From Arenibacter catalasegens (GTDB taxonomy: Bacteria > Bacteroidota > Bacteroidia > Flavobacteriales > Flavobacteriaceae), in assembly GCF_002909235.1 (NCBI RefSeq), contig NZ_PHQQ01000006.1:1-64000 (forward strand): DNA of 64,000 bases. Direction: 5' to 3'. Positions 1 through 64,000 of the stretch are shown here, piece after piece. A program made the translations under genes and the position numbers. Under the pieces are notes generated by a model. The model did not search any database. It saw only the letters and a program-made list of their open reading frames with translations, and was not told where the DNA came from. How positions within the stretch are numbered: the first letter of the stretch is position 1; each line of letters starts with the position of its first letter.

Positions 1-125
1 TTGAACTCAAAGGAAATAGTCTTAGAAAAAAACTGTAATATTGTCATGTCTTATCTTTTGTAAACCAAAATAGCAAGAGGGGTCAACATCACTAGAATGG
101 GGGGTCAGTATCTATAGAATATCCA
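1..125. mobile_element. terminal end of an IS21-family-like insertion sequence (partial)
   Basis: Two 20-nt copies of a GGGGTCA-N9-AGAAT-type unit lie in tandem at 79-98 and 101-120, matching at 16 of 20 bases. Multiple short terminal repeats with GGGGTCA cores are typical of IS21-family elements in Bacteroidota. Read from the mobC side, the element would begin TGGATATTC at 125, giving the 5'-TG end expected of IS21. No transposase gene is in the window; istA/istB would lie to the left. The family assignment comes from the repeat pattern only. Confidence 0.5.
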
Positions 126-394
126 ACCAGTTGGTTGATGTTGGTGCCTATCTTGTTAATCTGGTAACTGAGGTTGGAGATGCCATCGGGAATCCGTTTC
201 TCCTTTGTGGTTCTCCCGTTCAAAATCAGCTTTCTCAGGAAGGGGCCGACCGTTCCCCTTTTCTCGAAATCAAGATTGTAGGATTGTAATATGGACTTGA
301 CTTTTTCCAGTTCTACGCCATTGAACCGGAGCGATATGGCATGCATCCTTTTCTTGTCCCCCAATCGTTTTCTACCGCCTTTGTTGCTAGCCAT
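92..394 (-). pseudogene. mobC: truncated MobC-like plasmid/ICE mobilization protein
   Basis: This is a small basic protein starting MASNKGGRKR, with an arginine-rich N-terminus and the ISNLSYQINKIGTNINQLV stretch near its end. That stretch resembles the MobC/BmgB relaxosome accessory proteins of Bacteroidota mobilizable elements, which help the relaxase nick oriT. The native C-terminus is missing: after NQLV the frame runs into the IS21-like end and stops after about nine foreign residues (GYSIDTDPPF). The relaxase gene expected downstream is not in the window. The family call is by recognition of sequence pattern; the truncation is visible directly. Confidence 0.65.
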
Positions 395-1170
395 TTTTTA
401 TCTCGATTTTATCGATTTTCACTTCGCAGAAGTAGGCGGTTTTGCGTTGTGCAAAACATCACTTGCTATCCACCTTCGTGGATAAATATAGTATATAGAT
501 TTTGAATATAACTAACTTATAATCAATTATTTAACTTGTAAAATCATATCAAACCATATAAGGTTATTTGGGTACAAAAACGAAATCTATCTGGTCTTAT
601 ATGGTGTTTAAAAACTAGTAGAAAGACATGGAAATATCCTCTTTTTTGTGGGCAGGGAGAAAAAAGGGCAAGCGGTTTTTTCGCCGCTTGGGCTTTTGCG
701 CGGCTGCGAGGGGGTCGTGCAAAACTGGAACGGAAAGACGACCGAAAGTGGGCGGGCGAAGGTCGTCTGCTCGGGAGGATTGTAGTGGAAGGTTTGTACG
801 ACTTCCGTAGGAGCTTGGGGAAAGTATGCAAGAAAAGCAAGCTGATGAAAGCCAGATTAATATTGACATTTCATTTAGTTATAAGCCAAGATTTTTAATT
901 TTTGGAGTATCTCAAAATAGTCCGGGTTAATGATATCTCAATTTATCAAGCACGTAGGTTGTATTTTAAGGTCGGTTTGGTAGCAATAGTTGAATCAAGT
1001 CTAAATAAGATTATTTAAATTTAAGGAATGGTACCGCACATGAAAGGCGCTGGTTTTTCTACACTTACTTTTCGGTTTATTATTTACGTTTATTTTAAAC
1101 TCTCATTTCAACTCTTATCCCACTACTTTATATATTGTTGAGAGTCTGTATTTTTAATATCGCTGTCTCT
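395..1170. other. 776-bp non-coding stretch with hairpins and a GC-rich block (candidate oriT or structured RNA)
   Basis: No convincing gene is present. Two perfect hairpins sit side by side upstream of mobC: GTTTTGC (439-445) with GCAAAAC (451-457), and TATCCAC (467-473) with GTGGATA (478-484). A 10-bp inverted repeat, ACCATATAAG (553-562) and CTTATATGGT (596-605), follows. From about 640 to 830 base composition turns clearly GC-rich compared with the flanks and contains CAAGCGG/CCGCTTG (669-675, 684-690) and GACGACC/GGTCGTC (737-743, 761-767). Position next to mobC suggests a transfer origin, but no nick site is identifiable by eye. The rest (about 840-1170) is AT-rich and shows nothing recognisable. 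Confidence 0.4.
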
Positions 1171-4100
1171 TCATAAAATATTCTCCCTTAGTAAATATCC
1201 ATGTATAGAACCACGTTCAATCATGAAATCAAGGATTGGAATAACCTTATTTTTCAACCTTATTTCTTCTTTTAATTTTTGCTTATTATTGAAAATAAAC
1301 TTTCTGATAAAATTTTCTAAATAACTTAAAGTGTGCGATTCTAAATCACCAAGTTCAAGTAATCTATTGTTTGATACAATGGTGTAAATCCAATCAATAC
1401 CTTCAGTTTTAAATTCTTTTCCAATTGAATTTAATACTCTAGTTATTGAGTATAATACAGAAGGAATATGACCTATGTCTCTAGATGCATTGGTATAAAG
1501 AGATACGCTGTTATTTTTTAGGCTGTGCCAACTTTCTATTCCATCACTCCACCAACGCCACGCTAATAAGTAATTTATTATGACTTCTTTCAAATGGTAA
1601 CTACGAGGATTGTTACATATTTCTATTATCTTAGGATACAGACTATTCCATACATACCAGAATTGGTCGTATTTAATTAGTTTATTTTCGGCACTTATTA
1701 ATTCACCGATAAAAGATGCTGTTTCTTCTGTTGACTCAAAGGAATCAATAAATGGTTCAAGGTAAATCTCTATTTCACTTATTTCCCTTTGTAAAATAAA
1801 AGAAGCAAATCTTTTGAAAATGTGAATACGTAACAAGTAGATATGAGAATCATCACCTGAATCTTTTTTATAACTTCTTCTGTCCCTTAGTAATTGAGAT
1901 GCTAAAAGTGGTAAAGTGTTTTTATAAATTGCTAAATGAACTTTATCTTTTGTTTTAGAAGGAATCAATTGATAGATTATTTCTAAGTCACGAATATCAA
2001 ATAAACTAATATCCTTGATATCAAAGGATACTTCTGTAAAATTAAAATCCGAAGTTTTTTTATCAAGTTCTTTTAGAATTAAGCTTTTTGAAATTTGCCT
2101 ACCATAACCTTTTTCCTTTCGCTTTTCGGTTATTATTTTTTTATAGATGGGTTTGATTTTAATGTAACCCAATAGTATAGCTTGAGCTTCGTTTGGGTTT
2201 TGTTCCCATAAGTTTGATTCATGAATCGATTCAATCACATAATCACATACTCTTTTATAATTCCCAATAGAAGTTTCATCGAAAAGAGCAAGAAGCATTA
2301 AAGAAGCATAGTCTTCTTTTTCTACGGGGAACTCCTTTATTAATGAAGGTATAGCATGAAAAGAGGCTTCAACTCCATCACTTATCTGATAGCCATAATC
2401 ATCAGAAAATACACCAGACAAGGACGAAAGAATTATTTCTTTACAATAATTTTTATTTTCCTGTGATAACTTATTTTCGTGTTCAATCATTAATTTTGAA
2501 CACACAAAGGCAGGAATAGAATAATCCAATTTTCCCATTGTATTTCGCCCTGATTTCAGTTCTTCAACAAGCTGTTTTGTTTCAGATAAAGCCAAAAGTG
2601 GGTCTTTATCGTATTCTTCAAGTTTTTGATTTTTGTTTTGTTTTTTCCCTCCAATTAAAAAATCTGACCATGATCTTAAAAAGGAATATTTGAAAGTTTC
2701 TTCAAACTGTTTATTGGCCTGTTCACTCTGATTTCTAAGTTCATCTGAAAGTTTAATAGGACTGAATTCTATTAGAAGTTTATTGTCATCTTGTTCTGTT
2801 ATTTTAGGAGTAAGATTTCTTCTATCCATTCTTGCCAATAATATACCCCATGATTTTTCTTCAGATTTGGAATCTGTTGAAATTTTAGATTTATGTTGGT
2901 CAATTATTTCATATATTTTATCGATGAATTCAGAGTTTTGTTCTTCTGTAAATCCTTTTACACCAAAGTATTGATAATTAAAAATTAAAGATTCTAAATT
3001 TGAGCTTCTATGTTCATCATCACAAGTCTTTAGGCGTTCATCTGTATATAAGGTATCCTTTAAAGGGTTTAACCCATAACCAATTGAGACGGTAGATTTT
3101 GCTTGAAATTCACTAGAACATCTAACAGTATCCAAATTAAATAACTCAATTGTTTTGAACAAATTTAAGGCTGTAGCATAAAATTTCTCTGGATTTGCCA
3201 ATACAACACTACAAACTATTGATGTTAGAGAAGTCGATTTCGATTGAACAAGAATTCTAAGCAGAATTGATTCAATTATTTCAGGCTTTGATATTTGAGA
3301 AAATTCTAAAAGAATTTTTTCTAAAGCCATATGCATGGATTGAAGCATATATGGTACAACAGGACTTCCAATTCCACGGTACATTCCCCAAAATGCCCAA
3401 CATGAATATTGTTTAACTTCTATCTCATTTACGTACAATGTAATTTCTTCAACATCTTTTTTACCATAATCAGACTGACGATAATTTTGAACAGCTCTAT
3501 TAGTAAAATTTATTATAAAATCAAGAGTCTCTTTAAAACTATTTTGTAATAACCAAAACGTCGGTGTTTGGTGGGCACTTGCAGGAGAATAATCATGTTT
3601 GTGTTCATCAGCTAAACCGTATCTGTTTTCCATGCTATCCCTTCCGTAGCCAAAACCAAATCCATCATCTTCTTTTTCTCGTTTTTGCCAATACAAATCA
3701 CACAATTGAATTACTGATAATGGAAGGGTTTTTATTACTTCTAATGCAATGTATGGTTTTGCTAATATTTTTGAGCAAAGCCCTTTATAAGGGTCTTTGT
3801 GGTAAGTCCATTTGTTTGTTAAAACCTTGTCAAATATCCCTTTTAATTCTGATTGTATTTCATTTGTCGCGTTGAAAACAACCTTCAGAATCTTCTCTTC
3901 TGCATCGTCATGAATGTAAAAGTTCTCTTCCGTTTCAGTTTGTTGAATTATACCCAATGCCAATAAACCAGAATATCTTGTCGTTCCACCTATTTTTGTA
4001 GAATTGCACCAATCTGTTAGAATAGGCAAGACAAGTTTTAAATTGTTATCGAAAAAATCAGATTTGTATTTGTAAATAAGCACAATAACTTCTCTCCAGC

Positions 4101-5889
4101 CTTTACCTTTGGGTTTTATAATGTCAATGCTTTCAAATGCAGAAATATCTGTACATGCGATTCGTAGTAGAAATAAAATTCTTTTTAATATCTCGAAATC
4201 CTTAGAGATAATTTTTTTTTCAAAAAAATTAAAGAATGTCTCCGAGTAATCAGACAAAAGTACAGACACTAATATTTCATCTTTCCAAAATTGAATAATT
4301 GCATTATCCATAAAAGCCTCTTGAATAAAACTTTCAATCTCTGTACTGTTTTCAGATAATTCATCCGACAACCATAATCTAAATGCTCTTCGAATTGGCA
4401 AAGAGTTTCCTAGTTTATCAAAGAACTGTTTTGTATTGGAATGGTTAGCAAAATAGCGAGAAACAATTTTATCTAAAGCCCATTCCTCATAAATATCATG
4501 GGTAATGAAATATCCATGGTGAGTGTCATCATATCCAAGTATTTCATCCTGTTTTAATTGAAATAATGCCGGTTGCGGCAACTCATCTGTTTCAATATAA
4601 AATCGACCTGTTTCACATCTTTTTTTTGCAATTTCGATAATGCATCTATCCCTTTCGATATGCAAATTATCTTTTTGAAAAAGATTGTTTTGAATTCGCT
4701 TTTTCCAAAGCAAATCAATGAAATTCTTATAATTGCCTTTTCTGTCAATATTCGAGTAATATTGAACATATTCACTTAAATAAAAAAGATTTTTTAATCT
4801 TTCTGAAAATTTGCGATTTTCAGGTAAGGAGAATTTATATTCGTCAGATATTGCCTTTAGTTCACCAATACTAATGAGAGGTATGTCTACAACATCAAAA
4901 GATAATTGGTAATTTTCTTTTACATGAAATGTTAAGTCATTAAGATAAGAATAGCGAGTTGTAAAAATTATATTCCATCCAGATTCTTTTAATTTTTGTA
5001 TGAGAATATTAAGAATATCATTATTCGAAATTTCTGCCAGCTTTTCAGCTGAGTCAATTACAAAAACTTTAATGGGTTCGTGATGGTAAGCCTCGATGAA
5101 TTCTGTAAAAGAGAAATTATGATCGAATTGAAATAAATCATTTATATGATTAACATTGAGTTCTGTTGCCTTAAAAATACATATTGGGATTCTCTGGAAA
5201 TTTAGATTATAAAACTCCTTGAAAATAGCAGTTTTTCCAGAGCCTCCTTCTCCAGAAATAATAATATCCCTTTTCTTTTGAGTAGCGTTATCAATTCCCT
5301 GAATTATATCGCTTCGCTCAACTTTTATCTGTTTCTTTTTGAAAGGAATTTCTGTTTGAATTGCTCTTAAGATACTTCCATTATGCTTTAGAACTTCATC
5401 GAGTAAGTCTCCTTTATTTGGCTCAAGATTGAAAAAAACATCATATATATATTTATTCTCAGACAGAGATAACTGTAACTCAATATGACTTGGAACTCGC
5501 CATTCTATTCCAATTCCAATTGCTTTTGCAGCTTTCTCAATGTCTTTTTGGTATTGTGGCTTTTTCTTAGCTTTTTTTGAACTCTCAGAAAGTTCTTGAT
5601 TTACATAAAGGAAAATTTCATTTAGTAGCCTATTTTTGGATTTTGCCTTTTGAATTGAATCTATAATATCCTCTTTATTTCCTGAGATTGAGGTGGTATA
5701 GTACTTTGCCTGAAAGCCATAATAGACTCCATCCTTTTCAAGAGGTTCTGTTTCAATTCCTGTTTGGTTTTTATATCGAAACAAACCAATTTGATTATTT
5801 AACTCTGCACAGAAAAGTAAATAAGACATTTGTTCAAATGCCCATTGTTCTTGTTTGTCGTATTTTAAATCAAAGTTTTTCCAATTCAT
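1171..5889 (-). CDS. Avs-like STAND NTPase with N-terminal PD-(D/E)xK/Mrr-like domain
   Basis: This 1572-residue protein has three parts. Residues 1-150 carry a restriction-enzyme-like segment with GIETEP (44-49) and the QAK motif (60-62), as in Mrr-type nucleases. Residues about 190-480 are a STAND/NACHT-type P-loop ATPase with Walker A GEGGSGKT (213-220), Walker B VFVIDSAE (275-282) and a TTR sensor (310-312). The remaining roughly 1,050 residues are helical and repeat-like without catalytic motifs. This order (nuclease effector, STAND ATPase, long C-terminal sensor) is that of Avs antiphage proteins, which sense a phage protein and then degrade DNA. Size also fits. The phage target cannot be inferred. 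It stands alone on the minus strand inside a defence-rich island. The architecture is well supported; the precise Avs class is not. Confidence 0.72.
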   Translation of the reverse strand: MNWKNFDLKYDKQEQWAFEQMSYLLFCAELNNQIGLFRYKNQTGIETEPLEKDGVYYGFQAKYYTTSISGNKEDIIDSIQKAKSKNRLLNEIFLYVNQELSESSKKAKKKPQYQKDIEKAAKAIGIGIEWRVPSHIELQLSLSENKYIYDVFFNLEPNKGDLLDEVLKHNGSILRAIQTEIPFKKKQIKVERSDIIQGIDNATQKKRDIIISGEGGSGKTAIFKEFYNLNFQRIPICIFKATELNVNHINDLFQFDHNFSFTEFIEAYHHEPIKVFVIDSAEKLAEISNNDILNILIQKLKESGWNIIFTTRYSYLNDLTFHVKENYQLSFDVVDIPLISIGELKAISDEYKFSLPENRKFSERLKNLFYLSEYVQYYSNIDRKGNYKNFIDLLWKKRIQNNLFQKDNLHIERDRCIIEIAKKRCETGRFYIETDELPQPALFQLKQDEILGYDDTHHGYFITHDIYEEWALDKIVSRYFANHSNTKQFFDKLGNSLPIRRAFRLWLSDELSENSTEIESFIQEAFMDNAIIQFWKDEILVSVLLSDYSETFFNFFEKKIISKDFEILKRILFLLRIACTDISAFESIDIIKPKGKGWREVIVLIYKYKSDFFDNNLKLVLPILTDWCNSTKIGGTTRYSGLLALGIIQQTETEENFYIHDDAEEKILKVVFNATNEIQSELKGIFDKVLTNKWTYHKDPYKGLCSKILAKPYIALEVIKTLPLSVIQLCDLYWQKREKEDDGFGFGYGRDSMENRYGLADEHKHDYSPASAHQTPTFWLLQNSFKETLDFIINFTNRAVQNYRQSDYGKKDVEEITLYVNEIEVKQYSCWAFWGMYRGIGSPVVPYMLQSMHMALEKILLEFSQISKPEIIESILLRILVQSKSTSLTSIVCSVVLANPEKFYATALNLFKTIELFNLDTVRCSSEFQAKSTVSIGYGLNPLKDTLYTDERLKTCDDEHRSSNLESLIFNYQYFGVKGFTEEQNSEFIDKIYEIIDQHKSKISTDSKSEEKSWGILLARMDRRNLTPKITEQDDNKLLIEFSPIKLSDELRNQSEQANKQFEETFKYSFLRSWSDFLIGGKKQNKNQKLEEYDKDPLLALSETKQLVEELKSGRNTMGKLDYSIPAFVCSKLMIEHENKLSQENKNYCKEIILSSLSGVFSDDYGYQISDGVEASFHAIPSLIKEFPVEKEDYASLMLLALFDETSIGNYKRVCDYVIESIHESNLWEQNPNEAQAILLGYIKIKPIYKKIITEKRKEKGYGRQISKSLILKELDKKTSDFNFTEVSFDIKDISLFDIRDLEIIYQLIPSKTKDKVHLAIYKNTLPLLASQLLRDRRSYKKDSGDDSHIYLLRIHIFKRFASFILQREISEIEIYLEPFIDSFESTEETASFIGELISAENKLIKYDQFWYVWNSLYPKIIEICNNPRSYHLKEVIINYLLAWRWWSDGIESWHSLKNNSVSLYTNASRDIGHIPSVLYSITRVLNSIGKEFKTEGIDWIYTIVSNNRLLELGDLESHTLSYLENFIRKFIFNNKQKLKEEIRLKNKVIPILDFMIERGSIHGYLLRENIL

Positions 5890-6059
5890 GTTTCAACTTA
5901 ATTGTCTTTTTACAAAATGTGATACCTTAAAACATATAGGTTTCATCTGATACCGCAAGAATACATGTGCGTTTTCAAAAACCCCCAATTATAGAAAGAC
6001 GAAGTAGTTCGGCTTGAGACTTAATCGGAATTGCAGTTTAGTTTCTTAGATAAATACTT

Positions 6060-7613
6060 TTATGCTAATTTCTTCGCTATTGGCTTACCTTCTAAACCAG
6101 CATTTACAAGGTAAGCCATAAATTCAGCAAAAGGTTCGATATCATTTTCGACACTTGCACTTTCAAGTGCGTTCATATAGTTATCCCTTTCTTCTATAGG
6201 AATTACCGTCCAAGGATAGCCTCCTGAAATAAGCATCGTATTCATTAAAAAACGACCCATACGACCGTTTCCATCCATATAGGGATGTATATACACAAAG
6301 AAAAAATGACCCAACACCGCACGTACGCAAGCCTCTTTTTCAGATGCCAGTAACTCAAAGAGCAAGGGCATCACATCCCGTACCCCGTTGACGTTTATTG
6401 GCGTATGTTTGGATTGGCCAATATAGACTTGGGCATTGCGATACCCTGCCAAGTCCGAAGGTTTTAATATTCCGGTAGTAATGCTGGGGCCAAATAATTC
6501 CCTGTACCAATCGCCATGTTCTTCATCCGTAACTTTACCTGCGTTCTCCCCTTCAAAAATTCGAGATATACTTTTCTTGACTGCATTAAATGCCAACCAA
6601 TAGCCTCTAGCGGCCATGGCATCCTTCTGTTTCAAGTCTTCCTCATTTTCTTCTGGATTCCATTTTCCACTTCTAACGCGTTCGATTAGTTCCGGGGTTA
6701 CCTTGTATTTTTCAATGGATAAAGAATGATAGGCATCGGTTATGTAAATTTCATCGATTGTTTCCATGTATGACTTTAAGTCTTCGGGAATGCCAGGAGC
6801 CTTTGGAAAGGCTGTGATTACAACTTCCCTCATTTCTTGCCACATCAATTTTATTCGATTTACATACGGGGAGCGCTCCCTTGGATCAAATTTAATAGGT
6901 GACGGTTCTTTATACGGATCCGTTTCCCTTACATCATATCCGGCAGCTGTCATCGTTTTAAAAATCTCGTCCGCAATTTTCTCTTGGCCTAAATTTCGAT
7001 ACGCCCCTACTAGTCTTCCGGCAATGGTGGAATGTCCGCCTTCCAGTAAGATAGGTAGCAATTCAGATGCATCCCGTATCATCATAAGGGCGGTTCTTGA
7101 ATCAATGGCCTGTTTCGTGAATATTGAAGGCGTGCTATGCACTATGGAAGAAGCCAGCCCAACGATTCGTATTCCTTCGCGAGTTTCGATTTCCGCTACA
7201 TCTGGCAATGGCGATTTCATAACGAATATCGAAGTGCCAAATAACAATTTTGTAACTGAATTGTTACCCTTGGTTGACCTGATAATCAATTGTCCTGGAA
7301 CAACGTTATTTCCAGCATGGAACATCAAGGATTGTTCCGCTGATATACAGTAGTCCTCCCCGTAACGATCTTGTAAATATCTTGCAGAAAAGCCCCAAAA
7401 AGAGGTAAACCAAGAAGTACTGTCGCCTTGCTGTTCATCATGCGGTGTAGTGATGTACCATCCTTTAACTACTTCCTTAATAAATCCGTTTTTAATCAAT
7501 CTTTCTTTATGAACCCTTGATAGATCATTTGCTTTTATGGCAACGATACCAGAATCCTGAAGTGTCTTTAACCGCTCCAATGATTCCGCTAGTTTTTCTC
7601 CCGGTGTTGCCAT
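6060..7613 (-). CDS. Fic family protein with AbiEi-like N-terminal domain
   Basis: Residues 443-454 (HPYMDGNGRMGR) are the Fic catalytic motif HPFx(D/E)GNGRxxR; the histidine is the base for AMP (or other NMP) transfer to a target hydroxyl. A self-inhibitory-type S-x3-E motif is at S297-E301 (SLSIEK), so the enzyme is probably autoinhibited, although the usual G/N after the Glu is K. The first 200 residues contain a winged-helix segment (KANDLSRVHKERLIKNGFIK) followed by a region resembling AbiEi-type antitoxins, suggesting DNA binding or autoregulation. At 517 residues it is longer than a minimal Fic protein. It is adjacent to the Avs-like gene in the island and reads away from the 24-bp repeat array. 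The target is unknown. Confidence 0.85.
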   Translation of the reverse strand: MATPGEKLAESLERLKTLQDSGIVAIKANDLSRVHKERLIKNGFIKEVVKGWYITTPHDEQQGDSTSWFTSFWGFSARYLQDRYGEDYCISAEQSLMFHAGNNVVPGQLIIRSTKGNNSVTKLLFGTSIFVMKSPLPDVAEIETREGIRIVGLASSIVHSTPSIFTKQAIDSRTALMMIRDASELLPILLEGGHSTIAGRLVGAYRNLGQEKIADEIFKTMTAAGYDVRETDPYKEPSPIKFDPRERSPYVNRIKLMWQEMREVVITAFPKAPGIPEDLKSYMETIDEIYITDAYHSLSIEKYKVTPELIERVRSGKWNPEENEEDLKQKDAMAARGYWLAFNAVKKSISRIFEGENAGKVTDEEHGDWYRELFGPSITTGILKPSDLAGYRNAQVYIGQSKHTPINVNGVRDVMPLLFELLASEKEACVRAVLGHFFFVYIHPYMDGNGRMGRFLMNTMLISGGYPWTVIPIEERDNYMNALESASVENDIEPFAEFMAYLVNAGLEGKPIAKKLA

Positions 7614-7683
7614 TTTTATATTTTAATTTTACAGATATTACCTTTCAATTCTCTAGGCACTTCTTAATTTTAATTTGCACTTC

Positions 7684-7779
7684 AATTATTAATTGATGCT
7701 GTGTCTAAATTATTATTAGAAGTTGTGTGTTAATTATTAATTGAGGTTGTGTTAAAATTATTATTTAATGCTAAATTAG
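7684..7779. repeat. four tandem copies of a 24-bp AT-rich repeat in a divergent intergenic region
   Basis: Copies lie at 7684-7707, 7708-7731, 7732-7755 and 7756-7779. Each begins AATTATTA, and the first three carry a G(C/T)TGTGT core at the same phase; the fourth is degenerate. The array occupies the region between the Fic gene (minus strand) and the PLD gene (plus strand), so it covers both promoters. This is the layout of a repeated operator. Iterons are another possibility, but no replication gene is nearby. Confidence 0.8.
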
Positions 7780-7862
7780 TATATTATAATTGATTGTCAG
7801 ATTATTAATAGTAATATTTTTGAATACCATGCAGAGAACTAACCAACCTAAATAGTAAAAAA

Positions 7863-9062
7863 ATGCAATTTTTAGCAAACATCAATAAGGGAAACAATCA
7901 CTTCATAGCACTCTCCGAGAAGCTAAAGCGGTCAGATGAGGCCTATTTTGCCGTTGCATTCTTAAAAGTCTCAGGTCTGAGTATTTTATCAAACCCCATT
8001 ACTAAATTTCTAAAAGCAGGTGGGAAATTGACCATTGTTGTCGGACAAAATTTTGCTCTAACTGAACCAAAGGCTTTAATGGAATTTCGCAATATGTTCA
8101 AATCATATCCCGAATCAAAAATCTATTTGGCGAAAGCGAATTCAAAAGACTCGGTTTTTCATCCTAAGTTGTATTTATTCAAATCCAAAAGGAGTTGTTC
8201 CATAATTTCGGGTTCTGCGAATATTACCAAAGGTGGGCTTGTAAAAAATAAGGAATCATCCATTAGCATAGATTGTAAAACAAAAGATGATATATGGTTG
8301 GATGCCTTAAGTTATTTCAACTATTTGATTGGGCCTTCAAATGCCGATGAGGCAGACCTACTAGTCATCAAACAATATGAGACATTTTTTGAACAGCAAA
8401 AACAACACAACAAAAAGGCCAAATCAATACCTACCAAAACAAAATCTCAAATTGCGTTTGACTATGTGAACTTGGCAAAACATTTCAAAAAATTTAATAC
8501 TCTAGAGCGGCAAAAAAACTTCAAGGAAAAGCAGACCCATTACAAAGAAGCCAAGAAGGTTTTGAACCAAATTGCGGACAATACCAGTTTGACACAAAAA
8601 CAATTCGAACCGCTCTTGGATTCACTTGTCGGAAGCAAAGAAGTGTATAGTCTTTGGCACTCTGGAAGCCTATTTAGGCTAAGACGAAAAGTTTATCCTC
8701 ATTTTCGGGCGTTTCAAAAACTATTGATCTATATCCGCGACAATAGGAATCAAAATGCGGATATTGTTTTTGATAGGGCGAAAGAAATGGTCGAAAATAT
8801 TAATGGCGCGGCCGTCAATTATGTAACCGAAATTATGATGACTTATAATTCTGTTGAGTTTGCCAATATGAACAGAAATCCAATCACAGTTTTAAAAGAA
8901 GAGGGCGGTGTGAAAATCAAAGCACATTCTTCATCTTACAACGGAGCTGATTATGTCGAGTATTGTGAGCTCATAAAAGAGATTTCTCTAAAGTTGGGTC
9001 TTAAGAATATGCTAGAGGCCGATACTTTTTTTAATGAGATTTATTGGAAGATAAAATATTAA
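7863..9062 (+). CDS. phospholipase D-like nuclease (restriction-enzyme type)
   Basis: The 399-residue protein carries one PLD-type active-site cluster: H100-x-K102 in VFHPKLYLF, then G117-S118-x-N120 in SGSANITKGGL and E131. One HKD-like motif per chain is the arrangement of NgoFVII/BfiI-type and DISARM DrmC-type nucleases, which form their active site from two subunits. Residues 1-90 look like the alpha/beta half-domain of the PLD fold. The rest (about 140-399) is lysine-rich and helical with no motif I recognise. It is the first gene of a five-gene co-directional run and follows the 24-bp repeat array, which is its likely control region. A role in DNA cleavage in defence is inferred from family and context. 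Confidence 0.7.
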   Translation: MQFLANINKGNNHFIALSEKLKRSDEAYFAVAFLKVSGLSILSNPITKFLKAGGKLTIVVGQNFALTEPKALMEFRNMFKSYPESKIYLAKANSKDSVFHPKLYLFKSKRSCSIISGSANITKGGLVKNKESSISIDCKTKDDIWLDALSYFNYLIGPSNADEADLLVIKQYETFFEQQKQHNKKAKSIPTKTKSQIAFDYVNLAKHFKKFNTLERQKNFKEKQTHYKEAKKVLNQIADNTSLTQKQFEPLLDSLVGSKEVYSLWHSGSLFRLRRKVYPHFRAFQKLLIYIRDNRNQNADIVFDRAKEMVENINGAAVNYVTEIMMTYNSVEFANMNRNPITVLKEEGGVKIKAHSSSYNGADYVEYCELIKEISLKLGLKNMLEADTFFNEIYWKIKY

Positions 9063-9159
9063 TGAACCTGATGAAAAGTGTTAAAATGTGTGTTGAGACA
9101 TAAATACTTATTTTACATTCTTATAAATTAGGAAACAATACTACCAAAGATCGTAAAAG

Positions 9160-10332
9160 TTGAAAGACATTTTTAAACATATCGTAGCCGCAGACAAACT
9201 ACATCCAGTATTCAAATTGCTTTGTGAGCATTTGCCAATTGAACCGGCTAAACTTTTAATAGATGAAATTACCGCCGAAATGCCCGATAATGACGGAAAC
9301 TTTATTCAGCAATTTCAAACAACCGGTTTCCATTCGCGACTTTGGGAAATTTTTCTGTTCAAGTTCTTCAAGGTAAATGGTTTTACTTTTGATGACACCC
9401 ATAATCGTCCTGATTTTCACGTGGCTAAAAATGGAATTGATTTTCACGTGGAAGCCAGCCTATCAAGCGAAGTAGAAGGAGATAAATTTACCAAAGCGTA
9501 TATTTTAAAAGCTCAAAAAACCAATGACTTAGCAGTTCAAAGAGAATTGATAGAACACTATGTCATCCGCATGGGTAGTGTCCTCTATTCCAAACTACAA
9601 AAAAAATATTGGGAACTGGATTGGGTCAAAGGCAAACCGCTTGTCCTGGCAATAACACCTGCCCATAATTATTTAGCAGGCTTTTTGCCTGATGCGAAAA
9701 TCATAGAGTACCTATATGGATTGTCGTATGAAGCAGACTCGAACGCAGAAGGGCTAATTCCAAAAAAGGTAGAAGAAGTAAAGGTGCATAGATATGGAAA
9801 AAAAGAAATACCGGCTAACTTTTTTTCGTTGCCGGACACGGAAAATATAAGTGCCGTGCTATTTACCAACAATAGCGATTTGCATAAATTCAACCGAATG
9901 GGATACCAAAATGGGTTATCCGAGTTAACCATTATTATGGAAAGGGCAGGTTTGGCCTTTGACATGACCCCGAACGCACATCCCGTAGACTTTTCGCAGT
10001 CAATAATTCCGGGAGACATAAAAGAAGACTGGAATGAAGGTGTTTCCATTTTTCATAATCCTAATGCGAATATACCCTTAGAGAAAAACCTATTTCAAAA
10101 TATTAGAGAAGCGTGGATAAATGAGGATGGAGATATTGATGGTACAATGCCTAATTTTTTTCCATTCAGTTCAATGACATTTCCCGTAGCAATCGGAAAT
10201 GTTCCGGCAACTCATAACCTGAAGCCTTCATTGCTGGAAAGATGTCTTTTCAAAATATTGGAAGTATTTCCAAAATCGACAAAAGTGATAATCTGGATTC
10301 TTAACAAATTTGATAAATTTAAATCCTTATAG
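9160..10332 (+). CDS. hypothetical protein with restriction-endonuclease-like N-terminal motif
   Basis: I do not recognise a named family. In the N-terminal 110 residues there is an E63 (SRLWEIFLF), RPDF with D85, and DFHVEAS with E98. The spacing of E, PD and E-x-A resembles diverged PD-(D/E)xK nucleases in which the catalytic lysine has been replaced. The remaining 270 residues have no recognised motif. The start is a TTG at 9160; the next in-frame Met is at residue 41 and would cut into the conserved segment. It lies 97 bp after the PLD nuclease gene and 70 bp before the Shedu gene, same strand, so co-transcription is plausible. Confidence 0.5.
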   Translation: MKDIFKHIVAADKLHPVFKLLCEHLPIEPAKLLIDEITAEMPDNDGNFIQQFQTTGFHSRLWEIFLFKFFKVNGFTFDDTHNRPDFHVAKNGIDFHVEASLSSEVEGDKFTKAYILKAQKTNDLAVQRELIEHYVIRMGSVLYSKLQKKYWELDWVKGKPLVLAITPAHNYLAGFLPDAKIIEYLYGLSYEADSNAEGLIPKKVEEVKVHRYGKKEIPANFFSLPDTENISAVLFTNNSDLHKFNRMGYQNGLSELTIIMERAGLAFDMTPNAHPVDFSQSIIPGDIKEDWNEGVSIFHNPNANIPLEKNLFQNIREAWINEDGDIDGTMPNFFPFSSMTFPVAIGNVPATHNLKPSLLERCLFKILEVFPKSTKVIIWILNKFDKFKSL

Positions 10333-10402
10333 TACCACAAGCACTAATAGTTAAAGCCTGAGTAAATCAAAACACACAAATACGTAATAATAGCAAACCC
10401 TA

Positions 10403-11590
10403 GTGATCGAAATTCAAAAAAAAGAAAACAAACTTGTTCTCAAATACTATTATTCTGATTTTCAATCAGGTTATTGGGTTGATGACAAACTTCTTTCAAA
10501 TAAGCCTTTTCCAATTAAAAAAGTATTTCATGTTAGAAAGGAAATTTTAATTGAAAGAATCGAGGAAGATTTTGAGGAACCAGAATATTTTTTTGAAATT
10601 GGCACTCTTGACGGCCACTATTTTAAAATTGACAGGGCCGTTTTTGCGCTAAAGAACGATTTTTACTTTCATAAAGATGTGCACCTAAATGAAAAACATT
10701 TTATTGCAAAAACGAAGATTTCCATTTTAAATCAAATTGACAGACACATTTCACAAGACATCTTTATAGGAGGAGAAAAAGAAGATGTTTTACCGTATAA
10801 AGCCTTTACAGAGCTAATCAAAGTTTTCCCCACTACACATGAAGTAACGCTATACCGAGAAGCCAAAGTAACCGCCATACTTAGGGATTATTTCGACAAT
10901 GTACGTGATAAAGAATTGAGTTATCACTCCTATATCGGAAAGAAAACACCTGTTTATAAAAGTGATTTGAGAAAAATCTTCAAAGACTCGGATATCGTTA
11001 AGCACGAAACCTTGTTAGAGCGATTACGAAGTATGCTCAACAACGAAATCAAGTACAGCGAGAAACAATGGCAGGAAGAAATCATTCAAATTATTCTTAT
11101 GCTCTTTCCTAAGTACATAGCTGTTTTCGACGAGGTGCGCTTCAAAGATGTATATAATAAAAAGACCCGAAAGCTTGACTATGGCCTAATTGATTTTATG
11201 GGAAATTTGGACATAGTCGAGATTAAAATTCCTTTTGAAAAAAGTATTGTAACCACAGGAACATATAGAGACAACCATATCCCTAAAAGAGATTTATCAG
11301 GCACGATTATGCAAATCGAAAAGTATATTTACTATCTCAATAAATCAGGAGTACAAGGAGAAAAGGGATTAACCAAAAAATACAAAGAAAAATTACCTAT
11401 TGATTTAGAAATAAAGATTACGAATCCAAATGGGATGATAATCATGGGGCGTGACATAAATATGGATAAACATCAATTGGCAGATTTTGAAATAATCAAG
11501 CGTAAATACAAGAATATCATTGATATTTTTACATATGATGACCTATTACGTCGATTGGAAATAACAATAAAGCAATTGAAGCGTATTTAA
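10403..11590 (+). CDS. sduA: Shedu defence nuclease SduA (DUF4263)
   Basis: The 395-residue protein matches the Shedu/DUF4263 pattern in its C-terminal half. QWQEE (222-226) precedes LFPKY, then KLDYGLIDF with D259 and D264, then the VEIK motif with E273 and K275, then SGTIMQIEKY with Q304, and finally an NPNGMIIMGRD stretch and TYDDLL. These are the PD-(D/E)xK elements of the Shedu nuclease, a single-gene antiphage system that nicks DNA. The N-terminal 200 residues are the variable part that differs among Shedu proteins and probably controls activity. The start is GTG at 10403. It lies 38 bp before the SEC-C gene. Confidence 0.85.
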   Translation: MIEIQKKENKLVLKYYYSDFQSGYWVDDKLLSNKPFPIKKVFHVRKEILIERIEEDFEEPEYFFEIGTLDGHYFKIDRAVFALKNDFYFHKDVHLNEKHFIAKTKISILNQIDRHISQDIFIGGEKEDVLPYKAFTELIKVFPTTHEVTLYREAKVTAILRDYFDNVRDKELSYHSYIGKKTPVYKSDLRKIFKDSDIVKHETLLERLRSMLNNEIKYSEKQWQEEIIQIILMLFPKYIAVFDEVRFKDVYNKKTRKLDYGLIDFMGNLDIVEIKIPFEKSIVTTGTYRDNHIPKRDLSGTIMQIEKYIYYLNKSGVQGEKGLTKKYKEKLPIDLEIKITNPNGMIIMGRDINMDKHQLADFEIIKRKYKNIIDIFTYDDLLRRLEITIKQLKRI

Positions 11591-11628
11591 GGACTGGAAA
11601 AGAAATTACTTAAAAAATTCAAATTAAT

Positions 11629-12861
11629 ATGTCGATACCGATAGTACTAGATAAATCCACTTTTCAAGGGCTTAACTATACCGACATTGTTGAGCTTCAT
11701 AAATATTACATTGTAAATATCACTCCATTATTAGTTTCAGAAATTCTCGGCGACCTTGCGAAGGAAGAAAAGGAAGGCAAGAAAACTCCTAAAGATCAAG
11801 TTACTGACCTTGCAAAGAAGATGTTTCCTTATAACGCATATGTAAATATAAATTATAAGGTGCTGGTTGAAAAGTCCCTAACTGGAGAATTTACGGGGCC
11901 TGACAACAGACCTATTCTAAATGCGGCGAAATCCATTAATACGTCTGCAAAAAAAGGGATGACATTTGTTGAAACACCAGAGGAATTATCCATCAAACGG
12001 TGGAAAAAAGGCCAATTTGACACATTGGACGAAATTATCTCCGAAGTCTGGAGAACAAAATCAAAAGATGAAAAGGTAGTAGAAGAATTTAAAGGAAGGT
12101 TCGCCCACCTCAGAGACATTAAAATTAGGGACCATAAGCCTTCAAACGAAGAGAAATTTCAAACATTAAAATCACGATTACAAGAAAGACTATATGTAGA
12201 ACTTGAACCTGAAGATACCTTAATCCTTGCAATAGATTATTTTGAAATCAATCCTGAATTGAAGGATTCTATTCTTGATCGATGGAAAAATGAATCGCAT
12301 CTAGATTTACAAAATTTAGCAAATTATGCAATGTATTGCTATGAGGTAGTTTGCTTGTATTTTATTGGAATCAATAATTCACTATGCGGAGAACGATTAA
12401 CTAATCTTTTAGATCTAGAATATCTTTTTTATGTTCCGTTTGCCAGAGTATTCAGCACAAATGATAAATTTCTGAGGAATCTCTTTTATGCCGTGCAACC
12501 AGAGGATACATTTTTCGTCAAGCTACAAGAACTTAAAGACGATTTTAAAAATTTTAAAGCGCTGAATAAAGAGGGAGAAGTTTTTCATGAACCTCCAATT
12601 AAAGATTCAGAAACATATAGGATTTGGGATAGTGTCTTCAATTTAAAACTTTCGAGAAGACTTAAACCTTCGAAGGCCGAATTGAAAAGGAAAGAAGCCG
12701 AAATGGAGGAAATTATTGCTTTATCCAAAAGCGGTAAAGAAGGTAAGTTTGACGGAGAAGCTGATTTTGCTGTCAAGGAATTTTTGATGTCGCCGGATGA
12801 TCCGTGTCCGTGTAAAAGCGGCAAAGCTTTTAAAGATTGTCACTTAAATGGAAAGCAATAA
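11629..12861 (+). CDS. SEC-C motif metal-binding protein, function unknown
   Basis: The 410-residue protein ends in a SEC-C zinc-binding motif: C393-x-C395, then SGKAFKD, then C404-H405. This tail also occurs in SecA and in many uncharacterised proteins, where it binds zinc and contacts protein or ribosome. The N-terminal segment MSIPIVLDKSTFQGL has the beta-strand plus Asp look of a PIN-like nuclease, but the full acidic constellation is not obvious. A lysine-rich helix lies at about 350-375. It sits between the two Shedu-type genes on the same strand (38 bp after the first, 100 bp before the second). A defence role is inferred only from context. Confidence 0.6.
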   Translation: MSIPIVLDKSTFQGLNYTDIVELHKYYIVNITPLLVSEILGDLAKEEKEGKKTPKDQVTDLAKKMFPYNAYVNINYKVLVEKSLTGEFTGPDNRPILNAAKSINTSAKKGMTFVETPEELSIKRWKKGQFDTLDEIISEVWRTKSKDEKVVEEFKGRFAHLRDIKIRDHKPSNEEKFQTLKSRLQERLYVELEPEDTLILAIDYFEINPELKDSILDRWKNESHLDLQNLANYAMYCYEVVCLYFIGINNSLCGERLTNLLDLEYLFYVPFARVFSTNDKFLRNLFYAVQPEDTFFVKLQELKDDFKNFKALNKEGEVFHEPPIKDSETYRIWDSVFNLKLSRRLKPSKAELKRKEAEMEEIIALSKSGKEGKFDGEADFAVKEFLMSPDDPCPCKSGKAFKDCHLNGKQ

Positions 12862-12961
12862 ATATTGAATTTTAATCGAAACCCAATAAATGTCCTAATC
12901 TGGCTTTCTTCGTCTGTAGATAAGTATTATCCATTATCTTTAATTTACACAACCTTTATAA

Positions 12962-13708
12962 ATGAATTGGTATACAAAAACAATCAGACTTGATTTCAAA
13001 ACAAAGCTAATTTCGGAATGGGAAAGCTTACTTTCCCAAGGTCTAACAGAAAATAACTATCAAACTTATTTAAGCAATAATGCCGGACTCTTTCTCGCCA
13101 ATGAAAGTTGTCATTTGGTTATTTCCAAGCTAAAATTAGGTAGTGAGCTAGAAACTGATTTTGTAACCTTGACTGATGGATATAGCAATGGAAATCAATT
13201 TGAATTGATAGAAATCAAACAACCAAGTGCAAAACTTTTTACTGAAAAAGGCGTGATGACATTCGATTTCAACAGAGCTACACAACAAATAAGAGATTGG
13301 AAAAGATGGTTGATCGACAATCCCTCTTGGTTTAGAAAACACTTGCCAACAGTTTCGACGCGCGTAATCTCAGAGAGCCATTTAAAGTTCAAGATTATTA
13401 TTGGTCGGAGAAATACAAACCCATATGAAATAGAAAAAAGAAATCAAATCGGAGAGGAAATCGGGGCAGAAATAAGATCATTTGACTATCTGACTGACAA
13501 ATTAAGAAATAGGCGGTTTTATCCAACCGCTTGGCTTTCTGACGGAAACAATTCTTATGAAGAAGAGATGGCAAACCCCTTCTTTAAGGCTACTACCGAT
13601 TCTCAATGGAAGAAATTCTGTCAAACTAAAATAGCATCTTCGCACTTCTACAGCCATCACACCGAAAGGATTCTGGAGAGCAGAACATATAATAAGTCAA
13701 TGCTTTAA
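12962..13708 (+). CDS. short Shedu-like DUF4263 nuclease
   Basis: This 248-residue protein has a compact version of the same nuclease core: NNYQTYLSNNAGLFL (31-45), D66 in ETDFVTL, the ELIEIK motif with E84 and K86, and ATQQIRDW with Q108/Q109. This is the D...E-x-K...Q arrangement of PD-(D/E)xK enzymes and matches Shedu/DUF4263 proteins, but without the long variable N-terminus of the neighbour at 10403. It is the last gene of the island before the tRNA-Ala. Whether it works with the larger Shedu gene or independently cannot be told from sequence. Confidence 0.7.
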   Translation: MNWYTKTIRLDFKTKLISEWESLLSQGLTENNYQTYLSNNAGLFLANESCHLVISKLKLGSELETDFVTLTDGYSNGNQFELIEIKQPSAKLFTEKGVMTFDFNRATQQIRDWKRWLIDNPSWFRKHLPTVSTRVISESHLKFKIIIGRRNTNPYEIEKRNQIGEEIGAEIRSFDYLTDKLRNRRFYPTAWLSDGNNSYEEEMANPFFKATTDSQWKKFCQTKIASSHFYSHHTERILESRTYNKSML

Positions 13709-13760
13709 GCACAGCTCTAGAAATTAAATCAACTCATATAAGACCATAAAAAGCCAAAAT

Positions 13761-13782
13761 TTGAGTGCAAATTGAGTGCAAA
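13761..13782. repeat. perfect tandem 11-bp repeat beside tRNA-Ala (possible integrase-arm or attachment region)
   Basis: TTGAGTGCAAA occurs twice in direct succession (13761-13771 and 13772-13782), immediately beyond the tRNA terminator on the island side. Short direct repeats next to a tRNA 3' end often serve as integrase arm sites of an integrated element. A 12-nt sequence CATATAAGACCA (13735-13746) also occurs in inverted orientation at 592-603 near the left side of the island. Confidence 0.5.
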
Positions 13783-13783
13783 T

Positions 13784-13816
13784 AAAAAAGGTTTCAAAAG
13801 TAAAACTCTTGAAACC
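13784..13816 (-). terminator. intrinsic terminator of tRNA-Ala
   Basis: On the minus strand GGTTTCAA (13816-13809) pairs with TTGAAACC (13797-13790) and is followed by a run of six T. It lies just after the 3' end of the tRNA gene. Confidence 0.8.
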
Positions 13817-13827
13817 CTTGTGTTTAT

Positions 13828-13906
<79 letters not shown>

Positions 13907-13976
13907 TTTTGGCTGCCGCAAAGAAAATACTTTTTCTAACACTATCAAAGTACAATTCAAGCTTATTCCAAATTTA

Positions 13977-14774
13977 TTAATCTTTTTTCACACTTAGCAC
14001 CAAAACTGGTACCGGAGCGAAAAATTCCGATTTGGGAATGGTATTCTTTTCCCATAGTTTTTTAAAGAAACCTCTTTTTCTCCTAAAAACACACAATAGG
14101 TCCGGGTGTTTTGACTCAAAATGCTGCAAAACCCCTAAATAGGTTGAAGGGTTTTCAGATTGGGTAAGTTCAGAACTTAAACCCATTAAGGACATGTTTA
14201 TTTTAAGGTCATCTTTGGTGTAGCCGGGCGTTTTAACAAATAATAGGCTAACCTTGGAATCGAACTTTTTCTTAATTTCTATTAATGGGTATAAAATGCT
14301 CTTCTGCTTTAACACCCCCGATTTAAAGGCTGTCAATATTATTTTGAACGGCTTAAAAACGGTCCCTTTTGGCACAATAAGAGTGGGTATATCCGTTTGT
14401 TTTACAATTTTCCCTGAAGTATGCCCTAGGTACAATTCTTCTTGTATGTCATTACTTCTAGGCGCCAAAATAATTAAATCTATCCCTAGGTCCTTATCTA
14501 TATCAATTAGACCGTCTACGATGTCGCCGTTATACGTGGCCATTTTAATGTTAATATTTTTTGAATCTACCTTATCAATGACCGCCTTTATGTGCTCCTT
14601 ACTTCTTTCTGCAAGTTTTTCCCGAATATTCGCCAAAGTACTGGTGCTAGCACTAACACTAAATACTTCCATTACATAAATACTGGAACCAAATTCTGTT
14701 GCGAAGTCCACTGCATATTGTAATGTTTCGTGTGCATTCTCAGAAGTTCCGATGGGAACAAGGATATTTTTCAT
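13977..14774 (-). CDS. universal stress protein family protein
   Basis: At 265 residues this is a two-domain-length USP. The N-terminal half (MKNILVPIGTSENAHETLQYAVDFA to TLIVPKG, about 1-138) has the UspA fold pattern, including the hydrophobic strand with D at DLIILAPRS and a glycine loop GHTSGKIV near 117-124. That loop departs from the canonical ATP-binding GxxGx9G(S/T). The second half is a diverged repeat of the domain (FKIILTAFKSG onward). Such tandem proteins are common in flavobacteria and are linked to stress adaptation; the ligand is unknown. It is a single gene and is the first core gene after the island. Confidence 0.85.
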   Translation of the reverse strand: MKNILVPIGTSENAHETLQYAVDFATEFGSSIYVMEVFSVSASTSTLANIREKLAERSKEHIKAVIDKVDSKNINIKMATYNGDIVDGLIDIDKDLGIDLIILAPRSNDIQEELYLGHTSGKIVKQTDIPTLIVPKGTVFKPFKIILTAFKSGVLKQKSILYPLIEIKKKFDSKVSLLFVKTPGYTKDDLKINMSLMGLSSELTQSENPSTYLGVLQHFESKHPDLLCVFRRKRGFFKKLWEKNTIPKSEFFAPVPVLVLSVKKD

Positions 14775-14875
14775 AGGTTCAGTATTAATTGTTTTTTACG
14801 CCTTTACTAGTTTGTTGGTCAGACATGGCGCAATTAAAATTTTGGTTATTGTCAATAAATGGGTTCAGCCCCTTT

Positions 14876-14942
14876 CATGATTCGATTAGTCATGAATAGC
14901 ATAAATTTACAAATTAAATTCAACCATGCATGATTCGATTGG
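14876..14942. repeat. short direct repeat upstream of the MATE gene
   Basis: CATGATTCGATTAG at 14876-14889 and CATGATTCGATTGG at 14929-14942 match at 13 of 14 bases, 53 bp apart start to start. They lie in the 299-bp gap between the divergent USP and MATE genes, which otherwise shows nothing recognisable, and could bind a regulator. Confidence 0.35.
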
Positions 14943-15073
14943 CAAAGATATTGGAAATTCCGGACATTCTTAATGTTACTGAGGCCTGCGCAAATAATGG
15001 ATAGGGCAGGCATTTATCAAAGTAGCGAATATCCCTTTCATTATTAGGAATTAATATTGTAAAACAATTTTTT

Positions 15074-16408
15074 TTGAAGACAATTATAAATTTTAAGACT
15101 ATTAACAATCTTGCCATTCCTGCTACAATAGCTGGTATTGCGGAACCATTACTATCCATTACCGATACGGCTATAGTGGGCAATATACCTCAAGATGGGA
15201 TGGAGTCTTTGGCAGCGGCGGGAATAGTGGGTACCTTTTTATCGATGTTGATATGGATTTTAGGCCAAACTCGTAGTGCTATTTCCGCGATATTGTCACA
15301 ATACTTGGGTGCCGGGAAGTTGGATAGGGTTAAAACGCTCCCAGCACAGGCTATTTTTTTAAATATACTTTTGAGTTTAGTTATTCTTCTTTCTACCGTT
15401 TTTATTGTGGAAGAAATATTTGTTTTACTCAATGCTAAAGGCAGAATTTTGGAGCTCTGTATTTCTTATTATTCCATTCGGGTATGGGGTTTTCCCTTAA
15501 CATTATTTGTCTTTGCAGTAATGGGTATTTTTCGAGGCTTGCAGAATACGTACTACCCTATGTTGATAGCTATTACTGGAGCGGTTTTGAATCTAGTGCT
15601 CGATTTTGCGCTGGTGTATGGCGTAGAAGGGTTTATTTCTCCAATGTACTTGGAAGGCGCTGCTTGGGCAAGTTTAATTGCCCAGGGTATAATGGCTTTT
15701 ATGGCGTTTGTACTTCTAATAACAAAAACAAATATAAGCTTGGCACTTAAGTTTCCACTACATCCTGAACTTGGTAGATTGGTGGTGATGAGTCTAAATC
15801 TTTTTGTAAGAGCGCTCGCTTTGAACACGGCCTTGATTTTGGCAGTAAGGGAGGCAACCGCCTTGGGAGACAAGTATATAGGGGCCCATACCATTGCCAT
15901 TAATCTGTGGCTTTTTTCAGCTTTTTTTATTGACGGCTATGGAGCTGCAGGGAATATAATGGGCGGTAAATTATTGGGAGCGAAGAACTACAACGGACTT
16001 TGGGAATTAGGCAAAAAAATAATCTTGTACGGTTTTGTAGTAAGTCTAATTCTTGTTGTGCTAGGCTTCGTGTTTTACAGACCTATAGGAAGTATATTTT
16101 CTAATGACATTACCGTATTGCAAACCTTCTACTCCATATTTTTTATCATTATCCTAGGGATTCCTATAAACATGGTGGCTTTTGTTTTCGATGGACTTTT
16201 TAAGGGTTTGGGAGAAATGAAATACCTTAGGAATGTCTTGCTGGCAGCTACCTTTCTAGGTTTTGTTCCCTTGCTTTTTCTTGGTAAATTTTTAGATTGG
16301 GGACTATACGGTATATGGATAGCATTTACCCTTTGGATGATTATTAGGGGAGGCGCGTTGGTATGGAAATTTAGACGAAAGTTTCGTCCCCTTCTTGAAA
16401 ACGTTTAA
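15074..16408 (+). CDS. MATE family multidrug efflux transporter
   Basis: The 444-residue protein is hydrophobic throughout with about 12 membrane spans. The N-terminal NLAIPATIAGIAEPLLSITDTAIVG, with the acidic residues of the first helix and the G-rich ILSQYLGAG loop, is typical of the DinF-type branch of MATE transporters, which exchange Na+ or H+ for organic cations or other compounds. The start is a TTG at 15074; the next Met is at residue 50 and would remove the first span. A crotonase gene follows about 85 bp later on the same strand. The substrate is not predictable. Confidence 0.88.
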   Translation: MKTIINFKTINNLAIPATIAGIAEPLLSITDTAIVGNIPQDGMESLAAAGIVGTFLSMLIWILGQTRSAISAILSQYLGAGKLDRVKTLPAQAIFLNILLSLVILLSTVFIVEEIFVLLNAKGRILELCISYYSIRVWGFPLTLFVFAVMGIFRGLQNTYYPMLIAITGAVLNLVLDFALVYGVEGFISPMYLEGAAWASLIAQGIMAFMAFVLLITKTNISLALKFPLHPELGRLVVMSLNLFVRALALNTALILAVREATALGDKYIGAHTIAINLWLFSAFFIDGYGAAGNIMGGKLLGAKNYNGLWELGKKIILYGFVVSLILVVLGFVFYRPIGSIFSNDITVLQTFYSIFFIIILGIPINMVAFVFDGLFKGLGEMKYLRNVLLAATFLGFVPLLFLGKFLDWGLYGIWIAFTLWMIIRGGALVWKFRRKFRPLLENV

Positions 16409-16492
16409 TTTTGAAATACCAGGGGATAAGTATTACTGACCTATGAAATGGTCTATAATACTTTGGAAAGGTTAACAACTAATAAGAAAAAT

Positions 16493-17260
16493 ATGGGCAC
16501 TACCCGATCAAGCGGAAGTTTATATGTCAACATAATAAATAGGGTTGCCACGGTAGAATTTGGGCATCCTGCCAGTAATTCCTTCGTTGCAGCGCTATTG
16601 GAAAGACTTACGACAACATTAGGTGAGTTGTCAGAAAATGATGAGGTATCCGTAATTGTTTTAAAATCTGAAGGAGATAGGACTTTTTGTGCAGGCGCAT
16701 CCTTTGATGAATTGGTGGAAGTAAGCAGTTTGTCCGAAGGAAAAGTATTCTTTGGCGGATTTGCCTATTTGATCAATGCCATGAGGACCTGTAAAAAGTT
16801 GATCGTGGGAAGGGTGCAGGGCAAGGCCGTAGGAGGTGGGGTAGGAATTATAGCGGCATGTGACTATGTGTTTGCTTCTGAGGCGGCTGCAATCCGTTTA
16901 TCTGAACTTACCATAGGGATAGCACCTTTAGTTATTGCTCCGGCGTTACAACGAAAAATTGGTGTTGCCGCCTTATCGGAATTGTCGCTTTCTCCAAATG
17001 AATGGAAAAGTGCCTACTGGGCACAGGAAAAAGGATTGTTTTCCAAGGTTTTTGATAAGTTGGGGGAGATGGATAAGGAGTTGGAGATTTTAACCGAAAA
17101 TTTGGCTAAATACAATCCGGAAGCCTTGCAGGAATGGAAAAAAGTGTTGTGGGAAGGAACCGGCCATTGGGAAACTTTATTGACGAACAGGGCAGAAATT
17201 ACAGGCCGTTTGGCTATTTCTGAAGAAACCAAAATCGCCCTCGCTAAATTTAAGAAATAG
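16493..17260 (+). CDS. enoyl-CoA hydratase/isomerase (crotonase) family protein
   Basis: I chose the ATG at 16493 (MGTTRSSGSLYVNI), because the preceding 15 codons of the open frame are not conserved-looking and an A-rich stretch precedes this ATG. The 255-residue protein has the crotonase oxyanion-hole elements: CAGASFDEL and GKAVGGGVGIIAACDYVFA. A glutamate in SELTIGIAP lies where the first catalytic Glu of hydratases is found. The usual second Glu is not evident, so isomerase or another crotonase reaction is possible. It acts on acyl-CoA in the cytoplasm. The DUF4199 gene follows 8 bp later, suggesting co-transcription. Confidence 0.82.
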   Translation: MGTTRSSGSLYVNIINRVATVEFGHPASNSFVAALLERLTTTLGELSENDEVSVIVLKSEGDRTFCAGASFDELVEVSSLSEGKVFFGGFAYLINAMRTCKKLIVGRVQGKAVGGGVGIIAACDYVFASEAAAIRLSELTIGIAPLVIAPALQRKIGVAALSELSLSPNEWKSAYWAQEKGLFSKVFDKLGEMDKELEILTENLAKYNPEALQEWKKVLWEGTGHWETLLTNRAEITGRLAISEETKIALAKFKK

Positions 17261-17268
17261 AACGTATT

Positions 17269-17745
17269 ATGAGCAAGTTCCGTATTGAAATTAAATGGGC
17301 CGTTATTTTTGCATTGGCTACCCTACTTTGGATGGTTTTTGAGAAATCTATGGGTTGGCACGACGTACTTATAGCAAAGCAGGCCATATATACCAACTTT
17401 TTTGCCATCATAGCCATCGCCGTTTTTGTCTTGGCATTATTGGACAAAAGAAAAATAGATTTTAATGGAAAAATGAGCTGGAAACAGGGGTTTATCAGTG
17501 GTATTTTTTTAAGTGTAATCATTGCAGTATTAAGTCCACTGACCCAATATATAACCAACACTTTTATTACACCCGAATATTTTCCCAATATTATTAAGTT
17601 TGCCGTAGATTCTGGAAAAATGAGCCAAGAAGCAGCCGAAAGTTATTTTAGCTTGAAAAGTTATGTGCTTCAAAGTTTTTTTGGTGCCTTGACTATGGGA
17701 ATCGTTACCTCGGCCATTGTAGCTTTTTTTGTAAAGAAACAATAA
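17269..17745 (+). CDS. DUF4199 family membrane protein
   Basis: The 158-residue protein has four predicted membrane spans, at about 8-28, 40-58, 73-94 and 131-153. The pattern (charged N-terminus, FEKSMGWHD loop, KQGFISGIFLS, a conserved helix before a terminal FFVKKQ) matches DUF4199, found almost only in Bacteroidota and of unknown function. It lies 8 bp after the crotonase gene. Confidence 0.8.
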   Translation: MSKFRIEIKWAVIFALATLLWMVFEKSMGWHDVLIAKQAIYTNFFAIIAIAVFVLALLDKRKIDFNGKMSWKQGFISGIFLSVIIAVLSPLTQYITNTFITPEYFPNIIKFAVDSGKMSQEAAESYFSLKSYVLQSFFGALTMGIVTSAIVAFFVKKQ

Positions 17746-17784
17746 CCGGACTTGTTGATCGTTTTATTTTTTTAAACTATTAAA

Positions 17785-17898
17785 ATGGATATTTTATCAT
17801 TCTTAAATGGGAACTTAGTTTTTCCTCTTCTAGCACTAGTCTTACTTGTGATTTATTTCGTAAATCGAATTAAAAATAACAGAAAATTTAAAAGATAA
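17785..17898 (+). CDS. 37-residue single-span membrane protein
   Basis: An open frame ATG (17785) to TAA (17896-17898) encodes MDILSFLNGN, then a 17-residue hydrophobic span (LVFPLLALVLLVIYFVN), then a basic tail RIKNNRKFKR. The composition is that of a real inner-membrane microprotein with positive-inside topology. It lies 39 bp after the DUF4199 gene on the same strand. The function is unknown, and chance cannot be ruled out for so short a frame. Confidence 0.5.
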   Translation: MDILSFLNGNLVFPLLALVLLVIYFVNRIKNNRKFKR

Positions 17899-17903
17899 AC
17901 CAC

Positions 17904-18548
17904 TTACCTGGTTTTTAACCACCCAGTGATACTCAGGCGCTCGCGATGGGCAGGTTTAACTTCATGCTCCAAATCCTGACTTTCAAAAATAACGACTCTT
18001 CCAGATAAGGGGGAGATATGTTTTGCCTCTTCGCCATTTTCTGTAGGTAGGTAGAGTACCAATTCACCACCATCTTTTTCGGGAATCCAGTCCGGTTCAT
18101 TCAAATAACATACCATAGAAAGTTTACGGCGGTCATCATTTTGGAAGGTATCCAAATGTCTTTTGTAATAAGTCCCGTCAGGATAAATGGCATAGTGGAA
18201 TTCCTTGAACATTATTCCCATAAAACAGGTCCGGTTCAGATAAGTCGCCAATTCATTTATTTTTAGAAAAAACTGTTGTTCCAGAAGGTCATTACTCTTT
18301 TCATCCATCCAAAGAATAAAATCGCCACGAATTGCCTTTACTATCAAGGCGTTAAGCCGATTTCCAATGGCTGCTTTTTTAAACTGGTCCTCTTCATATT
18401 TGGCAATTAGGGAATTTCGTAATTGGGCTACTTCTTCCATAGAAAAAAAATCATCTACGATACTGTATTTTTGGTTTAGGATATCCTCGATTACTTTTTC
18501 GAAAAGCGGATTTTCCTTAAACTCCAATTGTTCAAATTGTTCAGACAA
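17904..18548 (-). CDS. 2-oxoglutarate/Fe(II)-dependent oxygenase (prolyl 4-hydroxylase-like)
   Basis: The 214-residue protein has the double-stranded beta-helix facial triad H131-x-D133 (KRHLDTF) and H195 (LEHEV), plus R204 in HRERLSITGWLK, which should bind the 2-oxoglutarate carboxylate. The C-terminal GWLKTR is typical of the P4Hc group. It hydroxylates a protein or small-molecule substrate with O2, Fe(II) and 2-oxoglutarate; the substrate is unknown. It is convergent with the small membrane protein gene, with only 5 bp between stops. Confidence 0.87.
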   Translation of the reverse strand: MSEQFEQLEFKENPLFEKVIEDILNQKYSIVDDFFSMEEVAQLRNSLIAKYEEDQFKKAAIGNRLNALIVKAIRGDFILWMDEKSNDLLEQQFFLKINELATYLNRTCFMGIMFKEFHYAIYPDGTYYKRHLDTFQNDDRRKLSMVCYLNEPDWIPEKDGGELVLYLPTENGEEAKHISPLSGRVVIFESQDLEHEVKPAHRERLSITGWLKTR

Positions 18549-18742
18549 GTTTGTGATGTTTTAATAATGGATTAAAAATATATGAAATTGCGATTTGTTT
18601 TACACAGAGTGTTACGCCTATATTAACTACTGATTTGTAGTATATTATTAATGTATTATTTATTGGCGATTTTTGGCTTATTCCCTGATTTCTAATACTT
18701 TTTCCTTAACTTTTGTGTTTCAAATACCAAATACCACCATAA

Positions 18743-19951
18743 ATGAAAATTATTTTACCCTCTATTTTGTTAACAATGGCTTTAGTATTGGGAAGCTGTG
18801 GAGATGGTGATAAAAGTACGGACAATTCCTTGAATAAAAGGTGGTACAAGGGAAATTTACACACCCATTCGTTTTGGAGCGATGGAGACGAGTTTCCAGA
18901 GACTATTTTAGATTGGTATAAGTCGCACGACTACCAGTTTATTGCCCTATCTGACCATAATACTTTATCCATGGAGGATAAATGGATACAGGTTAGGGAA
19001 GATTCCGTTTATCAAAAAAGCTTTGAGAAGTATTTGGAAACCTATGGGGAGGATTGGGTAGATTATAAAACGGACTCTGGAAGAGTACAGGTAAAATTAA
19101 AAACCTATACAGAATATAGGGATTTATTTGAGAAGGCCGGAGAATTTTTGGTGATTCATTCTGAGGAAATTACGGACAGATATGAGGATAAACATGTTCA
19201 CATGAATGCTACCAATATTCAGAATAAGATTGATCCTCAAGGCGGTAATAGTATATCCGAAGTCATGCAAAATAATCTGAACGCTGTACTGGAACAACGA
19301 AAGGAAACTGGAGTGCCGATTATGCCACATATCAACCACCCTAATTTTTATTACAGTATTAGCCTAGAAGACATGATATCTTTAAAAGGGGAGCGTTTTT
19401 TTGAGGTGTATAACGGGCATCCTATGGTGCACAATATGGGAGATTCTACGCATATTTCCATAGAAGAAATGTGGGATCAAATCAATATTTCCTATATTAA
19501 AAGTAACAAGCCCATTATGTATGGTTTGGCAACCGATGATTCTCATAATTACCATAAAATTGGTAGTAAATGGAGTAATGCCGGTAGGGGTTGGGTGATG
19601 GTACAGTCAGACACCTTATCTGCACCCTCATTAATTGAGGCCATGGAAAGGGGCGATTTTTACGCTACAACTGGGGTTACCCTCAAAGATTTGGAATATG
19701 GAAGGAAGAATTTAAAGGTGGAAGTAGAACCAGAACCCGGTATTAAATACACCATAACCTTCCTAGGTTGTCTTAAAGGCGAAACCGAAGTGAAAGAGTT
19801 GAAAAGTGTTGAAGGTAATATGGCCAATTTCGACCTAACGGATGAGGTACTCTTCGTTAGAAGTAAAATTACATCTTCAAAACTTCAAGAAAACCCTATT
19901 GAGGATATAAAATACGAATCGGCTTGGACGCAGCCCATACTGAACGAATAG
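18743..19951 (+). CDS. PHP-domain phosphoesterase lipoprotein
   Basis: A lipoprotein signal peptide ends at LGSCG with C19, so the protein is membrane-anchored outside the cytoplasm. The PHP metal-binding motifs follow: HTH (40-42) in NLHTHSFWSDG, SDHN (70-73), a later HSEE, and HINHPN. The PHP fold binds two or three metals and hydrolyses phosphoesters, as in histidinol phosphatase and polymerase domains. At 402 residues with a C-terminal beta-rich part, this secreted version probably acts on an extracellular phosphoester, which I cannot name. It is a single gene diverging from the 2OG oxygenase. Confidence 0.8.
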   Translation: MKIILPSILLTMALVLGSCGDGDKSTDNSLNKRWYKGNLHTHSFWSDGDEFPETILDWYKSHDYQFIALSDHNTLSMEDKWIQVREDSVYQKSFEKYLETYGEDWVDYKTDSGRVQVKLKTYTEYRDLFEKAGEFLVIHSEEITDRYEDKHVHMNATNIQNKIDPQGGNSISEVMQNNLNAVLEQRKETGVPIMPHINHPNFYYSISLEDMISLKGERFFEVYNGHPMVHNMGDSTHISIEEMWDQINISYIKSNKPIMYGLATDDSHNYHKIGSKWSNAGRGWVMVQSDTLSAPSLIEAMERGDFYATTGVTLKDLEYGRKNLKVEVEPEPGIKYTITFLGCLKGETEVKELKSVEGNMANFDLTDEVLFVRSKITSSKLQENPIEDIKYESAWTQPILNE

Positions 19952-19966
19952 TTTCCCAGAATAAAT

Positions 19967-19974
19967 TACCTTTG
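19967..19974 (+). promoter_or_regulatory. -7 promoter box for queD-like gene
   Basis: TACCTTTG matches the Bacteroidota sigma-A -7 consensus TAnnTTTG. It lies 18 bp before the ATG at 19992. A good -33 TTTG is not seen at the right distance. Confidence 0.5.
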
Positions 19975-19991
19975 CAGTCCAAATAAATATT

Positions 19992-20441
19992 ATGGGCAAC
20001 ATTCGTATTACCAAACAGTTTAATTTCGAAACTGGACATGCATTGTACGGTTATGACGGGAAATGTAGAAATGTACATGGACACAGTTATAAACTTTCCG
20101 TAACCGTAATTGGACGACCTATGACAGATACTGCCCATGTTAAATTGGGAATGGTCATCGATTTTGGGGATTTAAAGAAAATTGTGAAAGAAGAAATTGT
20201 GAACCAATTTGATCATGCCACTGTTTTCAACAAAAACACCCCCCATGTGGAGTTGGCTCAAGAATTAACGGATAGGGGACACAATGTAATATTGGCAGAT
20301 TACCAGCCTACAAGTGAAAATATGGTTTTGGATTTTGCAGATAAAATTAAGGCTAGATTGCCGAAAAATATCAATTTACATTCTTTAAAACTACAGGAAA
20401 CCGATACCTCCTTTGCGGAATGGTATGCTTCTGATAATTAA
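19992..20441 (+). CDS. queD: 6-carboxytetrahydropterin synthase / PTPS family (QueD-like)
   Basis: The 149-residue protein has the zinc ligands H16 (ETGHAL), H29 and H31 (VHGHSYKL) and the nucleophilic C25 in GKCRNVHGH, with a downstream DHA motif (FDHATVF) and the C-terminal ETDTSFAEW containing the substrate-binding Glu. The family turns dihydroneopterin triphosphate into 6-carboxytetrahydropterin for queuosine, or into 6-pyruvoyl-tetrahydropterin. The cytoplasmic queuosine role is the usual bacterial one. lpxH follows after 11 bp, so the two are probably co-transcribed. Confidence 0.88.
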   Translation: MGNIRITKQFNFETGHALYGYDGKCRNVHGHSYKLSVTVIGRPMTDTAHVKLGMVIDFGDLKKIVKEEIVNQFDHATVFNKNTPHVELAQELTDRGHNVILADYQPTSENMVLDFADKIKARLPKNINLHSLKLQETDTSFAEWYASDN

Positions 20442-20452
20442 AAGGGCCCTGA

Positions 20453-21235
20453 ATGAAAACTATTGACGTTCCCAAGGGCAAAAAGATCTACTTCTCAAGT
20501 GATAATCATTTAGGGGCTCCTACGAAGGACCTTAGTTTTCCACGTGAAAAAAAGTTTGTGGCATGGTTGGACGCCATAAAACAGGATGCAGCCGCTATTT
20601 TTCTCCTTGGCGATCTGTTCGATTTTTGGTTCGAATATAGAACCGTGGTACCCAAGGGTTTTACCCGAACCTTAGGAAAACTTGCAGAAATTACAGATTC
20701 GGGAATTCCGGTTTATTATTTTGTCGGCAACCATGATTTATGGATGAACGGATATTTTGAAGACGAGTTGAATATTCCAGTGTTTCATGGACCTGAGTCT
20801 TTTTTATTAAACGGAACTTCTTTTTTAATAGGGCACGGTGATGGTCTTGGGCCTGGGGACAAGGGGTATAAACGGATGAAAAAAGTCTTCACTAATCCAG
20901 TCTCCAAATGGCTTTATAATTGGTTGCACCCAGATTTAGGTGTAAAATTGGCTCAATATCTTTCTGTAAAGAACAAGATGATCTCTGGGGATGAGGATAT
21001 TAAATTTCTGGGTGACGAGAACGAATGGTTGGTGCAATATTGCAAGCGGAAATTAGAGCAGCAGCACTACGATTATTTTGTTTTTGGACATCGGCACCTG
21101 CCTTTGGAAATTACTTTGAACGATCAATCTACCTATATAAATTTAGGGGATTGGATTTCTTATTTTACCTATGGTGAATTTGATGGATCTAGTTTGTCCT
21201 TGAAAAAATTTGAGACCTCGGACAGCGGAAAGTAA
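20453..21235 (+). CDS. lpxH: UDP-2,3-diacylglucosamine diphosphatase LpxH
   Basis: The calcineurin-like metallophosphatase motifs are all visible: D17-x-H19 (SSDNHL), GDLFD (53-57), GNHD (92-95), GHGD (127-130) and FGHRH near the C-terminus. The 260-residue size and the hydrophobic DFWFEYR insert match LpxH, which hydrolyses UDP-diacylglucosamine to lipid X in lipid A synthesis at the inner membrane face. It forms a pair with the QueD-like gene. Confidence 0.87.
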   Translation: MKTIDVPKGKKIYFSSDNHLGAPTKDLSFPREKKFVAWLDAIKQDAAAIFLLGDLFDFWFEYRTVVPKGFTRTLGKLAEITDSGIPVYYFVGNHDLWMNGYFEDELNIPVFHGPESFLLNGTSFLIGHGDGLGPGDKGYKRMKKVFTNPVSKWLYNWLHPDLGVKLAQYLSVKNKMISGDEDIKFLGDENEWLVQYCKRKLEQQHYDYFVFGHRHLPLEITLNDQSTYINLGDWISYFTYGEFDGSSLSLKKFETSDSGK

Positions 21236-21373
21236 TAGGTGTTTTTGATAAAATTGAAAGAAAAATTGGAAAAAGGAACTATTGAATTAAATGGGTAGTT
21301 TATTTCTTACCTTTTCCTGTAGCCTGGGCCTGTTAATATTAAATTTTTATGATGCGTTGTGGTTATTAATAAA

Positions 21374-23092
21374 TTAATATTGATAATTAACATGCTCTTT
21401 TAGGTCCCTTAACTTCATTTGAAGTGATATATTTCCCTGCCATTCGTTTTCATCCAAGGAAAAAACCGCATTTACTGATGTATTCAAAATTGTAGGTAAA
21501 TTCGGTCCCAAATTAAATCCAATTGCATCAATAGCTTCCCGTTTTGAACCATTATTTTTATCAAATAACTTACATTTCAGGTGTTTTCCCTCCTGGCCAA
21601 CTACTTTCGCATAACCAGTATCCTTAAGATTTTCTGCCATGAAAACGGGAGTTAGATTACCGGGCCCAAAAGGAGCAAATTGTTTAATAATCCGCATTAA
21701 CTTTGGGGTAATTTGTTCCAAACTAATTATAGTATCCACCATTATTTCGGGAGATAGCAGTTTAGGATCTATGGTATTGGAAACTACTTCTTCAAACTTG
21801 GATTTAAAGGCTTCGTAATTTTCTTCAAGTAAGGTAAGTCCCGCGGCATACATATGACCTCCAAACTGTTCAATGGTATCCGAGCAGCCTTCCAAGGCTT
21901 CATATACGTCGAAACCTTTTATAGATCTTGCAGAGGCTGCCAATTTGTTGCCACTCTTTGTGAAAACCAAGGTGGGTCTATAATAGGTTTCAATAAGCCG
22001 GGAGGCAACAATTCCGATAACTCCCTTATGCCAAGTTTCCTTATAAACTACAGAGGTAAAACCTTCTTCTTCCTTGTTTTCTTGAATCTGTAGTAGTGCC
22101 TCCTTTGCAATTTCTTGGTCTAGATTTCTACGGTCCGTATTGTATTTCTCAATTTCGGCAGCAAAAATTTCCGCTCGCTCCAAATTGGTTTCCTTAAGGA
22201 GATTTACGGCATGCTGCCCATGCTCCATTCGTCCGGCGGCATTAATTCTCGGCGCAATTATAAACACCACATCGGTAATGGTAAGTTCTTTTTTATGTAT
22301 TTGGTTGATGATGGCCTTAAATCCTGTTCTGGGGTTTTGGTTTATTACCTTAAGCCCCCAATAGGCCATAGCTCTATTTTCCCCTGTTATGGGAACTATA
22401 TCTGCTCCTATGGCAGTAGCTACCAAATCTAGATAGGGAATTAAATCCTCGGTGGTCTGCCCTTTTTTACTTCCGAGCGCCTGTATCAATTTAAATCCTA
22501 CCCCACAGCCACAAAGTTCGTCATAAGGATAGGAGCAATCTGGTCTTTTAGGATCCAAAACGGCTACTGCATCGGGTAATGTATTGCCTGGTCTATGATG
22601 GTCACAAATAATAAAATCGATGCCTTTTTCCTTGGCATATGCAACCTTGTCTATTGCCTTAACCCCGCAATCCAAAGCAATTATTAAAGAAAACCCATTA
22701 TCCTCAGCAAAATCTATTCCTTGGTAAGACACTCCATAGCCTTCATTGTACCGGTCTGGGATATAGGTAGCCACATTGGGATAGCTGTTTTCCAGATACG
22801 AAGATACAAGGGCCACGGAAGTAGTGCCATCCACGTCGTAATCCCCGAACACCAATATGTTTTCCTCTTGGGCTATAGCTTTTTCGATTCTAGCTACGGC
22901 CTTATCCATATCCTTCATTAAAAAGGGATCGTGCAAGTGTGAAAGCTGTGGTCTAAAAAAGTTTTTGGCATCCTCGTAGTTTGTAATGCCACGTTGCAAT
23001 AATAATTGCGCCACTAATTCCTCTACATTTAGCTCGGTTGCCAATGTATTTATTTGTTGCTGTTCGGGTTTTGGTTTAATGGTCCAGCGCAT
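21374..23092 (-). CDS. recJ: single-stranded-DNA-specific 5'-3' exonuclease RecJ
   Basis: The 572-residue protein has the DHH-family motifs: DYDVDGT (84-90), D141-C-G, DHH (164-166), GRMEHG and the DHHA1-domain FGGHMYAAG. The length and order match RecJ, the cytoplasmic nuclease used in RecF-pathway recombination and in mismatch and base-excision repair. It ends 5 bp downstream of the PNGase F-like gene on the same strand, so the two may be co-transcribed. It is convergent with lpxH across a 138-bp gap in which I see nothing. Confidence 0.93.
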   Translation of the reverse strand: MRWTIKPKPEQQQINTLATELNVEELVAQLLLQRGITNYEDAKNFFRPQLSHLHDPFLMKDMDKAVARIEKAIAQEENILVFGDYDVDGTTSVALVSSYLENSYPNVATYIPDRYNEGYGVSYQGIDFAEDNGFSLIIALDCGVKAIDKVAYAKEKGIDFIICDHHRPGNTLPDAVAVLDPKRPDCSYPYDELCGCGVGFKLIQALGSKKGQTTEDLIPYLDLVATAIGADIVPITGENRAMAYWGLKVINQNPRTGFKAIINQIHKKELTITDVVFIIAPRINAAGRMEHGQHAVNLLKETNLERAEIFAAEIEKYNTDRRNLDQEIAKEALLQIQENKEEEGFTSVVYKETWHKGVIGIVASRLIETYYRPTLVFTKSGNKLAASARSIKGFDVYEALEGCSDTIEQFGGHMYAAGLTLLEENYEAFKSKFEEVVSNTIDPKLLSPEIMVDTIISLEQITPKLMRIIKQFAPFGPGNLTPVFMAENLKDTGYAKVVGQEGKHLKCKLFDKNNGSKREAIDAIGFNLGPNLPTILNTSVNAVFSLDENEWQGNISLQMKLRDLKEHVNYQY

Positions 23093-23097
23093 GGCAA

Positions 23098-25008
23098 TTA
23101 TTCCTTAAGCCTAATTCTATTTTTAAACACTTCCTTGCCGTCTATAACTACCTTTATATAGTACCGCATTTTAGGCAAATAGGAGAGGTCGTACGTAAAG
23201 GTACCCTTTCTAAAATTCAAGTAGGAATGGGTTTCCACTATTTTGGACTCATCTTCTTGTTGGGTAATGATGATCTCCACATCTTTTGGATCGTTGGCAA
23301 AATAATCCAAGGTTACAGGACCATCAGTTCTTGCCGGAAACATGGTTATGGACGGTTCGTTGTCCAAATGATACTTGGCCTCGGGTTTTACCATAAAGTT
23401 ATAAATTATATTGCTCCCGAAGTCGGAGTTAAAATGTTTTATGGCCTGTCCTAAGGTATCCAATAGTTTAACATCACCACGTCCGTCTTTTGCTTTATAC
23501 CAAAACTCAAGTCCATCTCCACCTTTATCCGATACCTTAAAAGTATAGTTGCCCTCTGGGAGCGTTAGGGTATCCAAATACACGGTATTTGGTTTAAGAT
23601 CTAAACTGTCCCTTTTAAACACCTCTTTTCCATAGCCATTGGTAACCGAATAGGAATTCTGCCCCGGCTTGTTATTGGTCTTGAAATAAATAATACTTGA
23701 TACCGGTAAAATATGTGGTCTGGTGTAGCCTGAACTCTTGGAGTTATCCTCCTCAAATCCATCCCTTTTGCCATTCGGCCTTTTTAATTCCACAAAAAAA
23801 CGGGCCGACTCTTTATCACTAAATATTTCCTCAGGTAATGTTAGTAGTGCTGTTTCCCCAAATGGGACGTTTCCCTTCCAACTAAATTTCTTAGGTTTTT
23901 GTCCCTCCAAATAATAATTGACCACAAAAGATTTTAAATTATTCTTGCCGTTGTTTTTGAAGCGGATAAGTGGTAAAGTTCCGGTTTCATTTTGGCGGCT
24001 ATGTATTTTCTCATTGGAAGGGGAAATTATATCCACTAAAGTCACGTCATGCTCAGCGTTTATTTTACCATATTCCAGAACATAGGCAACAAGGAGTTCC
24101 TTGGCACTGGGTTTTTCGGTTTCATAAGGTTCCATATTAAGGTCAATGGTAAATTCCTTTTCGGGATTCGTATCAAAACTTACCTCATCTGGTTGTAATA
24201 AATAGCCTGGGCACCAATTGGCCCTATCAAAAATCCAGGTTCCTGCTTGTGGGTAAAGCGGGTTATCACCACATTCCATCCACAATTGCTTTGTGTCTAT
24301 AACTTGGCCATTAAAAAGTATTTGCCTGTATTTATCGCAAAATTCCCCACAGCCATTGGCATCCATTCCGTGTCCGGTTTGATGGATCTTTACCTTTCCG
24401 AAGGTCGATTTGGTATTGGCTTTTAGCGTTATAGGTATCAAATGGTTTTCAATGGGATCTGTTTTATCTCCATAACTGTAATTACCATCGTAAATTTTAT
24501 ATAAGGCCAGTGGCTCAGCTACAGGTTTACCATAAATTATTTCAAAATCTACAGTTACCTTCCATCCACGGCTTTTATTGTCCTCATAACCCGTATGGAT
24601 GTAGTCTATCTCCAGACTATCCCTTAAGATAGGACTAAAATCCGTGATGTCCACTTTCCAATCAAATCGCCAGTCTTCCTGAAACCTTCCACCATATGGT
24701 GTCAGCATTCTGGCAATCTCATAACTGATCGTGTCATTCTTTGGTCGCACTTTAATATGGTCTACATAATCCCAATCCGCACAGCGCATATTGTCGGGAC
24801 ATTCAAAAGTAAGATTTAGGAGTATCTGACGAATTTCCTTGTTTTTGGAAGGAAAAGCGGCCCATCGTTTATAACTATTTTTACCTTTGGAAGGATCTGT
24901 AACGATGGTTTCTTGTTTATGGGATATAATATTTTCTTTAAACTGGGCATTTAAACTTTGAAGGGTCCAAATAAAAACGCTCAATAGAAATAACACTTTT
25001 TTGGTCAT
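23098..25008 (-). CDS. secreted PNGase F-like peptide-N-glycosidase
   Basis: A signal peptide (MTKKVLFLLSVFIWTLQSLNA) is followed by a region with PNGase F features: CPDNMRCADWDYVD, holding the Asp equivalent to the catalytic D60, then HQTGHGMDANGCGEFC with a candidate catalytic Glu, and WCPGYLL. Cysteines are frequent, as expected outside the cytoplasm. PNGase F removes N-glycans from glycoprotein asparagines. The 636-residue protein is about twice the length of Elizabethkingia PNGase F, with an added beta-rich C-terminal half. It may harvest glycans from eukaryotic hosts or organic matter. Activity is inferred from family. Confidence 0.78.
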   Translation of the reverse strand: MTKKVLFLLSVFIWTLQSLNAQFKENIISHKQETIVTDPSKGKNSYKRWAAFPSKNKEIRQILLNLTFECPDNMRCADWDYVDHIKVRPKNDTISYEIARMLTPYGGRFQEDWRFDWKVDITDFSPILRDSLEIDYIHTGYEDNKSRGWKVTVDFEIIYGKPVAEPLALYKIYDGNYSYGDKTDPIENHLIPITLKANTKSTFGKVKIHQTGHGMDANGCGEFCDKYRQILFNGQVIDTKQLWMECGDNPLYPQAGTWIFDRANWCPGYLLQPDEVSFDTNPEKEFTIDLNMEPYETEKPSAKELLVAYVLEYGKINAEHDVTLVDIISPSNEKIHSRQNETGTLPLIRFKNNGKNNLKSFVVNYYLEGQKPKKFSWKGNVPFGETALLTLPEEIFSDKESARFFVELKRPNGKRDGFEEDNSKSSGYTRPHILPVSSIIYFKTNNKPGQNSYSVTNGYGKEVFKRDSLDLKPNTVYLDTLTLPEGNYTFKVSDKGGDGLEFWYKAKDGRGDVKLLDTLGQAIKHFNSDFGSNIIYNFMVKPEAKYHLDNEPSITMFPARTDGPVTLDYFANDPKDVEIIITQQEDESKIVETHSYLNFRKGTFTYDLSYLPKMRYYIKVVIDGKEVFKNRIRLKE

Positions 25009-25028
25009 AGGGAAAATTGAAATGGAAA

Positions 25029-25451
25029 TTATTGCTTATTAAAATAGGTTTTGACCTCCATTTTAGAGAACTGTCGGAACATTTCCATTACCCCACAATA
25101 TTTTTCAACGGAAAGATCAACTGCGCGCTGCAATTTTTTTTCGTTGAGGTTACTACCTTTAAAATGATACTCTACCACAACCTTGTCGTAATATTTTGGG
25201 TCCTCCTCCGTAAGGTTGGCAATGGTTTCTATTCTAAATTCTTCTACCTCCAGTTTCATTTTTTTGATCAGTGAAGCTACATCCAATCCAGAGCAACCGG
25301 CCAGAGCAGTTAGCATGAGTGCTTTTGGTCTATACCCCATGCCTTTTCCCCCATTTTCAGGGGCTACATCTATAATAAGGTTATTTCCTGAAGGATTGTT
25401 GCTTTCAAAGGCCATATTACCTAGCCATTTGGTAGTGATTTGATTTGTCAT
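25029..25451 (-). CDS. OsmC family protein
   Basis: I take the ATG at 25451 (MTNQITTKWLGN), giving 140 residues. The longer open frame up to 25535 would run past the divergent CMD start at 25507 and adds an unlikely leader. The OsmC/Ohr fold pattern is visible, with C53 in ALAGCSGLD and a second Cys in KYCGVMEMF, the thiols that reduce organic hydroperoxides. It is probably a cytoplasmic peroxide-detoxifying protein, divergent from a CMD/AhpD-like gene with a related role. Confidence 0.83.
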   Translation of the reverse strand: MTNQITTKWLGNMAFESNNPSGNNLIIDVAPENGGKGMGYRPKALMLTALAGCSGLDVASLIKKMKLEVEEFRIETIANLTEEDPKYYDKVVVEYHFKGSNLNEKKLQRAVDLSVEKYCGVMEMFRQFSKMEVKTYFNKQ

Positions 25452-25506
25452 GTAGGTGATTTTTTCGTTACTTGTATAGGTCAAAAATAAGCATAATTCA
25501 GAAACC

Positions 25507-26097
25507 ATGTCCCTTGTAGAACCTTTAGATGCCAATCATGATTCAGAGACTAGAAAGTTGGCTGAATTTTTTAATGAAACTTTGGGGTTCTGTCCCAATT
25601 CTGTTTTGACGATGCAGCATCGGCCAGCTATCTCCAAGGCATTTATTAACCTTAACATGGCCGTGATGGCGAATGAAGGCAGAGTTAGTTCGGCATTAAA
25701 GCGGATGATGGCCTGGGTAAGTAGTAATGCTACTGGTTGTCGCTATTGCCAAGCTCATGCCATTCGTGCTGCAGAGCGTTATGGAGCAGATCAGGAGCAA
25801 TTGGATAATATATGGGAGTACAGAACGCATGCTGCCTTCTCTAAGGCCGAACGTGCGGCATTGGACTTTGCCTTGGCGGCTTCACAAGTACCCAATGCCA
25901 TGAATCCAAAAATAAAGGAAGAGTTGTACAAGCATTGGAATGAAGGGGAAATTGTGGAAATGTTGGGCGTTATATCCCTATTCGGATTCCTAAATCGGTG
26001 GAACGATACCATGGGTACTACCTTGGAAGGTGGTGCTATTGAAAGCGCTAAACAATATTTGGAAAAATGTGGTTGGGAAAAAGGCAAACATGTTTAG
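25507..26097 (+). CDS. carboxymuconolactone decarboxylase family protein (AhpD-like)
   Basis: The 196-residue helical protein has C78-x2-C81-x2-H84 (CRYCQAH), the CxxC-x2-H peroxidase signature of AhpD-like CMD proteins. The later pattern AERAALDFALAAS and GEIVEMLGVISLFGFLNRW is typical of the peroxidase-related subgroup. It probably uses the thiol pair in redox detoxification rather than decarboxylation. It diverges from the OsmC gene across only 55 bp, which suggests shared control. Confidence 0.85.
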   Translation: MSLVEPLDANHDSETRKLAEFFNETLGFCPNSVLTMQHRPAISKAFINLNMAVMANEGRVSSALKRMMAWVSSNATGCRYCQAHAIRAAERYGADQEQLDNIWEYRTHAAFSKAERAALDFALAASQVPNAMNPKIKEELYKHWNEGEIVEMLGVISLFGFLNRWNDTMGTTLEGGAIESAKQYLEKCGWEKGKHV

Positions 26098-26204
26098 AAA
26101 CAAATATTTCTACAATTTAGTAGTCTTAGCAGAAGGTATTTGGATTCCCGAAATAAAGAATTAGGATTTTTGTCTTTTCCAAAATCAAATACTGACTTGG
26201 CCTA

Positions 26205-26278
26205 AAATAAAAAGGTAGAGCATTGCTCTACCTTTTTCCCCAAATCTTACCATGAACTTAACCTACTTATGCTATGGT
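26205..26278 (-). ncRNA. candidate small RNA, copy A
   Basis: A 40-nt block (26238-26277) is identical to 26456-26495. On the minus strand it is preceded by TACTTTTG (26290-26283), a perfect TAnnTTTG -7 box 5 nt before the block. It is followed by a 12-bp stem (26209-26220 with 26226-26237) ending in a U-run. Promoter, conserved body and terminator define a roughly 75-nt transcript. CCAT at its 5' end can pair with ATGG about 20 nt later. The family is unknown to me. Confidence 0.6.
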
Positions 26279-26420
26279 CCTCCAAAAGTATAGTAATCAA
26301 AGCCATTGGAAAAAGGTTTTAGATGAATGTCTCTTTAATAAGTTGAAATACTCCTTGTTCGGTAAACAGTTGGAAATACGGGATATAATGCATGAGAGAT
26401 AAAGTGACCGGGATTTGATC

Positions 26421-26496
26421 AAATAAAAAAGGTGGAGAAGTCTCCACCTTTTTTGCCCCAAATCTTACCATGAACTTAACCTACTTATGCTATGGC
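26421..26496 (-). ncRNA. candidate small RNA, copy B
   Basis: The same 40-nt block (26456-26495) follows TACTTTAG (26508-26501) with the identical 5-nt gap seen in copy A, and ends in a terminator stem of 14 bp (26425-26438 with 26441-26454). The stem sequence differs from copy A while its base pairing is kept, which supports selection on structure. The unit is flanked by the palindrome TTTGATCAAA at 26414-26423 and 26526-26535; the latter supplies a TTTG upstream on the minus strand. Confidence 0.6.
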
Positions 26497-26552
26497 AATA
26501 CTAAAGTACATGTGCTCAGTAGGTTTTTGATCAAATTTACGTTAAAGAGTGT

Positions 26553-26598
26553 ATTTCATCGATGAAGTGCATAAAAACCTACACTTCATCGATGAAAT
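26553..26598. repeat. perfect 17-bp inverted repeat directly after purF
   Basis: ATTTCATCGATGAAGTG (26553-26569) and its exact complement (26582-26598) enclose a 12-nt loop, 3 bp beyond the purF stop. Each arm contains the palindrome TTCATCGATGAA. The RNA would form a strong hairpin after purF, but there is no clean U-run, so it may stabilise the mRNA end or bind a protein rather than be a classic terminator. Confidence 0.75.
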
Positions 26599-26600
26599 TA

Positions 26601-28499
26601 TTAATATGCTCGTTCGTTCTTGCCTTCAAAAAAGTTGATAAATGCCCTGTTTACTACTCTATTGCCACCTGGAGTGGGATAGTTACCTGTAAAATACCAG
26701 TCTCCTAAGTTTTTAGGACAGGCTTCATGAAGGTTTTCAATATTTTGATATATAATCTGCACTTCTGCCTTAATATCGGGTGGACTTAACAATTGGCCAA
26801 TTTTGTGGGAAATCTCATCGGCTGTAAAAGGGGTGTAAAATTCCTTCACATAATTCACTACTTCGGTATCATGTGATCCGGTTTGGTTCAAGCACTTTTT
26901 ATATATTTCCTCTACAAGGTGCATAGTGTTTCTTTCTTCATGTAGTGCCAATGCAGCTCTAAAGGCAATAAAATCCTCTAGTTTGGCCATGTCTATACCG
27001 TAACAATCCGGATAACGGATTTGTGGGGCGGAGGAAACCACTATTATTTTTTTAGGTAATAGTCTATCAAGAATTCTAAGTATACTTTTTTGTAGGGTCG
27101 TTCCACGAACGATACTGTCATCTATAATTACCAGATTGTCGTTTTCCTTTACAGATCCATAGGAAATATCGTAGACATGGGCAACCAAATCGTCCCTACT
27201 ACTATCTTGGGTTATAAAGGTCCTGAGTTTAGCATCTTTTATAGCTACTTTCTCTATCCTGGGCCTCACTTCCAGAATCTCATGTAGTTCTTCCCTTGTT
27301 ATTTTCCTGCCAATAGAAAGTATTTGTTCTTCTTTCTTCTTGTTCATGTAATTCTGTGCTGCGATTACCATTCCGAAAAAGGAGGTTTCTGCAGTATTGG
27401 GAATATATGAAAATACAGTATTTTTTATATCGTCATCTATCGATTTAAGGATTAAGGGGAAAAGTAATTTTCCCAGCATTTTCCTTTCTTGATAGATTTC
27501 CTTATCACTCCCCCTAGAGAAATAAATACGTTCAAAAGAACAGGCTTTTCTTTCGGTGGGTTCTAAAATTTTCTTGAATTTAACCTTGCCATTTTTTTTA
27601 ATGATAATGGCGTGTCCTGGATCCAACTCTTTAACATCGTCGAAGCTAACGTTGAATACCGTCTGTATTGCAGGTCTTTCTGATGCCACTACTGCAATCT
27701 CCTCATCTTGGTAATAATAAACGGGTCTTATTCCCGCGGGGTCTCTAAGGACAAAGGAATCGCCATGCCCCAAAAGACCTGCCATGGCATAACCACCGTC
27801 AAAGTTTTTTGCCGCCCTCCTCAAAATTTTGGCAACATTTAATCTTTCGGCAATTATTGGAGAGGCTTCCCTCTTGTTAAAACCTTCTTTTTTAATGTCC
27901 TTATAAAGCTGTGCTACGGCATCATCCAAGAAATGCCCAATTTTTTCCATTACCGTTACGGTATCGGCCTTTTCCTTTGGGTGTTGGCCAATTTGTATAA
28001 GCTGGTCGAAAAGCTCATTAACATTGGTCATGTTAAAATTCCCGGCTACGATCAGGTTCCGGTGCATCCAATTGTTCTGCCTTAGAAAAGGATGTACGCT
28101 TTCTATGCTGTTTTTGCCAAAAGTTCCATAACGTACGTGTCCCAAAAGTACTTCCCCAATATAAGGAATGTGCTTTTTTTGTTTGGCCACGTCATTTATA
28201 TATTCTGGGTGTTCCTTAAACGAAGTATTTATACGGTCATTTATTTGGGCAAAAATGTCCTGTATAGGCTGTTGGTCTATGGATCGTACCCGACTCATAT
28301 ACCTTTCACCGGCATCCATATCCAATTTAATACTGGCAAAACCAGCACCATCCTGTCCTCGATTATGTTGCTTTTCCATCATCAAGTACATCTTGTTTAC
28401 CCCGTAAAAGGCAGACCCGTACTTCTCTTGATAATATTCCAACGGTTTTAATAACCGAATTAAGGAAATTCCACATTCATGCTTAATAGCGTCGCTCAT
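26601..28499 (-). CDS. purF: amidophosphoribosyltransferase, long Bacteroidota type
   Basis: The first step of purine synthesis: PRPP plus glutamine gives phosphoribosylamine. After a short leader (MSDAIKHE) comes C9-GISL, the N-terminal nucleophile of class II glutamine amidotransferases, with RGQDGAG and HVRYGTFG downstream. The PRPP-binding loop VIIDDSIVRGTT is in the phosphoribosyltransferase half. At 632 residues it is more than 100 longer than the usual 470-510 residue PurF, including inserts and a C-terminal extension (TGNYPTPGGNRVVNRAF). It lies 44 bp after the PfkB kinase gene, with a terminator between. Confidence 0.88.
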   Translation of the reverse strand: MSDAIKHECGISLIRLLKPLEYYQEKYGSAFYGVNKMYLMMEKQHNRGQDGAGFASIKLDMDAGERYMSRVRSIDQQPIQDIFAQINDRINTSFKEHPEYINDVAKQKKHIPYIGEVLLGHVRYGTFGKNSIESVHPFLRQNNWMHRNLIVAGNFNMTNVNELFDQLIQIGQHPKEKADTVTVMEKIGHFLDDAVAQLYKDIKKEGFNKREASPIIAERLNVAKILRRAAKNFDGGYAMAGLLGHGDSFVLRDPAGIRPVYYYQDEEIAVVASERPAIQTVFNVSFDDVKELDPGHAIIIKKNGKVKFKKILEPTERKACSFERIYFSRGSDKEIYQERKMLGKLLFPLILKSIDDDIKNTVFSYIPNTAETSFFGMVIAAQNYMNKKKEEQILSIGRKITREELHEILEVRPRIEKVAIKDAKLRTFITQDSSRDDLVAHVYDISYGSVKENDNLVIIDDSIVRGTTLQKSILRILDRLLPKKIIVVSSAPQIRYPDCYGIDMAKLEDFIAFRAALALHEERNTMHLVEEIYKKCLNQTGSHDTEVVNYVKEFYTPFTADEISHKIGQLLSPPDIKAEVQIIYQNIENLHEACPKNLGDWYFTGNYPTPGGNRVVNRAFINFFEGKNERAY

Positions 28500-28517
28500 G
28501 GTAACTTTAAATTAAAA

Positions 28518-28539
28518 ATGCCCTGTTAGGTCAGGGCAT
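28518..28539 (-). terminator. intrinsic terminator between PfkB kinase and purF
   Basis: ATGCCCTG (28518-28525) pairs with CAGGGCAT (28532-28539) around a 6-nt loop. On the minus strand it is followed by TTTTTAATTT, ending the kinase transcript just before purF. It could also act as an attenuator for purF. Confidence 0.7.
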
Positions 28540-28543
28540 ATAT

Positions 28544-29470
28544 TTATTGTAATTCAATATCAAATTGGGTCAACTCTTTAAACTGGAGCAACCTATTGTT
28601 AGCTTCTTTCTTTTCTAATTTTTCCATTCTTTCTGTTCCAAAGCGTTCAACACAAAAGGAAGCTAGGTTGGAACCGTGGATAACAGCGCTTTTTAAATTA
28701 TTAAAGCTTATGTTTTCCGATTCTGCCAAATACCCGGCAAAACCACCAGCAAAGGTATCACCGGCCCCTGTTGGGTCAAAAACTTCTTCCAAGGGCAATG
28801 CAGGAGCAAAAAATACCTTTGACTTGTGGAACAATAAAGCTCCGTGCTCTCCTTTTTTAATCACTACATATTTAGGTCCCATTGCTTGAATTTTTTCGGC
28901 AGCCTTTACCAAGGAGTGCTCACTGGTAAGCTGTCTGGCCTCTTCATCGTTAATGGTGATAACATCTATATGTTTTATAACTTCTTTCAACTCATTAAGG
29001 GCATGGTCCATCCAAAAGTTCATGGTATCCAAGATTATAAGTTTTGGTCGTTTTTCCATCTGATTAATTACACTCATTTGAGTGTCTGGGTGTAAATTTC
29101 CCAACATTAATACATCGGCATCCTTAAAATTGTTTGGAACAATCGGATTGAAGTCGGCAAGAACATTTAATTCTGTGGACAAGGTGTCTCTAGAGTTAAG
29201 GTCATTATGGTATTTGCCACTCCAAAAGAAGGTTTTACCGCCTTTGATAACTTGTAGGGCAGAAATATCAATATTTCTATCGGTCAACAAATCTAAATAT
29301 TCCTGTGGAAAATCTTCGCCTACAACTGAAACAATAGCCGATTTTACCTTAAACTGGGAAGCTGCCAGACCAATAAAAGTAGCTGCCCCTCCCAATATTT
29401 TATCGGTTTTGCCAAAAGGGGTTTCTATAGCGTCAAAGGCAACAGTGCCTACAATTAAAAGTTTGCCCAT
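28544..29470 (-). CDS. PfkB family carbohydrate/nucleoside kinase
   Basis: The 308-residue protein has the ribokinase fold motifs: an N-terminal GG pair (ILGGAATFIGLAAS) and the C-terminal DPTGAGDTFAGGFAG signature with the catalytic Asp. Family members phosphorylate sugars or nucleosides with ATP. It stands between rnhA/purN and purF, so a nucleoside or ribose substrate feeding purine metabolism is plausible but not shown. The substrate lid differs from adenosine kinases I know. Confidence 0.82.
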   Translation of the reverse strand: MGKLLIVGTVAFDAIETPFGKTDKILGGAATFIGLAASQFKVKSAIVSVVGEDFPQEYLDLLTDRNIDISALQVIKGGKTFFWSGKYHNDLNSRDTLSTELNVLADFNPIVPNNFKDADVLMLGNLHPDTQMSVINQMEKRPKLIILDTMNFWMDHALNELKEVIKHIDVITINDEEARQLTSEHSLVKAAEKIQAMGPKYVVIKKGEHGALLFHKSKVFFAPALPLEEVFDPTGAGDTFAGGFAGYLAESENISFNNLKSAVIHGSNLASFCVERFGTERMEKLEKKEANNRLLQFKELTQFDIELQ

Positions 29471-29556
29471 TAAATTTTAAAATTTGCTGCAAAGATAGGT
29501 TTTTGAACTGCTATTTCCATGGCATTGGAAATCAAATTTTAAAAATTATTTTATCT

Positions 29557-30192
29557 TTATTTCCGACCGAAATCTGCGGGAATTTCTCCCCAGGCCTTGG
29601 TTTCCCATTTAACTATGGTAGTGCTATAAGGATTTTTTTCTAGCCATGTAATGGCGCGGCGTACCAGATCAAACACCACTTTGTTATCGGCTGTTTCGGG
29701 CAATTTGGAATTACAACTTTTTTTTCGGACCCAACTCATGGCTGTTTTGGAGTCTGTGTACAATATTCTATTGCTATTATTTTGCTTTAAATAGGCAAGT
29801 CCGTGTACCAATGCCAAAAACTCTCCGATATTATTGGTGCCTTGTTTAAAAGGTCCTTGTTTAAAGAGTTCTTTTTTGGTTTTTGTGTCCACCCCTCTGT
29901 ATTCCATTATTCCTGGATTTCCACTGGAGGCTGCATCTACCGAAATAGAATTATAATTGGGTTGGCCAATTTTCTGTAATAACTCCTTGCTAAGTGTAGG
30001 GGTATTGCTCTTTTTGCCCTTATAGTCCTCGTAATCGCCATTGAAGGCCTTTTTTGCAGCTTCAAAGCTGGGGAAAGATTTGTACTGTGCTCCCTTGTAG
30101 TTGGTGATTGCCGATTTACAGTCTTTCCAGCTGGTGTATATTCCTGGTCTGCTCCCCTTCCATACCGTATAAAATTTCTCTTTTTTGGCCAT
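29557..30192 (-). CDS. rnhA: ribonuclease H1 with viroplasmin-like N-terminal domain
   Basis: Residues 1-52 (FYTVWKGSRPGIYTSWKDCKSAI) form the RNA/DNA-hybrid-binding viroplasmin/caulimovirus domain. Residues 80-211 are the RNase H domain with the four acidic residues D86, E124, D147 and D207. It cleaves RNA in RNA:DNA hybrids. Its start overlaps the stop of purN by one base (TAATG), implying translational coupling. Confidence 0.9.
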   Translation of the reverse strand: MAKKEKFYTVWKGSRPGIYTSWKDCKSAITNYKGAQYKSFPSFEAAKKAFNGDYEDYKGKKSNTPTLSKELLQKIGQPNYNSISVDAASSGNPGIMEYRGVDTKTKKELFKQGPFKQGTNNIGEFLALVHGLAYLKQNNSNRILYTDSKTAMSWVRKKSCNSKLPETADNKVVFDLVRRAITWLEKNPYSTTIVKWETKAWGEIPADFGRK

Positions 30193-30761
30193 TATTTCCC
30201 CATTAATACCTCTTCTATTACTCTAGGAAAGTGCTCATATTCTAGCTGATGAACCTTTTCGGCAATCATATTAGGGGTGTCGTTAGGATTTAATGCAACT
30301 TTTGCCTGCTTTATTATGGCGCCTTCATCGTAATTTTCGTTTACATAATGGATAGTTATACCTGTTTCAGACTCGTTATTGTTCTTTACGGATTCATGGA
30401 CATGCATACCGTACATTCCTTTGCCTCCGTACTTAGGTAGCAATGCTGGATGAATATTAACAATTTTATTGGGATAGCTATTGATGAGGTTATCGGGAAT
30501 TTTCCATAGAAATCCAGCCAACACTATAAGGTCTGGGCTCAGGGATTTAAGGACATTTAAAACGCAGTCCGAATTATAAAAAGAATGTTTATTAAAGTAT
30601 AATGCGTTAATATTTAAACGGTTGCATCTTTCGAAAACCTTGGCGTCCCTTTTGTTGGATAGTACACAGCTAATGGAGACCTCAGGATTTGTGTTAAAAT
30701 AGCGTACTATGTTTTCAACATTGGAGCCAGAGCCAGAAGCAAATAGGACTATACTTTTCAT
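30192..30761 (-). CDS. purN: phosphoribosylglycinamide formyltransferase
   Basis: The 189-residue protein has SGSGSN (9-14) for GAR phosphate binding, the NIHPALLPKYGG motif with catalytic H104, and NYDEG with D145. It formylates GAR using 10-formyl-THF, the third step of purine synthesis. It is the first gene of the purN-rnhA-kinase run leading toward purF, and diverges from acpP. Confidence 0.93.
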   Translation of the reverse strand: MKSIVLFASGSGSNVENIVRYFNTNPEVSISCVLSNKRDAKVFERCNRLNINALYFNKHSFYNSDCVLNVLKSLSPDLIVLAGFLWKIPDNLINSYPNKIVNIHPALLPKYGGKGMYGMHVHESVKNNNESETGITIHYVNENYDEGAIIKQAKVALNPNDTPNMIAEKVHQLEYEHFPRVIEEVLMGK

Positions 30762-30879
30762 GTAGTTTGTTGGGGTTAGGACAGAAAATAATTTTGAGCT
30801 AAAATAGCACTCTTGTATTTAATTTTATTAAATTACATCACATTTTAACGACAAATAGTGTTATTAAACCAAAGTTTTT

Positions 30880-30887
30880 TATTTTTG
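30880..30887 (+). promoter_or_regulatory. -7 promoter box for acpP
   Basis: TATTTTTG matches TAnnTTTG and lies 33 bp before the acpP ATG in an AT-rich leader. A -33 TTTG at the expected distance is not clear. Confidence 0.5.
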
Positions 30888-30920
30888 CCTTCAATTTAAA
30901 TTTTTAAAACCGATATTATT

Positions 30921-31154
30921 ATGTCAGACATTGCATCAAGAGTAAAAGCTATCATCGTAGATAAATTAGGTGTTGACGAGAACGAAGTTGTAACCGAAGC
31001 TAGCTTTACCAACGACCTAGGGGCAGATTCATTGGATACTGTTGAATTGATTATGGAGTTCGAAAAGGAATTCGATATTCAGATTCCAGACGATCAAGCA
31101 GAGAACATTGCTACAGTTGGTCAAGCTATAAGTTATATAGAAGAAGCCAAGTAA
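30921..31154 (+). CDS. acpP: acyl carrier protein
   Basis: The 77-residue acidic protein has the phosphopantetheine attachment site [12 protein letters not shown] with S37. It carries growing acyl chains on a thioester in type II fatty acid synthesis. It precedes fabF, with an intrinsic terminator in the gap that would let acpP be made in excess over the synthase. Confidence 0.97.
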
Positions 31155-31179
31155 TTTTATGATTTCTTGAACAAGTTTC

Positions 31180-31224
31180 AAAATTATCCATGTGGTAAAG
31201 ACGCTGCATGGATAATTTTTTTTA
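31180..31224 (+). terminator. intrinsic terminator between acpP and fabF
   Basis: AAATTATCCATG (31181-31192) pairs with CATGGATAATTT (31207-31218), followed by a T-run. It probably terminates most acpP transcripts, with read-through or a separate promoter serving fabF. Confidence 0.85.
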
Positions 31225-31265
31225 ATTTACACCTAACTTATTAAGTTAAACAAAAATTTAGTTCA

Positions 31266-32516
31266 ATGCAATTAAAGCGAGTTGTAGTTACTGGTCTAGG
31301 TGCTTTAACACCTATTGGCAATAATATTGAAGAGTATTGGGAAGGTTTAAAGAACGGAAAAAGTGGTTCTGCTCCTATTACTTATTATGATACAGAGAAG
31401 TTTAAGGTAAAATTTGCATGCGAACTAAAAAACTATAATGCTGAGGATTATTTCGATAGAAAAGAGGCTCGTAAATTGGACCGATTTGCCCAATATGCTC
31501 TAATTTCTTCTGATGAGGCCATTAAAGATTCAGGCCTAGATCTTGACAAAATAGACAAGTTTAGAGTTGGAGTAATATGGGGAGCTGGTATAGGAGGGTT
31601 GGAGACTTTTCAGAACGAAGTTTTAAATTTTGCCGCAGGAGATGGTACCCCAAGGTTTAATCCATTCTTTATCCCCAAAATGATTGCTGATATTGCACCT
31701 GGCAATATTTCCATAAAGCATGGTTTTATGGGTCCCAATTATACAACGGTATCGGCTTGTGCATCTTCTGCCAATGCAATAATAGACGCTTTGAACACTA
31801 TTCGTTTGGGGTATTGTGATGTTATAGTTACAGGAGGAAGTGAGGCTGCGGTTACAATTGCCGGAATGGGAGGTTTTGGAGCCATGCATGCACTTTCAAC
31901 ACGTAATGATAGTCCTGAAACCGCTTCCAGACCATTTGATGCTACTAGGGACGGTTTTGTTCTAGGAGAAGGAGCTGGAGCGTTAATACTTGAAGAATAT
32001 GAGCATGCAATGGCGAGAGGAGCTAAAATTTACGCAGAAGTTGCAGGTGGAGGCCTATCTAGTGATGCCTATCATATGACAGCACCACATCCGGAAGGAA
32101 TTGGGGTTGTACGTGTAATGGAGAATTGCTTAAAGGATGCGGGACTAAAACCAGAGGATGTAGATGCCGTAAATACTCATGGTACTTCAACCCCATTAGG
32201 GGATGTTGCTGAACTAAAGGCCATTTCCAAGGTTTTTGGTAAACATGCACCCCATATGAATATAAATTCCACTAAATCCATGACAGGTCACCTTTTGGGT
32301 GCGGCCGGGGCTATAGAGGCCATAGCCTCTATTTTGGCAATGCAACATAGTTTGGTACCTCCGACCATAAACCACACTACGGTAGATGAAAACATTGACC
32401 CTAAATTAAACCTTACCCTTAACAAGGCGCAAAAAAGAGAGGTAAATGTTGCTCTGAGCAATACTTTTGGATTTGGGGGACACAATGCATGTGTGATATT
32501 TAAAAAAATTAGCTAA
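31266..32516 (+). CDS. fabF: beta-ketoacyl-ACP synthase II
   Basis: The 416-residue thiolase-fold enzyme has the Cys-His-His triad: C165 (VSACASSAN), H305 (NTHGTSTPLGD) and H342 (SMTGHLLGAAG). It condenses malonyl-ACP with acyl-ACP during chain elongation. It lies between acpP and rnc (8-bp gap), a conserved order in bacteria. Confidence 0.96.
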   Translation: MQLKRVVVTGLGALTPIGNNIEEYWEGLKNGKSGSAPITYYDTEKFKVKFACELKNYNAEDYFDRKEARKLDRFAQYALISSDEAIKDSGLDLDKIDKFRVGVIWGAGIGGLETFQNEVLNFAAGDGTPRFNPFFIPKMIADIAPGNISIKHGFMGPNYTTVSACASSANAIIDALNTIRLGYCDVIVTGGSEAAVTIAGMGGFGAMHALSTRNDSPETASRPFDATRDGFVLGEGAGALILEEYEHAMARGAKIYAEVAGGGLSSDAYHMTAPHPEGIGVVRVMENCLKDAGLKPEDVDAVNTHGTSTPLGDVAELKAISKVFGKHAPHMNINSTKSMTGHLLGAAGAIEAIASILAMQHSLVPPTINHTTVDENIDPKLNLTLNKAQKREVNVALSNTFGFGGHNACVIFKKIS

Positions 32517-32524
32517 TTCAAAAT

Positions 32525-33262
32525 ATGAACGCTTTTTCCAATTTATTTAATTCCCATTCAAAACAGGATGGGAATTTTTTTTTGGGAATGAAAAAAATCC
32601 TAGGATTTAAGCCTAAAAACTTGGAAATTTATCAAAAAGCGTTCGTACATCGTTCTGCCAACAGAAAGGACAGAGAGGGCTTCCCAATGAATTACGAGCG
32701 CTTGGAATTTTTAGGAGATGCCATGCTAGGGACCATAATTTCCAAACATTTGTATATCAAAGTACCGGAGGGGGACGAGGGTTATCTGACCAAAATGAGG
32801 TCTAAAATTGTAAGTAGGGAACACCTCAATGAATTGGGGAAGGACCTTAGACTTATCGATTTTGTGGAGAGTAGAATTCCTAAATCCCGTTTTGGGGACA
32901 ATATTCACGGCAATGTTTTTGAGGCCTTGGTAGGTGCCATATATTTGGATAGAGGGTATAAGTATTGTGAAAAATTTATTAGTAAAAGAATTATAGATCC
33001 CTATGTGGATATAGAACAATTGGAGGGTAAGGTAATAAGCTACAAGAGCTTGGTAATAGAATGGTGCCAAAAACAAAAAAAATCCTTCAATTACGATATA
33101 TACGAAGACACTGGCAATGATGTAATTAAGCATTTTGCCGTGAAATTATCCATAGGGGGTAAAATTGTTGCCAAGGCTAGGGCTACTTCAAAAAAGAAAG
33201 CCGAAGAAAGGGCATCCAAGAGAGCTTATTTTGCCTTACAGGACAAAATGGATAAATCTTAA
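32525..33262 (+). CDS. rnc: ribonuclease III
   Basis: The 245-residue protein has the RNase III signature ERLEFLGDA (58-66) and a second acidic site in NVFEALVGAIYLDRG. A C-terminal double-stranded RNA-binding domain with KKKAEERASKRAY follows. It cuts double-stranded RNA in rRNA maturation and mRNA turnover. It starts 8 bp after fabF. Confidence 0.95.
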   Translation: MNAFSNLFNSHSKQDGNFFLGMKKILGFKPKNLEIYQKAFVHRSANRKDREGFPMNYERLEFLGDAMLGTIISKHLYIKVPEGDEGYLTKMRSKIVSREHLNELGKDLRLIDFVESRIPKSRFGDNIHGNVFEALVGAIYLDRGYKYCEKFISKRIIDPYVDIEQLEGKVISYKSLVIEWCQKQKKSFNYDIYEDTGNDVIKHFAVKLSIGGKIVAKARATSKKKAEERASKRAYFALQDKMDKS

Positions 33263-33443
33263 GAGTAGCGGTTCTTGAATTGATGGAATTATGTGAAACT
33301 TTGCTAAGCAAACTTGTCAATGGCCCAGTTAACATCAAAATTTGTTTAACTCCAACGTTTTCGTAGGTTACACAACGTTTTATAGCTAAAATGGATAGGC
33401 TGGTTTCGTTATTAATCCTATATTTACGCCTTTCACGGAAAGT

Positions 33444-33908
33444 ATGGCAGCGATACACAAAATTTCGGAAGATTTTTATGAAGAAACTTTCACTTTAATC
33501 GCTTTGCACAGCAGTATCGAAGATTTTATGCTGGTATATACTCTTAATTCTTGTTTAAAAACGAAGTTAAAGAGGTCCGTGAACGATTTGGAAATATCCC
33601 AAAGTGGCTCGTTCCCAATATTTGATTGGAGAGACGAAGTAAATGATCGCTATTTTACACTTGTTAATAACAATGTTGTAAAGGAAGAGAAATTAAGTAT
33701 AGGAAATCTCTTTCAAGACCAACCCTCATTTACAAAATATCATTTGGTTCCGGAATACAGGGATGTGGACTATTTTTTAAAGATAGAACACGACGAAATC
33801 GACGTGGAAGAAGAAATTTTGAAGTCAGTACTAGCAATCCCAAAGATCATAACAGCTTATGTAGTGGATGCCAGTAAGTTAAAATCTAAAAATAATTTAA
33901 TATTTTAA
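33444..33908 (+). CDS. IPExxxVDY family protein
   Basis: The 154-residue protein contains VPEYRDVDY (102-110), the signature of this Bacteroidota-restricted family, whose function is unknown. It ends 4 bp before pyk, an arrangement that suggests coupled expression with pyruvate kinase. No signal peptide or membrane span is visible. Confidence 0.88.
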   Translation: MAAIHKISEDFYEETFTLIALHSSIEDFMLVYTLNSCLKTKLKRSVNDLEISQSGSFPIFDWRDEVNDRYFTLVNNNVVKEEKLSIGNLFQDQPSFTKYHLVPEYRDVDYFLKIEHDEIDVEEEILKSVLAIPKIITAYVVDASKLKSKNNLIF

Positions 33909-33912
33909 AATA

Positions 33913-35355
33913 ATGTCAACAAACAAAAAGACAAAAATAGTAGCAACCTTAGGACCAGCTACTAGTACGAAGAGTGTTCTTAAGGACATGATTGAGGCTG
34001 GAGTGGATGTCTTTAGGGTAAACTTTTCCCATGCCGATTATAAAGACGTGGAAGAGCGTATAAAGATGATTCGCGAACTTAACGACGAATTGGGTACCAA
34101 CACTTCAATTCTTGCTGATTTACAAGGGCCAAAATTAAGGGTCGGGGTAATGGCTAGTGAAGTGGTCGTTTCTCCTGGAGACGAAATAACATTTGTTACC
34201 GGTAAGCCTTTTGAGGGAAATGCTGAGAGAGTGTATATGAACTATGCCAATTTCCCTAGAGATGTAAAAGCCGGTGAGCGTATTCTATTGGATGATGGAA
34301 AGTTAATGTTCGAAGTGATTTCCACCAATTCTAAGGATGAGGTTAAGGCTAAAGTAATCCAGGGAGGACCTTTAAAGTCTAAAAAGGGCGTTAACTTACC
34401 AAATACCAACATCTCTCTTCCTGCATTAACGGAAAAGGATATTAAAGATGCAATTTTTGCAATTTCCCAAGATGTGGATTGGATAGCACTTTCCTTTGTA
34501 CGATTTAGCCAGGATCTAATAGATTTACAAAATATCATTAAGGAACATTCCAAATATAAAATTCCTATTATTGCCAAAATTGAAAAGCCTGAAGCGGTAG
34601 AGAACATTGATAAGATTATAGCCTATTGTGACGGATTAATGGTTGCTAGGGGCGATTTAGGTGTTGAAGTTCCAGCTCAAGAAGTACCACTTATTCAAAA
34701 ACAATTGGTGTTAAGGGCCAAAAAAGCTAGAATACCTGTGATTATTGCTACCCAGATGATGGAAACAATGATTACAAGCCTTACTCCTACCCGTGCAGAG
34801 GTGAACGATGTTGCCAACTCCGTTATGGATGGTGCAGATGCCGTAATGCTTTCTGGAGAGACTTCTGTTGGTAATTATCCTGTTCAGGTTATAGAGAAAA
34901 TGGCGAGTATCTTGGTAAGTGTGGAGAATTCAGAATTAATTAAGGTGCCGCATGAGCCACCACAGGTAAGGACCAATAGGTATATTACCAAATCTATCTG
35001 CTACCATGCTGCCAATATGGCCAATGAAATTAAGGCCAAGGCAATATCTACCTTGACCAATAGTGGTTATACGGCTTTTCAAATATCTGCTTGGAGACCA
35101 AAGGCACATATTTTGGTATTCACCTCCAATAAAAGAATTCTTACCCAGTTGAACCTGCTGTGGGGAGTAAAGGCATTTTATTACGATAAATTTGTTTCCA
35201 CAGATGAGACCATTGAGGATGTAAATAAAATGGCCTGTCAGAAGGGGTTTTTAGAGGTTGGTGATATGTTGATCAGTTTGGCTGCTATGCCCATAAAAGA
35301 AAAAGGTATGGTAAATACCTTACGTGTTTCTCAGATAGAAAGCTGTGATTTTTAG
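33913..35355 (+). CDS. pyk: pyruvate kinase
   Basis: The 480-residue protein begins TKIVATLGPATSTKSVL and carries the catalytic-lysine segment IPIIAKIEKPEAVENID, the GDLGVEVP loop and the ATQMMETMI motif. It makes ATP and pyruvate from phosphoenolpyruvate in glycolysis. It follows the IPExxxVDY gene and is closed by a strong terminator. Confidence 0.97.
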   Translation: MSTNKKTKIVATLGPATSTKSVLKDMIEAGVDVFRVNFSHADYKDVEERIKMIRELNDELGTNTSILADLQGPKLRVGVMASEVVVSPGDEITFVTGKPFEGNAERVYMNYANFPRDVKAGERILLDDGKLMFEVISTNSKDEVKAKVIQGGPLKSKKGVNLPNTNISLPALTEKDIKDAIFAISQDVDWIALSFVRFSQDLIDLQNIIKEHSKYKIPIIAKIEKPEAVENIDKIIAYCDGLMVARGDLGVEVPAQEVPLIQKQLVLRAKKARIPVIIATQMMETMITSLTPTRAEVNDVANSVMDGADAVMLSGETSVGNYPVQVIEKMASILVSVENSELIKVPHEPPQVRTNRYITKSICYHAANMANEIKAKAISTLTNSGYTAFQISAWRPKAHILVFTSNKRILTQLNLLWGVKAFYYDKFVSTDETIEDVNKMACQKGFLEVGDMLISLAAMPIKEKGMVNTLRVSQIESCDF

Positions 35356-35383
35356 AAATACATTTTACTAAATATATTTAATT

Positions 35384-35421
35384 GGACCTGTAAGATTTTC
35401 AAAATCCTACAGGTCCTTTTT
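35384..35421 (+). terminator. intrinsic terminator of pyk
   Basis: GGACCTGTA (35384-35392) pairs with TACAGGTCC (35408-35416), with an inner GATTTT/AAAATC extension, followed by TTTTTATT. Confidence 0.88.
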
Positions 35422-35530
35422 ATTAGTGGGATTAGGATTTGATAAGCTTTAATGTATTGAAATGCGATGGTTGATTTTTAGCTGAGTTTCAAGTGCAATA
35501 CTTGGAGGTATGCCTAGGGGATTTTATTAA

Positions 35531-36628
35531 TCATAAGTCGAACTTTAATTGAACGGTAAGGGACTTTTGTTCCAAGGGTTCGTTTTTTTCAGTATTTAAA
35601 TTGGAAAGGGATATGCCCAATAGTCGAACGGAATTTTCCATTTTTTCTTGGTAAAGCAATTCCTTGGTAGTTTCCAGAATCAAGGATTTTTCAGCAATAT
35701 AATAGGGGAGGGTCTTGCTCCGTGTATGTAGGGTGAAATCGCTGTATTTTATTTTTAAGGTTACCGTTTTTCCAGATATTTTCGATTTTTTTAGCCGCCT
35801 TTCCAGTTCCTTGGCAATGTTTTCCAATCGCTGGAGCATAAAAATTTCACTACTCAGATTTTCATCAAAGGTGCGTTCGGCACCTACGGACTTTGGGATT
35901 CTGTTGGGTTTTACCTCGCTGTTGTGTATTCCTCTTACCACATGGTAATAGTATTCGCCGCTTTTTCCAAAATTATCCTTTAGGAATTCAATGGATCTCT
36001 CCTTAAGATCTTTACCCGTAAATACACCTAGGTGATACATTTTATCGGCCGTAACTTTTCCAACGCCGTAGAATTTTCGAATTTCCAGTTCTTCCAAAAA
36101 GGAAATAACTTCCTCTGGATTAACGGTTTTTTGACCATTGGGCTTGTTGTAGTCACTGGCTACCTTGGCTATAAATTTATTAATGGATATACCTGCAGAG
36201 GCAGTTAAGCCTACTTCGTCAAAAATACGATGTCTTATTTCCTTAGCAATTAGGGAAGCAGAAGGGTTCCCCTTTTTGTTGGTGGTCACATCCAAATAAG
36301 CCTCGTCCAAAGAAAGGGGTTCTACTAAATCCGTATAATCGTAAAAAATGTTTCTAATTTTAAGGGAAATCTCTTTGTACCGTTCAAAACGGGGAGGCAC
36401 AAAAATTAACTCAGGACAATTCTTTTTGGCCATATAGCCGCTCATGGCACTACGGACGCCAAATTTCCTTGCTTCGTAACTGGCGGCCGCAACCACACCG
36501 CGTTTTTCAGCTCCACCTACGGCCAATGGCTTGCCTTTTAAACTTGGGTCATCCATTTGTTCCACGGAGGCGTAAAATGCGTCCATATCCACATGGATAA
36601 TTTTTCGATGCGCGAAATCCAAATTCAT
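35531..36628 (-). CDS. dinB: DNA polymerase IV (Y-family)
   Basis: The 365-residue protein has the metal-binding D14 and D16 in HVDMDAFYASVEQ and the SLDEAYLDV motif, then helix-hairpin-helix (KFYGVGKVTADKMYHLG) and little-finger regions. It copies damaged DNA with low fidelity. At the C-terminus I see no clear beta-clamp-binding pentapeptide beyond the final SLTVQLKFDL stretch, so clamp binding is unproven. Confidence 0.93.
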   Translation of the reverse strand: MNLDFAHRKIIHVDMDAFYASVEQMDDPSLKGKPLAVGGAEKRGVVAAASYEARKFGVRSAMSGYMAKKNCPELIFVPPRFERYKEISLKIRNIFYDYTDLVEPLSLDEAYLDVTTNKKGNPSASLIAKEIRHRIFDEVGLTASAGISINKFIAKVASDYNKPNGQKTVNPEEVISFLEELEIRKFYGVGKVTADKMYHLGVFTGKDLKERSIEFLKDNFGKSGEYYYHVVRGIHNSEVKPNRIPKSVGAERTFDENLSSEIFMLQRLENIAKELERRLKKSKISGKTVTLKIKYSDFTLHTRSKTLPYYIAEKSLILETTKELLYQEKMENSVRLLGISLSNLNTEKNEPLEQKSLTVQLKFDL

Positions 36629-36705
36629 ACCGTAAATTTATAACAACTATGTGTTGCGATCTAAATAATTGTCCAATTCATTCTAATAAATTAAAAGAGG
36701 GGAAA

Positions 36706-37368
36706 ATGGAGAAAAAATCGGCCATCATTTTAGGATCTACTGGTTTAACTGGGAAATTTGTTATTCACATGTTGTTAAAGGATGAACGATATGGTAGTAT
36801 TAAGATATTTTCAAGGTCTAAAATAGGCATAGTTCACCCCAAACTGGAGGAGCATATTGGGGATATATTACATTTGGAAAAGTTTAGGGACCTTTTTTTT
36901 GCGGATGAAGTCTACTGCTGTATAGGTACTACCAAAGCTAAAACTCCACAAAAGGATTTATATAAAAAAATAGATTATGGCATTCCAGTAACTGCGGCTA
37001 GGCTTTGCAAAGAAAAGGGAATAAATACTATTGTGGTCATTTCGGCATTGGGAGCGAATCCGAAAAGTAAACTTTTTTACAACAGGACCAAAGGTCTAAT
37101 GGAAAAGGAAGTATTGAACTGTAAAATACCCAACACTTATTTATTGCAACCTTCCCTGATCAGTGGAAAAAGGGAAGAAAAAAGGTTAGGGGAATGGCTT
37201 GGAAAACAGTTGATGGGGTTGTTCCATTTTGTACTTGTGGGCCCTTTGGAAAAATACAGGCCAATAGCTCCGGATACAATTGCTAAGGCTATGGTTTGGC
37301 TCTGCAATCACGATTATGAAACGGTTCGCTTAGAATCTGATGAGATTAAGTATATTGCTCAGAAATAA
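36706..37368 (+). CDS. NAD(P)-binding Rossmann-fold oxidoreductase (HTATIP2-like)
   Basis: I take the ATG at 36706 (MEKKSAIILGSTGLTG), which has an AGAGG stretch just upstream; the longer frame adds an unlikely 19-residue leader. The nucleotide-binding GSTGLTG lies at the N-terminus, followed by VISALGAN and YNRTKGLME. The pattern is that of atypical short-chain/NAD(P)H-binding proteins near oxidoreductase HTATIP2. The substrate is unknown. The CYTH gene starts 13 bp after it. Confidence 0.78.
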   Translation: MEKKSAIILGSTGLTGKFVIHMLLKDERYGSIKIFSRSKIGIVHPKLEEHIGDILHLEKFRDLFFADEVYCCIGTTKAKTPQKDLYKKIDYGIPVTAARLCKEKGINTIVVISALGANPKSKLFYNRTKGLMEKEVLNCKIPNTYLLQPSLISGKREEKRLGEWLGKQLMGLFHFVLVGPLEKYRPIAPDTIAKAMVWLCNHDYETVRLESDEIKYIAQK

Positions 37369-37381
37369 AATTATAAGACCT

Positions 37382-37855
37382 GTGATTGAAATAGAGCGTA
37401 AATTTTTAGTGAAGTCGGAAGACTTCAAATCGGACGCTATTAAGAAGGAAAGAATTGTACAAGGGTTTTTAAACACAGATCCTTTAAGGACTGTTAGGGT
37501 TAGGATCAAGGGCGATAAAGGATTTATGACCGTTAAGGGAAAGGGCAACCTCAGTGGAACCACCCGCTTTGAATGGGAGAAGGAAATACCCTTCAAGGAA
37601 GCAGATGCCCTCATGAAATTGTCCGAACCAGGGGTAATAGACAAGGTGAGATATTATGTTGAGGTTGGGATTCATATTTTTGAAGTGGATGAATTCTTTG
37701 GGGAGAATTCAGGATTGATAGTAGCCGAAATTGAATTGAAACACGAGGAGGAGGACTTTTTAAAGCCGATTTGGCTAGGGGACGAAGTAACATCGGATAT
37801 TAAATATTACAATTCGCAGTTGAGTAAAAATCCATTTAAAACATGGAATAAATAA
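37382..37855 (+). CDS. CYTH domain protein (triphosphate tunnel metalloenzyme)
   Basis: The best start is GTG at 37382, giving MIEIERKFLV with the E-x-E-x-K motif at the very N-terminus, where the family has it. The upstream 14 codons of the open frame overlap the preceding gene. Charged residues line both tunnel strands (RTVRVRIKGDKGFMTVKGKG, RFEWEKEI, VDEFFGENSGLIVAEIELK). Members hydrolyse triphosphates such as tripolyphosphate or act on adenylate-like substrates. 157 residues. Confidence 0.85.
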   Translation: MIEIERKFLVKSEDFKSDAIKKERIVQGFLNTDPLRTVRVRIKGDKGFMTVKGKGNLSGTTRFEWEKEIPFKEADALMKLSEPGVIDKVRYYVEVGIHIFEVDEFFGENSGLIVAEIELKHEEEDFLKPIWLGDEVTSDIKYYNSQLSKNPFKTWNK

Positions 37856-37868
37856 ATATCATTAATTA

Positions 37869-38510
37869 CTAAAGTGCTGCCCCAATCGCTTCCCGATCCA
37901 TATAAGTAGGGTCTGATGCTATTCCCCTTAAATTATTTATGATTAAATGTTCCAAAAGTTCTTGGTTGGAATATTGGTCAAATAGGTTGTTGTTTGTAAA
38001 AAGTACATATTCCAGTCGGTTTAAGTACAGCTTGCATGTGAGCGCTAAATTGACATTGGCTCGAATTTGAACATTGGTTTGAGCCTGTTTTAGTAGCCTA
38101 AGAACAGGGGTATGTACTTCTTTTGTTCTAAAATCGTTGAATTGTTCTTTTACCTTGGGATAGTATTTTTTTAGTCCCAATAAAAATGATGGGCTAAACC
38201 TTTTAAGATTATAGAACCCAATCCTATAAATGGAAATGACTCCCTGAATAGGATTGGATTTTTCTTTTTCTACCATATTTTCAATTTGGTCTTTTATCTT
38301 ATCCAACATGAAAACGAGGCTTTCCTGAACAATATCCTCCTTACTCGAAAAATGCTGGTAGATTGTTTTTTTTGAAATACCCATTTCATGGGCGAAGTCG
38401 TCTATAGTATAGCGTTTACTTCCAAATTTTAAAAATTTGGAAGTAGCGAATTCTAAAAACACTTCTTTATTTTCCACCAGTTGTTCACTTAGGAAGTTAT
38501 TGCCATCCAC
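37869..38510 (-). CDS. TetR/AcrR family transcriptional regulator
   Basis: The 213-residue protein has the TetR helix-turn-helix YTIDDFAHEMGISKKTIYQHFSSKEDIV near residues 33-62 and an all-helical ligand domain after it. The start is GTG at 38510, overlapping the end of the outer-membrane factor gene by 14 bp, so it is translated from the efflux operon itself. It may sense a pump substrate. The operator palindromes found here lie instead near the upstream MarR-type gene. Confidence 0.85.
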   Translation of the reverse strand: MDGNNFLSEQLVENKEVFLEFATSKFLKFGSKRYTIDDFAHEMGISKKTIYQHFSSKEDIVQESLVFMLDKIKDQIENMVEKEKSNPIQGVISIYRIGFYNLKRFSPSFLLGLKKYYPKVKEQFNDFRTKEVHTPVLRLLKQAQTNVQIRANVNLALTCKLYLNRLEYVLFTNNNLFDQYSNQELLEHLIINNLRGIASDPTYMDREAIGAAL

Positions 38511-39924
38511 CGCCTAATGAACGATATAATTCTACGGTTGAATATAATTGGGAAAGTTTGTTATTAATCAAATTTAATTCAGCACTCAATACACTTTGCC
38601 TAGCCGTTAATAAATCTAAATAATTGGCATAACCATTTTTTAGTAACTCTTCAGAGTTGCTTTCTGCATTGCGCAAAGCTTCCACTTCATTTTTAATAAA
38701 TTCAAACTTTTTCGTTTCATTATTATAGGCATATAATGCATTTGAGACTTCATTTCCTGCAATTAACAGCGAGTTTTTAAAGTTCAATAAAGCTTGTTCC
38801 TGTTGGGCTTTGGCAACTTCATGTTGAGTCCTAATTTTTCGTTGATTAAATATAGGTTGTGCCAATCCGCCCAATAAATTTGCAAATAACGAGTTTGCAT
38901 TAAATAAGTTATCAAAGTCCAAGCTTTGAAACCCACCAGAAGCTGTCAATGTTAAGGATGGATAAAAACTACTTTTTGCAACATTGCTTAGTTCAAAAGA
39001 TTCAATTAAACCATACTCTGCGACCATAACGTCAGGTCTGTTTTGTAATAGGCTAACAGGAACTCCAAGTTTTAAATCAGATTGTATTTCTTGTGTATCT
39101 AAACTGCTTCTTTCAAAATGCTGAGGTGTTTTTCCCAATAATATACTTAAGGCATTTTCAGTTTTAAAAATAGAGGTTTCCAAATCTAGTTCTAATACTT
39201 TTGCATTATTGTACTGCGCAATATTTTGATCTACGGCAACTTGGGTTACTTGTCCAGCATCTTTTAATGCCTTAATAGTTACCACCCCTTTTTCACGAGT
39301 TTCAATAGTTTGCTTAGTAATTGCCAATTGTGCATCTAATGCCAGTAATTCATAATATGTTGAGGCTATGACAGATATTAATTGTGTTTTTACAGCTTGA
39401 TGCGCCGCTACGCTTTGTAAATAACTAGCTTGATAAGCCCGTTTATTACTTCTGATTTTCCCCCAAATATCGGCTTCCCAGGATAGTGCGCTAGACAATT
39501 CAAATTGATCGATATGATCTTGACCCAAACTGCTTAGAATAGCACCCTGTTGTCCGTTTTTGGACAAATAGTTTCTAGATGCCGAAGCGTTTACATTTAG
39601 GGTTGGCAAATAGCCCATTTTGCCTTGCTTTAAGTAGGCTTCAGCTGTTGCTATTTGTTGAATTGCAATACGTATGTCAATATTGTATAGAAGACCATCT
39701 TCTATATACTGATTTAAGTAACTATCAGTAAATAAGGTCGTCCAAGAGACGCCTGCCATCGATAAGCTATCGGTTGGTAGGTTATCTGTTCTATATAAGT
39801 TTTGAGTTTCCACTAACTCAGGTCTCGTATAATCTTTAGCAACGAAACAACCTTGTAAGGTTAAGGTAACCATTAAAAGTAATACTGGTTTGCTAAAGAA
39901 TTTGTGTTTTATTATGGATTTCAT
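38497..39924 (-). CDS. RND efflux outer membrane lipoprotein (NodT/TolC type)
   Basis: I take the ATG at 39924 (MKSIIKHKFF), 4 bp after the permease stop, rather than the TTG at 39939. A lipoprotein signal ends at LTLQGC (C26). Two long coiled-coil repeats with the outer-membrane-factor pattern follow, including LLQNRPDVMVAEYGL. It forms the trimeric exit duct of the pump. 475 residues. Confidence 0.9.
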   Translation of the reverse strand: MKSIIKHKFFSKPVLLLMVTLTLQGCFVAKDYTRPELVETQNLYRTDNLPTDSLSMAGVSWTTLFTDSYLNQYIEDGLLYNIDIRIAIQQIATAEAYLKQGKMGYLPTLNVNASASRNYLSKNGQQGAILSSLGQDHIDQFELSSALSWEADIWGKIRSNKRAYQASYLQSVAAHQAVKTQLISVIASTYYELLALDAQLAITKQTIETREKGVVTIKALKDAGQVTQVAVDQNIAQYNNAKVLELDLETSIFKTENALSILLGKTPQHFERSSLDTQEIQSDLKLGVPVSLLQNRPDVMVAEYGLIESFELSNVAKSSFYPSLTLTASGGFQSLDFDNLFNANSLFANLLGGLAQPIFNQRKIRTQHEVAKAQQEQALLNFKNSLLIAGNEVSNALYAYNNETKKFEFIKNEVEALRNAESNSEELLKNGYANYLDLLTARQSVLSAELNLINNKLSQLYSTVELYRSLGGGWQ

Positions 39925-39928
39925 AGTC

Positions 39929-42900
39929 TTAATCTTCAATAGTTTGTATTGCTGGTTTACTAGAAACTTTTTCTTGTAACCATTGAAATAATATAAATAG
40001 GATAGGAATTACAAAGACTCCTAAAATGGTTCCAATAAGCATTCCTCCTGCTGCTCCTGTACCAATCGAGTTGTTTCCTTCTGCTCCAACACCATTTGCT
40101 AATACTAATGGCATTAATCCTAAAATAAAGGCAAACGATGTCATTAAAATTGGACGCAAACGCGCTTTTGCTCCGTGGATGGCTGCATCAACAATACTCT
40201 CGCCATTCTTTCGTCTTTGTAACGCAAACTCGACAATAAGTATAGCGTTTTTAGCGAGCAATCCTATAAGCATGATTAGAGCTATTTGGAAATAAATATT
40301 GTTTTCTAGGCCTAAAAACTTAGTACTTATATACGCGCCAAATACACCAAATGGTAATGATAGTACTACTGCAAATGGCAGTAAATAACTTTCGTATTGT
40401 GCACTTAATAAGAAATACACAAACAGAATACTTAATATAAAAATGAAGGTGGTTTGGTTTCCTGCATTCACCTCTTCACGTGTTAAACCAGAATAAGCAA
40501 CGGTATAATTGTTTGGTAGTTTTGCTACTTCTTCCTCAATAACCCTAATAGCATCTCCAGTACTATATCCGTCGTTTGTGGCACCAGTGATGCTCGTAGA
40601 ATTAAATAAGTTGAAACGCGTAACCGATTGTGGACCATAAACACGTTTTAAATTTACAAACTGTGTAATTGGCGTCATTTCTCCTGTATCTGTTCTCACA
40701 TACATACTGTTTAACGCATTTTTATCTGCTCTGTCTTCTGGTAATGCTTGTATGTATACCCTAAATTGTTTTCCAAATCTAGAAAAATCGGACGCATAAA
40801 TTCCACCTATGTAGCCTTGCAATGTGGAAAAGATGCTAGTTATAGAAACTCCTTTTTCTTTCGCTAAAGGCACATTCACTTCCATTTCGTATTGAGGATA
40901 ATTCGTATTAAATGCGGAGGTTGCGTATTTAATTTCTGGATGTTGCATTAAAGCCATGGTAAAGTCATTCTTAGCTTTGTCCAAATCCGAAAACTCCCCT
41001 CCAAATTTATCCAATAAATTTATCTCAAAACCAGCTGAGTTACCAAAACCACGAATACTTGGGGGTGAAAAGAAAATTATATTAGCATCTGGAATAGTAG
41101 CAGCTATACCAAATAATTTTCCGGTAATTGCCTGTGCTGAAAGTGCGTCGTCTTTACGTTCGCTCCAATCTTTAAGTTTTATAATACCAAAACCAAAATT
41201 ACTGCCTGTTCCACTAATTATACTTCTGCCTTTAATAAAGTTAACTGCTACAATACCATCAATACCTTCTATTTTGTCGTATAATTTTCTTGAAACAGCA
41301 TCTGTTCTATCCAAAGAAGCCCCTGGTGGCAATTCGATATTTGCGAAAATAATCCCTCTATCTTCATTAGGTACAAAACCTGTTGGGGTTGTTGTTGATG
41401 CCCAGAAAATACCGACAATAGCAATGATCAATAATAAAACCGAAATAAATTTCTTTTTGTATAAAAACTGAAGTGAGTTCCCATATTTATCTATTGTCGC
41501 GCTAAAGCCACGATTGAATAATGTATAAAAACGTTTTAATGGACTTTTTCCTTTTAGTTCTTCGTCTTCCTTGTGTCCTTTTAATAATAGAGCACACAAC
41601 GCTGGACTTAAGGTTAGGGCATTTACTGCAGAAATAAGGATGGCAATAATTAAAGTGACACCAAATTGTTCATAAAATACACCTGTTGGGCCCGTTACAA
41701 ATGTTACCGGAATAAATACCGCGGCCATTACCAAGGTAATTGATATAATGGCTCCAGATATTTCGTTCATGGCGGTTAAGGTTGCTTTTTTAGGATTGTG
41801 TTCACCGCCGTCCATTTTAGCATGAACCGCTTCAACAACAACAATAGCATCATCTACCACAATACCAATAGCAAGCACTAATGCGAATAGGGTTAATAAG
41901 TTGATGGAATAGCCGAAAATATTCAAGAAAAAGAATGTACCAATAATAGAAACTGGCACTGCAATTGCAGGAATTAACGTAGAACGGAAATCTTGTAAGA
42001 AGAGAAATACCACTAAGAATACCAGTAAAAATGCCTCTAACAATGTTGTTATTACTTTATCAATCGACGCATTTAAGAACAAACTAGTGTCGTACGGTAC
42101 AAAAATGTCTAAACCTGCTGGAAGGTCACTTTTAACCGATTCCAAAGTAACTTTAATGTTCTCTATAATTTCTTTGGCGTTAGAACCTTTTGTTTGAAAG
42201 ATTCCCATAAACACAGCTGGATGACCTAAACTCATCGCGTTAGCCGCGTAAGATTGGGCATCTAACTCAATAGTTGCAACATCTTTCAAACGTAAAAACT
42301 CACCATTTCCTAATGCTTTAATTACAATGTCGCTGTATTGGCTTTCGTCTTTAAAACGCCCGCTATAGGTCAATGTATAAGAAAATGACTCTCCATTATT
42401 CTGGCCTAAAGAACCAGCCGCTGCTTCTAAATTTTGTTCTGCTAATACGGCAGAAATATCTGAAGGAATTAAACCGTATGAAGCTAATTTTTCTGGATTT
42501 AACCAGATTCGCATTGCATAATCTTGTTGTGAAAACACGCTAACATCTCCAACACCGCTAATACGTTGCATTGCAGGAATAACGTTAATTTTTAAGTAAT
42601 TCTGAATAAACGTAGCATCGTAATCTTCGCTTTCAGTATACATAGAGATAAACATTAACGCACTAGTTTCTTGCTTTTGCGTTGTTACCCCAGTTTGAGT
42701 AACCTCTTGAGGTAATAAAGGAGTTGCTCTTGCTACACGGTTTTGCACGTTTACAGCTGCAATATCTGCATCTATTTTTTGATCAAAATATACCGTAATT
42801 TCAGCAGCACCTGTATTGGATGCGGTAGACGTAATGTACGTCATACCTTCCACTCCATTAATTTGTTCTTCAATTGGAATAATGACACTTTCCAAAACTG

Positions 42901-43066
42901 TTTCTGCATTTGCTCCAGTATAATTTGCAGTAACTTTAATAGTTGGTGGTGCAATATCTGGGTATTCCTCTATAGGTAAGCTAGTAATACTGATAATTCC
43001 TAGTAATACTATGATAATAGAAATTACTGTTGAAAGAACGGGTCTTTCAATAAATGTTTTTAACAT
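39929..43066 (-). CDS. RND multidrug efflux permease (HAE1/AcrB type)
   Basis: The 1045-residue protein has the RND layout of 12 membrane spans with two large periplasmic loops. It starts MLKTFIERPVLSTVISIIIVLLG and has the proton-relay helix ALVLAIGIVVDDAIVVVEAV with paired Asp residues. It exports drugs or other amphiphiles using the proton gradient. It is the middle gene of the adaptor-permease-duct operon. Confidence 0.95.
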   Translation of the reverse strand: MLKTFIERPVLSTVISIIIVLLGIISITSLPIEEYPDIAPPTIKVTANYTGANAETVLESVIIPIEEQINGVEGMTYITSTASNTGAAEITVYFDQKIDADIAAVNVQNRVARATPLLPQEVTQTGVTTQKQETSALMFISMYTESEDYDATFIQNYLKINVIPAMQRISGVGDVSVFSQQDYAMRIWLNPEKLASYGLIPSDISAVLAEQNLEAAAGSLGQNNGESFSYTLTYSGRFKDESQYSDIVIKALGNGEFLRLKDVATIELDAQSYAANAMSLGHPAVFMGIFQTKGSNAKEIIENIKVTLESVKSDLPAGLDIFVPYDTSLFLNASIDKVITTLLEAFLLVFLVVFLFLQDFRSTLIPAIAVPVSIIGTFFFLNIFGYSINLLTLFALVLAIGIVVDDAIVVVEAVHAKMDGGEHNPKKATLTAMNEISGAIISITLVMAAVFIPVTFVTGPTGVFYEQFGVTLIIAILISAVNALTLSPALCALLLKGHKEDEELKGKSPLKRFYTLFNRGFSATIDKYGNSLQFLYKKKFISVLLLIIAIVGIFWASTTTPTGFVPNEDRGIIFANIELPPGASLDRTDAVSRKLYDKIEGIDGIVAVNFIKGRSIISGTGSNFGFGIIKLKDWSERKDDALSAQAITGKLFGIAATIPDANIIFFSPPSIRGFGNSAGFEINLLDKFGGEFSDLDKAKNDFTMALMQHPEIKYATSAFNTNYPQYEMEVNVPLAKEKGVSITSIFSTLQGYIGGIYASDFSRFGKQFRVYIQALPEDRADKNALNSMYVRTDTGEMTPITQFVNLKRVYGPQSVTRFNLFNSTSITGATNDGYSTGDAIRVIEEEVAKLPNNYTVAYSGLTREEVNAGNQTTFIFILSILFVYFLLSAQYESYLLPFAVVLSLPFGVFGAYISTKFLGLENNIYFQIALIMLIGLLAKNAILIVEFALQRRKNGESIVDAAIHGAKARLRPILMTSFAFILGLMPLVLANGVGAEGNNSIGTGAAGGMLIGTILGVFVIPILFILFQWLQEKVSSKPAIQTIED

Positions 43067-43091
43067 GACTACTATTTTTGTTAGTTGTTGA

Positions 43092-44213
43092 CTAGTTCTT
43101 AAATAAGGTTGCTACTGGTTTAATGGCATCTTCAAAAGAAGTTTCTTGAGGTGTAATGACCATTCCGTTTCTTAGTTTACCAACACCAGAAACAATAATT
43201 TTATCATTAGTGTCTATACCAGAGTCAACAACATATAAGTTGTCTACTGTTCCTTTTATTTTTACAATGGCAGTTTCTACTTTGTTGTCGGCACCAAGTT
43301 TAAATATCATTATGTTTCCTTGTTGCTCAAAAGTGGCAGTTTGAGGGACCACTACGGCATCTTTATATTCTATAGGAAATCTTATTTTACCGCTGTTTCC
43401 ATTGGTTAAAATTTCGTTTGGATTGTTAAAAGCTGCTCTAATTTGTATGGTTCCGGTATTTTGATTTACTTGACCTGTACTAGTTTGTATACGTCCTTTT
43501 TCTGAATAAATTTTACCGTTAGCTAAAACCAAACTCAAATCTGGTGAATTTTTAATGCGTTCTGCTTTACTTTTCCCTTCAGATCTCAGTAAATGGTCTA
43601 TGTATTGCGCTTCGTTGAAACTAAAAAACGCATATACTTGGTCAATTTCGCTAACTGTGGTTAATGGGGTTGCATCACTTGGACTAATTAATGCACCTTC
43701 TCTAAAATTTATAGAACCAACATAACCATCTATAGGGCTTTTAATAGTTGCGTAACCAATGTTTGCAGAGACACCGCTATAGTTAGCTTTAGCTTGTGCT
43801 AAATTAGCTTTGGCCGTTTCTAATTGCACTGAGCTAATAATATTTTTTTCTACAAGAGGAATCAATTTATCTACTTCTACTTGGGCTACATTAACACGGG
43901 CTTTTGCCGCTCCGGCATCTTGATTTAAAGACTGTGTTTCTAATTTAAATAACACTTGTCCTTTACGTACTTTTTGACCTTCGTCAACTAATACTTTTTC
44001 AATATATCCTGATGTTTTAGCTCTTACACCACTGTTTACCCTTCCTTCAATAGAGGCAGGATAATCTATATACCCTGTTACTGTTTTATGTTGCACTTGA
44101 GAAACTGGAAAAGTTGCAGGTGGGGCTGATGTAGGTTGCGTTGCACTTTTATTACCACAAGAGGATAGTATGGTTGCGATGCCTATTAAGATTATTGTTG
44201 TGATTCTTTTCAT
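43092..44213 (-). CDS. RND efflux periplasmic adaptor (membrane fusion protein)
   Basis: A lipoprotein signal ends at LSSCG with C19. The 373-residue protein shows the lipoyl/barrel-sandwich halves (GVRAKTSGYIEKVLVDEGQKVRKGQVLF and ATIKSPIDGYVGSINFREGALIS) around a helical hairpin. It links permease to outer membrane duct. It is the first gene of the pump operon; a regulator-type palindrome lies 47-64 bp upstream of its start. Confidence 0.93.
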   Translation of the reverse strand: MKRITTIILIGIATILSSCGNKSATQPTSAPPATFPVSQVQHKTVTGYIDYPASIEGRVNSGVRAKTSGYIEKVLVDEGQKVRKGQVLFKLETQSLNQDAGAAKARVNVAQVEVDKLIPLVEKNIISSVQLETAKANLAQAKANYSGVSANIGYATIKSPIDGYVGSINFREGALISPSDATPLTTVSEIDQVYAFFSFNEAQYIDHLLRSEGKSKAERIKNSPDLSLVLANGKIYSEKGRIQTSTGQVNQNTGTIQIRAAFNNPNEILTNGNSGKIRFPIEYKDAVVVPQTATFEQQGNIMIFKLGADNKVETAIVKIKGTVDNLYVVDSGIDTNDKIIVSGVGKLRNGMVITPQETSFEDAIKPVATLFKN

Positions 44214-44259
44214 TTTAATAGATTGATAGAGTTTTGTTAAGGTTTTGTTAATTCGTAAT

Positions 44260-44277
44260 GTTCGGTGTCAACCGAAC
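44260..44277. promoter_or_regulatory. candidate operator before the RND operon
   Basis: GTTCGGT (44260-44266), 4 nt, ACCGAAC (44271-44277) is a perfect palindrome upstream of the adaptor gene. A near-identical 18-nt site lies upstream of the GbsR/MarR-type gene, the expected pattern for a regulator that controls itself and its target. Confidence 0.65.
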
Positions 44278-44294
44278 TATTGAGTTAAATTTTT

Positions 44295-44777
44295 TTAATT
44301 CTCGAGTTTTGACAATTGTGCTATAGTTTCTTCAAATGCTTCTTGATTTTTCTCTAGGCATTTCATATATGTTTTCGTCTTTACTTGGTTCGCTTCAAAT
44401 TTTTCGAGATTGAATGTTCTGTTATAGGATACTACTTTCTGAATTATTCTAGATTCGTTTTGTACTTTTTTAAGTGCCTGTTCCAATTTTTTAATGAAAA
44501 AAGTGTTTTTATCAGCTATCTTGAAATATCTTTTTCTATCCCCAGATTTGGTAAAATAACTAACCATACCCAGCTGTAATAACAAATTTAGCGATGTGGA
44601 AATAGAGCTTTTGCTAGCACCTCTTTTTAGCAAACATTCTTCAAATGTTAGCCCAATTTCATCTGTAAGAATTAGAGTAGCGAAGATTCTAGCCGCTAAG
44701 GGAGGTAAAGAGTATTCACCTTCAAAGTGTATCCCCAATTCCTCTATTAGCTCTTTTCTGTGCTCTTCTTTATTCAT
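44295..44777 (-). CDS. GbsR/MarR family transcriptional regulator
   Basis: I take the ATG at 44777 (MNKEEHRKELIEELG) over the upstream frame start, because it leaves the second operator site in the 5' region. The 160-residue protein has a winged helix (TFEECLLKRGASKSSISTSLNLLLQLGMVSYF) and a C-terminal helical dimerisation part, as in GbsR-type regulators. It lies just upstream of the pump operon on the same strand and most likely represses it. Confidence 0.83.
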   Translation of the reverse strand: MNKEEHRKELIEELGIHFEGEYSLPPLAARIFATLILTDEIGLTFEECLLKRGASKSSISTSLNLLLQLGMVSYFTKSGDRKRYFKIADKNTFFIKKLEQALKKVQNESRIIQKVVSYNRTFNLEKFEANQVKTKTYMKCLEKNQEAFEETIAQLSKLEN

Positions 44778-44809
44778 TTTATAAGAATTAAGGCGCAAAT
44801 ATAGTGTTA

Positions 44810-44827
44810 GTTCGGTTAAAAACGAAC
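44810..44827. promoter_or_regulatory. candidate operator before the GbsR/MarR gene
   Basis: GTTCGGT (44810-44816), 4 nt, AACGAAC (44821-44827) is the same site as at 44260-44277 with one mismatch in the right arm. It sits about 33 bp upstream of the regulator start. A separate 12-bp palindrome AACGATATCGTT follows at 44829-44840. Confidence 0.6.
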
Positions 44828-44882
44828 CAACGATATCGTTAATTTTTAGTTAATTAAAAATTGACTTCTTTTCTTAAGACAT

Positions 44883-45302
44883 TTATTTGGCTAGGACACC
44901 CTCCTTTTCCATAACAGGTATAGGCCCTATATTGGATTCGCTAATAGCGTATTTTTCAAAAGTGAAGCGTTTTTCATAAAGTTTGTCATCAGCAAAAAAA
45001 GTAACAAAAAATTCATTGTTAAATGCTAATAGATCTTCCTGTAACATTTCTATTTTTCTATACTCCTTGGCAGGGATATCTCCCAGTCCATGACGCATGG
45101 TAGATGTTTTTCGTTCACCTTCGAATCCGTTGGAGACCGCTATGACCGCTTCAATTACAGTGTCCCTATCATTAATGATATAGGCATTCCAATTTTTTTC
45201 CAAGAACTCATCATTCCATTCAGGTATAATGGCCACATGTACATTCTTTGCAATCGGAATTTCTATATCTTTTTTCACTTGGGCGTTAAATGTTATATCC
45301 AC
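44883..45302 (-). CDS. conserved hypothetical protein downstream of pheS
   Basis: The 139-residue protein has no signal peptide or membrane span and no catalytic motif I recognise. Strands predominate (DITFNAQVKKDIEIPIAKNVHVAIIPEW, EFFVTFFADDKLYEKRFTFEKY). In flavobacterial genomes a protein of this kind often follows pheS and has sometimes been misnamed as a tRNA synthetase subunit; it has no synthetase motif. It starts 106 bp after pheS. Confidence 0.6.
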   Translation of the reverse strand: MDITFNAQVKKDIEIPIAKNVHVAIIPEWNDEFLEKNWNAYIINDRDTVIEAVIAVSNGFEGERKTSTMRHGLGDIPAKEYRKIEMLQEDLLAFNNEFFVTFFADDKLYEKRFTFEKYAISESNIGPIPVMEKEGVLAK

Positions 45303-45408
45303 CTTCCAGTCTGCATTGCTGGAAAAATTTTATTATTCTCTTTTTTAAAGTCGACCCTAATTCAATAAATGAATATATTACTACTGGTTTCTTAGCACTA
45401 TTGTAAAT

Positions 45409-46428
45409 TTAAAAAGCGCTTTTGAACTGCTCTAAAAAGCGCACGTCATTTTCACTTAAAAGTCTAATATCAGATATTTGATGCAGTAAGAGCGCAATTC
45501 GATCTATACCCATACCAAAGGCGAAGCCCGAATATTCATTGGCATCGATGCCACAATTGGTTAGTACGTTAGGGTCTACCATACCACAGCCCATAATTTC
45601 CAACCAACCAGTTCCCTTAGTCATTTTGTAATCGGTTTCTGTTTCCAGTCCCCAATAAACATCTACCTCGGCACTAGGCTCCGTAAATGGGAAGTAGGAT
45701 GGTCTAAGCCTTATTTCTGATTTTCCGAATAGTTCGGTGGTAAAAAATTGTAGCGTTTGCTTTAAATCTGCAAAAGAGACATCCTTATCTATATAAAGAC
45801 CTTCTACTTGGTGAAAAAAACAATGCGAACGTGCAGAAATGGCTTCGTTCCTGTACACCCTTCCTGGTGAAATGGTCCTGATCGGAGGTTTATTATTTTC
45901 CATATACCGTACTTGCACAGATGAGGTATGTGTACGCAATAAAATATCAGGGTTGGTTTGTATAAAGAATGTATCCTGCATATCCCTGGCCGGATGGTAT
46001 TCCGGAAGGTTTAGGGCAGTAAAGTTGTGCCAATCATCCTCTATTTCAGGCCCCTCGGACACATTAAACCCAATACGGGAAAAGATGTCAATGATTTGAT
46101 TTTTAACTATAGAAATAGGATGACGCGTTCCGAGTCCCAAGGGTTCTCCAGGTCTGGTTAAGTCTCCATAAATACCTTTTTCCTCCCTTTTGTTTTCAAG
46201 GGCCTCCTTTAGAGTATTTACCTTTTCGGTGGCAACGGTTTTTAGTAGGTTTACGGTTTTTCCAAACTCCTTTTTTTGCTCGTTCGGGACGTTTTTAAAA
46301 TCTGAAAAAAAATGATTGAACAACCCTTTTTTTCCTAAGTATTTAATTCGGAATGCCTCAATGGCTTCTTTATCGGTAGAATTAAATTTTTCTACCTCTA
46401 ATATATGTTCCTTTATTTCCTCTATCAT
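45409..46428 (-). CDS. pheS: phenylalanine--tRNA ligase alpha subunit
   Basis: I take the ATG at 46428 (MIEEIKEHILEVEKF), giving the usual 339 residues; the open frame continues 34 codons upstream without family resemblance. Class II synthetase motifs are visible: the RTHTSSVQVRYM region, RVYRNEAISARSHCFFHQVEG (motif 2) and GFAFGMGIDRIALLLH (motif 3). It charges tRNA-Phe as an alpha2-beta2 complex; pheT is not in this window. Confidence 0.96.
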   Translation of the reverse strand: MIEEIKEHILEVEKFNSTDKEAIEAFRIKYLGKKGLFNHFFSDFKNVPNEQKKEFGKTVNLLKTVATEKVNTLKEALENKREEKGIYGDLTRPGEPLGLGTRHPISIVKNQIIDIFSRIGFNVSEGPEIEDDWHNFTALNLPEYHPARDMQDTFFIQTNPDILLRTHTSSVQVRYMENNKPPIRTISPGRVYRNEAISARSHCFFHQVEGLYIDKDVSFADLKQTLQFFTTELFGKSEIRLRPSYFPFTEPSAEVDVYWGLETETDYKMTKGTGWLEIMGCGMVDPNVLTNCGIDANEYSGFAFGMGIDRIALLLHQISDIRLLSENDVRFLEQFKSAF

Positions 46429-46519
46429 GGTAAATGCTTGGCTTGTCTTTCCTAAAAATAGGAACCACAAATTTAAAACTTTTATGCCAAGCGGCGAATA
46501 GATTTTGCTGAAATAAAAA

Positions 46520-46547
46520 ACGAGCCCCATTGATCAATGGGGCTCGT
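46520..46547 (-). terminator. intrinsic terminator of the SulP gene
   Basis: A perfect 28-nt palindrome with arm ACGAGCCCCATTGA is followed on the minus strand by TTTTTTATTTC. It lies just after the SulP stop and upstream of pheS, separating the two units. Confidence 0.9.
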
Positions 46548-46553
46548 ATAATT

Positions 46554-48404
46554 TTATGCAGGTATGCGTTCGCTTAGAACCTTTTGTTTTTGTTTGATAT
46601 AATTGGTACAAGCTTGAAAATTATCGAATATATTCTCTTTGGATACCAAATCGGGAATGATATCAATTCGTTCCATCATATATCTTGGCTGATCTAAAAC
46701 ATCCACGAATAGTACTTCAATATTATCACGTCGCAAATCTACTAGAATATCCTCCATGGCGTATAGTCCGGACTGATCCATATATTGCATTCTATCCATC
46801 CTAATAATAACTGTGGATGCGGATTTCGGTATTTGTTTGGCAAGTTGTTGAAAATCGCTCGTAGAACCAAAAAATAACGGACCTTTTATGTGCTTAATAA
46901 AAACACTTGCTTTAAGGCTCTCAGGGAAACTGTCCTCATCAGCCCATGCTTTTTCTTTAAGCAAAGGCTTCACATCGGAACGTTCCGCCGTTAGATCGCC
47001 CATTTTTTTCATAAAGATTAGGGATGCAATGATAAGACCTATACCAACCGCACTCACCAAGTCCCAAAATACAGAAAGTATTAATACCAAAATCATAATG
47101 GCAACTTCACTTTTTGGCATGGCTGGTATGGCTTTTAATCCTTTGTAGTCCATAACGCCAATACCTACAGTTACCAAAATACCAGCTAAAACAGCTGCCG
47201 GAATTTGTGAGGCAACCGGACCTAATGCCAAAAGGATTATTAACAATAATATGGCGGCTATTGCTCCGGACAAGCGAGTTTTTCCTCCTGCATTAATATT
47301 TACAACGGTACGGATGGTAGCTCCAGCTCCTGGAATACCTCCAAAAATGGATGCCACACTATTTCCAATTCCTTGGCCTAATAACTCCTTATTGGGGTTA
47401 TGCTTTGTTTTGGTCATATTATCCGCAACAACTGAGGTTAATAAAGAATCTATGGCACCAAGTACTGCTAGGGATAGGGCTGCAAATAAGTATGGCGATA
47501 TCTGCGCCAATTTAAAATCTGTGAACATTTCGAAATGTGGCATGGGAAAGCCACTAGGGATTTCTGCAATAGGCCTGTAATCCAGATTAAAGACAAAAGC
47601 TGCACCAGACACCGCTATCAAGGCTACCAGGGTGCTGGGCACCGCAGTAGTGATTTTCTTGAATCCAAAGATTATGATAATGGTAGATAAGGCCAGTATA
47701 AGTTCTAGCCAATCTATATTTGCAAGTGCCCTGGGTAATAGTTTTACCGTACCCAAAACAGATTTGGACTCATTGCCCGCCAAGGTCTTTGCTTCCGTTA
47801 AAATGTTGTCCTCACTTACCTCTGCGGCCCTTTTCTGGGTTTCGGTAAAGTCTTCCAATACCAAGTAACCTTCGCCAGCCTCTTCCTTCAAGATTTTTTC
47901 CAAAAGCACTTCTTCCGCTAAAGGGGTATATCCTGAAACATATTCATTATCCTCTTTGGGATAGTAACCTATGGCTGGTAGAATTTGGGTAATGATGATG
48001 ATAACCCCGATTGCGGTCATAAAACCGGAAACAACGGGGTAGGGAATGTATTTAATGTATTTTCCAATACCTATAACACCCAATACAATTTGAAGTAGAC
48101 CTGCCAACAGAAAGACCAGAAGGATAGAGGGCAGTGCCTTTTCCAAATCACCATTATTTACGCCTACAATTCCTGCAATGACCACTAAACTAACGGCGGT
48201 CATGGGAGCTGTAGGGCCACTAATTTGGGTAGCTGTACCTCCGAATAAGGCGGCAAAAAATCCTATAAATATAGCACCGTAAAGACCAGCATCAGGACCA
48301 AGCCCAGAAGAAACCCCAAAGGCAAGAGCCAAGGGCAAGGCAACTATTCCAGCAGTTATCCCACCAAATAAATCGCCTTTTAAATTTGAAAATATATTTT
48401 TCAT
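46554..48404 (-). CDS. SulP family anion transporter with STAS domain
   Basis: The 616-residue protein has the SulP membrane core (GDLFGGITAGIVALPLALAFGVSSGLGP, GPTAPMTAV) and a cytoplasmic C-terminal STAS domain (FFGSTSDFQQLAKQ, then MDQSGLYAMEDIL). An insert of roughly 70 residues lies in the loop after VIIIITQILPAIGYYPKED. The beta-carbonic anhydrase gene lies 154 bp upstream on the same strand, which suggests bicarbonate as the substrate, as in BicA-type carriers; sulfate remains possible. Confidence 0.88.
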   Translation of the reverse strand: MKNIFSNLKGDLFGGITAGIVALPLALAFGVSSGLGPDAGLYGAIFIGFFAALFGGTATQISGPTAPMTAVSLVVIAGIVGVNNGDLEKALPSILLVFLLAGLLQIVLGVIGIGKYIKYIPYPVVSGFMTAIGVIIIITQILPAIGYYPKEDNEYVSGYTPLAEEVLLEKILKEEAGEGYLVLEDFTETQKRAAEVSEDNILTEAKTLAGNESKSVLGTVKLLPRALANIDWLELILALSTIIIIFGFKKITTAVPSTLVALIAVSGAAFVFNLDYRPIAEIPSGFPMPHFEMFTDFKLAQISPYLFAALSLAVLGAIDSLLTSVVADNMTKTKHNPNKELLGQGIGNSVASIFGGIPGAGATIRTVVNINAGGKTRLSGAIAAILLLIILLALGPVASQIPAAVLAGILVTVGIGVMDYKGLKAIPAMPKSEVAIMILVLILSVFWDLVSAVGIGLIIASLIFMKKMGDLTAERSDVKPLLKEKAWADEDSFPESLKASVFIKHIKGPLFFGSTSDFQQLAKQIPKSASTVIIRMDRMQYMDQSGLYAMEDILVDLRRDNIEVLFVDVLDQPRYMMERIDIIPDLVSKENIFDNFQACTNYIKQKQKVLSERIPA

Positions 48405-48558
48405 TTTAATATTTTTATTTTAATTACAGTTATTGTCAATTCAATGCACCAAATCTAATGACGGCAAACCGTTTTAGAGTTGTGCAATGATTGGGACATT
48501 TTAAAATTAATTAATGTCTTGTGAGTTTAATCCGGTTTACACCATTGTTGGCCCCGAC

Positions 48559-49188
48559 TTAATCGAGATGGTAGATTTCCATTATGTTTTTTAGGATCCC
48601 TTCAAAATCTATTTTTAGATCTATCAATTTTCCAGTGTGTATATCGAAAACCCAGCCATGAACAGTAAGGTCGCGATCCCTAGCGGCTTTTTGTACAGCG
48701 GCCGTCTTAATGAGGTTAATACATTGTTCTTGTACGTTTAATTCTACCAGACGATCATATTTTTGCTCTTCGTCGGTTATGGCGTTAAGTTCTTTAGCAT
48801 GTATTCGGTATACATCCCTAATATTTCTTAACCATGGATTTAAAATGCCCAAATCGGCCGATTGCATAGCTGCTTTTACACCTCCACAGGAATAATGGCC
48901 ACAAACAACAACGTGGTTCACTTTTAGATGTTCAACGGCATAATTAACCACGGACATGACATTAAGGTCAATGCTAATAACCATATTGGCAATGTTTCGG
49001 TGTACAAAGACCTCTCCTGGTCCCATGCCCATAAGCTCTTCGGAAGTTACCCTACTATCCGAACATCCAATATAAAGTATTTCCGGACTTTGTCCTTTGC
49101 CCATCTCGTTGAAAAATTCCGGATTAACCGATAATTTTTCTTGAATCCATTTTTCGTTATTCTTAAAAACTTGATCTAGTTTTTTCAT
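48559..49188 (-). CDS. beta-class carbonic anhydrase
   Basis: The 209-residue protein has the zinc ligands C42, H98 and C101 (GCSDSRV, CGHYSCGGV) and the D44-R46 dyad of active beta-carbonic anhydrases, plus HRNIAN. It interconverts CO2 and bicarbonate in the cytoplasm. Next to the SulP carrier it probably serves inorganic carbon supply or pH balance. Confidence 0.93.
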   Translation of the reverse strand: MKKLDQVFKNNEKWIQEKLSVNPEFFNEMGKGQSPEILYIGCSDSRVTSEELMGMGPGEVFVHRNIANMVISIDLNVMSVVNYAVEHLKVNHVVVCGHYSCGGVKAAMQSADLGILNPWLRNIRDVYRIHAKELNAITDEEQKYDRLVELNVQEQCINLIKTAAVQKAARDRDLTVHGWVFDIHTGKLIDLKIDFEGILKNIMEIYHLD

Positions 49189-49576
49189 CTTTTATATTTT
49201 TTTTAGCATGATAAGCTATTTTCCATTCCACAGATATTGACCGTATTGTCTTTAATTATTGGGCGAATCTTTCGTTTTGTCCCAAAAATTTTCGAGACAT
49301 GTGTTAAATGGTAATGACTTATTTATGCGTTTTATTATCTAAATTATTTTATATAAATTTTAAGTGAGCTATGTGCATACAATTAATTACACCCTAATCT
49401 TTAGCGATAGAATTAATTGTAAATCACTTGGGGAATATGTTTTTTGCTGGTCGTTTGAGTCCAGTATAGCACATCCTTAAAACTTTCGCTTGTTAAATTA
49501 GTGGATATATTGGTATTGGGCATAAATTCCCTTGAAAATTATACCGTAAAATATATCAAATGTAAAGTAAGGATTA
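49189..49576. other. 388-bp intergenic stretch with no recognised feature
   Basis: The stretch lies between the end of the 98-residue hypothetical gene and the start of the carbonic anhydrase gene, both on the minus strand. It should hold the carbonic anhydrase promoter. It is AT-rich; I see no RNA gene, repeat or strong hairpin. Confidence 0.5.
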
Positions 49577-49873
49577 CTAGGAAAGGAATTCCGGGGGAGG
49601 AAGATTAATATCCAATATATAATTGGAAGAGCCCAATAAATATCTGGAATGGGCTACTTTTTTATTATTTACTAAAGACGAAAATATATCTTCCGTATTA
49701 TTATATAAAATGTGTTTTTCAGCAACGTACTTATTAACTGAATTTTGATTTTCCTCTTCGTTTAAGTTAGATACTATAATTACAGTATTATCACCAATTA
49801 TGGTAATAATAGCAGGGGCTACAATGGCAAAAACCCAGAAAAACAATAAAAAATAGAGGCAACTTTTCTTCAT
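49577..49873 (-). CDS. small secreted or membrane-anchored hypothetical protein
   Basis: The 98-residue protein has an N-terminal hydrophobic segment (CLYFLLFFWVFAIVAPAIITII) that could be a signal peptide or anchor, then a polar Asn-rich part ending in LPPPEFLS. It follows batE by 59 bp on the same strand, so it may be the last gene of the Bat operon. I do not recognise a family. Confidence 0.5.
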   Translation of the reverse strand: MKKSCLYFLLFFWVFAIVAPAIITIIGDNTVIIVSNLNEEENQNSVNKYVAEKHILYNNTEDIFSSLVNNKKVAHSRYLLGSSNYILDINLPPPEFLS

Positions 49874-49932
49874 ATATACATTGAATGGTGCGAATATACT
49901 AGTATTACTATTATAAGACTGTTAAATAATTT

Positions 49933-50691
49933 TTAAAAGTCTTTTAGTTCCTTAATATCATCTGCCAATAACCATCCAGTTTTTCCATCTTCTATTTGAA
50001 TTTTTTTCCAGTCATTTAATTGTTCAAGTACATGCACCTTAGAACCGGCATGTAAAGTGAATATGGCTTGACTCCTGTTATTAGGTTCGGATTTTATACC
50101 AACTTCTTCGGCAAAAACAATGGCGGGTTGATCGGATTTAAATTTGGAGTATTGAACATAGGCTAGTATTACCGCAATGATGCTTATTAAAAGAAAAATG
50201 AAGCTGCTGATAAAAGCTATTCGTTTTTCGGTTGAAAATTTAAAATAATAAAAGCCAATATAACAACAGACAAAGAGCATCATAAAGACAATAGCAACGT
50301 AGGCCCATTGGTCAAATGTGAGTTTTGAAGTTAGCTGTTTATATATTTTTGAAATAGTAGTTTGTGGTAGAGGTTCAATGGCATCCAACGTCATATTTTG
50401 AGCATATGCCAGATTGTTCTTAATATCTTGGTCATTGGGTTTCAACAATAATGCCTTTTCGTAATAATAAATGCTAGGCGCAATATTATTGAGCTTATAA
50501 TATGTATTACCCAGATTGAAATAGAGTTCTGCTGAATGTTCCCCGCCCTCCAGGATCTTTAAATAATTGTCAGCAGCTTTGGTATATTCCCCTTCATTAT
50601 AAGAGGCAGTAGCTTGGTCAAACAGTTGTTGGTTCTGCGAAAAACCTAAGCTGCATACCAAATAAGCCAAAATAGTTAATGCACGTACCAT
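49933..50691 (-). CDS. batE: BatE, TPR and SH3-like domain protein
   Basis: After a signal peptide (ILAYLVCSLGFSQ) come TPR repeats at about 25-110 (AADNYLKILEGGEHSAELYFNLGNTYYKL), two membrane spans at about 135-150 and 160-185, and a C-terminal bacterial SH3 domain (EVGIKSEPNNRSQAIFTLHAGSKVHVLEQ to GWLLADDI). This matches BatE of the Bacteroides aerotolerance operon. It starts 3 bp after batD ends. Confidence 0.87.
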   Translation of the reverse strand: MVRALTILAYLVCSLGFSQNQQLFDQATASYNEGEYTKAADNYLKILEGGEHSAELYFNLGNTYYKLNNIAPSIYYYEKALLLKPNDQDIKNNLAYAQNMTLDAIEPLPQTTISKIYKQLTSKLTFDQWAYVAIVFMMLFVCCYIGFYYFKFSTEKRIAFISSFIFLLISIIAVILAYVQYSKFKSDQPAIVFAEEVGIKSEPNNRSQAIFTLHAGSKVHVLEQLNDWKKIQIEDGKTGWLLADDIKELKDF

Positions 50692-50694
50692 AGC

Positions 50695-52473
50695 TTAAAT
50701 TTGTTTATCCAATTGTGAAATAACCTCACTGGCTTTATTGTAATCTTGTTGCATTTGTACTTCAGAGAAAGGACTATATCTGGCCATTTCACAATTCTTA
50801 AGTAATCCTACAAATCCTTCATGAGTTGCTTCGTCTACATTTTTTTCATTTAGTAAAGTGGTGATTTTGTCCTTGCTAAATTCAAATGTCTCTATTTTGA
50901 GTTTTGCCTTCAAATAATTGTGCAATGCCTTTTCTAGGGCCACGTAAAATGAGTCCTTGGAGCCTAGTGCTTTTTTTGCAGCTGATAAATATTTTCTAGC
51001 CAGTTTATTGGCGCGTTTAATTTTGTTTCCTTCTACGTCACTTGCAATGGCTTCTCTTTTTTTGCCAAATAGTATGGCAATTGGAATTAGTAAAACAGGA
51101 AGTAACCACCAAAGAAAAAAGTTGGTTGAGCCAAAAAAGTATTGGCTGCTTATAGTGCTAAGGTTTGGCCTTAATTTATTAAATACAAATTGATTTCCTG
51201 TTGCCACCACTCGTTGTTTGTTGCTGGTGACGGATCCAGTGTTGTCCGATGCCCCGCTGATTGGTCCTTCCAATACATTTATCAGAATTTCTCCAGAATT
51301 CAAAGTTTGATATTTTTCAGTCTTGGGATTAAAAAAACTAAACGCTATACTGGGAATGGGATACTTTCCTCTGAATGTTGGTACTACAGTATAGCTATTG
51401 CTGACATTGCCTTCCATTCCGGATAGATTGGTGCGAACACTTTCGTTGAACTCCGGCTCATAAACTTCCAAGGAACTAGGTAGGTTTAATTCTGGAATCT
51501 CGAATAATTTCAAGTTTCCTTTTCCACTAATGGCAACTTTGGCCTGCAGGGACTCGGAGGCGTTTAAATGAGTCTTACTGGTGGTTACCGAAAACTGAAA
51601 TTCTCCTACGGCACCACTGAAATCTGCTGGTTTCCCTTCGGTTGGCAATGGCTTAACATTAATAGTCCTATTGCCAGCGGATACGGTTTTGTTGGTTTGG
51701 GCAAATATTCTACCTCCAAAAAAATCGCGTTTGTTAGTGGGTACCTGTAAACTTACATCCAGGGAAAGGGGTTCTATTTCCAATTCGCCCGTTTTTTGTG
51801 GATATAAGACTACTCTTTTTAGGATTACCGATCTATATGTCTTGCCATCATAGGTGGTATTCTGAATATCATATTTGGTGACTGGAATATCCTGACTCCA
51901 GAAATTGTTATATTTTGGATTATCCAACGCCCTAAAATTGGTCACATCTATGGAAGGACTGGCGTATAATTTATAAACCACGGTAACCGCTTCATTTAGA
52001 TAAGGGCTGGTTTTGGATATTTCGGCTACCAAATGTAGGCTTTCGTCGGCCACATCGTCTACTGTTTTTTCTCCGTCCGGTCTATCAACAGCTGCGGTAA
52101 CTTCCACCTCTTTGGGTAGGGATTTATAGGTTTCGCCCTTGATGACAATAGTGGATTGTTTAATGGTGAATTTTCCCCTAGCGGTAGGTGCTAGAGTATA
52201 GGTATAGGTTTTGGAAAAACTTCTAACCCCGTTCACCCATGAGGAGCTAATGGATTGTGATGGACCCATAAGCACCCTGAACCCCTCAAAATCCGGGGGC
52301 ACAAAATTATCCCCATCCCTATTCATGCTAAAGTCCACTCTTAGACGTTCGTTAATGCCCAGCACATCCTTGCTGAGATTCATTTCGAAGGTAACGGTTT
52401 CATTATCCTGGGCATTTAAAAATATGCCAAGGAATAACAGCGAAAATAATGATATGTATCTTTTAATATTCAC
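50695..52473 (-). CDS. batD: BatD, aerotolerance operon membrane protein
   Basis: The 592-residue protein has a signal peptide, a large periplasmic beta-rich part with repeats (SKDVLGINERLRVDFSMN, SKTSPYLNEAVTVVYKLY, SKTHLNASESLQAKVAISG), one membrane span near 455-475 (FFLWWLLPVLLIPIAILFG) and a cytoplasmic helical tail. This is the BatD layout. It probably contacts the VWA proteins BatA/BatB in the membrane. Confidence 0.88.
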   Translation of the reverse strand: MNIKRYISLFSLLFLGIFLNAQDNETVTFEMNLSKDVLGINERLRVDFSMNRDGDNFVPPDFEGFRVLMGPSQSISSSWVNGVRSFSKTYTYTLAPTARGKFTIKQSTIVIKGETYKSLPKEVEVTAAVDRPDGEKTVDDVADESLHLVAEISKTSPYLNEAVTVVYKLYASPSIDVTNFRALDNPKYNNFWSQDIPVTKYDIQNTTYDGKTYRSVILKRVVLYPQKTGELEIEPLSLDVSLQVPTNKRDFFGGRIFAQTNKTVSAGNRTINVKPLPTEGKPADFSGAVGEFQFSVTTSKTHLNASESLQAKVAISGKGNLKLFEIPELNLPSSLEVYEPEFNESVRTNLSGMEGNVSNSYTVVPTFRGKYPIPSIAFSFFNPKTEKYQTLNSGEILINVLEGPISGASDNTGSVTSNKQRVVATGNQFVFNKLRPNLSTISSQYFFGSTNFFLWWLLPVLLIPIAILFGKKREAIASDVEGNKIKRANKLARKYLSAAKKALGSKDSFYVALEKALHNYLKAKLKIETFEFSKDKITTLLNEKNVDEATHEGFVGLLKNCEMARYSPFSEVQMQQDYNKASEVISQLDKQI

Positions 52474-52478
52474 GTGTA

Positions 52479-53333
52479 TTACCAGTCTTTTTCATTTTTA
52501 ATTCTTGTTCCTTTTACTTTTTGAGCATCAATTTTTTCCTGTACTTTTTTCTCTTCGTTTTGCATTGCCTCTAGCAAATTTTTCACCTGTTGTGGAGACA
52601 ATTGGCTTGGCCTTGGCTGTTGTTGCTTTTGATCTTCTGCCTTATATGGCTCGTCGTTTTGCTCTTCATTATCTCCTTCACCTTCTTTTTTGTCTTCTTT
52701 CTTTTCCTCTCCTTTATCCCCGTCTTCCCCCTTGTCGCCCTGATCTTCTTTTTGGTCGCCTTTATTGTCTTTGTTCTCGTCCCCTTCTTTTTTGTCTTCG
52801 TTTTGGTCCTTTTGATCTTTCTTGTCGTCCTGGTTCTGGTCGTCCTTATTTTGATCGTTTTTTTGCTCTTCTTCCTGTTGCTTTTTCAGCATTTCCTTGG
52901 CCAAAGCTAAATTATAACGGGTTTCCTCATCCGTTGGGTCATTTCTCAGGGCCTCTTTATAGGCATCTACCGCTTTTTGGTATTCTTTGTTTTTCATAAA
53001 GACGTTACCCATATTATGGTAGGCCTTGTGTTTGTCTTTTTTGTTCAAAGCATTTTCCCCAGCCTGTTTAAACCGTCCAAATGCTTCGCTATAAGTTTCG
53101 TTTTCATAATAGGCATTTCCCAAATTATATGGAGCAATGCTATTTTCGGTACTCTTGGAGATTGCCCTCCTATAATTGGCCTCGGCATTAACAAAATTGC
53201 TTTCAGAGAGATCCTTATTTCCCTCCCAAGTGTAATTGGTGGCAATTTTAATTGATTTTTCTTTTTCCTTATCTACTTCCTGTGCATGGACAAGGCTTCC
53301 GATTAAAATGATGATATATACAATCTTTCCCAT
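52479..53333 (-). CDS. batC: BatC, TPR protein with charged low-complexity segment
   Basis: A signal peptide (MGKIVYIIILIGSLVHA) precedes TPR repeats to about residue 150. Then comes an unusual stretch of about 80 residues of almost only D, E, K, Q, N and G (about 155-235). The end is basic. The charged stretch could be a flexible linker; frame use is consistent, so it is not a sequencing artefact by eye. It lies between batB and batD. Confidence 0.86.
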   Translation of the reverse strand: MGKIVYIIILIGSLVHAQEVDKEKEKSIKIATNYTWEGNKDLSESNFVNAEANYRRAISKSTENSIAPYNLGNAYYENETYSEAFGRFKQAGENALNKKDKHKAYHNMGNVFMKNKEYQKAVDAYKEALRNDPTDEETRYNLALAKEMLKKQQEEEQKNDQNKDDQNQDDKKDQKDQNEDKKEGDENKDNKGDQKEDQGDKGEDGDKGEEKKEDKKEGEGDNEEQNDEPYKAEDQKQQQPRPSQLSPQQVKNLLEAMQNEEKKVQEKIDAQKVKGTRIKNEKDW

Positions 53334-53346
53334 ATTCCTTCTTCGT

Positions 53347-54384
53347 TTATCGCTCGTTGAACAGATTCAATTTTTTCAACCATTTGGTTTTTCTATCCAA
53401 GATAAAAATGTCTAAAAATAAGAATAAAAGACCTGCGCCCAAAAACCATTGGAATTGATCTTTGTATTCGGCAAATTGTTTAGCCTCAAATTCTTTCTTG
53501 TCCATCTGGTTCAATTGTTCCTTGATGATGGCAACGGCTTCTTCGGTGTTTTCACCATTTATGTAAAGCCCATTACCTTCATCAGCTATTTCTTGGAGCA
53601 CTTCTTCATTTAATTTTGTAATGACTACTTCTCCTTGGTTGTCCTTTTTTAGGCTTTCAACAATGCCATTCCTTTTAAGGGGTATTGGTGCGCCTTTGGT
53701 CTTTCCAACTCCAATGGTAAAAACCCTTATTCCTTCGTTGGTTGCATCCTCAACTGCATTCGCGACCTTGCCTTCTGAATGATCTTCACCATCCGAGATT
53801 ATAAATAGCACCCTATTGGTTTGTTCTTCGTCGTCATAATAGGTAGATGCCAATTCAATAGCCTGGTCTATAGCTGTTCCTTGGGAGGAGAGCATATCGG
53901 TGTTCATATTTTGCAGGAACATTTTGGCGGCGCCATAATCGGTAGTTATGGGTAATTGTGGAAATGCCTGACCGGCATATGCTATGATTCCGATCCTATC
54001 ACTAGCCAATTGATTGATAATTTCGGAAACCAGGCGTTTAGCCTTTTCCAGTCTGTTGGGGGCAATATCCTCCGCCAACATACTTTTGGAAACGTCTACG
54101 GCAAACACAATGTCTACGCCTTCCCTTTTCACTGTTTCTAACTTCGTACCTATCTTTGGATTGACCAATGCCATGGTCAAAGCGGCAATTCCCAATAATA
54201 TAAAGATTAATTTCAAACTTGATTTAAAGTTAGACCTTTCTGGAGTCAGTCGCTTTAAAAGAGCAAGGTCTGCAAATTTTCTTTGTGTTCTTTTTTTCCA
54301 AAATTGAAGAAGCACAAAAAGGAGTACCATCACCGGAATGATGGATAGCAAGTATAAATATGATTTTTCGTCTAACTGAATCAT
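53347..54384 (-). CDS. batB: BatB, von Willebrand factor A protein
   Basis: Two N-terminal spans are followed by a VWA domain with the MIDAS motif DVSKS (in VFAVDVSKSMLAED) and a later ISDGEDHSEG, then a C-terminal span (FQWFLGAGLLFLFLDIFIL). 345 residues. It is the membrane VWA partner of BatA, 48 bp downstream of it. Confidence 0.9.
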   Translation of the reverse strand: MIQLDEKSYLYLLSIIPVMVLLFVLLQFWKKRTQRKFADLALLKRLTPERSNFKSSLKLIFILLGIAALTMALVNPKIGTKLETVKREGVDIVFAVDVSKSMLAEDIAPNRLEKAKRLVSEIINQLASDRIGIIAYAGQAFPQLPITTDYGAAKMFLQNMNTDMLSSQGTAIDQAIELASTYYDDEEQTNRVLFIISDGEDHSEGKVANAVEDATNEGIRVFTIGVGKTKGAPIPLKRNGIVESLKKDNQGEVVITKLNEEVLQEIADEGNGLYINGENTEEAVAIIKEQLNQMDKKEFEAKQFAEYKDQFQWFLGAGLLFLFLDIFILDRKTKWLKKLNLFNER

Positions 54385-54432
54385 TTTGTATTCTTCATTT
54401 TTAAATCAAAACCCCTTTGAGCCCAGTAAATT

Positions 54433-55431
54433 TTAGATAAAACTCTTAAATAAGGTAATCCTTGCCAGCCATTCCAACAAGAGCAAAACTCCTGCCAAAT
54501 AGATCCAAGGCCTAAATTTTTCTTCGTATTTATAATACTTGAATTCCTCTACTTCGGTTTTTTCCAATTTATTTATTTCGTCGTATATAGCTTCTAATTT
54601 TTTGTTGTCAGTAGCTCTGAAATACTGCCCTCCGGTTGTTTCTGCTATAGATTTAAGTAGGTCTTCGTCTATTTCTACTTCCCTCATACCATATCTGAAG
54701 GATCCATCGGCATTATAGGCTATCGGGGACATAGCATTTCCATTGGTCCCAAGACCTATGGTGTAGGTTTTAATCCCGTATTCAACAGCTAGTTCTGCAG
54801 CGGTTTGGGGCTCTATAAAACCTGAATTATTTACACCATCCGTAAGCAAAATAATGACTTTACTTAGCGCCTTACTTTCCTTAAGTCTATTTACTGAAGT
54901 GGCCAGTCCCATGCCAATTGCTGTTCCATCATTTAATTGTCCATAAGTTATTTCGTCCAGCGCCCTTAAAACGATAGACTTATCGCTTGTGATGGGTGTC
55001 TTGGTATAACTTTCTCCGGCATAGGCCACCAATCCGATCCTGTCGTTTGGCCTTTCATTAATAAAATCGGCTGCAACCTTTTTAAGTGCTGCCAACCTGT
55101 ATGGCTTTAAATCTTTTGCAAGCATACTGGAGGAAACATCAATGGCCATAACAATGTCTATTCCTTTAGTGGTCTTGGTTTTGGTGGAAATATCTTCGGT
55201 CTGTGGCCTGGCTAGTGCCACAATGATAGCAGCTAAAGCCAATAGGCGCATAAAAAAGAGCGCATGTTTTAATTTGGGTAAAATGCTGCCTTTGGAAAAT
55301 CCCTTAATACTAGAAATTTTTAAGGAAGCGGTTTGTTCCCTTCTTTTAAAGAAATACCAAAGCATTGCCACTGGCAGTAATAACAACAACCAGAAAAACT
55401 GTGGGTTCGCAAAGGAAATATTCTCAAACAT
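54433..55431 (-). CDS. batA: BatA, von Willebrand factor A protein
   Basis: The 332-residue protein has N-terminal spans, the MIDAS motif DVSSS (MAIDVSSSMLAKD), LLTDGVNNSG, and a C-terminal span. The VWA domain binds metal and a partner protein. The stop of the preceding gene touches its start, so translation is coupled. Confidence 0.92.
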   Translation of the reverse strand: MFENISFANPQFFWLLLLLPVAMLWYFFKRREQTASLKISSIKGFSKGSILPKLKHALFFMRLLALAAIIVALARPQTEDISTKTKTTKGIDIVMAIDVSSSMLAKDLKPYRLAALKKVAADFINERPNDRIGLVAYAGESYTKTPITSDKSIVLRALDEITYGQLNDGTAIGMGLATSVNRLKESKALSKVIILLTDGVNNSGFIEPQTAAELAVEYGIKTYTIGLGTNGNAMSPIAYNADGSFRYGMREVEIDEDLLKSIAETTGGQYFRATDNKKLEAIYDEINKLEKTEVEEFKYYKYEEKFRPWIYLAGVLLLLEWLARITLFKSFI

Positions 55432-57087
55432 TTATAAGGTCGTTTTTACTTCTACTGAGTTCAAAATTCGGTCTACAATTTGTTCTGCATAGGTATCGTC
55501 TGACAACCATGTCAAGATAACATTTTGTTGAAAGCCTTTACCTCCAAAGAATAGGACCACATAATTCCCAGATATCAATTCTTTGGATTCAGGGACGGCA
55601 AATTTCCCGCTACCGTAAAGTTTAATTCCTTTGACTCCTGTCAAAGTTGTAAACTCCTCTTGTTTGGTAGTGATGTTTTTGGCACCTTGGGCCTCAAAAT
55701 TTTTCAAGATCTGCTCGGAAGCCTTATCAAGATCTGGATCTTCTTGTTGCGCCAAGGTAATAGAGGTGGTACCTATAGTAAATAGTCCAATAGAACTCCT
55801 ATAAGCAAAAGCCTGCATTTCTTTTATAGTAGCCTGGGCTTCCGGAGGCAATTTTATAGCTTGTCGCAATAAGACTTTTGGAGTCTGTAGACTTACTGGG
55901 GGAAAACCATAATCGCTCTGTACCCATTCTCCCTCCAACAATTCTTTGGTGGGATGGCCCAAAACGGTGTCCTTGACATATCCAAATCCGTAATAGCCTA
56001 TAGCTGCGGCTGTGGAAAATAATAGCACAAGAACAGCAGTTACTGCCGCAATAATTATTTTTTTCTTGTGTTTCTTTTTTTCTAATTCTTCCAAATACTC
56101 CTCACGTTGCAATAATTCTTCCTCTGTGGGTTCGGGAATGGCCTCTTTTGTTTTTATGACAATTTGTTCTACAGATTTCCTATCCTGCTCTGCTACCGAG
56201 TTTTCAGGTTTGGATTTTGCAAATTTCACCAAATCAGAGGTTTGTAGCACTTTTTTAAACTGTTGAATGGTTTCATTATCCAGTTTAAGTTGGCCGGCAT
56301 CCTTCATCATTTCCAATTTGTCTATTAATTGGTCTGTGGTGCTTTCAAGCGCGGTTACATGAACATCTTCCTCCAAATAAGACCTTACAATGTCGGTTAG
56401 CTCGGAATAGTAGGATTTATAATCGTCCTGTATTAAATACTTTGATTTTTCCAATTCTTTCAACCCTAAAATAGCCCTGTCAAAAGGAGGTAATAAAGCT
56501 ACTTTTTCTGCATCGCTCAATGCTTTTTTTCTAAAAACGAACCAATACAAGGCGGCACCTGCTACTAACAAGATACCTAATATCCAAAGTAGGATTTTCC
56601 AAAGACCCCCATTAGTTTTTTCCACATTGATCAAGGGTTTTATGTCGTACATCTTCTGCGCCAAAGTATCAACTGGAATGGTAGCGACATCAATTTTCAC
56701 GGAATCTGTAAAAAACGGTTTTCCGTTTACCATAATCTGTTGCCTGGGCAGGGTGTAGGAGCCGGAATCAAATTGGGTGAGGGCGTAGATTTTTTGCAGG
56801 GTCATCCTGTCCAATTTTTTAACGGTATCGGTCTTTAGGGCCTCTACGGTTTCCAAAGGGGAAAAGGTCTGTCCTTCAGGGAAAATTACCTGGGCAGTAG
56901 AATCCGTTTCTACGGTTACTTTAAAATTTATCTGTTCGCCAATCTTTATATACGTGGTATCCACCTCCGACTTAATGGTGGGAGAATTCTGTGAAAATCC
57001 TTGTGCCGTGGCAAAAAGTAGGCACAATGCAATATATCGTATAAAATACGAACAACTATTTTTAATGCTCAAATCTAAGTTCCTCAT
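55432..57087 (-). CDS. membrane protein of the Bat operon (BatD-like N-terminus)
   Basis: The 551-residue protein has a signal peptide, a BatD-like beta domain (KSEVDTTYIKIGEQINFKVTVETDS), a span near 165-188, a cytoplasmic helical part (PFDRAILGLKELEKSKYLIQDDYKSYYSELTDIVR) as in DUF4381-type proteins, a second span near 340-365 and a further C-terminal domain. It sits between the DUF58 gene (5 bp) and batA (0 bp), so it is surely part of the operon; its exact role is unknown. Confidence 0.72.
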   Translation of the reverse strand: MRNLDLSIKNSCSYFIRYIALCLLFATAQGFSQNSPTIKSEVDTTYIKIGEQINFKVTVETDSTAQVIFPEGQTFSPLETVEALKTDTVKKLDRMTLQKIYALTQFDSGSYTLPRQQIMVNGKPFFTDSVKIDVATIPVDTLAQKMYDIKPLINVEKTNGGLWKILLWILGILLVAGAALYWFVFRKKALSDAEKVALLPPFDRAILGLKELEKSKYLIQDDYKSYYSELTDIVRSYLEEDVHVTALESTTDQLIDKLEMMKDAGQLKLDNETIQQFKKVLQTSDLVKFAKSKPENSVAEQDRKSVEQIVIKTKEAIPEPTEEELLQREEYLEELEKKKHKKKIIIAAVTAVLVLLFSTAAAIGYYGFGYVKDTVLGHPTKELLEGEWVQSDYGFPPVSLQTPKVLLRQAIKLPPEAQATIKEMQAFAYRSSIGLFTIGTTSITLAQQEDPDLDKASEQILKNFEAQGAKNITTKQEEFTTLTGVKGIKLYGSGKFAVPESKELISGNYVVLFFGGKGFQQNVILTWLSDDTYAEQIVDRILNSVEVKTTL

Positions 57088-57092
57088 TTAAA

Positions 57093-57959
57093 TCAACCTC
57101 TTCTCTTAAAATAGCCCAATAATTTTTTAACATAACTTTCATCAACCCTACAACTTAACACTCCACATCCAGATTTGGTAAAAGTATCCTGAAAATAGGC
57201 AACCCGCTCGCTGTAATGTTTGGCATAGGCCATCCTAACTTTTTTGGATTGGGTATTTACCAATTGAATTGCGCCTGTTTCTGCATCCTGCATTTGTACC
57301 ATCCCTATATTGGGGATGTTTTCCTCCCTTTCATCAAATACCCTAATACCCGTAAGGTCATGTTTTTTACCGGTGATGCGCAATGTTTGGAGGTAATCCT
57401 CAGTAATAAAATCCGAGAGCACAAAAACAATGGCTTTTTTCTTCATTACGTTGGTAAGGAATTTTAAAGCAGCACCTACATTGGTCTCGGTACTTTTTGG
57501 GGAAAATTCCAACAATTCCCGTATAATTCTAAGGGCGTGACTTTTTCCTTTTTTTGGCGGAATATACAGCTCCACTTCATTGGTAAATAAAAGAAGTCCA
57601 ACTTTATCGTTGTTCTGTAGCGCAGAAAAGGCTAGAGTGGCGGATATTTCGGTAATAATTTCCTTCTTAAACTGATTGGTGGTACCAAAAAGTTCTGAAC
57701 CACTTACGTCTACCATTAGCATCATGGTAAGTTCCCTTTCCTCCTCAAAAACCTTTACATAAGGCTCGTTATAGCGTGCGGTAACGTTCCAATCTATAGA
57801 CCTTACATCATCGCCAAATTGATATTGACGCACTTCACTAAAGGTCATACCCCTTCCTTTAAAGGTAGAGTGGTATTCCCCACCAAAAATATGGTCGGAA
57901 AGACGTCTCGTCTTTATTTCAATCTTGCGAACTTTTTTTAATAATTCCTTGGTATCCAT
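57093..57959 (-). CDS. DUF58 domain protein of the MoxR-Bat operon
   Basis: The 288-residue protein has the DUF58 pattern GGEYHSTFKGRGMTFSEVRQYQFGDDVRSIDWNVTARYNEPYVKVFEEERE and a VWA-like MIDAS start MMLMVDVSGSELF. It has no membrane span. It is the usual partner of MoxR ATPases and is placed between moxR and the membrane Bat proteins. Confidence 0.9.
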   Translation of the reverse strand: MDTKELLKKVRKIEIKTRRLSDHIFGGEYHSTFKGRGMTFSEVRQYQFGDDVRSIDWNVTARYNEPYVKVFEEERELTMMLMVDVSGSELFGTTNQFKKEIITEISATLAFSALQNNDKVGLLLFTNEVELYIPPKKGKSHALRIIRELLEFSPKSTETNVGAALKFLTNVMKKKAIVFVLSDFITEDYLQTLRITGKKHDLTGIRVFDEREENIPNIGMVQMQDAETGAIQLVNTQSKKVRMAYAKHYSERVAYFQDTFTKSGCGVLSCRVDESYVKKLLGYFKRRG

Positions 57960-57962
57960 TTT

Positions 57963-58050
57963 CAGTTTGCAGTTTGCAGTAAAAAGTATTCGGACACATT
58001 GTTTATCGTACTAAGACCGATGACTGTGGACCGATAGCTGTAGACTGATT
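57963..58050. repeat. short degenerate tandem repeats between moxR and the DUF58 gene
   Basis: CAGTTTG is repeated from 57963 to 57980 (two and a half copies). A 14-bp unit GACCGATGACTGTG (58015-58028) is followed by GACCGATAGCTGTA (58029-58042) and GACTGATT (58043-58050). These low-complexity repeats interrupt an otherwise tightly packed operon. Confidence 0.65.
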
Positions 58051-59050
58051 AAGGTACTTCAATTTCGTTTACAATCTTGTTTATAATTTCTTCCGAAGTA
58101 ATATTCTCGGCCTCTGCCTCATACGTAATTCCAACTCTGTGGCGTAAAACATCATGAATAACGGCCCTTACGTCTTCAGGAACCACATAACCCCGCCTTT
58201 TAATAAAGGCATAGCATTTGGCAGCTACCGCTAAATTAATACTACCCCTTGGTGAAGCACCAAAACTTATTAAGGGTTTTAGACTTTCTAAATTGTATTT
58301 TTCAGGGTATCGTGTAGCAAAAACAATGTCGAGTATATATTTTTCAATTTTCTCGTCCATATACACATCGCGGACCGCCTTTTGGGCACTTAAGATCTGT
58401 TGAACAGTCACCACAGGTTTTACCTCTTCGTAATCACCTTTAAGATTTTGGCGAATAATTAGTTGCTCCTCACTAAGTTTGGGGTAATCTATAACGGTCT
58501 TCAGCATAAAACGATCCACCTGGGCTTCCGGCAATGGATAAGTTCCTTCCTGCTCCACGGGGTTTTGGGTGGCCATAACCAAGAAGGGTTTGTCCAAAAT
58601 AAATGTTTGATCGCCAATGGTCACCTGTTTTTCCTGCATGGCTTCAAGAAGTGCCGATTGCACTTTTGCAGGAGCACGGTTAATTTCATCCGCTAAAACA
58701 AAATTGGCAAATATGGGGCCTTTCTTGATAGAGAAATCATTGAGCTTCATATTGTAGATCATGGTTCCCACCACATCGGCAGGCAAAAGATCTGGTGTAA
58801 ATTGTATTCTGCTAAAACTACCTTGAACAGCTTTGGCCAAGGTATTTATTGCTAAAGTTTTTGCTAAACCGGGAACACCCTCAAGTAGAATATGACCCTG
58901 GCCCAAAAGTCCAATTAGCAATCGTTCTATCATATGTTTTTGACCAACTATTACTTTATTCATTTCTAAAATAAGTAGGTCTATAAAAGCACTCTCTTTG
59001 GCAATTTTCTCGTTCACGGCGCTGATATCTACCGAAGTATTTTCTTCCAT
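58049..59050 (-). CDS. MoxR family AAA+ ATPase
   Basis: The 333-residue protein has Walker A GVPGLAKT, Walker B VLADEINRAP, and the sensor region MATQNPVEQEGTYPLPEAQVDRF typical of MoxR proteins. It is a cytoplasmic chaperone-like ATPase thought to work with VWA proteins on complex assembly or stress resistance. It is the first gene of the DUF58-Bat operon. Confidence 0.95.
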   Translation of the reverse strand: MEENTSVDISAVNEKIAKESAFIDLLILEMNKVIVGQKHMIERLLIGLLGQGHILLEGVPGLAKTLAINTLAKAVQGSFSRIQFTPDLLPADVVGTMIYNMKLNDFSIKKGPIFANFVLADEINRAPAKVQSALLEAMQEKQVTIGDQTFILDKPFLVMATQNPVEQEGTYPLPEAQVDRFMLKTVIDYPKLSEEQLIIRQNLKGDYEEVKPVVTVQQILSAQKAVRDVYMDEKIEKYILDIVFATRYPEKYNLESLKPLISFGASPRGSINLAVAAKCYAFIKRRGYVVPEDVRAVIHDVLRHRVGITYEAEAENITSEEIINKIVNEIEVP

Positions 59051-59209
59051 ATAATCCTGTGTTTTTTTTTGTTTAATGTGGTTAACTCCAAAAGTGGGTG
59101 CAAATTGAAAATTTATTTAGTTATTGGCTGTTAATGTATGGTTAAAAGTTAAGCAATGGGTCCAGTTTTGTGAACTATTTAAGGGAATTATTCATAATTT
59201 CACAAACAT

Positions 59210-60085
59210 ATGAAAAATAAAACATCTTATTCCAAAATCATTGCAGGGACAATGACTTGGGGTAATTGGGGTAAAAAGCTATCTGTTGGGGAGGGGGCAA
59301 AATTAATTGGTCATTGTTTGGATCAGGGAATTACCACTTTTGACCATGCGGATATCTATGGTTCTTATAACAACGAATTGCTTTTTGGAAATGCCTTTAC
59401 CTCTTCTAACATAAGCCGTGATAAAATACAGCTGATCAGTAAATGTGGAATTCAAATGGTTTGTGAGGAGCGCAAAAACAGCGTTAAGCATTATAACTAT
59501 TCCAAGGATTATATTATTTGGTCTGTTGAGCAGTCCCTTAAAAATTTAAAAACGGATTATTTGGATATGTTGTTATTGCATAGACCAAGTCCTTTGATGT
59601 GTCCTGGGGAAATCGGGGACGCTGTACAGCAATTGAAAAAAGAGGGTAAAATACTTGATTTTGGGGTGTCCAATTTTACACCTTCCCAAGTAGAGTTGTT
59701 AGAAACTACGGTAGAGGTACAATCCAATCAATTGGAATTTTCCTTAACGGCCAATGAAGCCATGAATAATGGAGGGTGGGACGATTGTATTATCCATAAA
59801 AGAATGGCAATGGCCTGGAGCCCGTTGGGGAGTTATTATCGGGACAAGAATAAGCGTAGCAAGCGCATAAAAAAAGTATTAAAACAATTAAAGAAGAAAT
59901 ACCAGGTAAATGCGAGTCAGCTCTTATTGGCATGGATTTTTACGCATCCGGCGGCAGTACATCCCGTAGTAGGGACCACAAATCCCAAGCGGTTGTCTGA
60001 TGCAATGAAAGCAACGGAGATAGATCTTGAGCAGGAAGATTGGTTTATGTTGTTAGCGGCCAGTATGGGGGAAGATGTGCCTTAA
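59210..60085 (+). CDS. aldo/keto reductase
   Basis: The 291-residue protein has the AKR catalytic residues: DHADIYGSY (Asp and Tyr), ISKCG (Lys) and LLLHRPSP (His). The C-terminal VGTTNPKRL binds NADP(H). It belongs to the YdhF-like group by pattern (GTMTWGNWG near the start). It reduces an unknown carbonyl compound. It is separated by 47 bp from an SDR gene. Confidence 0.88.
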   Translation: MKNKTSYSKIIAGTMTWGNWGKKLSVGEGAKLIGHCLDQGITTFDHADIYGSYNNELLFGNAFTSSNISRDKIQLISKCGIQMVCEERKNSVKHYNYSKDYIIWSVEQSLKNLKTDYLDMLLLHRPSPLMCPGEIGDAVQQLKKEGKILDFGVSNFTPSQVELLETTVEVQSNQLEFSLTANEAMNNGGWDDCIIHKRMAMAWSPLGSYYRDKNKRSKRIKKVLKQLKKKYQVNASQLLLAWIFTHPAAVHPVVGTTNPKRLSDAMKATEIDLEQEDWFMLLAASMGEDVP

Positions 60086-60132
60086 AGTTAGGCTACCTGT
60101 ATAATGAGAAACAGTATTTAGAACTAATTTTT

Positions 60133-60906
60133 ATGAATAATACCAACAATGATAAACCAACTGCATTTATAACTGGCGCAACTAGTGGTATAGGCCTTGC
60201 AACCGCAAAAATTTTTGCTTCCAACAAGATTAATATAGTTATCTGTGGGAGGCGAAAAAAGCGATTGGATGCACTAAAAAAGGAACTGTCCAGACATACC
60301 AAAGTTTTTACTTTGGTATTTGATGTGCAGGACAAAAAGGCGGTTTTTAAAGCTATTGATTCCCTGCCAACGGAATTCTCCAATATTGATATTCTTATCA
60401 ATAATGCGGGGAATGCCCATGGTCTCAGTTCTATCGAGGAAGGAAATCTGGAAGACTGGGAGGCAATGTTGGACATTAATGTCAAAGGGCTGTTGTACGT
60501 TTCCAAGGCCATAATGCCGCAAATGATCAAAAATAAAGCCGGACATATTATAAATATAGGCTCCATTGCAGGCAAAGAGGTGTACCCCATGGGGAATATT
60601 TACTGTGCCAGTAAATATGCTGTGGATGCTATAAACCAAGGGATGAGAATTGACCTTAACAAATATGGTATTCGGGTTGGGGCTATAAATCCGGGATTGG
60701 TGGAAACAGAATTTAGTAAAGTGCGCTTTAAAGGGGATAATGGCCGGGCTTCTGATACCTATAAAGGATATAAACCGTTACAAGCTGAAGACATCGCAGA
60801 CATTATCCATTTTATGGTCACCAGGCCTTCACATGTTAATATTGCAGATTTATTGGTTATGCCAACGGCACAGGCGAGTGCTACTATTGTCAATAAGAAA
60901 TTATGA
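60133..60906 (+). CDS. short-chain dehydrogenase/reductase
   Basis: I take the ATG at 60133 (MNNTNNDKPTAFITG), because the longer frame overlaps the preceding gene. The SDR motifs are TGATSGIG for NAD(P), NNAG, and the catalytic S and YCASK. The ICGRRKKR stretch after the first fold suggests NADPH preference, as in YdfG-type enzymes. 257 residues. Its stop overlaps the start of the next gene by 4 bp. Confidence 0.9.
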   Translation: MNNTNNDKPTAFITGATSGIGLATAKIFASNKINIVICGRRKKRLDALKKELSRHTKVFTLVFDVQDKKAVFKAIDSLPTEFSNIDILINNAGNAHGLSSIEEGNLEDWEAMLDINVKGLLYVSKAIMPQMIKNKAGHIINIGSIAGKEVYPMGNIYCASKYAVDAINQGMRIDLNKYGIRVGAINPGLVETEFSKVRFKGDNGRASDTYKGYKPLQAEDIADIIHFMVTRPSHVNIADLLVMPTAQASATIVNKKL

Positions 60907-62039
60907 TCAATAAACGTTTACTCGTAAAAAACCTTCTTGCCCATAATGACGAGAACAGCTTTTATGATAAAAAGCGGTTTATAGATATTGGAAAAAGGGA
61001 GGGGAAGGCTAAATTTTTAAAGCATGTTTGTGCACTGGCCAATAGTAATCCGAAAAACAACTCTTTTATTGTTATTGGAGTAGAGGATGAGGACAACGAA
61101 ATTGTAGGGGTCGATTTTTTTGATGATAGCAAAATTCAAAATTTGGTAAATGCCTATTTGGACAATCCGCCACGCATTACTTATGAAAATATTCCTTTTC
61201 CCCATTTGCCCATAGGCAAGGTAGTGGGTTTGGTAACTATAAAATCCAATGGCAAGGTTTGTTCTTTACGAAAGAATATATGGAAGTATTATGGGGGAGC
61301 GGTATTCTTTAGGGATGGAAGCATTAGTATGCCAAAGGCATATGGAATTGAGTTGACCGATATAAATGCTGAAGCTGTGGCCACCATAGAACAGCATGCT
61401 AAAAATAATATTGAACTTACTTTGGATGGGGTGGTCGACTTTTTAAATGAACGGCATAAAGATCTTACAAGTCACTACAAGGTGTTTAAGGAGCAATTTG
61501 TGGTTTGCTGGGCAGGAAATCAAAAAAAAGTAAATAATGAAATCTATTACTCCCGTGTTGATATAGAATTGATAAATGAACAAGTGAAGCTATTTTTTTC
61601 TGAATTTGATGAAATCACTATAACTTACGATGAAAATTCCTTTACTACCATCGAATATGTTCAGTTGGGATTAAGCAGTCAGCAAAAATATTATCCCTTG
61701 GAAAAGGTGGTCATTACCTTTTCAGATAATGGTACATATACCATTCAAAGCGATTTAATATTTGAACCTCCCTTATATGATAAAAAAACACTTCATCATA
61801 TTTATAATACCAATAGCGCCGTACTTAATAAAATAGAAATGGAAATACCTTTAACTCCAAACGAAAGAAGGGATTTATCCCTATTGTCCGATACCTTGTT
61901 AATTTGTTATGTTAATGGCTTTGAAGAGGCCAAGGATATAATGGAAAACGCAAAACCAATAATAAAGAAATACGATCTTCCGGTGTATCAATCTATTAAG
62001 GAATCCCTGCGGATCATTAGAAAGATGAAATATAACTAA
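60903..62039 (+). CDS. Schlafen/AlbA_2-type putative DNA-binding protein
   Basis: The first roughly 150 residues match the AlbA_2 pattern: ENSFYDKKRFIDIGKREGKAKFLKHVCALANSN, NSFIVIGVEDEDNEIVGVDF and PHLPIGKVVGLVTI. The AlbA_2 fold occurs in transcription regulators and Schlafen-type proteins. The remaining 230 residues are unassigned. Overlap ATGA with the SDR gene implies translational coupling, an odd partner for a metabolic enzyme. No nuclease catalytic residues are clear. Confidence 0.68.
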   Translation: MINKRLLVKNLLAHNDENSFYDKKRFIDIGKREGKAKFLKHVCALANSNPKNNSFIVIGVEDEDNEIVGVDFFDDSKIQNLVNAYLDNPPRITYENIPFPHLPIGKVVGLVTIKSNGKVCSLRKNIWKYYGGAVFFRDGSISMPKAYGIELTDINAEAVATIEQHAKNNIELTLDGVVDFLNERHKDLTSHYKVFKEQFVVCWAGNQKKVNNEIYYSRVDIELINEQVKLFFSEFDEITITYDENSFTTIEYVQLGLSSQQKYYPLEKVVITFSDNGTYTIQSDLIFEPPLYDKKTLHHIYNTNSAVLNKIEMEIPLTPNERRDLSLLSDTLLICYVNGFEEAKDIMENAKPIIKKYDLPVYQSIKESLRIIRKMKYN

Positions 62040-62058
62040 GCCTAGCCTACCATTGTAT

Positions 62059-63006
62059 TTATAACCTTTTTAATTGATCCTGAGTGGGCAAAGGTTCTAT
62101 GGCCCCATAATTGGTGGTGGTAATTGCTCCGGCCTTATTGGCAAGTTGAACCATATTTTCTAAAGGTCCAGAATTGGTCATAAGGGCGTCTAGGTTAGTG
62201 GTATTGGCAATTTGTTCCAATAAACAGCCAATGAAAGCATCTCCCGCACCTGTAGTATCAATAGGGGTTACCTTTATACTAGGGATTATTTTTTTAATTA
62301 AAGGAGTGCTTAAATAGGTTCCTTCCCCGCCCAATGTTACAGTAATTATTTTGCAGCCTAACTGATGTAAAAAAGTACAGGCCTCTTCCAGATCTTCCTT
62401 TCCAGAGAGTAGTTGGGCCTCCTCCATACTAAATTTGCACAAATGGGATTTTTCTATAAAAGGGATACATTTTTGTATAAAGATGGCTTCCGTTCCTTTC
62501 CAGAGATCGGCCCTGAAATTAGGGTCAAAGGAAATGAAGCTATTGCTGGAAATGGCCTCTTGCAGATAAAGTGAATACGCCTCTTCCAAACTGCCCCCCA
62601 AGAATGATGTGGCGGCCCCAAAATGTACAATTTGATCTTTAAACAGATTTTTTAATCTGCGGTCATGTGTTAATTCTTTGTCCGCACCACGGCTAAAAAC
62701 AAAATCTCTTTCGCCATCTGCTGCTAATGAAACAAAAGCCAAGGTAGTGAAAGTGTCGGACCTCTGCGCTAGGGATACGTCCACTTGTCCCTCGGCTAAG
62801 GTGTTGATAAGAAAAGTGCCAAAGGGATCTTTGCCCACACAGCCAATAAAAAAACTTTTACCACCCAGTTTTGCAATAGCCGATGCAACATTTGCAGGAG
62901 CACCACCAGCCTTTTTGGTAAAATCATTGGCTTTTGAAAGATCACTTCCTTGTTTTTCGGCAACAAAATCTATTAATAATTCTCCTATACAGAAAACATT
63001 CTTCAT
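62059..63006 (-). CDS. PfkB family fructokinase-like carbohydrate kinase
   Basis: The 315-residue protein has the ribokinase-family pattern: GELLIDFV at the start, KKAGGAPANVASAIAKLGG, and PIDTTGAGDAFIGCLLEQ with the catalytic Asp. This is the usual signature of bacterial fructokinases. The substrate is probably fructose but is not proven. It is convergent with the AlbA_2 gene and close to an NrdJ gene. Confidence 0.87.
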   Translation of the reverse strand: MKNVFCIGELLIDFVAEKQGSDLSKANDFTKKAGGAPANVASAIAKLGGKSFFIGCVGKDPFGTFLINTLAEGQVDVSLAQRSDTFTTLAFVSLAADGERDFVFSRGADKELTHDRRLKNLFKDQIVHFGAATSFLGGSLEEAYSLYLQEAISSNSFISFDPNFRADLWKGTEAIFIQKCIPFIEKSHLCKFSMEEAQLLSGKEDLEEACTFLHQLGCKIITVTLGGEGTYLSTPLIKKIIPSIKVTPIDTTGAGDAFIGCLLEQIANTTNLDALMTNSGPLENMVQLANKAGAITTTNYGAIEPLPTQDQLKRL

Positions 63007-63133
63007 CCCTTGAATTTATTTGATAAATCTAAAATAAACAGAAATATGTATTAATACTATAAATGCCCCTAAATGCGAACAAATAGAGGCATAATTTTCT
63101 AAAATTAAACAAAATGGGTAAAACAAGGTAGGC

Positions 63134-64000
63134 TTATCCGCATTTTGAAGAACCGCAATCCTTGCAGGTAAGACATCCTTCCTGATAAATCAGATTGTGA
63201 GAATTACAGGCATCACATTTTTGGCCTTTGGCTTCTGTGCCATCCGCTACATATCTTTTTAAAGCCCTTGCAACTCCGTTTTTCCATGTATTGATAGATT
63301 CGCTGTCCAATTGCAGGCTATTGATCAGGTCTACCACTTTTTCAATATGCATACCATGGCGTAGGGTGCTCGAAATTAATTTGGCATAGTTCCAATATTC
63401 TGGATTAAATTTATGGGATAGCCCTTCAATAGTGGTTTTGTAGCCCCTTTTGTTTTTGTACTGAAAATCATAGCGCGAAGTGCCGTCTTGGTTCCTGCTT
63501 TTTAAGATTACTCCGTTGTTGACCCATCTAGGAATTAAAATACCGTCTTCATCATCTGCCATACCAGTAAAAATTTCATAAGGCTGGTCATTTATTAACC
63601 CAATAAAGGCAATCCATTTTTCTTTATTGTTTTGAAGTCTTACTACGTCTGCCTCCAAAACTTGGGGACGTTTGGTAGGAAAATGTACTAGGGACTCATC
63701 CTTTTCGGAATTCTTCGGTTCATTGGATATCAAAACACCTGACCTGGAGCCGTCTCTGTATACAGTGACACCCTTGCAGCCCTGTTTCCAAGCTTCCAAA
63801 TACAGTTTTCCGACCAATTCTTCGGAAACATCGTTCGGAAGGTTTATAGTGACACTTATGGAGTGGTCTACCCATTTTTGAACGGCGCCCTGTAAACGAA
63901 CTTTGCTCAACCAATCCACATCATTGGAAGTGGCTTTGTGGTAAGGGGATTTTTCAACAATTTTCTGAAGTTCTTCTTGGGTATAATTTTTTTCTGTATC
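63134..64000 (-). CDS. nrdJ: class II (B12-dependent) ribonucleotide reductase, C-terminal part
   Basis: The frame is open to the right edge of the window, so only about 288 C-terminal residues are seen. The segments VDWLSKVRLQGAVQKWVDHSISVTINLP and GCKGVTVYRDGSRSGVL are typical of vitamin B12-dependent reductases, and the tail has CDACNSHNLIYQEGCLTCKDCGSSKCG-type cysteine pairs that could bind zinc or relay electrons. It reduces ribonucleotides for DNA synthesis. The start and active site lie outside. Confidence 0.88.
   Translation of the reverse strand, partial: DTEKNYTQEELQKIVEKSPYHKATSNDVDWLSKVRLQGAVQKWVDHSISVTINLPNDVSEELVGKLYLEAWKQGCKGVTVYRDGSRSGVLISNEPKNSEKDESLVHFPTKRPQVLEADVVRLQNNKEKWIAFIGLINDQPYEIFTGMADDEDGILIPRWVNNGVILKSRNQDGTSRYDFQYKNKRGYKTTIEGLSHKFNPEYWNYAKLISSTLRHGMHIEKVVDLINSLQLDSESINTWKNGVARALKRYVADGTEAKGQKCDACNSHNLIYQEGCLTCKDCGSSKCG

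Follow-up and report, generated by a model that had tools for sequence, protein, structure and literature searches.

Multicopy small RNAs (sRNAs) that block translation starts have been described in the phylum Bacteroidota, the case in point being FopS, as presented in the excerpted text of PMC11697453. For the family Flavobacteriaceae, the excerpts of PMC9723704 report an sRNA study in a fish pathogen; there, Rfp18 of Flavobacterium psychrophilum has a strong structure, with the pairing region located in the third stem-loop, and metalloprotease targets, and the Flavo-1 motif of Rfam is given as widespread in the family.

The window, that is, the whole 64-kb stretch of Arenibacter catalasegens DNA that was analysed, contains one half of an apparent sRNA array that seems to be new, in the sense that no match was found in Rfam 15 or in the papers searched. 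The Rfam 15 search, which the initial annotation had proposed, was run at the gathering score and yielded, over the whole window, only a tRNA elsewhere and no sRNA match; below the threshold, matches to STnc40, sraA and STnc390 look to be carried mainly by the terminator stem and were rejected. Among open-licence PMC papers, we found no description of the RNA sequence, of a purF/sodA sRNA, or of a tandem or paralogous RNA of Flavobacteriaceae, Bacteroidota or Flavobacteriia. Transcript tables may already list the RNA without a name, Rfp1-89 of F. psychrophilum being one set that could include it.

Tandem units in the window and in the rest of the genome

The window pair is a 58-nt direct repeat (26233-26290 and 26451-26508, 90% identity, 218 nt from start to start), an identical stretch of which, 40 nt in length, is hereinafter called the body. 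The features of the region are as follows, A, B and C being our own labels for copy classes that are distinguished by short patterns behind the body.

26456-26495, minus strand: body (40 nt) of sRNA copy A, the purF-proximal one; covariance-model match at 26426-26500, 95.3 bits, E 5.6e-20
26425-26454, minus strand: intrinsic terminator of copy A with a T run; arms 26425-26438/26441-26454, 14-bp stem
26501-26508, minus strand: -7 box TACTTTAG of copy A, 5 nt upstream of the body
26238-26277, minus strand: body of sRNA copy B, identical to the 40 nt of copy A; covariance-model match at 26209-26282, 89 bits, E 2.2e-18
26209-26237, minus strand: intrinsic terminator of copy B; arms 26209-26222/26224-26237, 14-bp stem
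26283-26290, minus strand: -7 box TACTTTTG of copy B, 5 nt upstream of the body
26315-26353, minus strand: class-B upstream region with TTTCAAC / TTCATCTAAAACC direct repeats ~20 nt apart, read by eye; probable regulator site
26540-26598, minus strand: class-A upstream region with TTCATCGATGAA at 26555-26566 and 26585-26596 and with TTTAACG; probable regulator site
26601-28499, minus strand: purF-like gene, which shares the strand of the array and is conserved on its upstream side
25507-26097, plus strand: CMD-family gene (PF02627), the convergent neighbour at the split, where unsplit arrays have sodA

The predicted transcripts, as read from these features, would extend from ~26495 down to ~26424 (copy A) and from ~26277 down to ~26207 (copy B). 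For the purF-like gene, the best NCBIfam model is purF, at 133 bits, which is under the cut-off of 350, and Pfam indicates a glutamine amidotransferase.

The initial annotation had described a tandem duplicated minus-strand small RNA between the CMD gene and purF, with an identical 40-nt body, a -7 box at an equal distance of 5 nt in both units, and terminators that differ in sequence while keeping their pairing. Direct reading of the sequence confirms the identity of the bodies, the box indeed occupies the same position in both units, and the terminator arms, 14 nt each, are 100% complementary within each unit while their sequences differ between the units; the folding z-scores against dinucleotide shuffles are -4.25 (26421-26504) and -3.19 (26205-26286). 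The comparative evidence on promoter, terminator and body that is presented below supports the duplicated sRNA as such. The extent assigned to it is another matter: the pair is real but is not self-contained, being one half of a conserved array, the rest of which is located on contig C28.

In the 5.45-Mb genome, a 21-nt core of the RNA has 4 exact matches (backward control, 1 with up to 3 mismatches), two of these in the window and two, again in tandem, on C28 (39757-40036). The C28 pair is flanked by a superoxide dismutase gene, here called sodA (PF00081/PF02777), and a gene of the uracil-DNA-glycosylase family (PF03167), and differs in its make-up from the pair in the window: one of the C28 units carries GTTTATGG together with GGGACG, which makes it class C, and the other resembles copy B of the window upstream of the box. 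A single array is present in the Arenibacter genomes G001, G004, G007, G008 (purF out of view), G010 and G012, and two half arrays are present in the genome analysed here and in eleven other Arenibacter genomes. In 7 of the split genomes, the two halves share a contig, where they are separated by 42-108 kb and oriented oppositely, which is the arrangement expected from an inversion that broke the array. Accordingly, the window corresponds to the purF-A-B half and C28 to the B-C-sodA half, and the genus offers a natural comparison of the two.

A second, dispersed repeat occurs in the same genome (G000), at C1:11086 (L291), C2:112666 (L292), C7:3299 (L298), C37:16606 (L305) and C78:46936 (L308). 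It consists of a hairpin with a variable stem and a loop like AACGCTTATC..CCGAACACTA, plus ACAGGATCC...GTTAAGTTATGGTAAGATTTGGGG; the 3' core of the sRNA body is common to this repeat, two copies of which carry the 16-nt core without any mismatch. By reading, one copy follows a tyrosine recombinase-like ORF and one a mobilization protein-like ORF. A strict pattern of the repeat detected 1 of the 5 copies in this genome and none in 39 relatives.

Distribution and gene order of the array

With up to 3 mismatches, a 26-nt core was found in 22 of 60 genomes, the source genome included (backward control, 0), and it is present in 17/17 other genomes of the genus. The exact pattern occurs in at least 120 stretches from named genomes, which were selected for sequence identity to the body in its 3' half; the invariance of this half is partly built into that set, and the covariance-model surveys described next are less bound by such selection. 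The genera represented include Maribacter, Zobellia, Arenibacter, Allomuricauda, Robiginitalea, Eudoraea, Kordia, Cellulophaga and others, which we take to be members of the family except where the record title says so outright, and the remaining stretches come from bins called Flavobacteriaceae, Flavobacteriia or Bacteroidetes/Bacteroidota. The title of one bin (L124), Algicola, is a gammaproteobacterial name, which we consider wrong because the copies in it are adjacent to the same sodA and RecB-like genes.

A covariance model built from 58 copies (R1, threshold E up to 1e-3) detected the RNA in 240 of the 299 sampled Flavobacteriaceae genomes (~80%), the search of other flavobacteria for the body that the initial annotation had suggested being thus positive; 193 of 236 genera and 213 of 249 good genomes are covered, with 1-7 copies per positive genome, and the RNA is present also in genomes of 1.2-2 Mb. 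Among 296 genomes of the phylum, R1 matched 26 genomes of the family and one outside it, G585 (28 bits, E 0.0046), a match that resembles the body in part, lacks a T-run terminator and is taken as chance. A broader model, R2, matched 65 of 346 genomes of the order, namely, 51 in the family, whose best matches reach at least 72 bits with a single exception at 43.5, and 14 outside, none of which exceeds 35 bits; the latter are unconvincing, the 6 of 14 that were aligned having a terminator-like stem with a gapped or poor body. Viral contigs gave no match to one exact 18-base pattern, and phages and plasmids gave none with one 84-nt query each. Judged by these surveys, the RNA is carried by most of the sampled Flavobacteriaceae, almost unchanged and typically in the same place.

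The place was defined in 176 loci, among which some genomes appear twice (duplicate entries, overlapping stretches), so that the numbers of loci and copies are not numbers of independent genomes. By a mismatch test, 172 loci contain copies; L141, L207, L210 and L211 contain none by this test, and L210 and L211 are positive by the covariance model. In the 172 copy-bearing loci, purF is in view in 150, sodA in 136, both in 116 and neither in 2. Every copy with purF in view (380/380) is downstream of purF and on its strand, every copy with sodA in view (362/362) is on the strand opposite to sodA, and every copy with both genes in view (323/323) is between purF and the convergent sodA. Two loci, L117 (5232) and L121 (4308), have one solitary copy each, with the terminator present and with no purF or sodA within 8 kb.

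The usual order is purF-A-B(n)-C-sodA, that is, different promoters are combined with one body. The A-B(n)-C order is observed in 56 of the 100 loci with two or more complete copies (ABC 30, ABBC 18, ABBBC 7, ABBBBC 1), and in the same 100 loci the other orders are AB (10), BC (10), AA (14), AAA (4) and others (6). In 10 of the 18 AA or AAA loci, the body of every copy is one base shorter, a form that is seen in a large genus, probably Flavobacterium. At L055 6648-6722 (Maribacter antarcticus) and L112 5613-5680, the body is decayed in the GGTAAGATTTGGGG part or in the 5' hairpin and the terminator remains; these are likely to be dying paralogues.

Conserved elements of the units and their upstream regions

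The promoter box, sought as the pattern TAnnTT[TA][GA] in the 18 nt before the body, is present in 338 of the 365 copies that were left after removal of identical ones, at exactly 5 nt in 294 of these, compared to 56 of 1825 control windows further up. Terminator stems that reach at least 9 bp occur in 363 of 364 copies, L076 being the exception, compared to 1.1% of the shuffled tails; the 5' arms come in 110 distinct sequences, which indicates that pairing is retained although the sequence of the stem varies. The spacing of the box and the pairing of the terminator that were originally noted in the window pair recur in other copies of the family. About 38 nt of the body are nearly invariant across genera, and the upstream sequence varies by class. 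Comparison of the copies thereby marks, as far as sequence goes, the limits of the gene, its promoter box and terminator, its copy number and its locus.

Within the body, a short hairpin is possible at the 5' end (ACCAU...AUGGU, loop AUAAGUAGGUUAA), as is a G-rich single-stranded stretch, AAGAUUUGGGG. In the alignment, 96% of the hairpin cells are paired, and covariation is weak. On the first alignment, there was none; on the second one, which was fitted to the structure, 5 of 10 hairpin pairs have double changes and 0 of 500 shuffles are as good, 3 of the 7 double-change cells coming from one chance row (L202 plus strand). Without this row and a single decayed copy, double changes are confined to 3 of the 10 pairs, one per pair, and occur in divergent copies.

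The arrangement of TTTCAAC and TTCATCTAAAACC seen in the window recurs upstream of class-B copies in other genera. More generally, class B and many A copies have, by eye, TT[CT][AG][AT]C direct repeats ~20 nt apart upstream of the promoter, whereas class C lacks these repeats and has the strongly conserved TTTGTTATTTCnCACAATACCAGTAnTTTAG instead; there may be a resemblance to LytTR/AlgR sites. In the window, the repeats of copy A include the two TTCATCGATGAA palindromes, which, 30 nt apart, make up a perfect inverted repeat of 17 nt immediately after purF (26553-26598). With up to 1 mismatch, TTCATCGATGAA has 3 matches in the window against 0.18 expected, a number equalled in 1 of 100 shuffles; in other genomes, too, class-A copies are preceded by comparable sites. 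A separate pattern, TTYRTCGAT-N10-13-TTNANCG, has three other matches in this genome: one (G000:C33:11670-11697, L275) precedes, by a few bases, a putative sugar O-acyltransferase ORF, and the other two are inside or beside long ORFs. The L275 site may mark a co-regulated gene or may be due to chance.

Possible functions and comparison with known sRNAs

Each unit, located between genes, is predicted to have a promoter and a terminator of its own, as is general for bacterial trans-acting sRNAs, and we lean, if only slightly, toward the view that the units are siblings in a Flavobacteriaceae-wide family of trans-acting, base-pairing sRNAs. From the conserved features we infer transcription, a function for the hairpin, base pairing, targets and input signals along the following lines. 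Each unit would be transcribed from its own Bacteroidota-type (TAnnTTTG) promoter; the RNA, ~70-75 nt in length, would start at or a few nucleotides from the conserved body and end at its own intrinsic terminator; and the exposed, nearly invariant stretches of the body would pair with the translation-initiation regions of several mRNAs. Base pairing is held to be the most likely mode of action because of the architecture and the precedent in the phylum, FopS, in the excerpts of PMC11697453. The same body is combined with different promoter regions, and so several signals would feed one output. A more specific proposal, which we advance tentatively and with something short of even confidence, is that this is a core Flavobacteriaceae RNA with one nearly invariant output, in which promoter types A, B and C of the fixed purF-sodA array sum their signals into a common RNA pool, and that this pool controls translation initiation of many mRNAs and dispenses with an RRM partner of the Bacteroides kind. 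The genome analysed here has 0 matches to the RbpB-type RRM_1 domain (PF00076), the Bacteroides control being positive, which for base pairing as such is a point against. The presence in ~80% of the genomes, small ones included, the nearly unchanged body and the fixed locus make the RNA a strong candidate for a core regulator in a family of major polysaccharide degraders of sea and fresh water.

Several potential targets were considered. For the SusC mRNAs, the first runs, with a weaker control, were suggestive (mean z -0.82 over 29 starts; Mann-Whitney p 0.005 versus other genes), but with shuffles of the whole set, 25 of 400 shuffled bodies pair with the 29 SusC starts of this genome as well as the real body does, and 53 of 400 shuffled bodies give as large a difference in pairing between SusC and 70 other genes; this is not significant, so SusC targeting is not claimed. 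The purF start, a strong match in the window genome, was rejected as a conserved target, with 1 of 72 other purF starts, that of another Arenibacter, matching. In 20 genomes, exact 13-nt complements of the loop are off the array at 1 of 45 places (backward control, 12), and exact 12-nt complements of the G-rich part at 13 of 48 places (backward control, 6). Five of these 13 are in the genome analysed here (control, 0), 3 of them in the dispersed repeat; one of the 13, in Zobellia, is at a start codon, and the others are inside reading frames or in the dispersed repeat. The Zobellia site (L263 position 1500, G018:C16:397981) is CCCCAAATCTTATG, a 12-nt perfect complement of the body at the start codon of an ORF, and is a single case. 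No conserved strong complement to the body was found in the 20 genomes.

This lack of a conserved complement, as well as the SusC result, is what would be expected if the RNA were a genuine sRNA that acts by holding an RNA-binding regulator protein, the copies raising the number of binding sites, and the long invariance of ~38 nt across genera, with a hairpin and a G-rich single strand, fits such a role, too. We nevertheless consider it unlikely, albeit a serious contender, because there is no candidate protein, because the genome of the window has no RRM_1 protein, and because each transcript has one copy under a separate promoter rather than many sites in one RNA. That the repeats act as DNA, whether as a recombination or attachment site or as a replication- or transcription-termination element behind purF, appears improbable. 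The breakpoint that some members of the genus have within the array, with halves 42-108 kb apart in opposite orientation in seven genomes, and the occurrence of the core GTTAAGTTATGGTAAGATTTGGGG or a variant thereof in the dispersed repeat, one copy of which is near a putative tyrosine recombinase ORF, are compatible with this possibility, but a DNA site does not need an oriented promoter box and a terminator around each body, nor does it account for the uniform orientation of the copies relative to purF (380/380), and rearrangement at repeats requires no special function.

The proximity of the units to purF and their strong stem-loops could also be read as those of purF terminators or pieces of its 3'-UTR without a function of their own. 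Such a reading, however, leaves aside the nearly invariant body upstream of the stems, the box at a fixed distance, the presence of up to 7 copies and the persistence of the B-C half beside sodA, away from purF, in the split genomes, and we regard it as highly improbable. As for the short peptide MNLTYLCYG on the opposite strand, which the initial annotation had offered as a weaker alternative, an ATG is present in both window copies and in 249 of the 365 copies, but the CCATGAAC start is absent in the other 116, and the 249 copies with a start yield 228 different peptides of 8-55 residues, which reduces this possibility to practically nil and leads us to reject it. Conservation of peptide codons in place of promoter and terminator had been named there as evidence that would count against the sRNA; what was found is the opposite, with the box in 338/365 and the terminator in 363/364 copies.

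Base-pairing sRNAs of the trans-acting type, our preferred reading of the units, have their most relevant precedent in FopS/GibS of Bacteroides (RF04319 BTncRNA_FopS), which, according to the excerpts of PMC11697453, are likewise multicopy paralogous Bacteroidota sRNAs, with a 71-position model, and have their own TAnnTTTG-type promoters, a conserved 5' part and a Rho-independent terminator, as do the units described here. With respect to the conserved R1' seed of FopS, the stretch UUCAUGGUA..AGAUUU recurs in the window body; this likeness is weak, being equalled by 181 of 20000 shuffles of the Arenibacter-type body and by 11682 of 20000 shuffles of the shorter-body form, which does not share the seed. 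Membership in the FopS family was rejected, the scores being 19.8 and 16.4 bits versus a gathering score of 56, that is, weak similarity only. Unlike FopS, the array described here is tandem and locked to purF-sodA; SusC targeting is not supported by the comparison with shuffled bodies. The Rfp sRNAs of F. psychrophilum, in the excerpts of PMC9723704, come from the same bacterial family as this RNA; in contrast to Rfp18 as portrayed there, the RNA has one weak hairpin and a terminator. Flavo-1 is widespread in the same family but has no match over the window copies up to E 10. In having several paralogous copies under potentially different control of expression, the array resembles the sibling sets Qrr, OmrA/B and LhrC that are named in the excerpts of PMC11697453.
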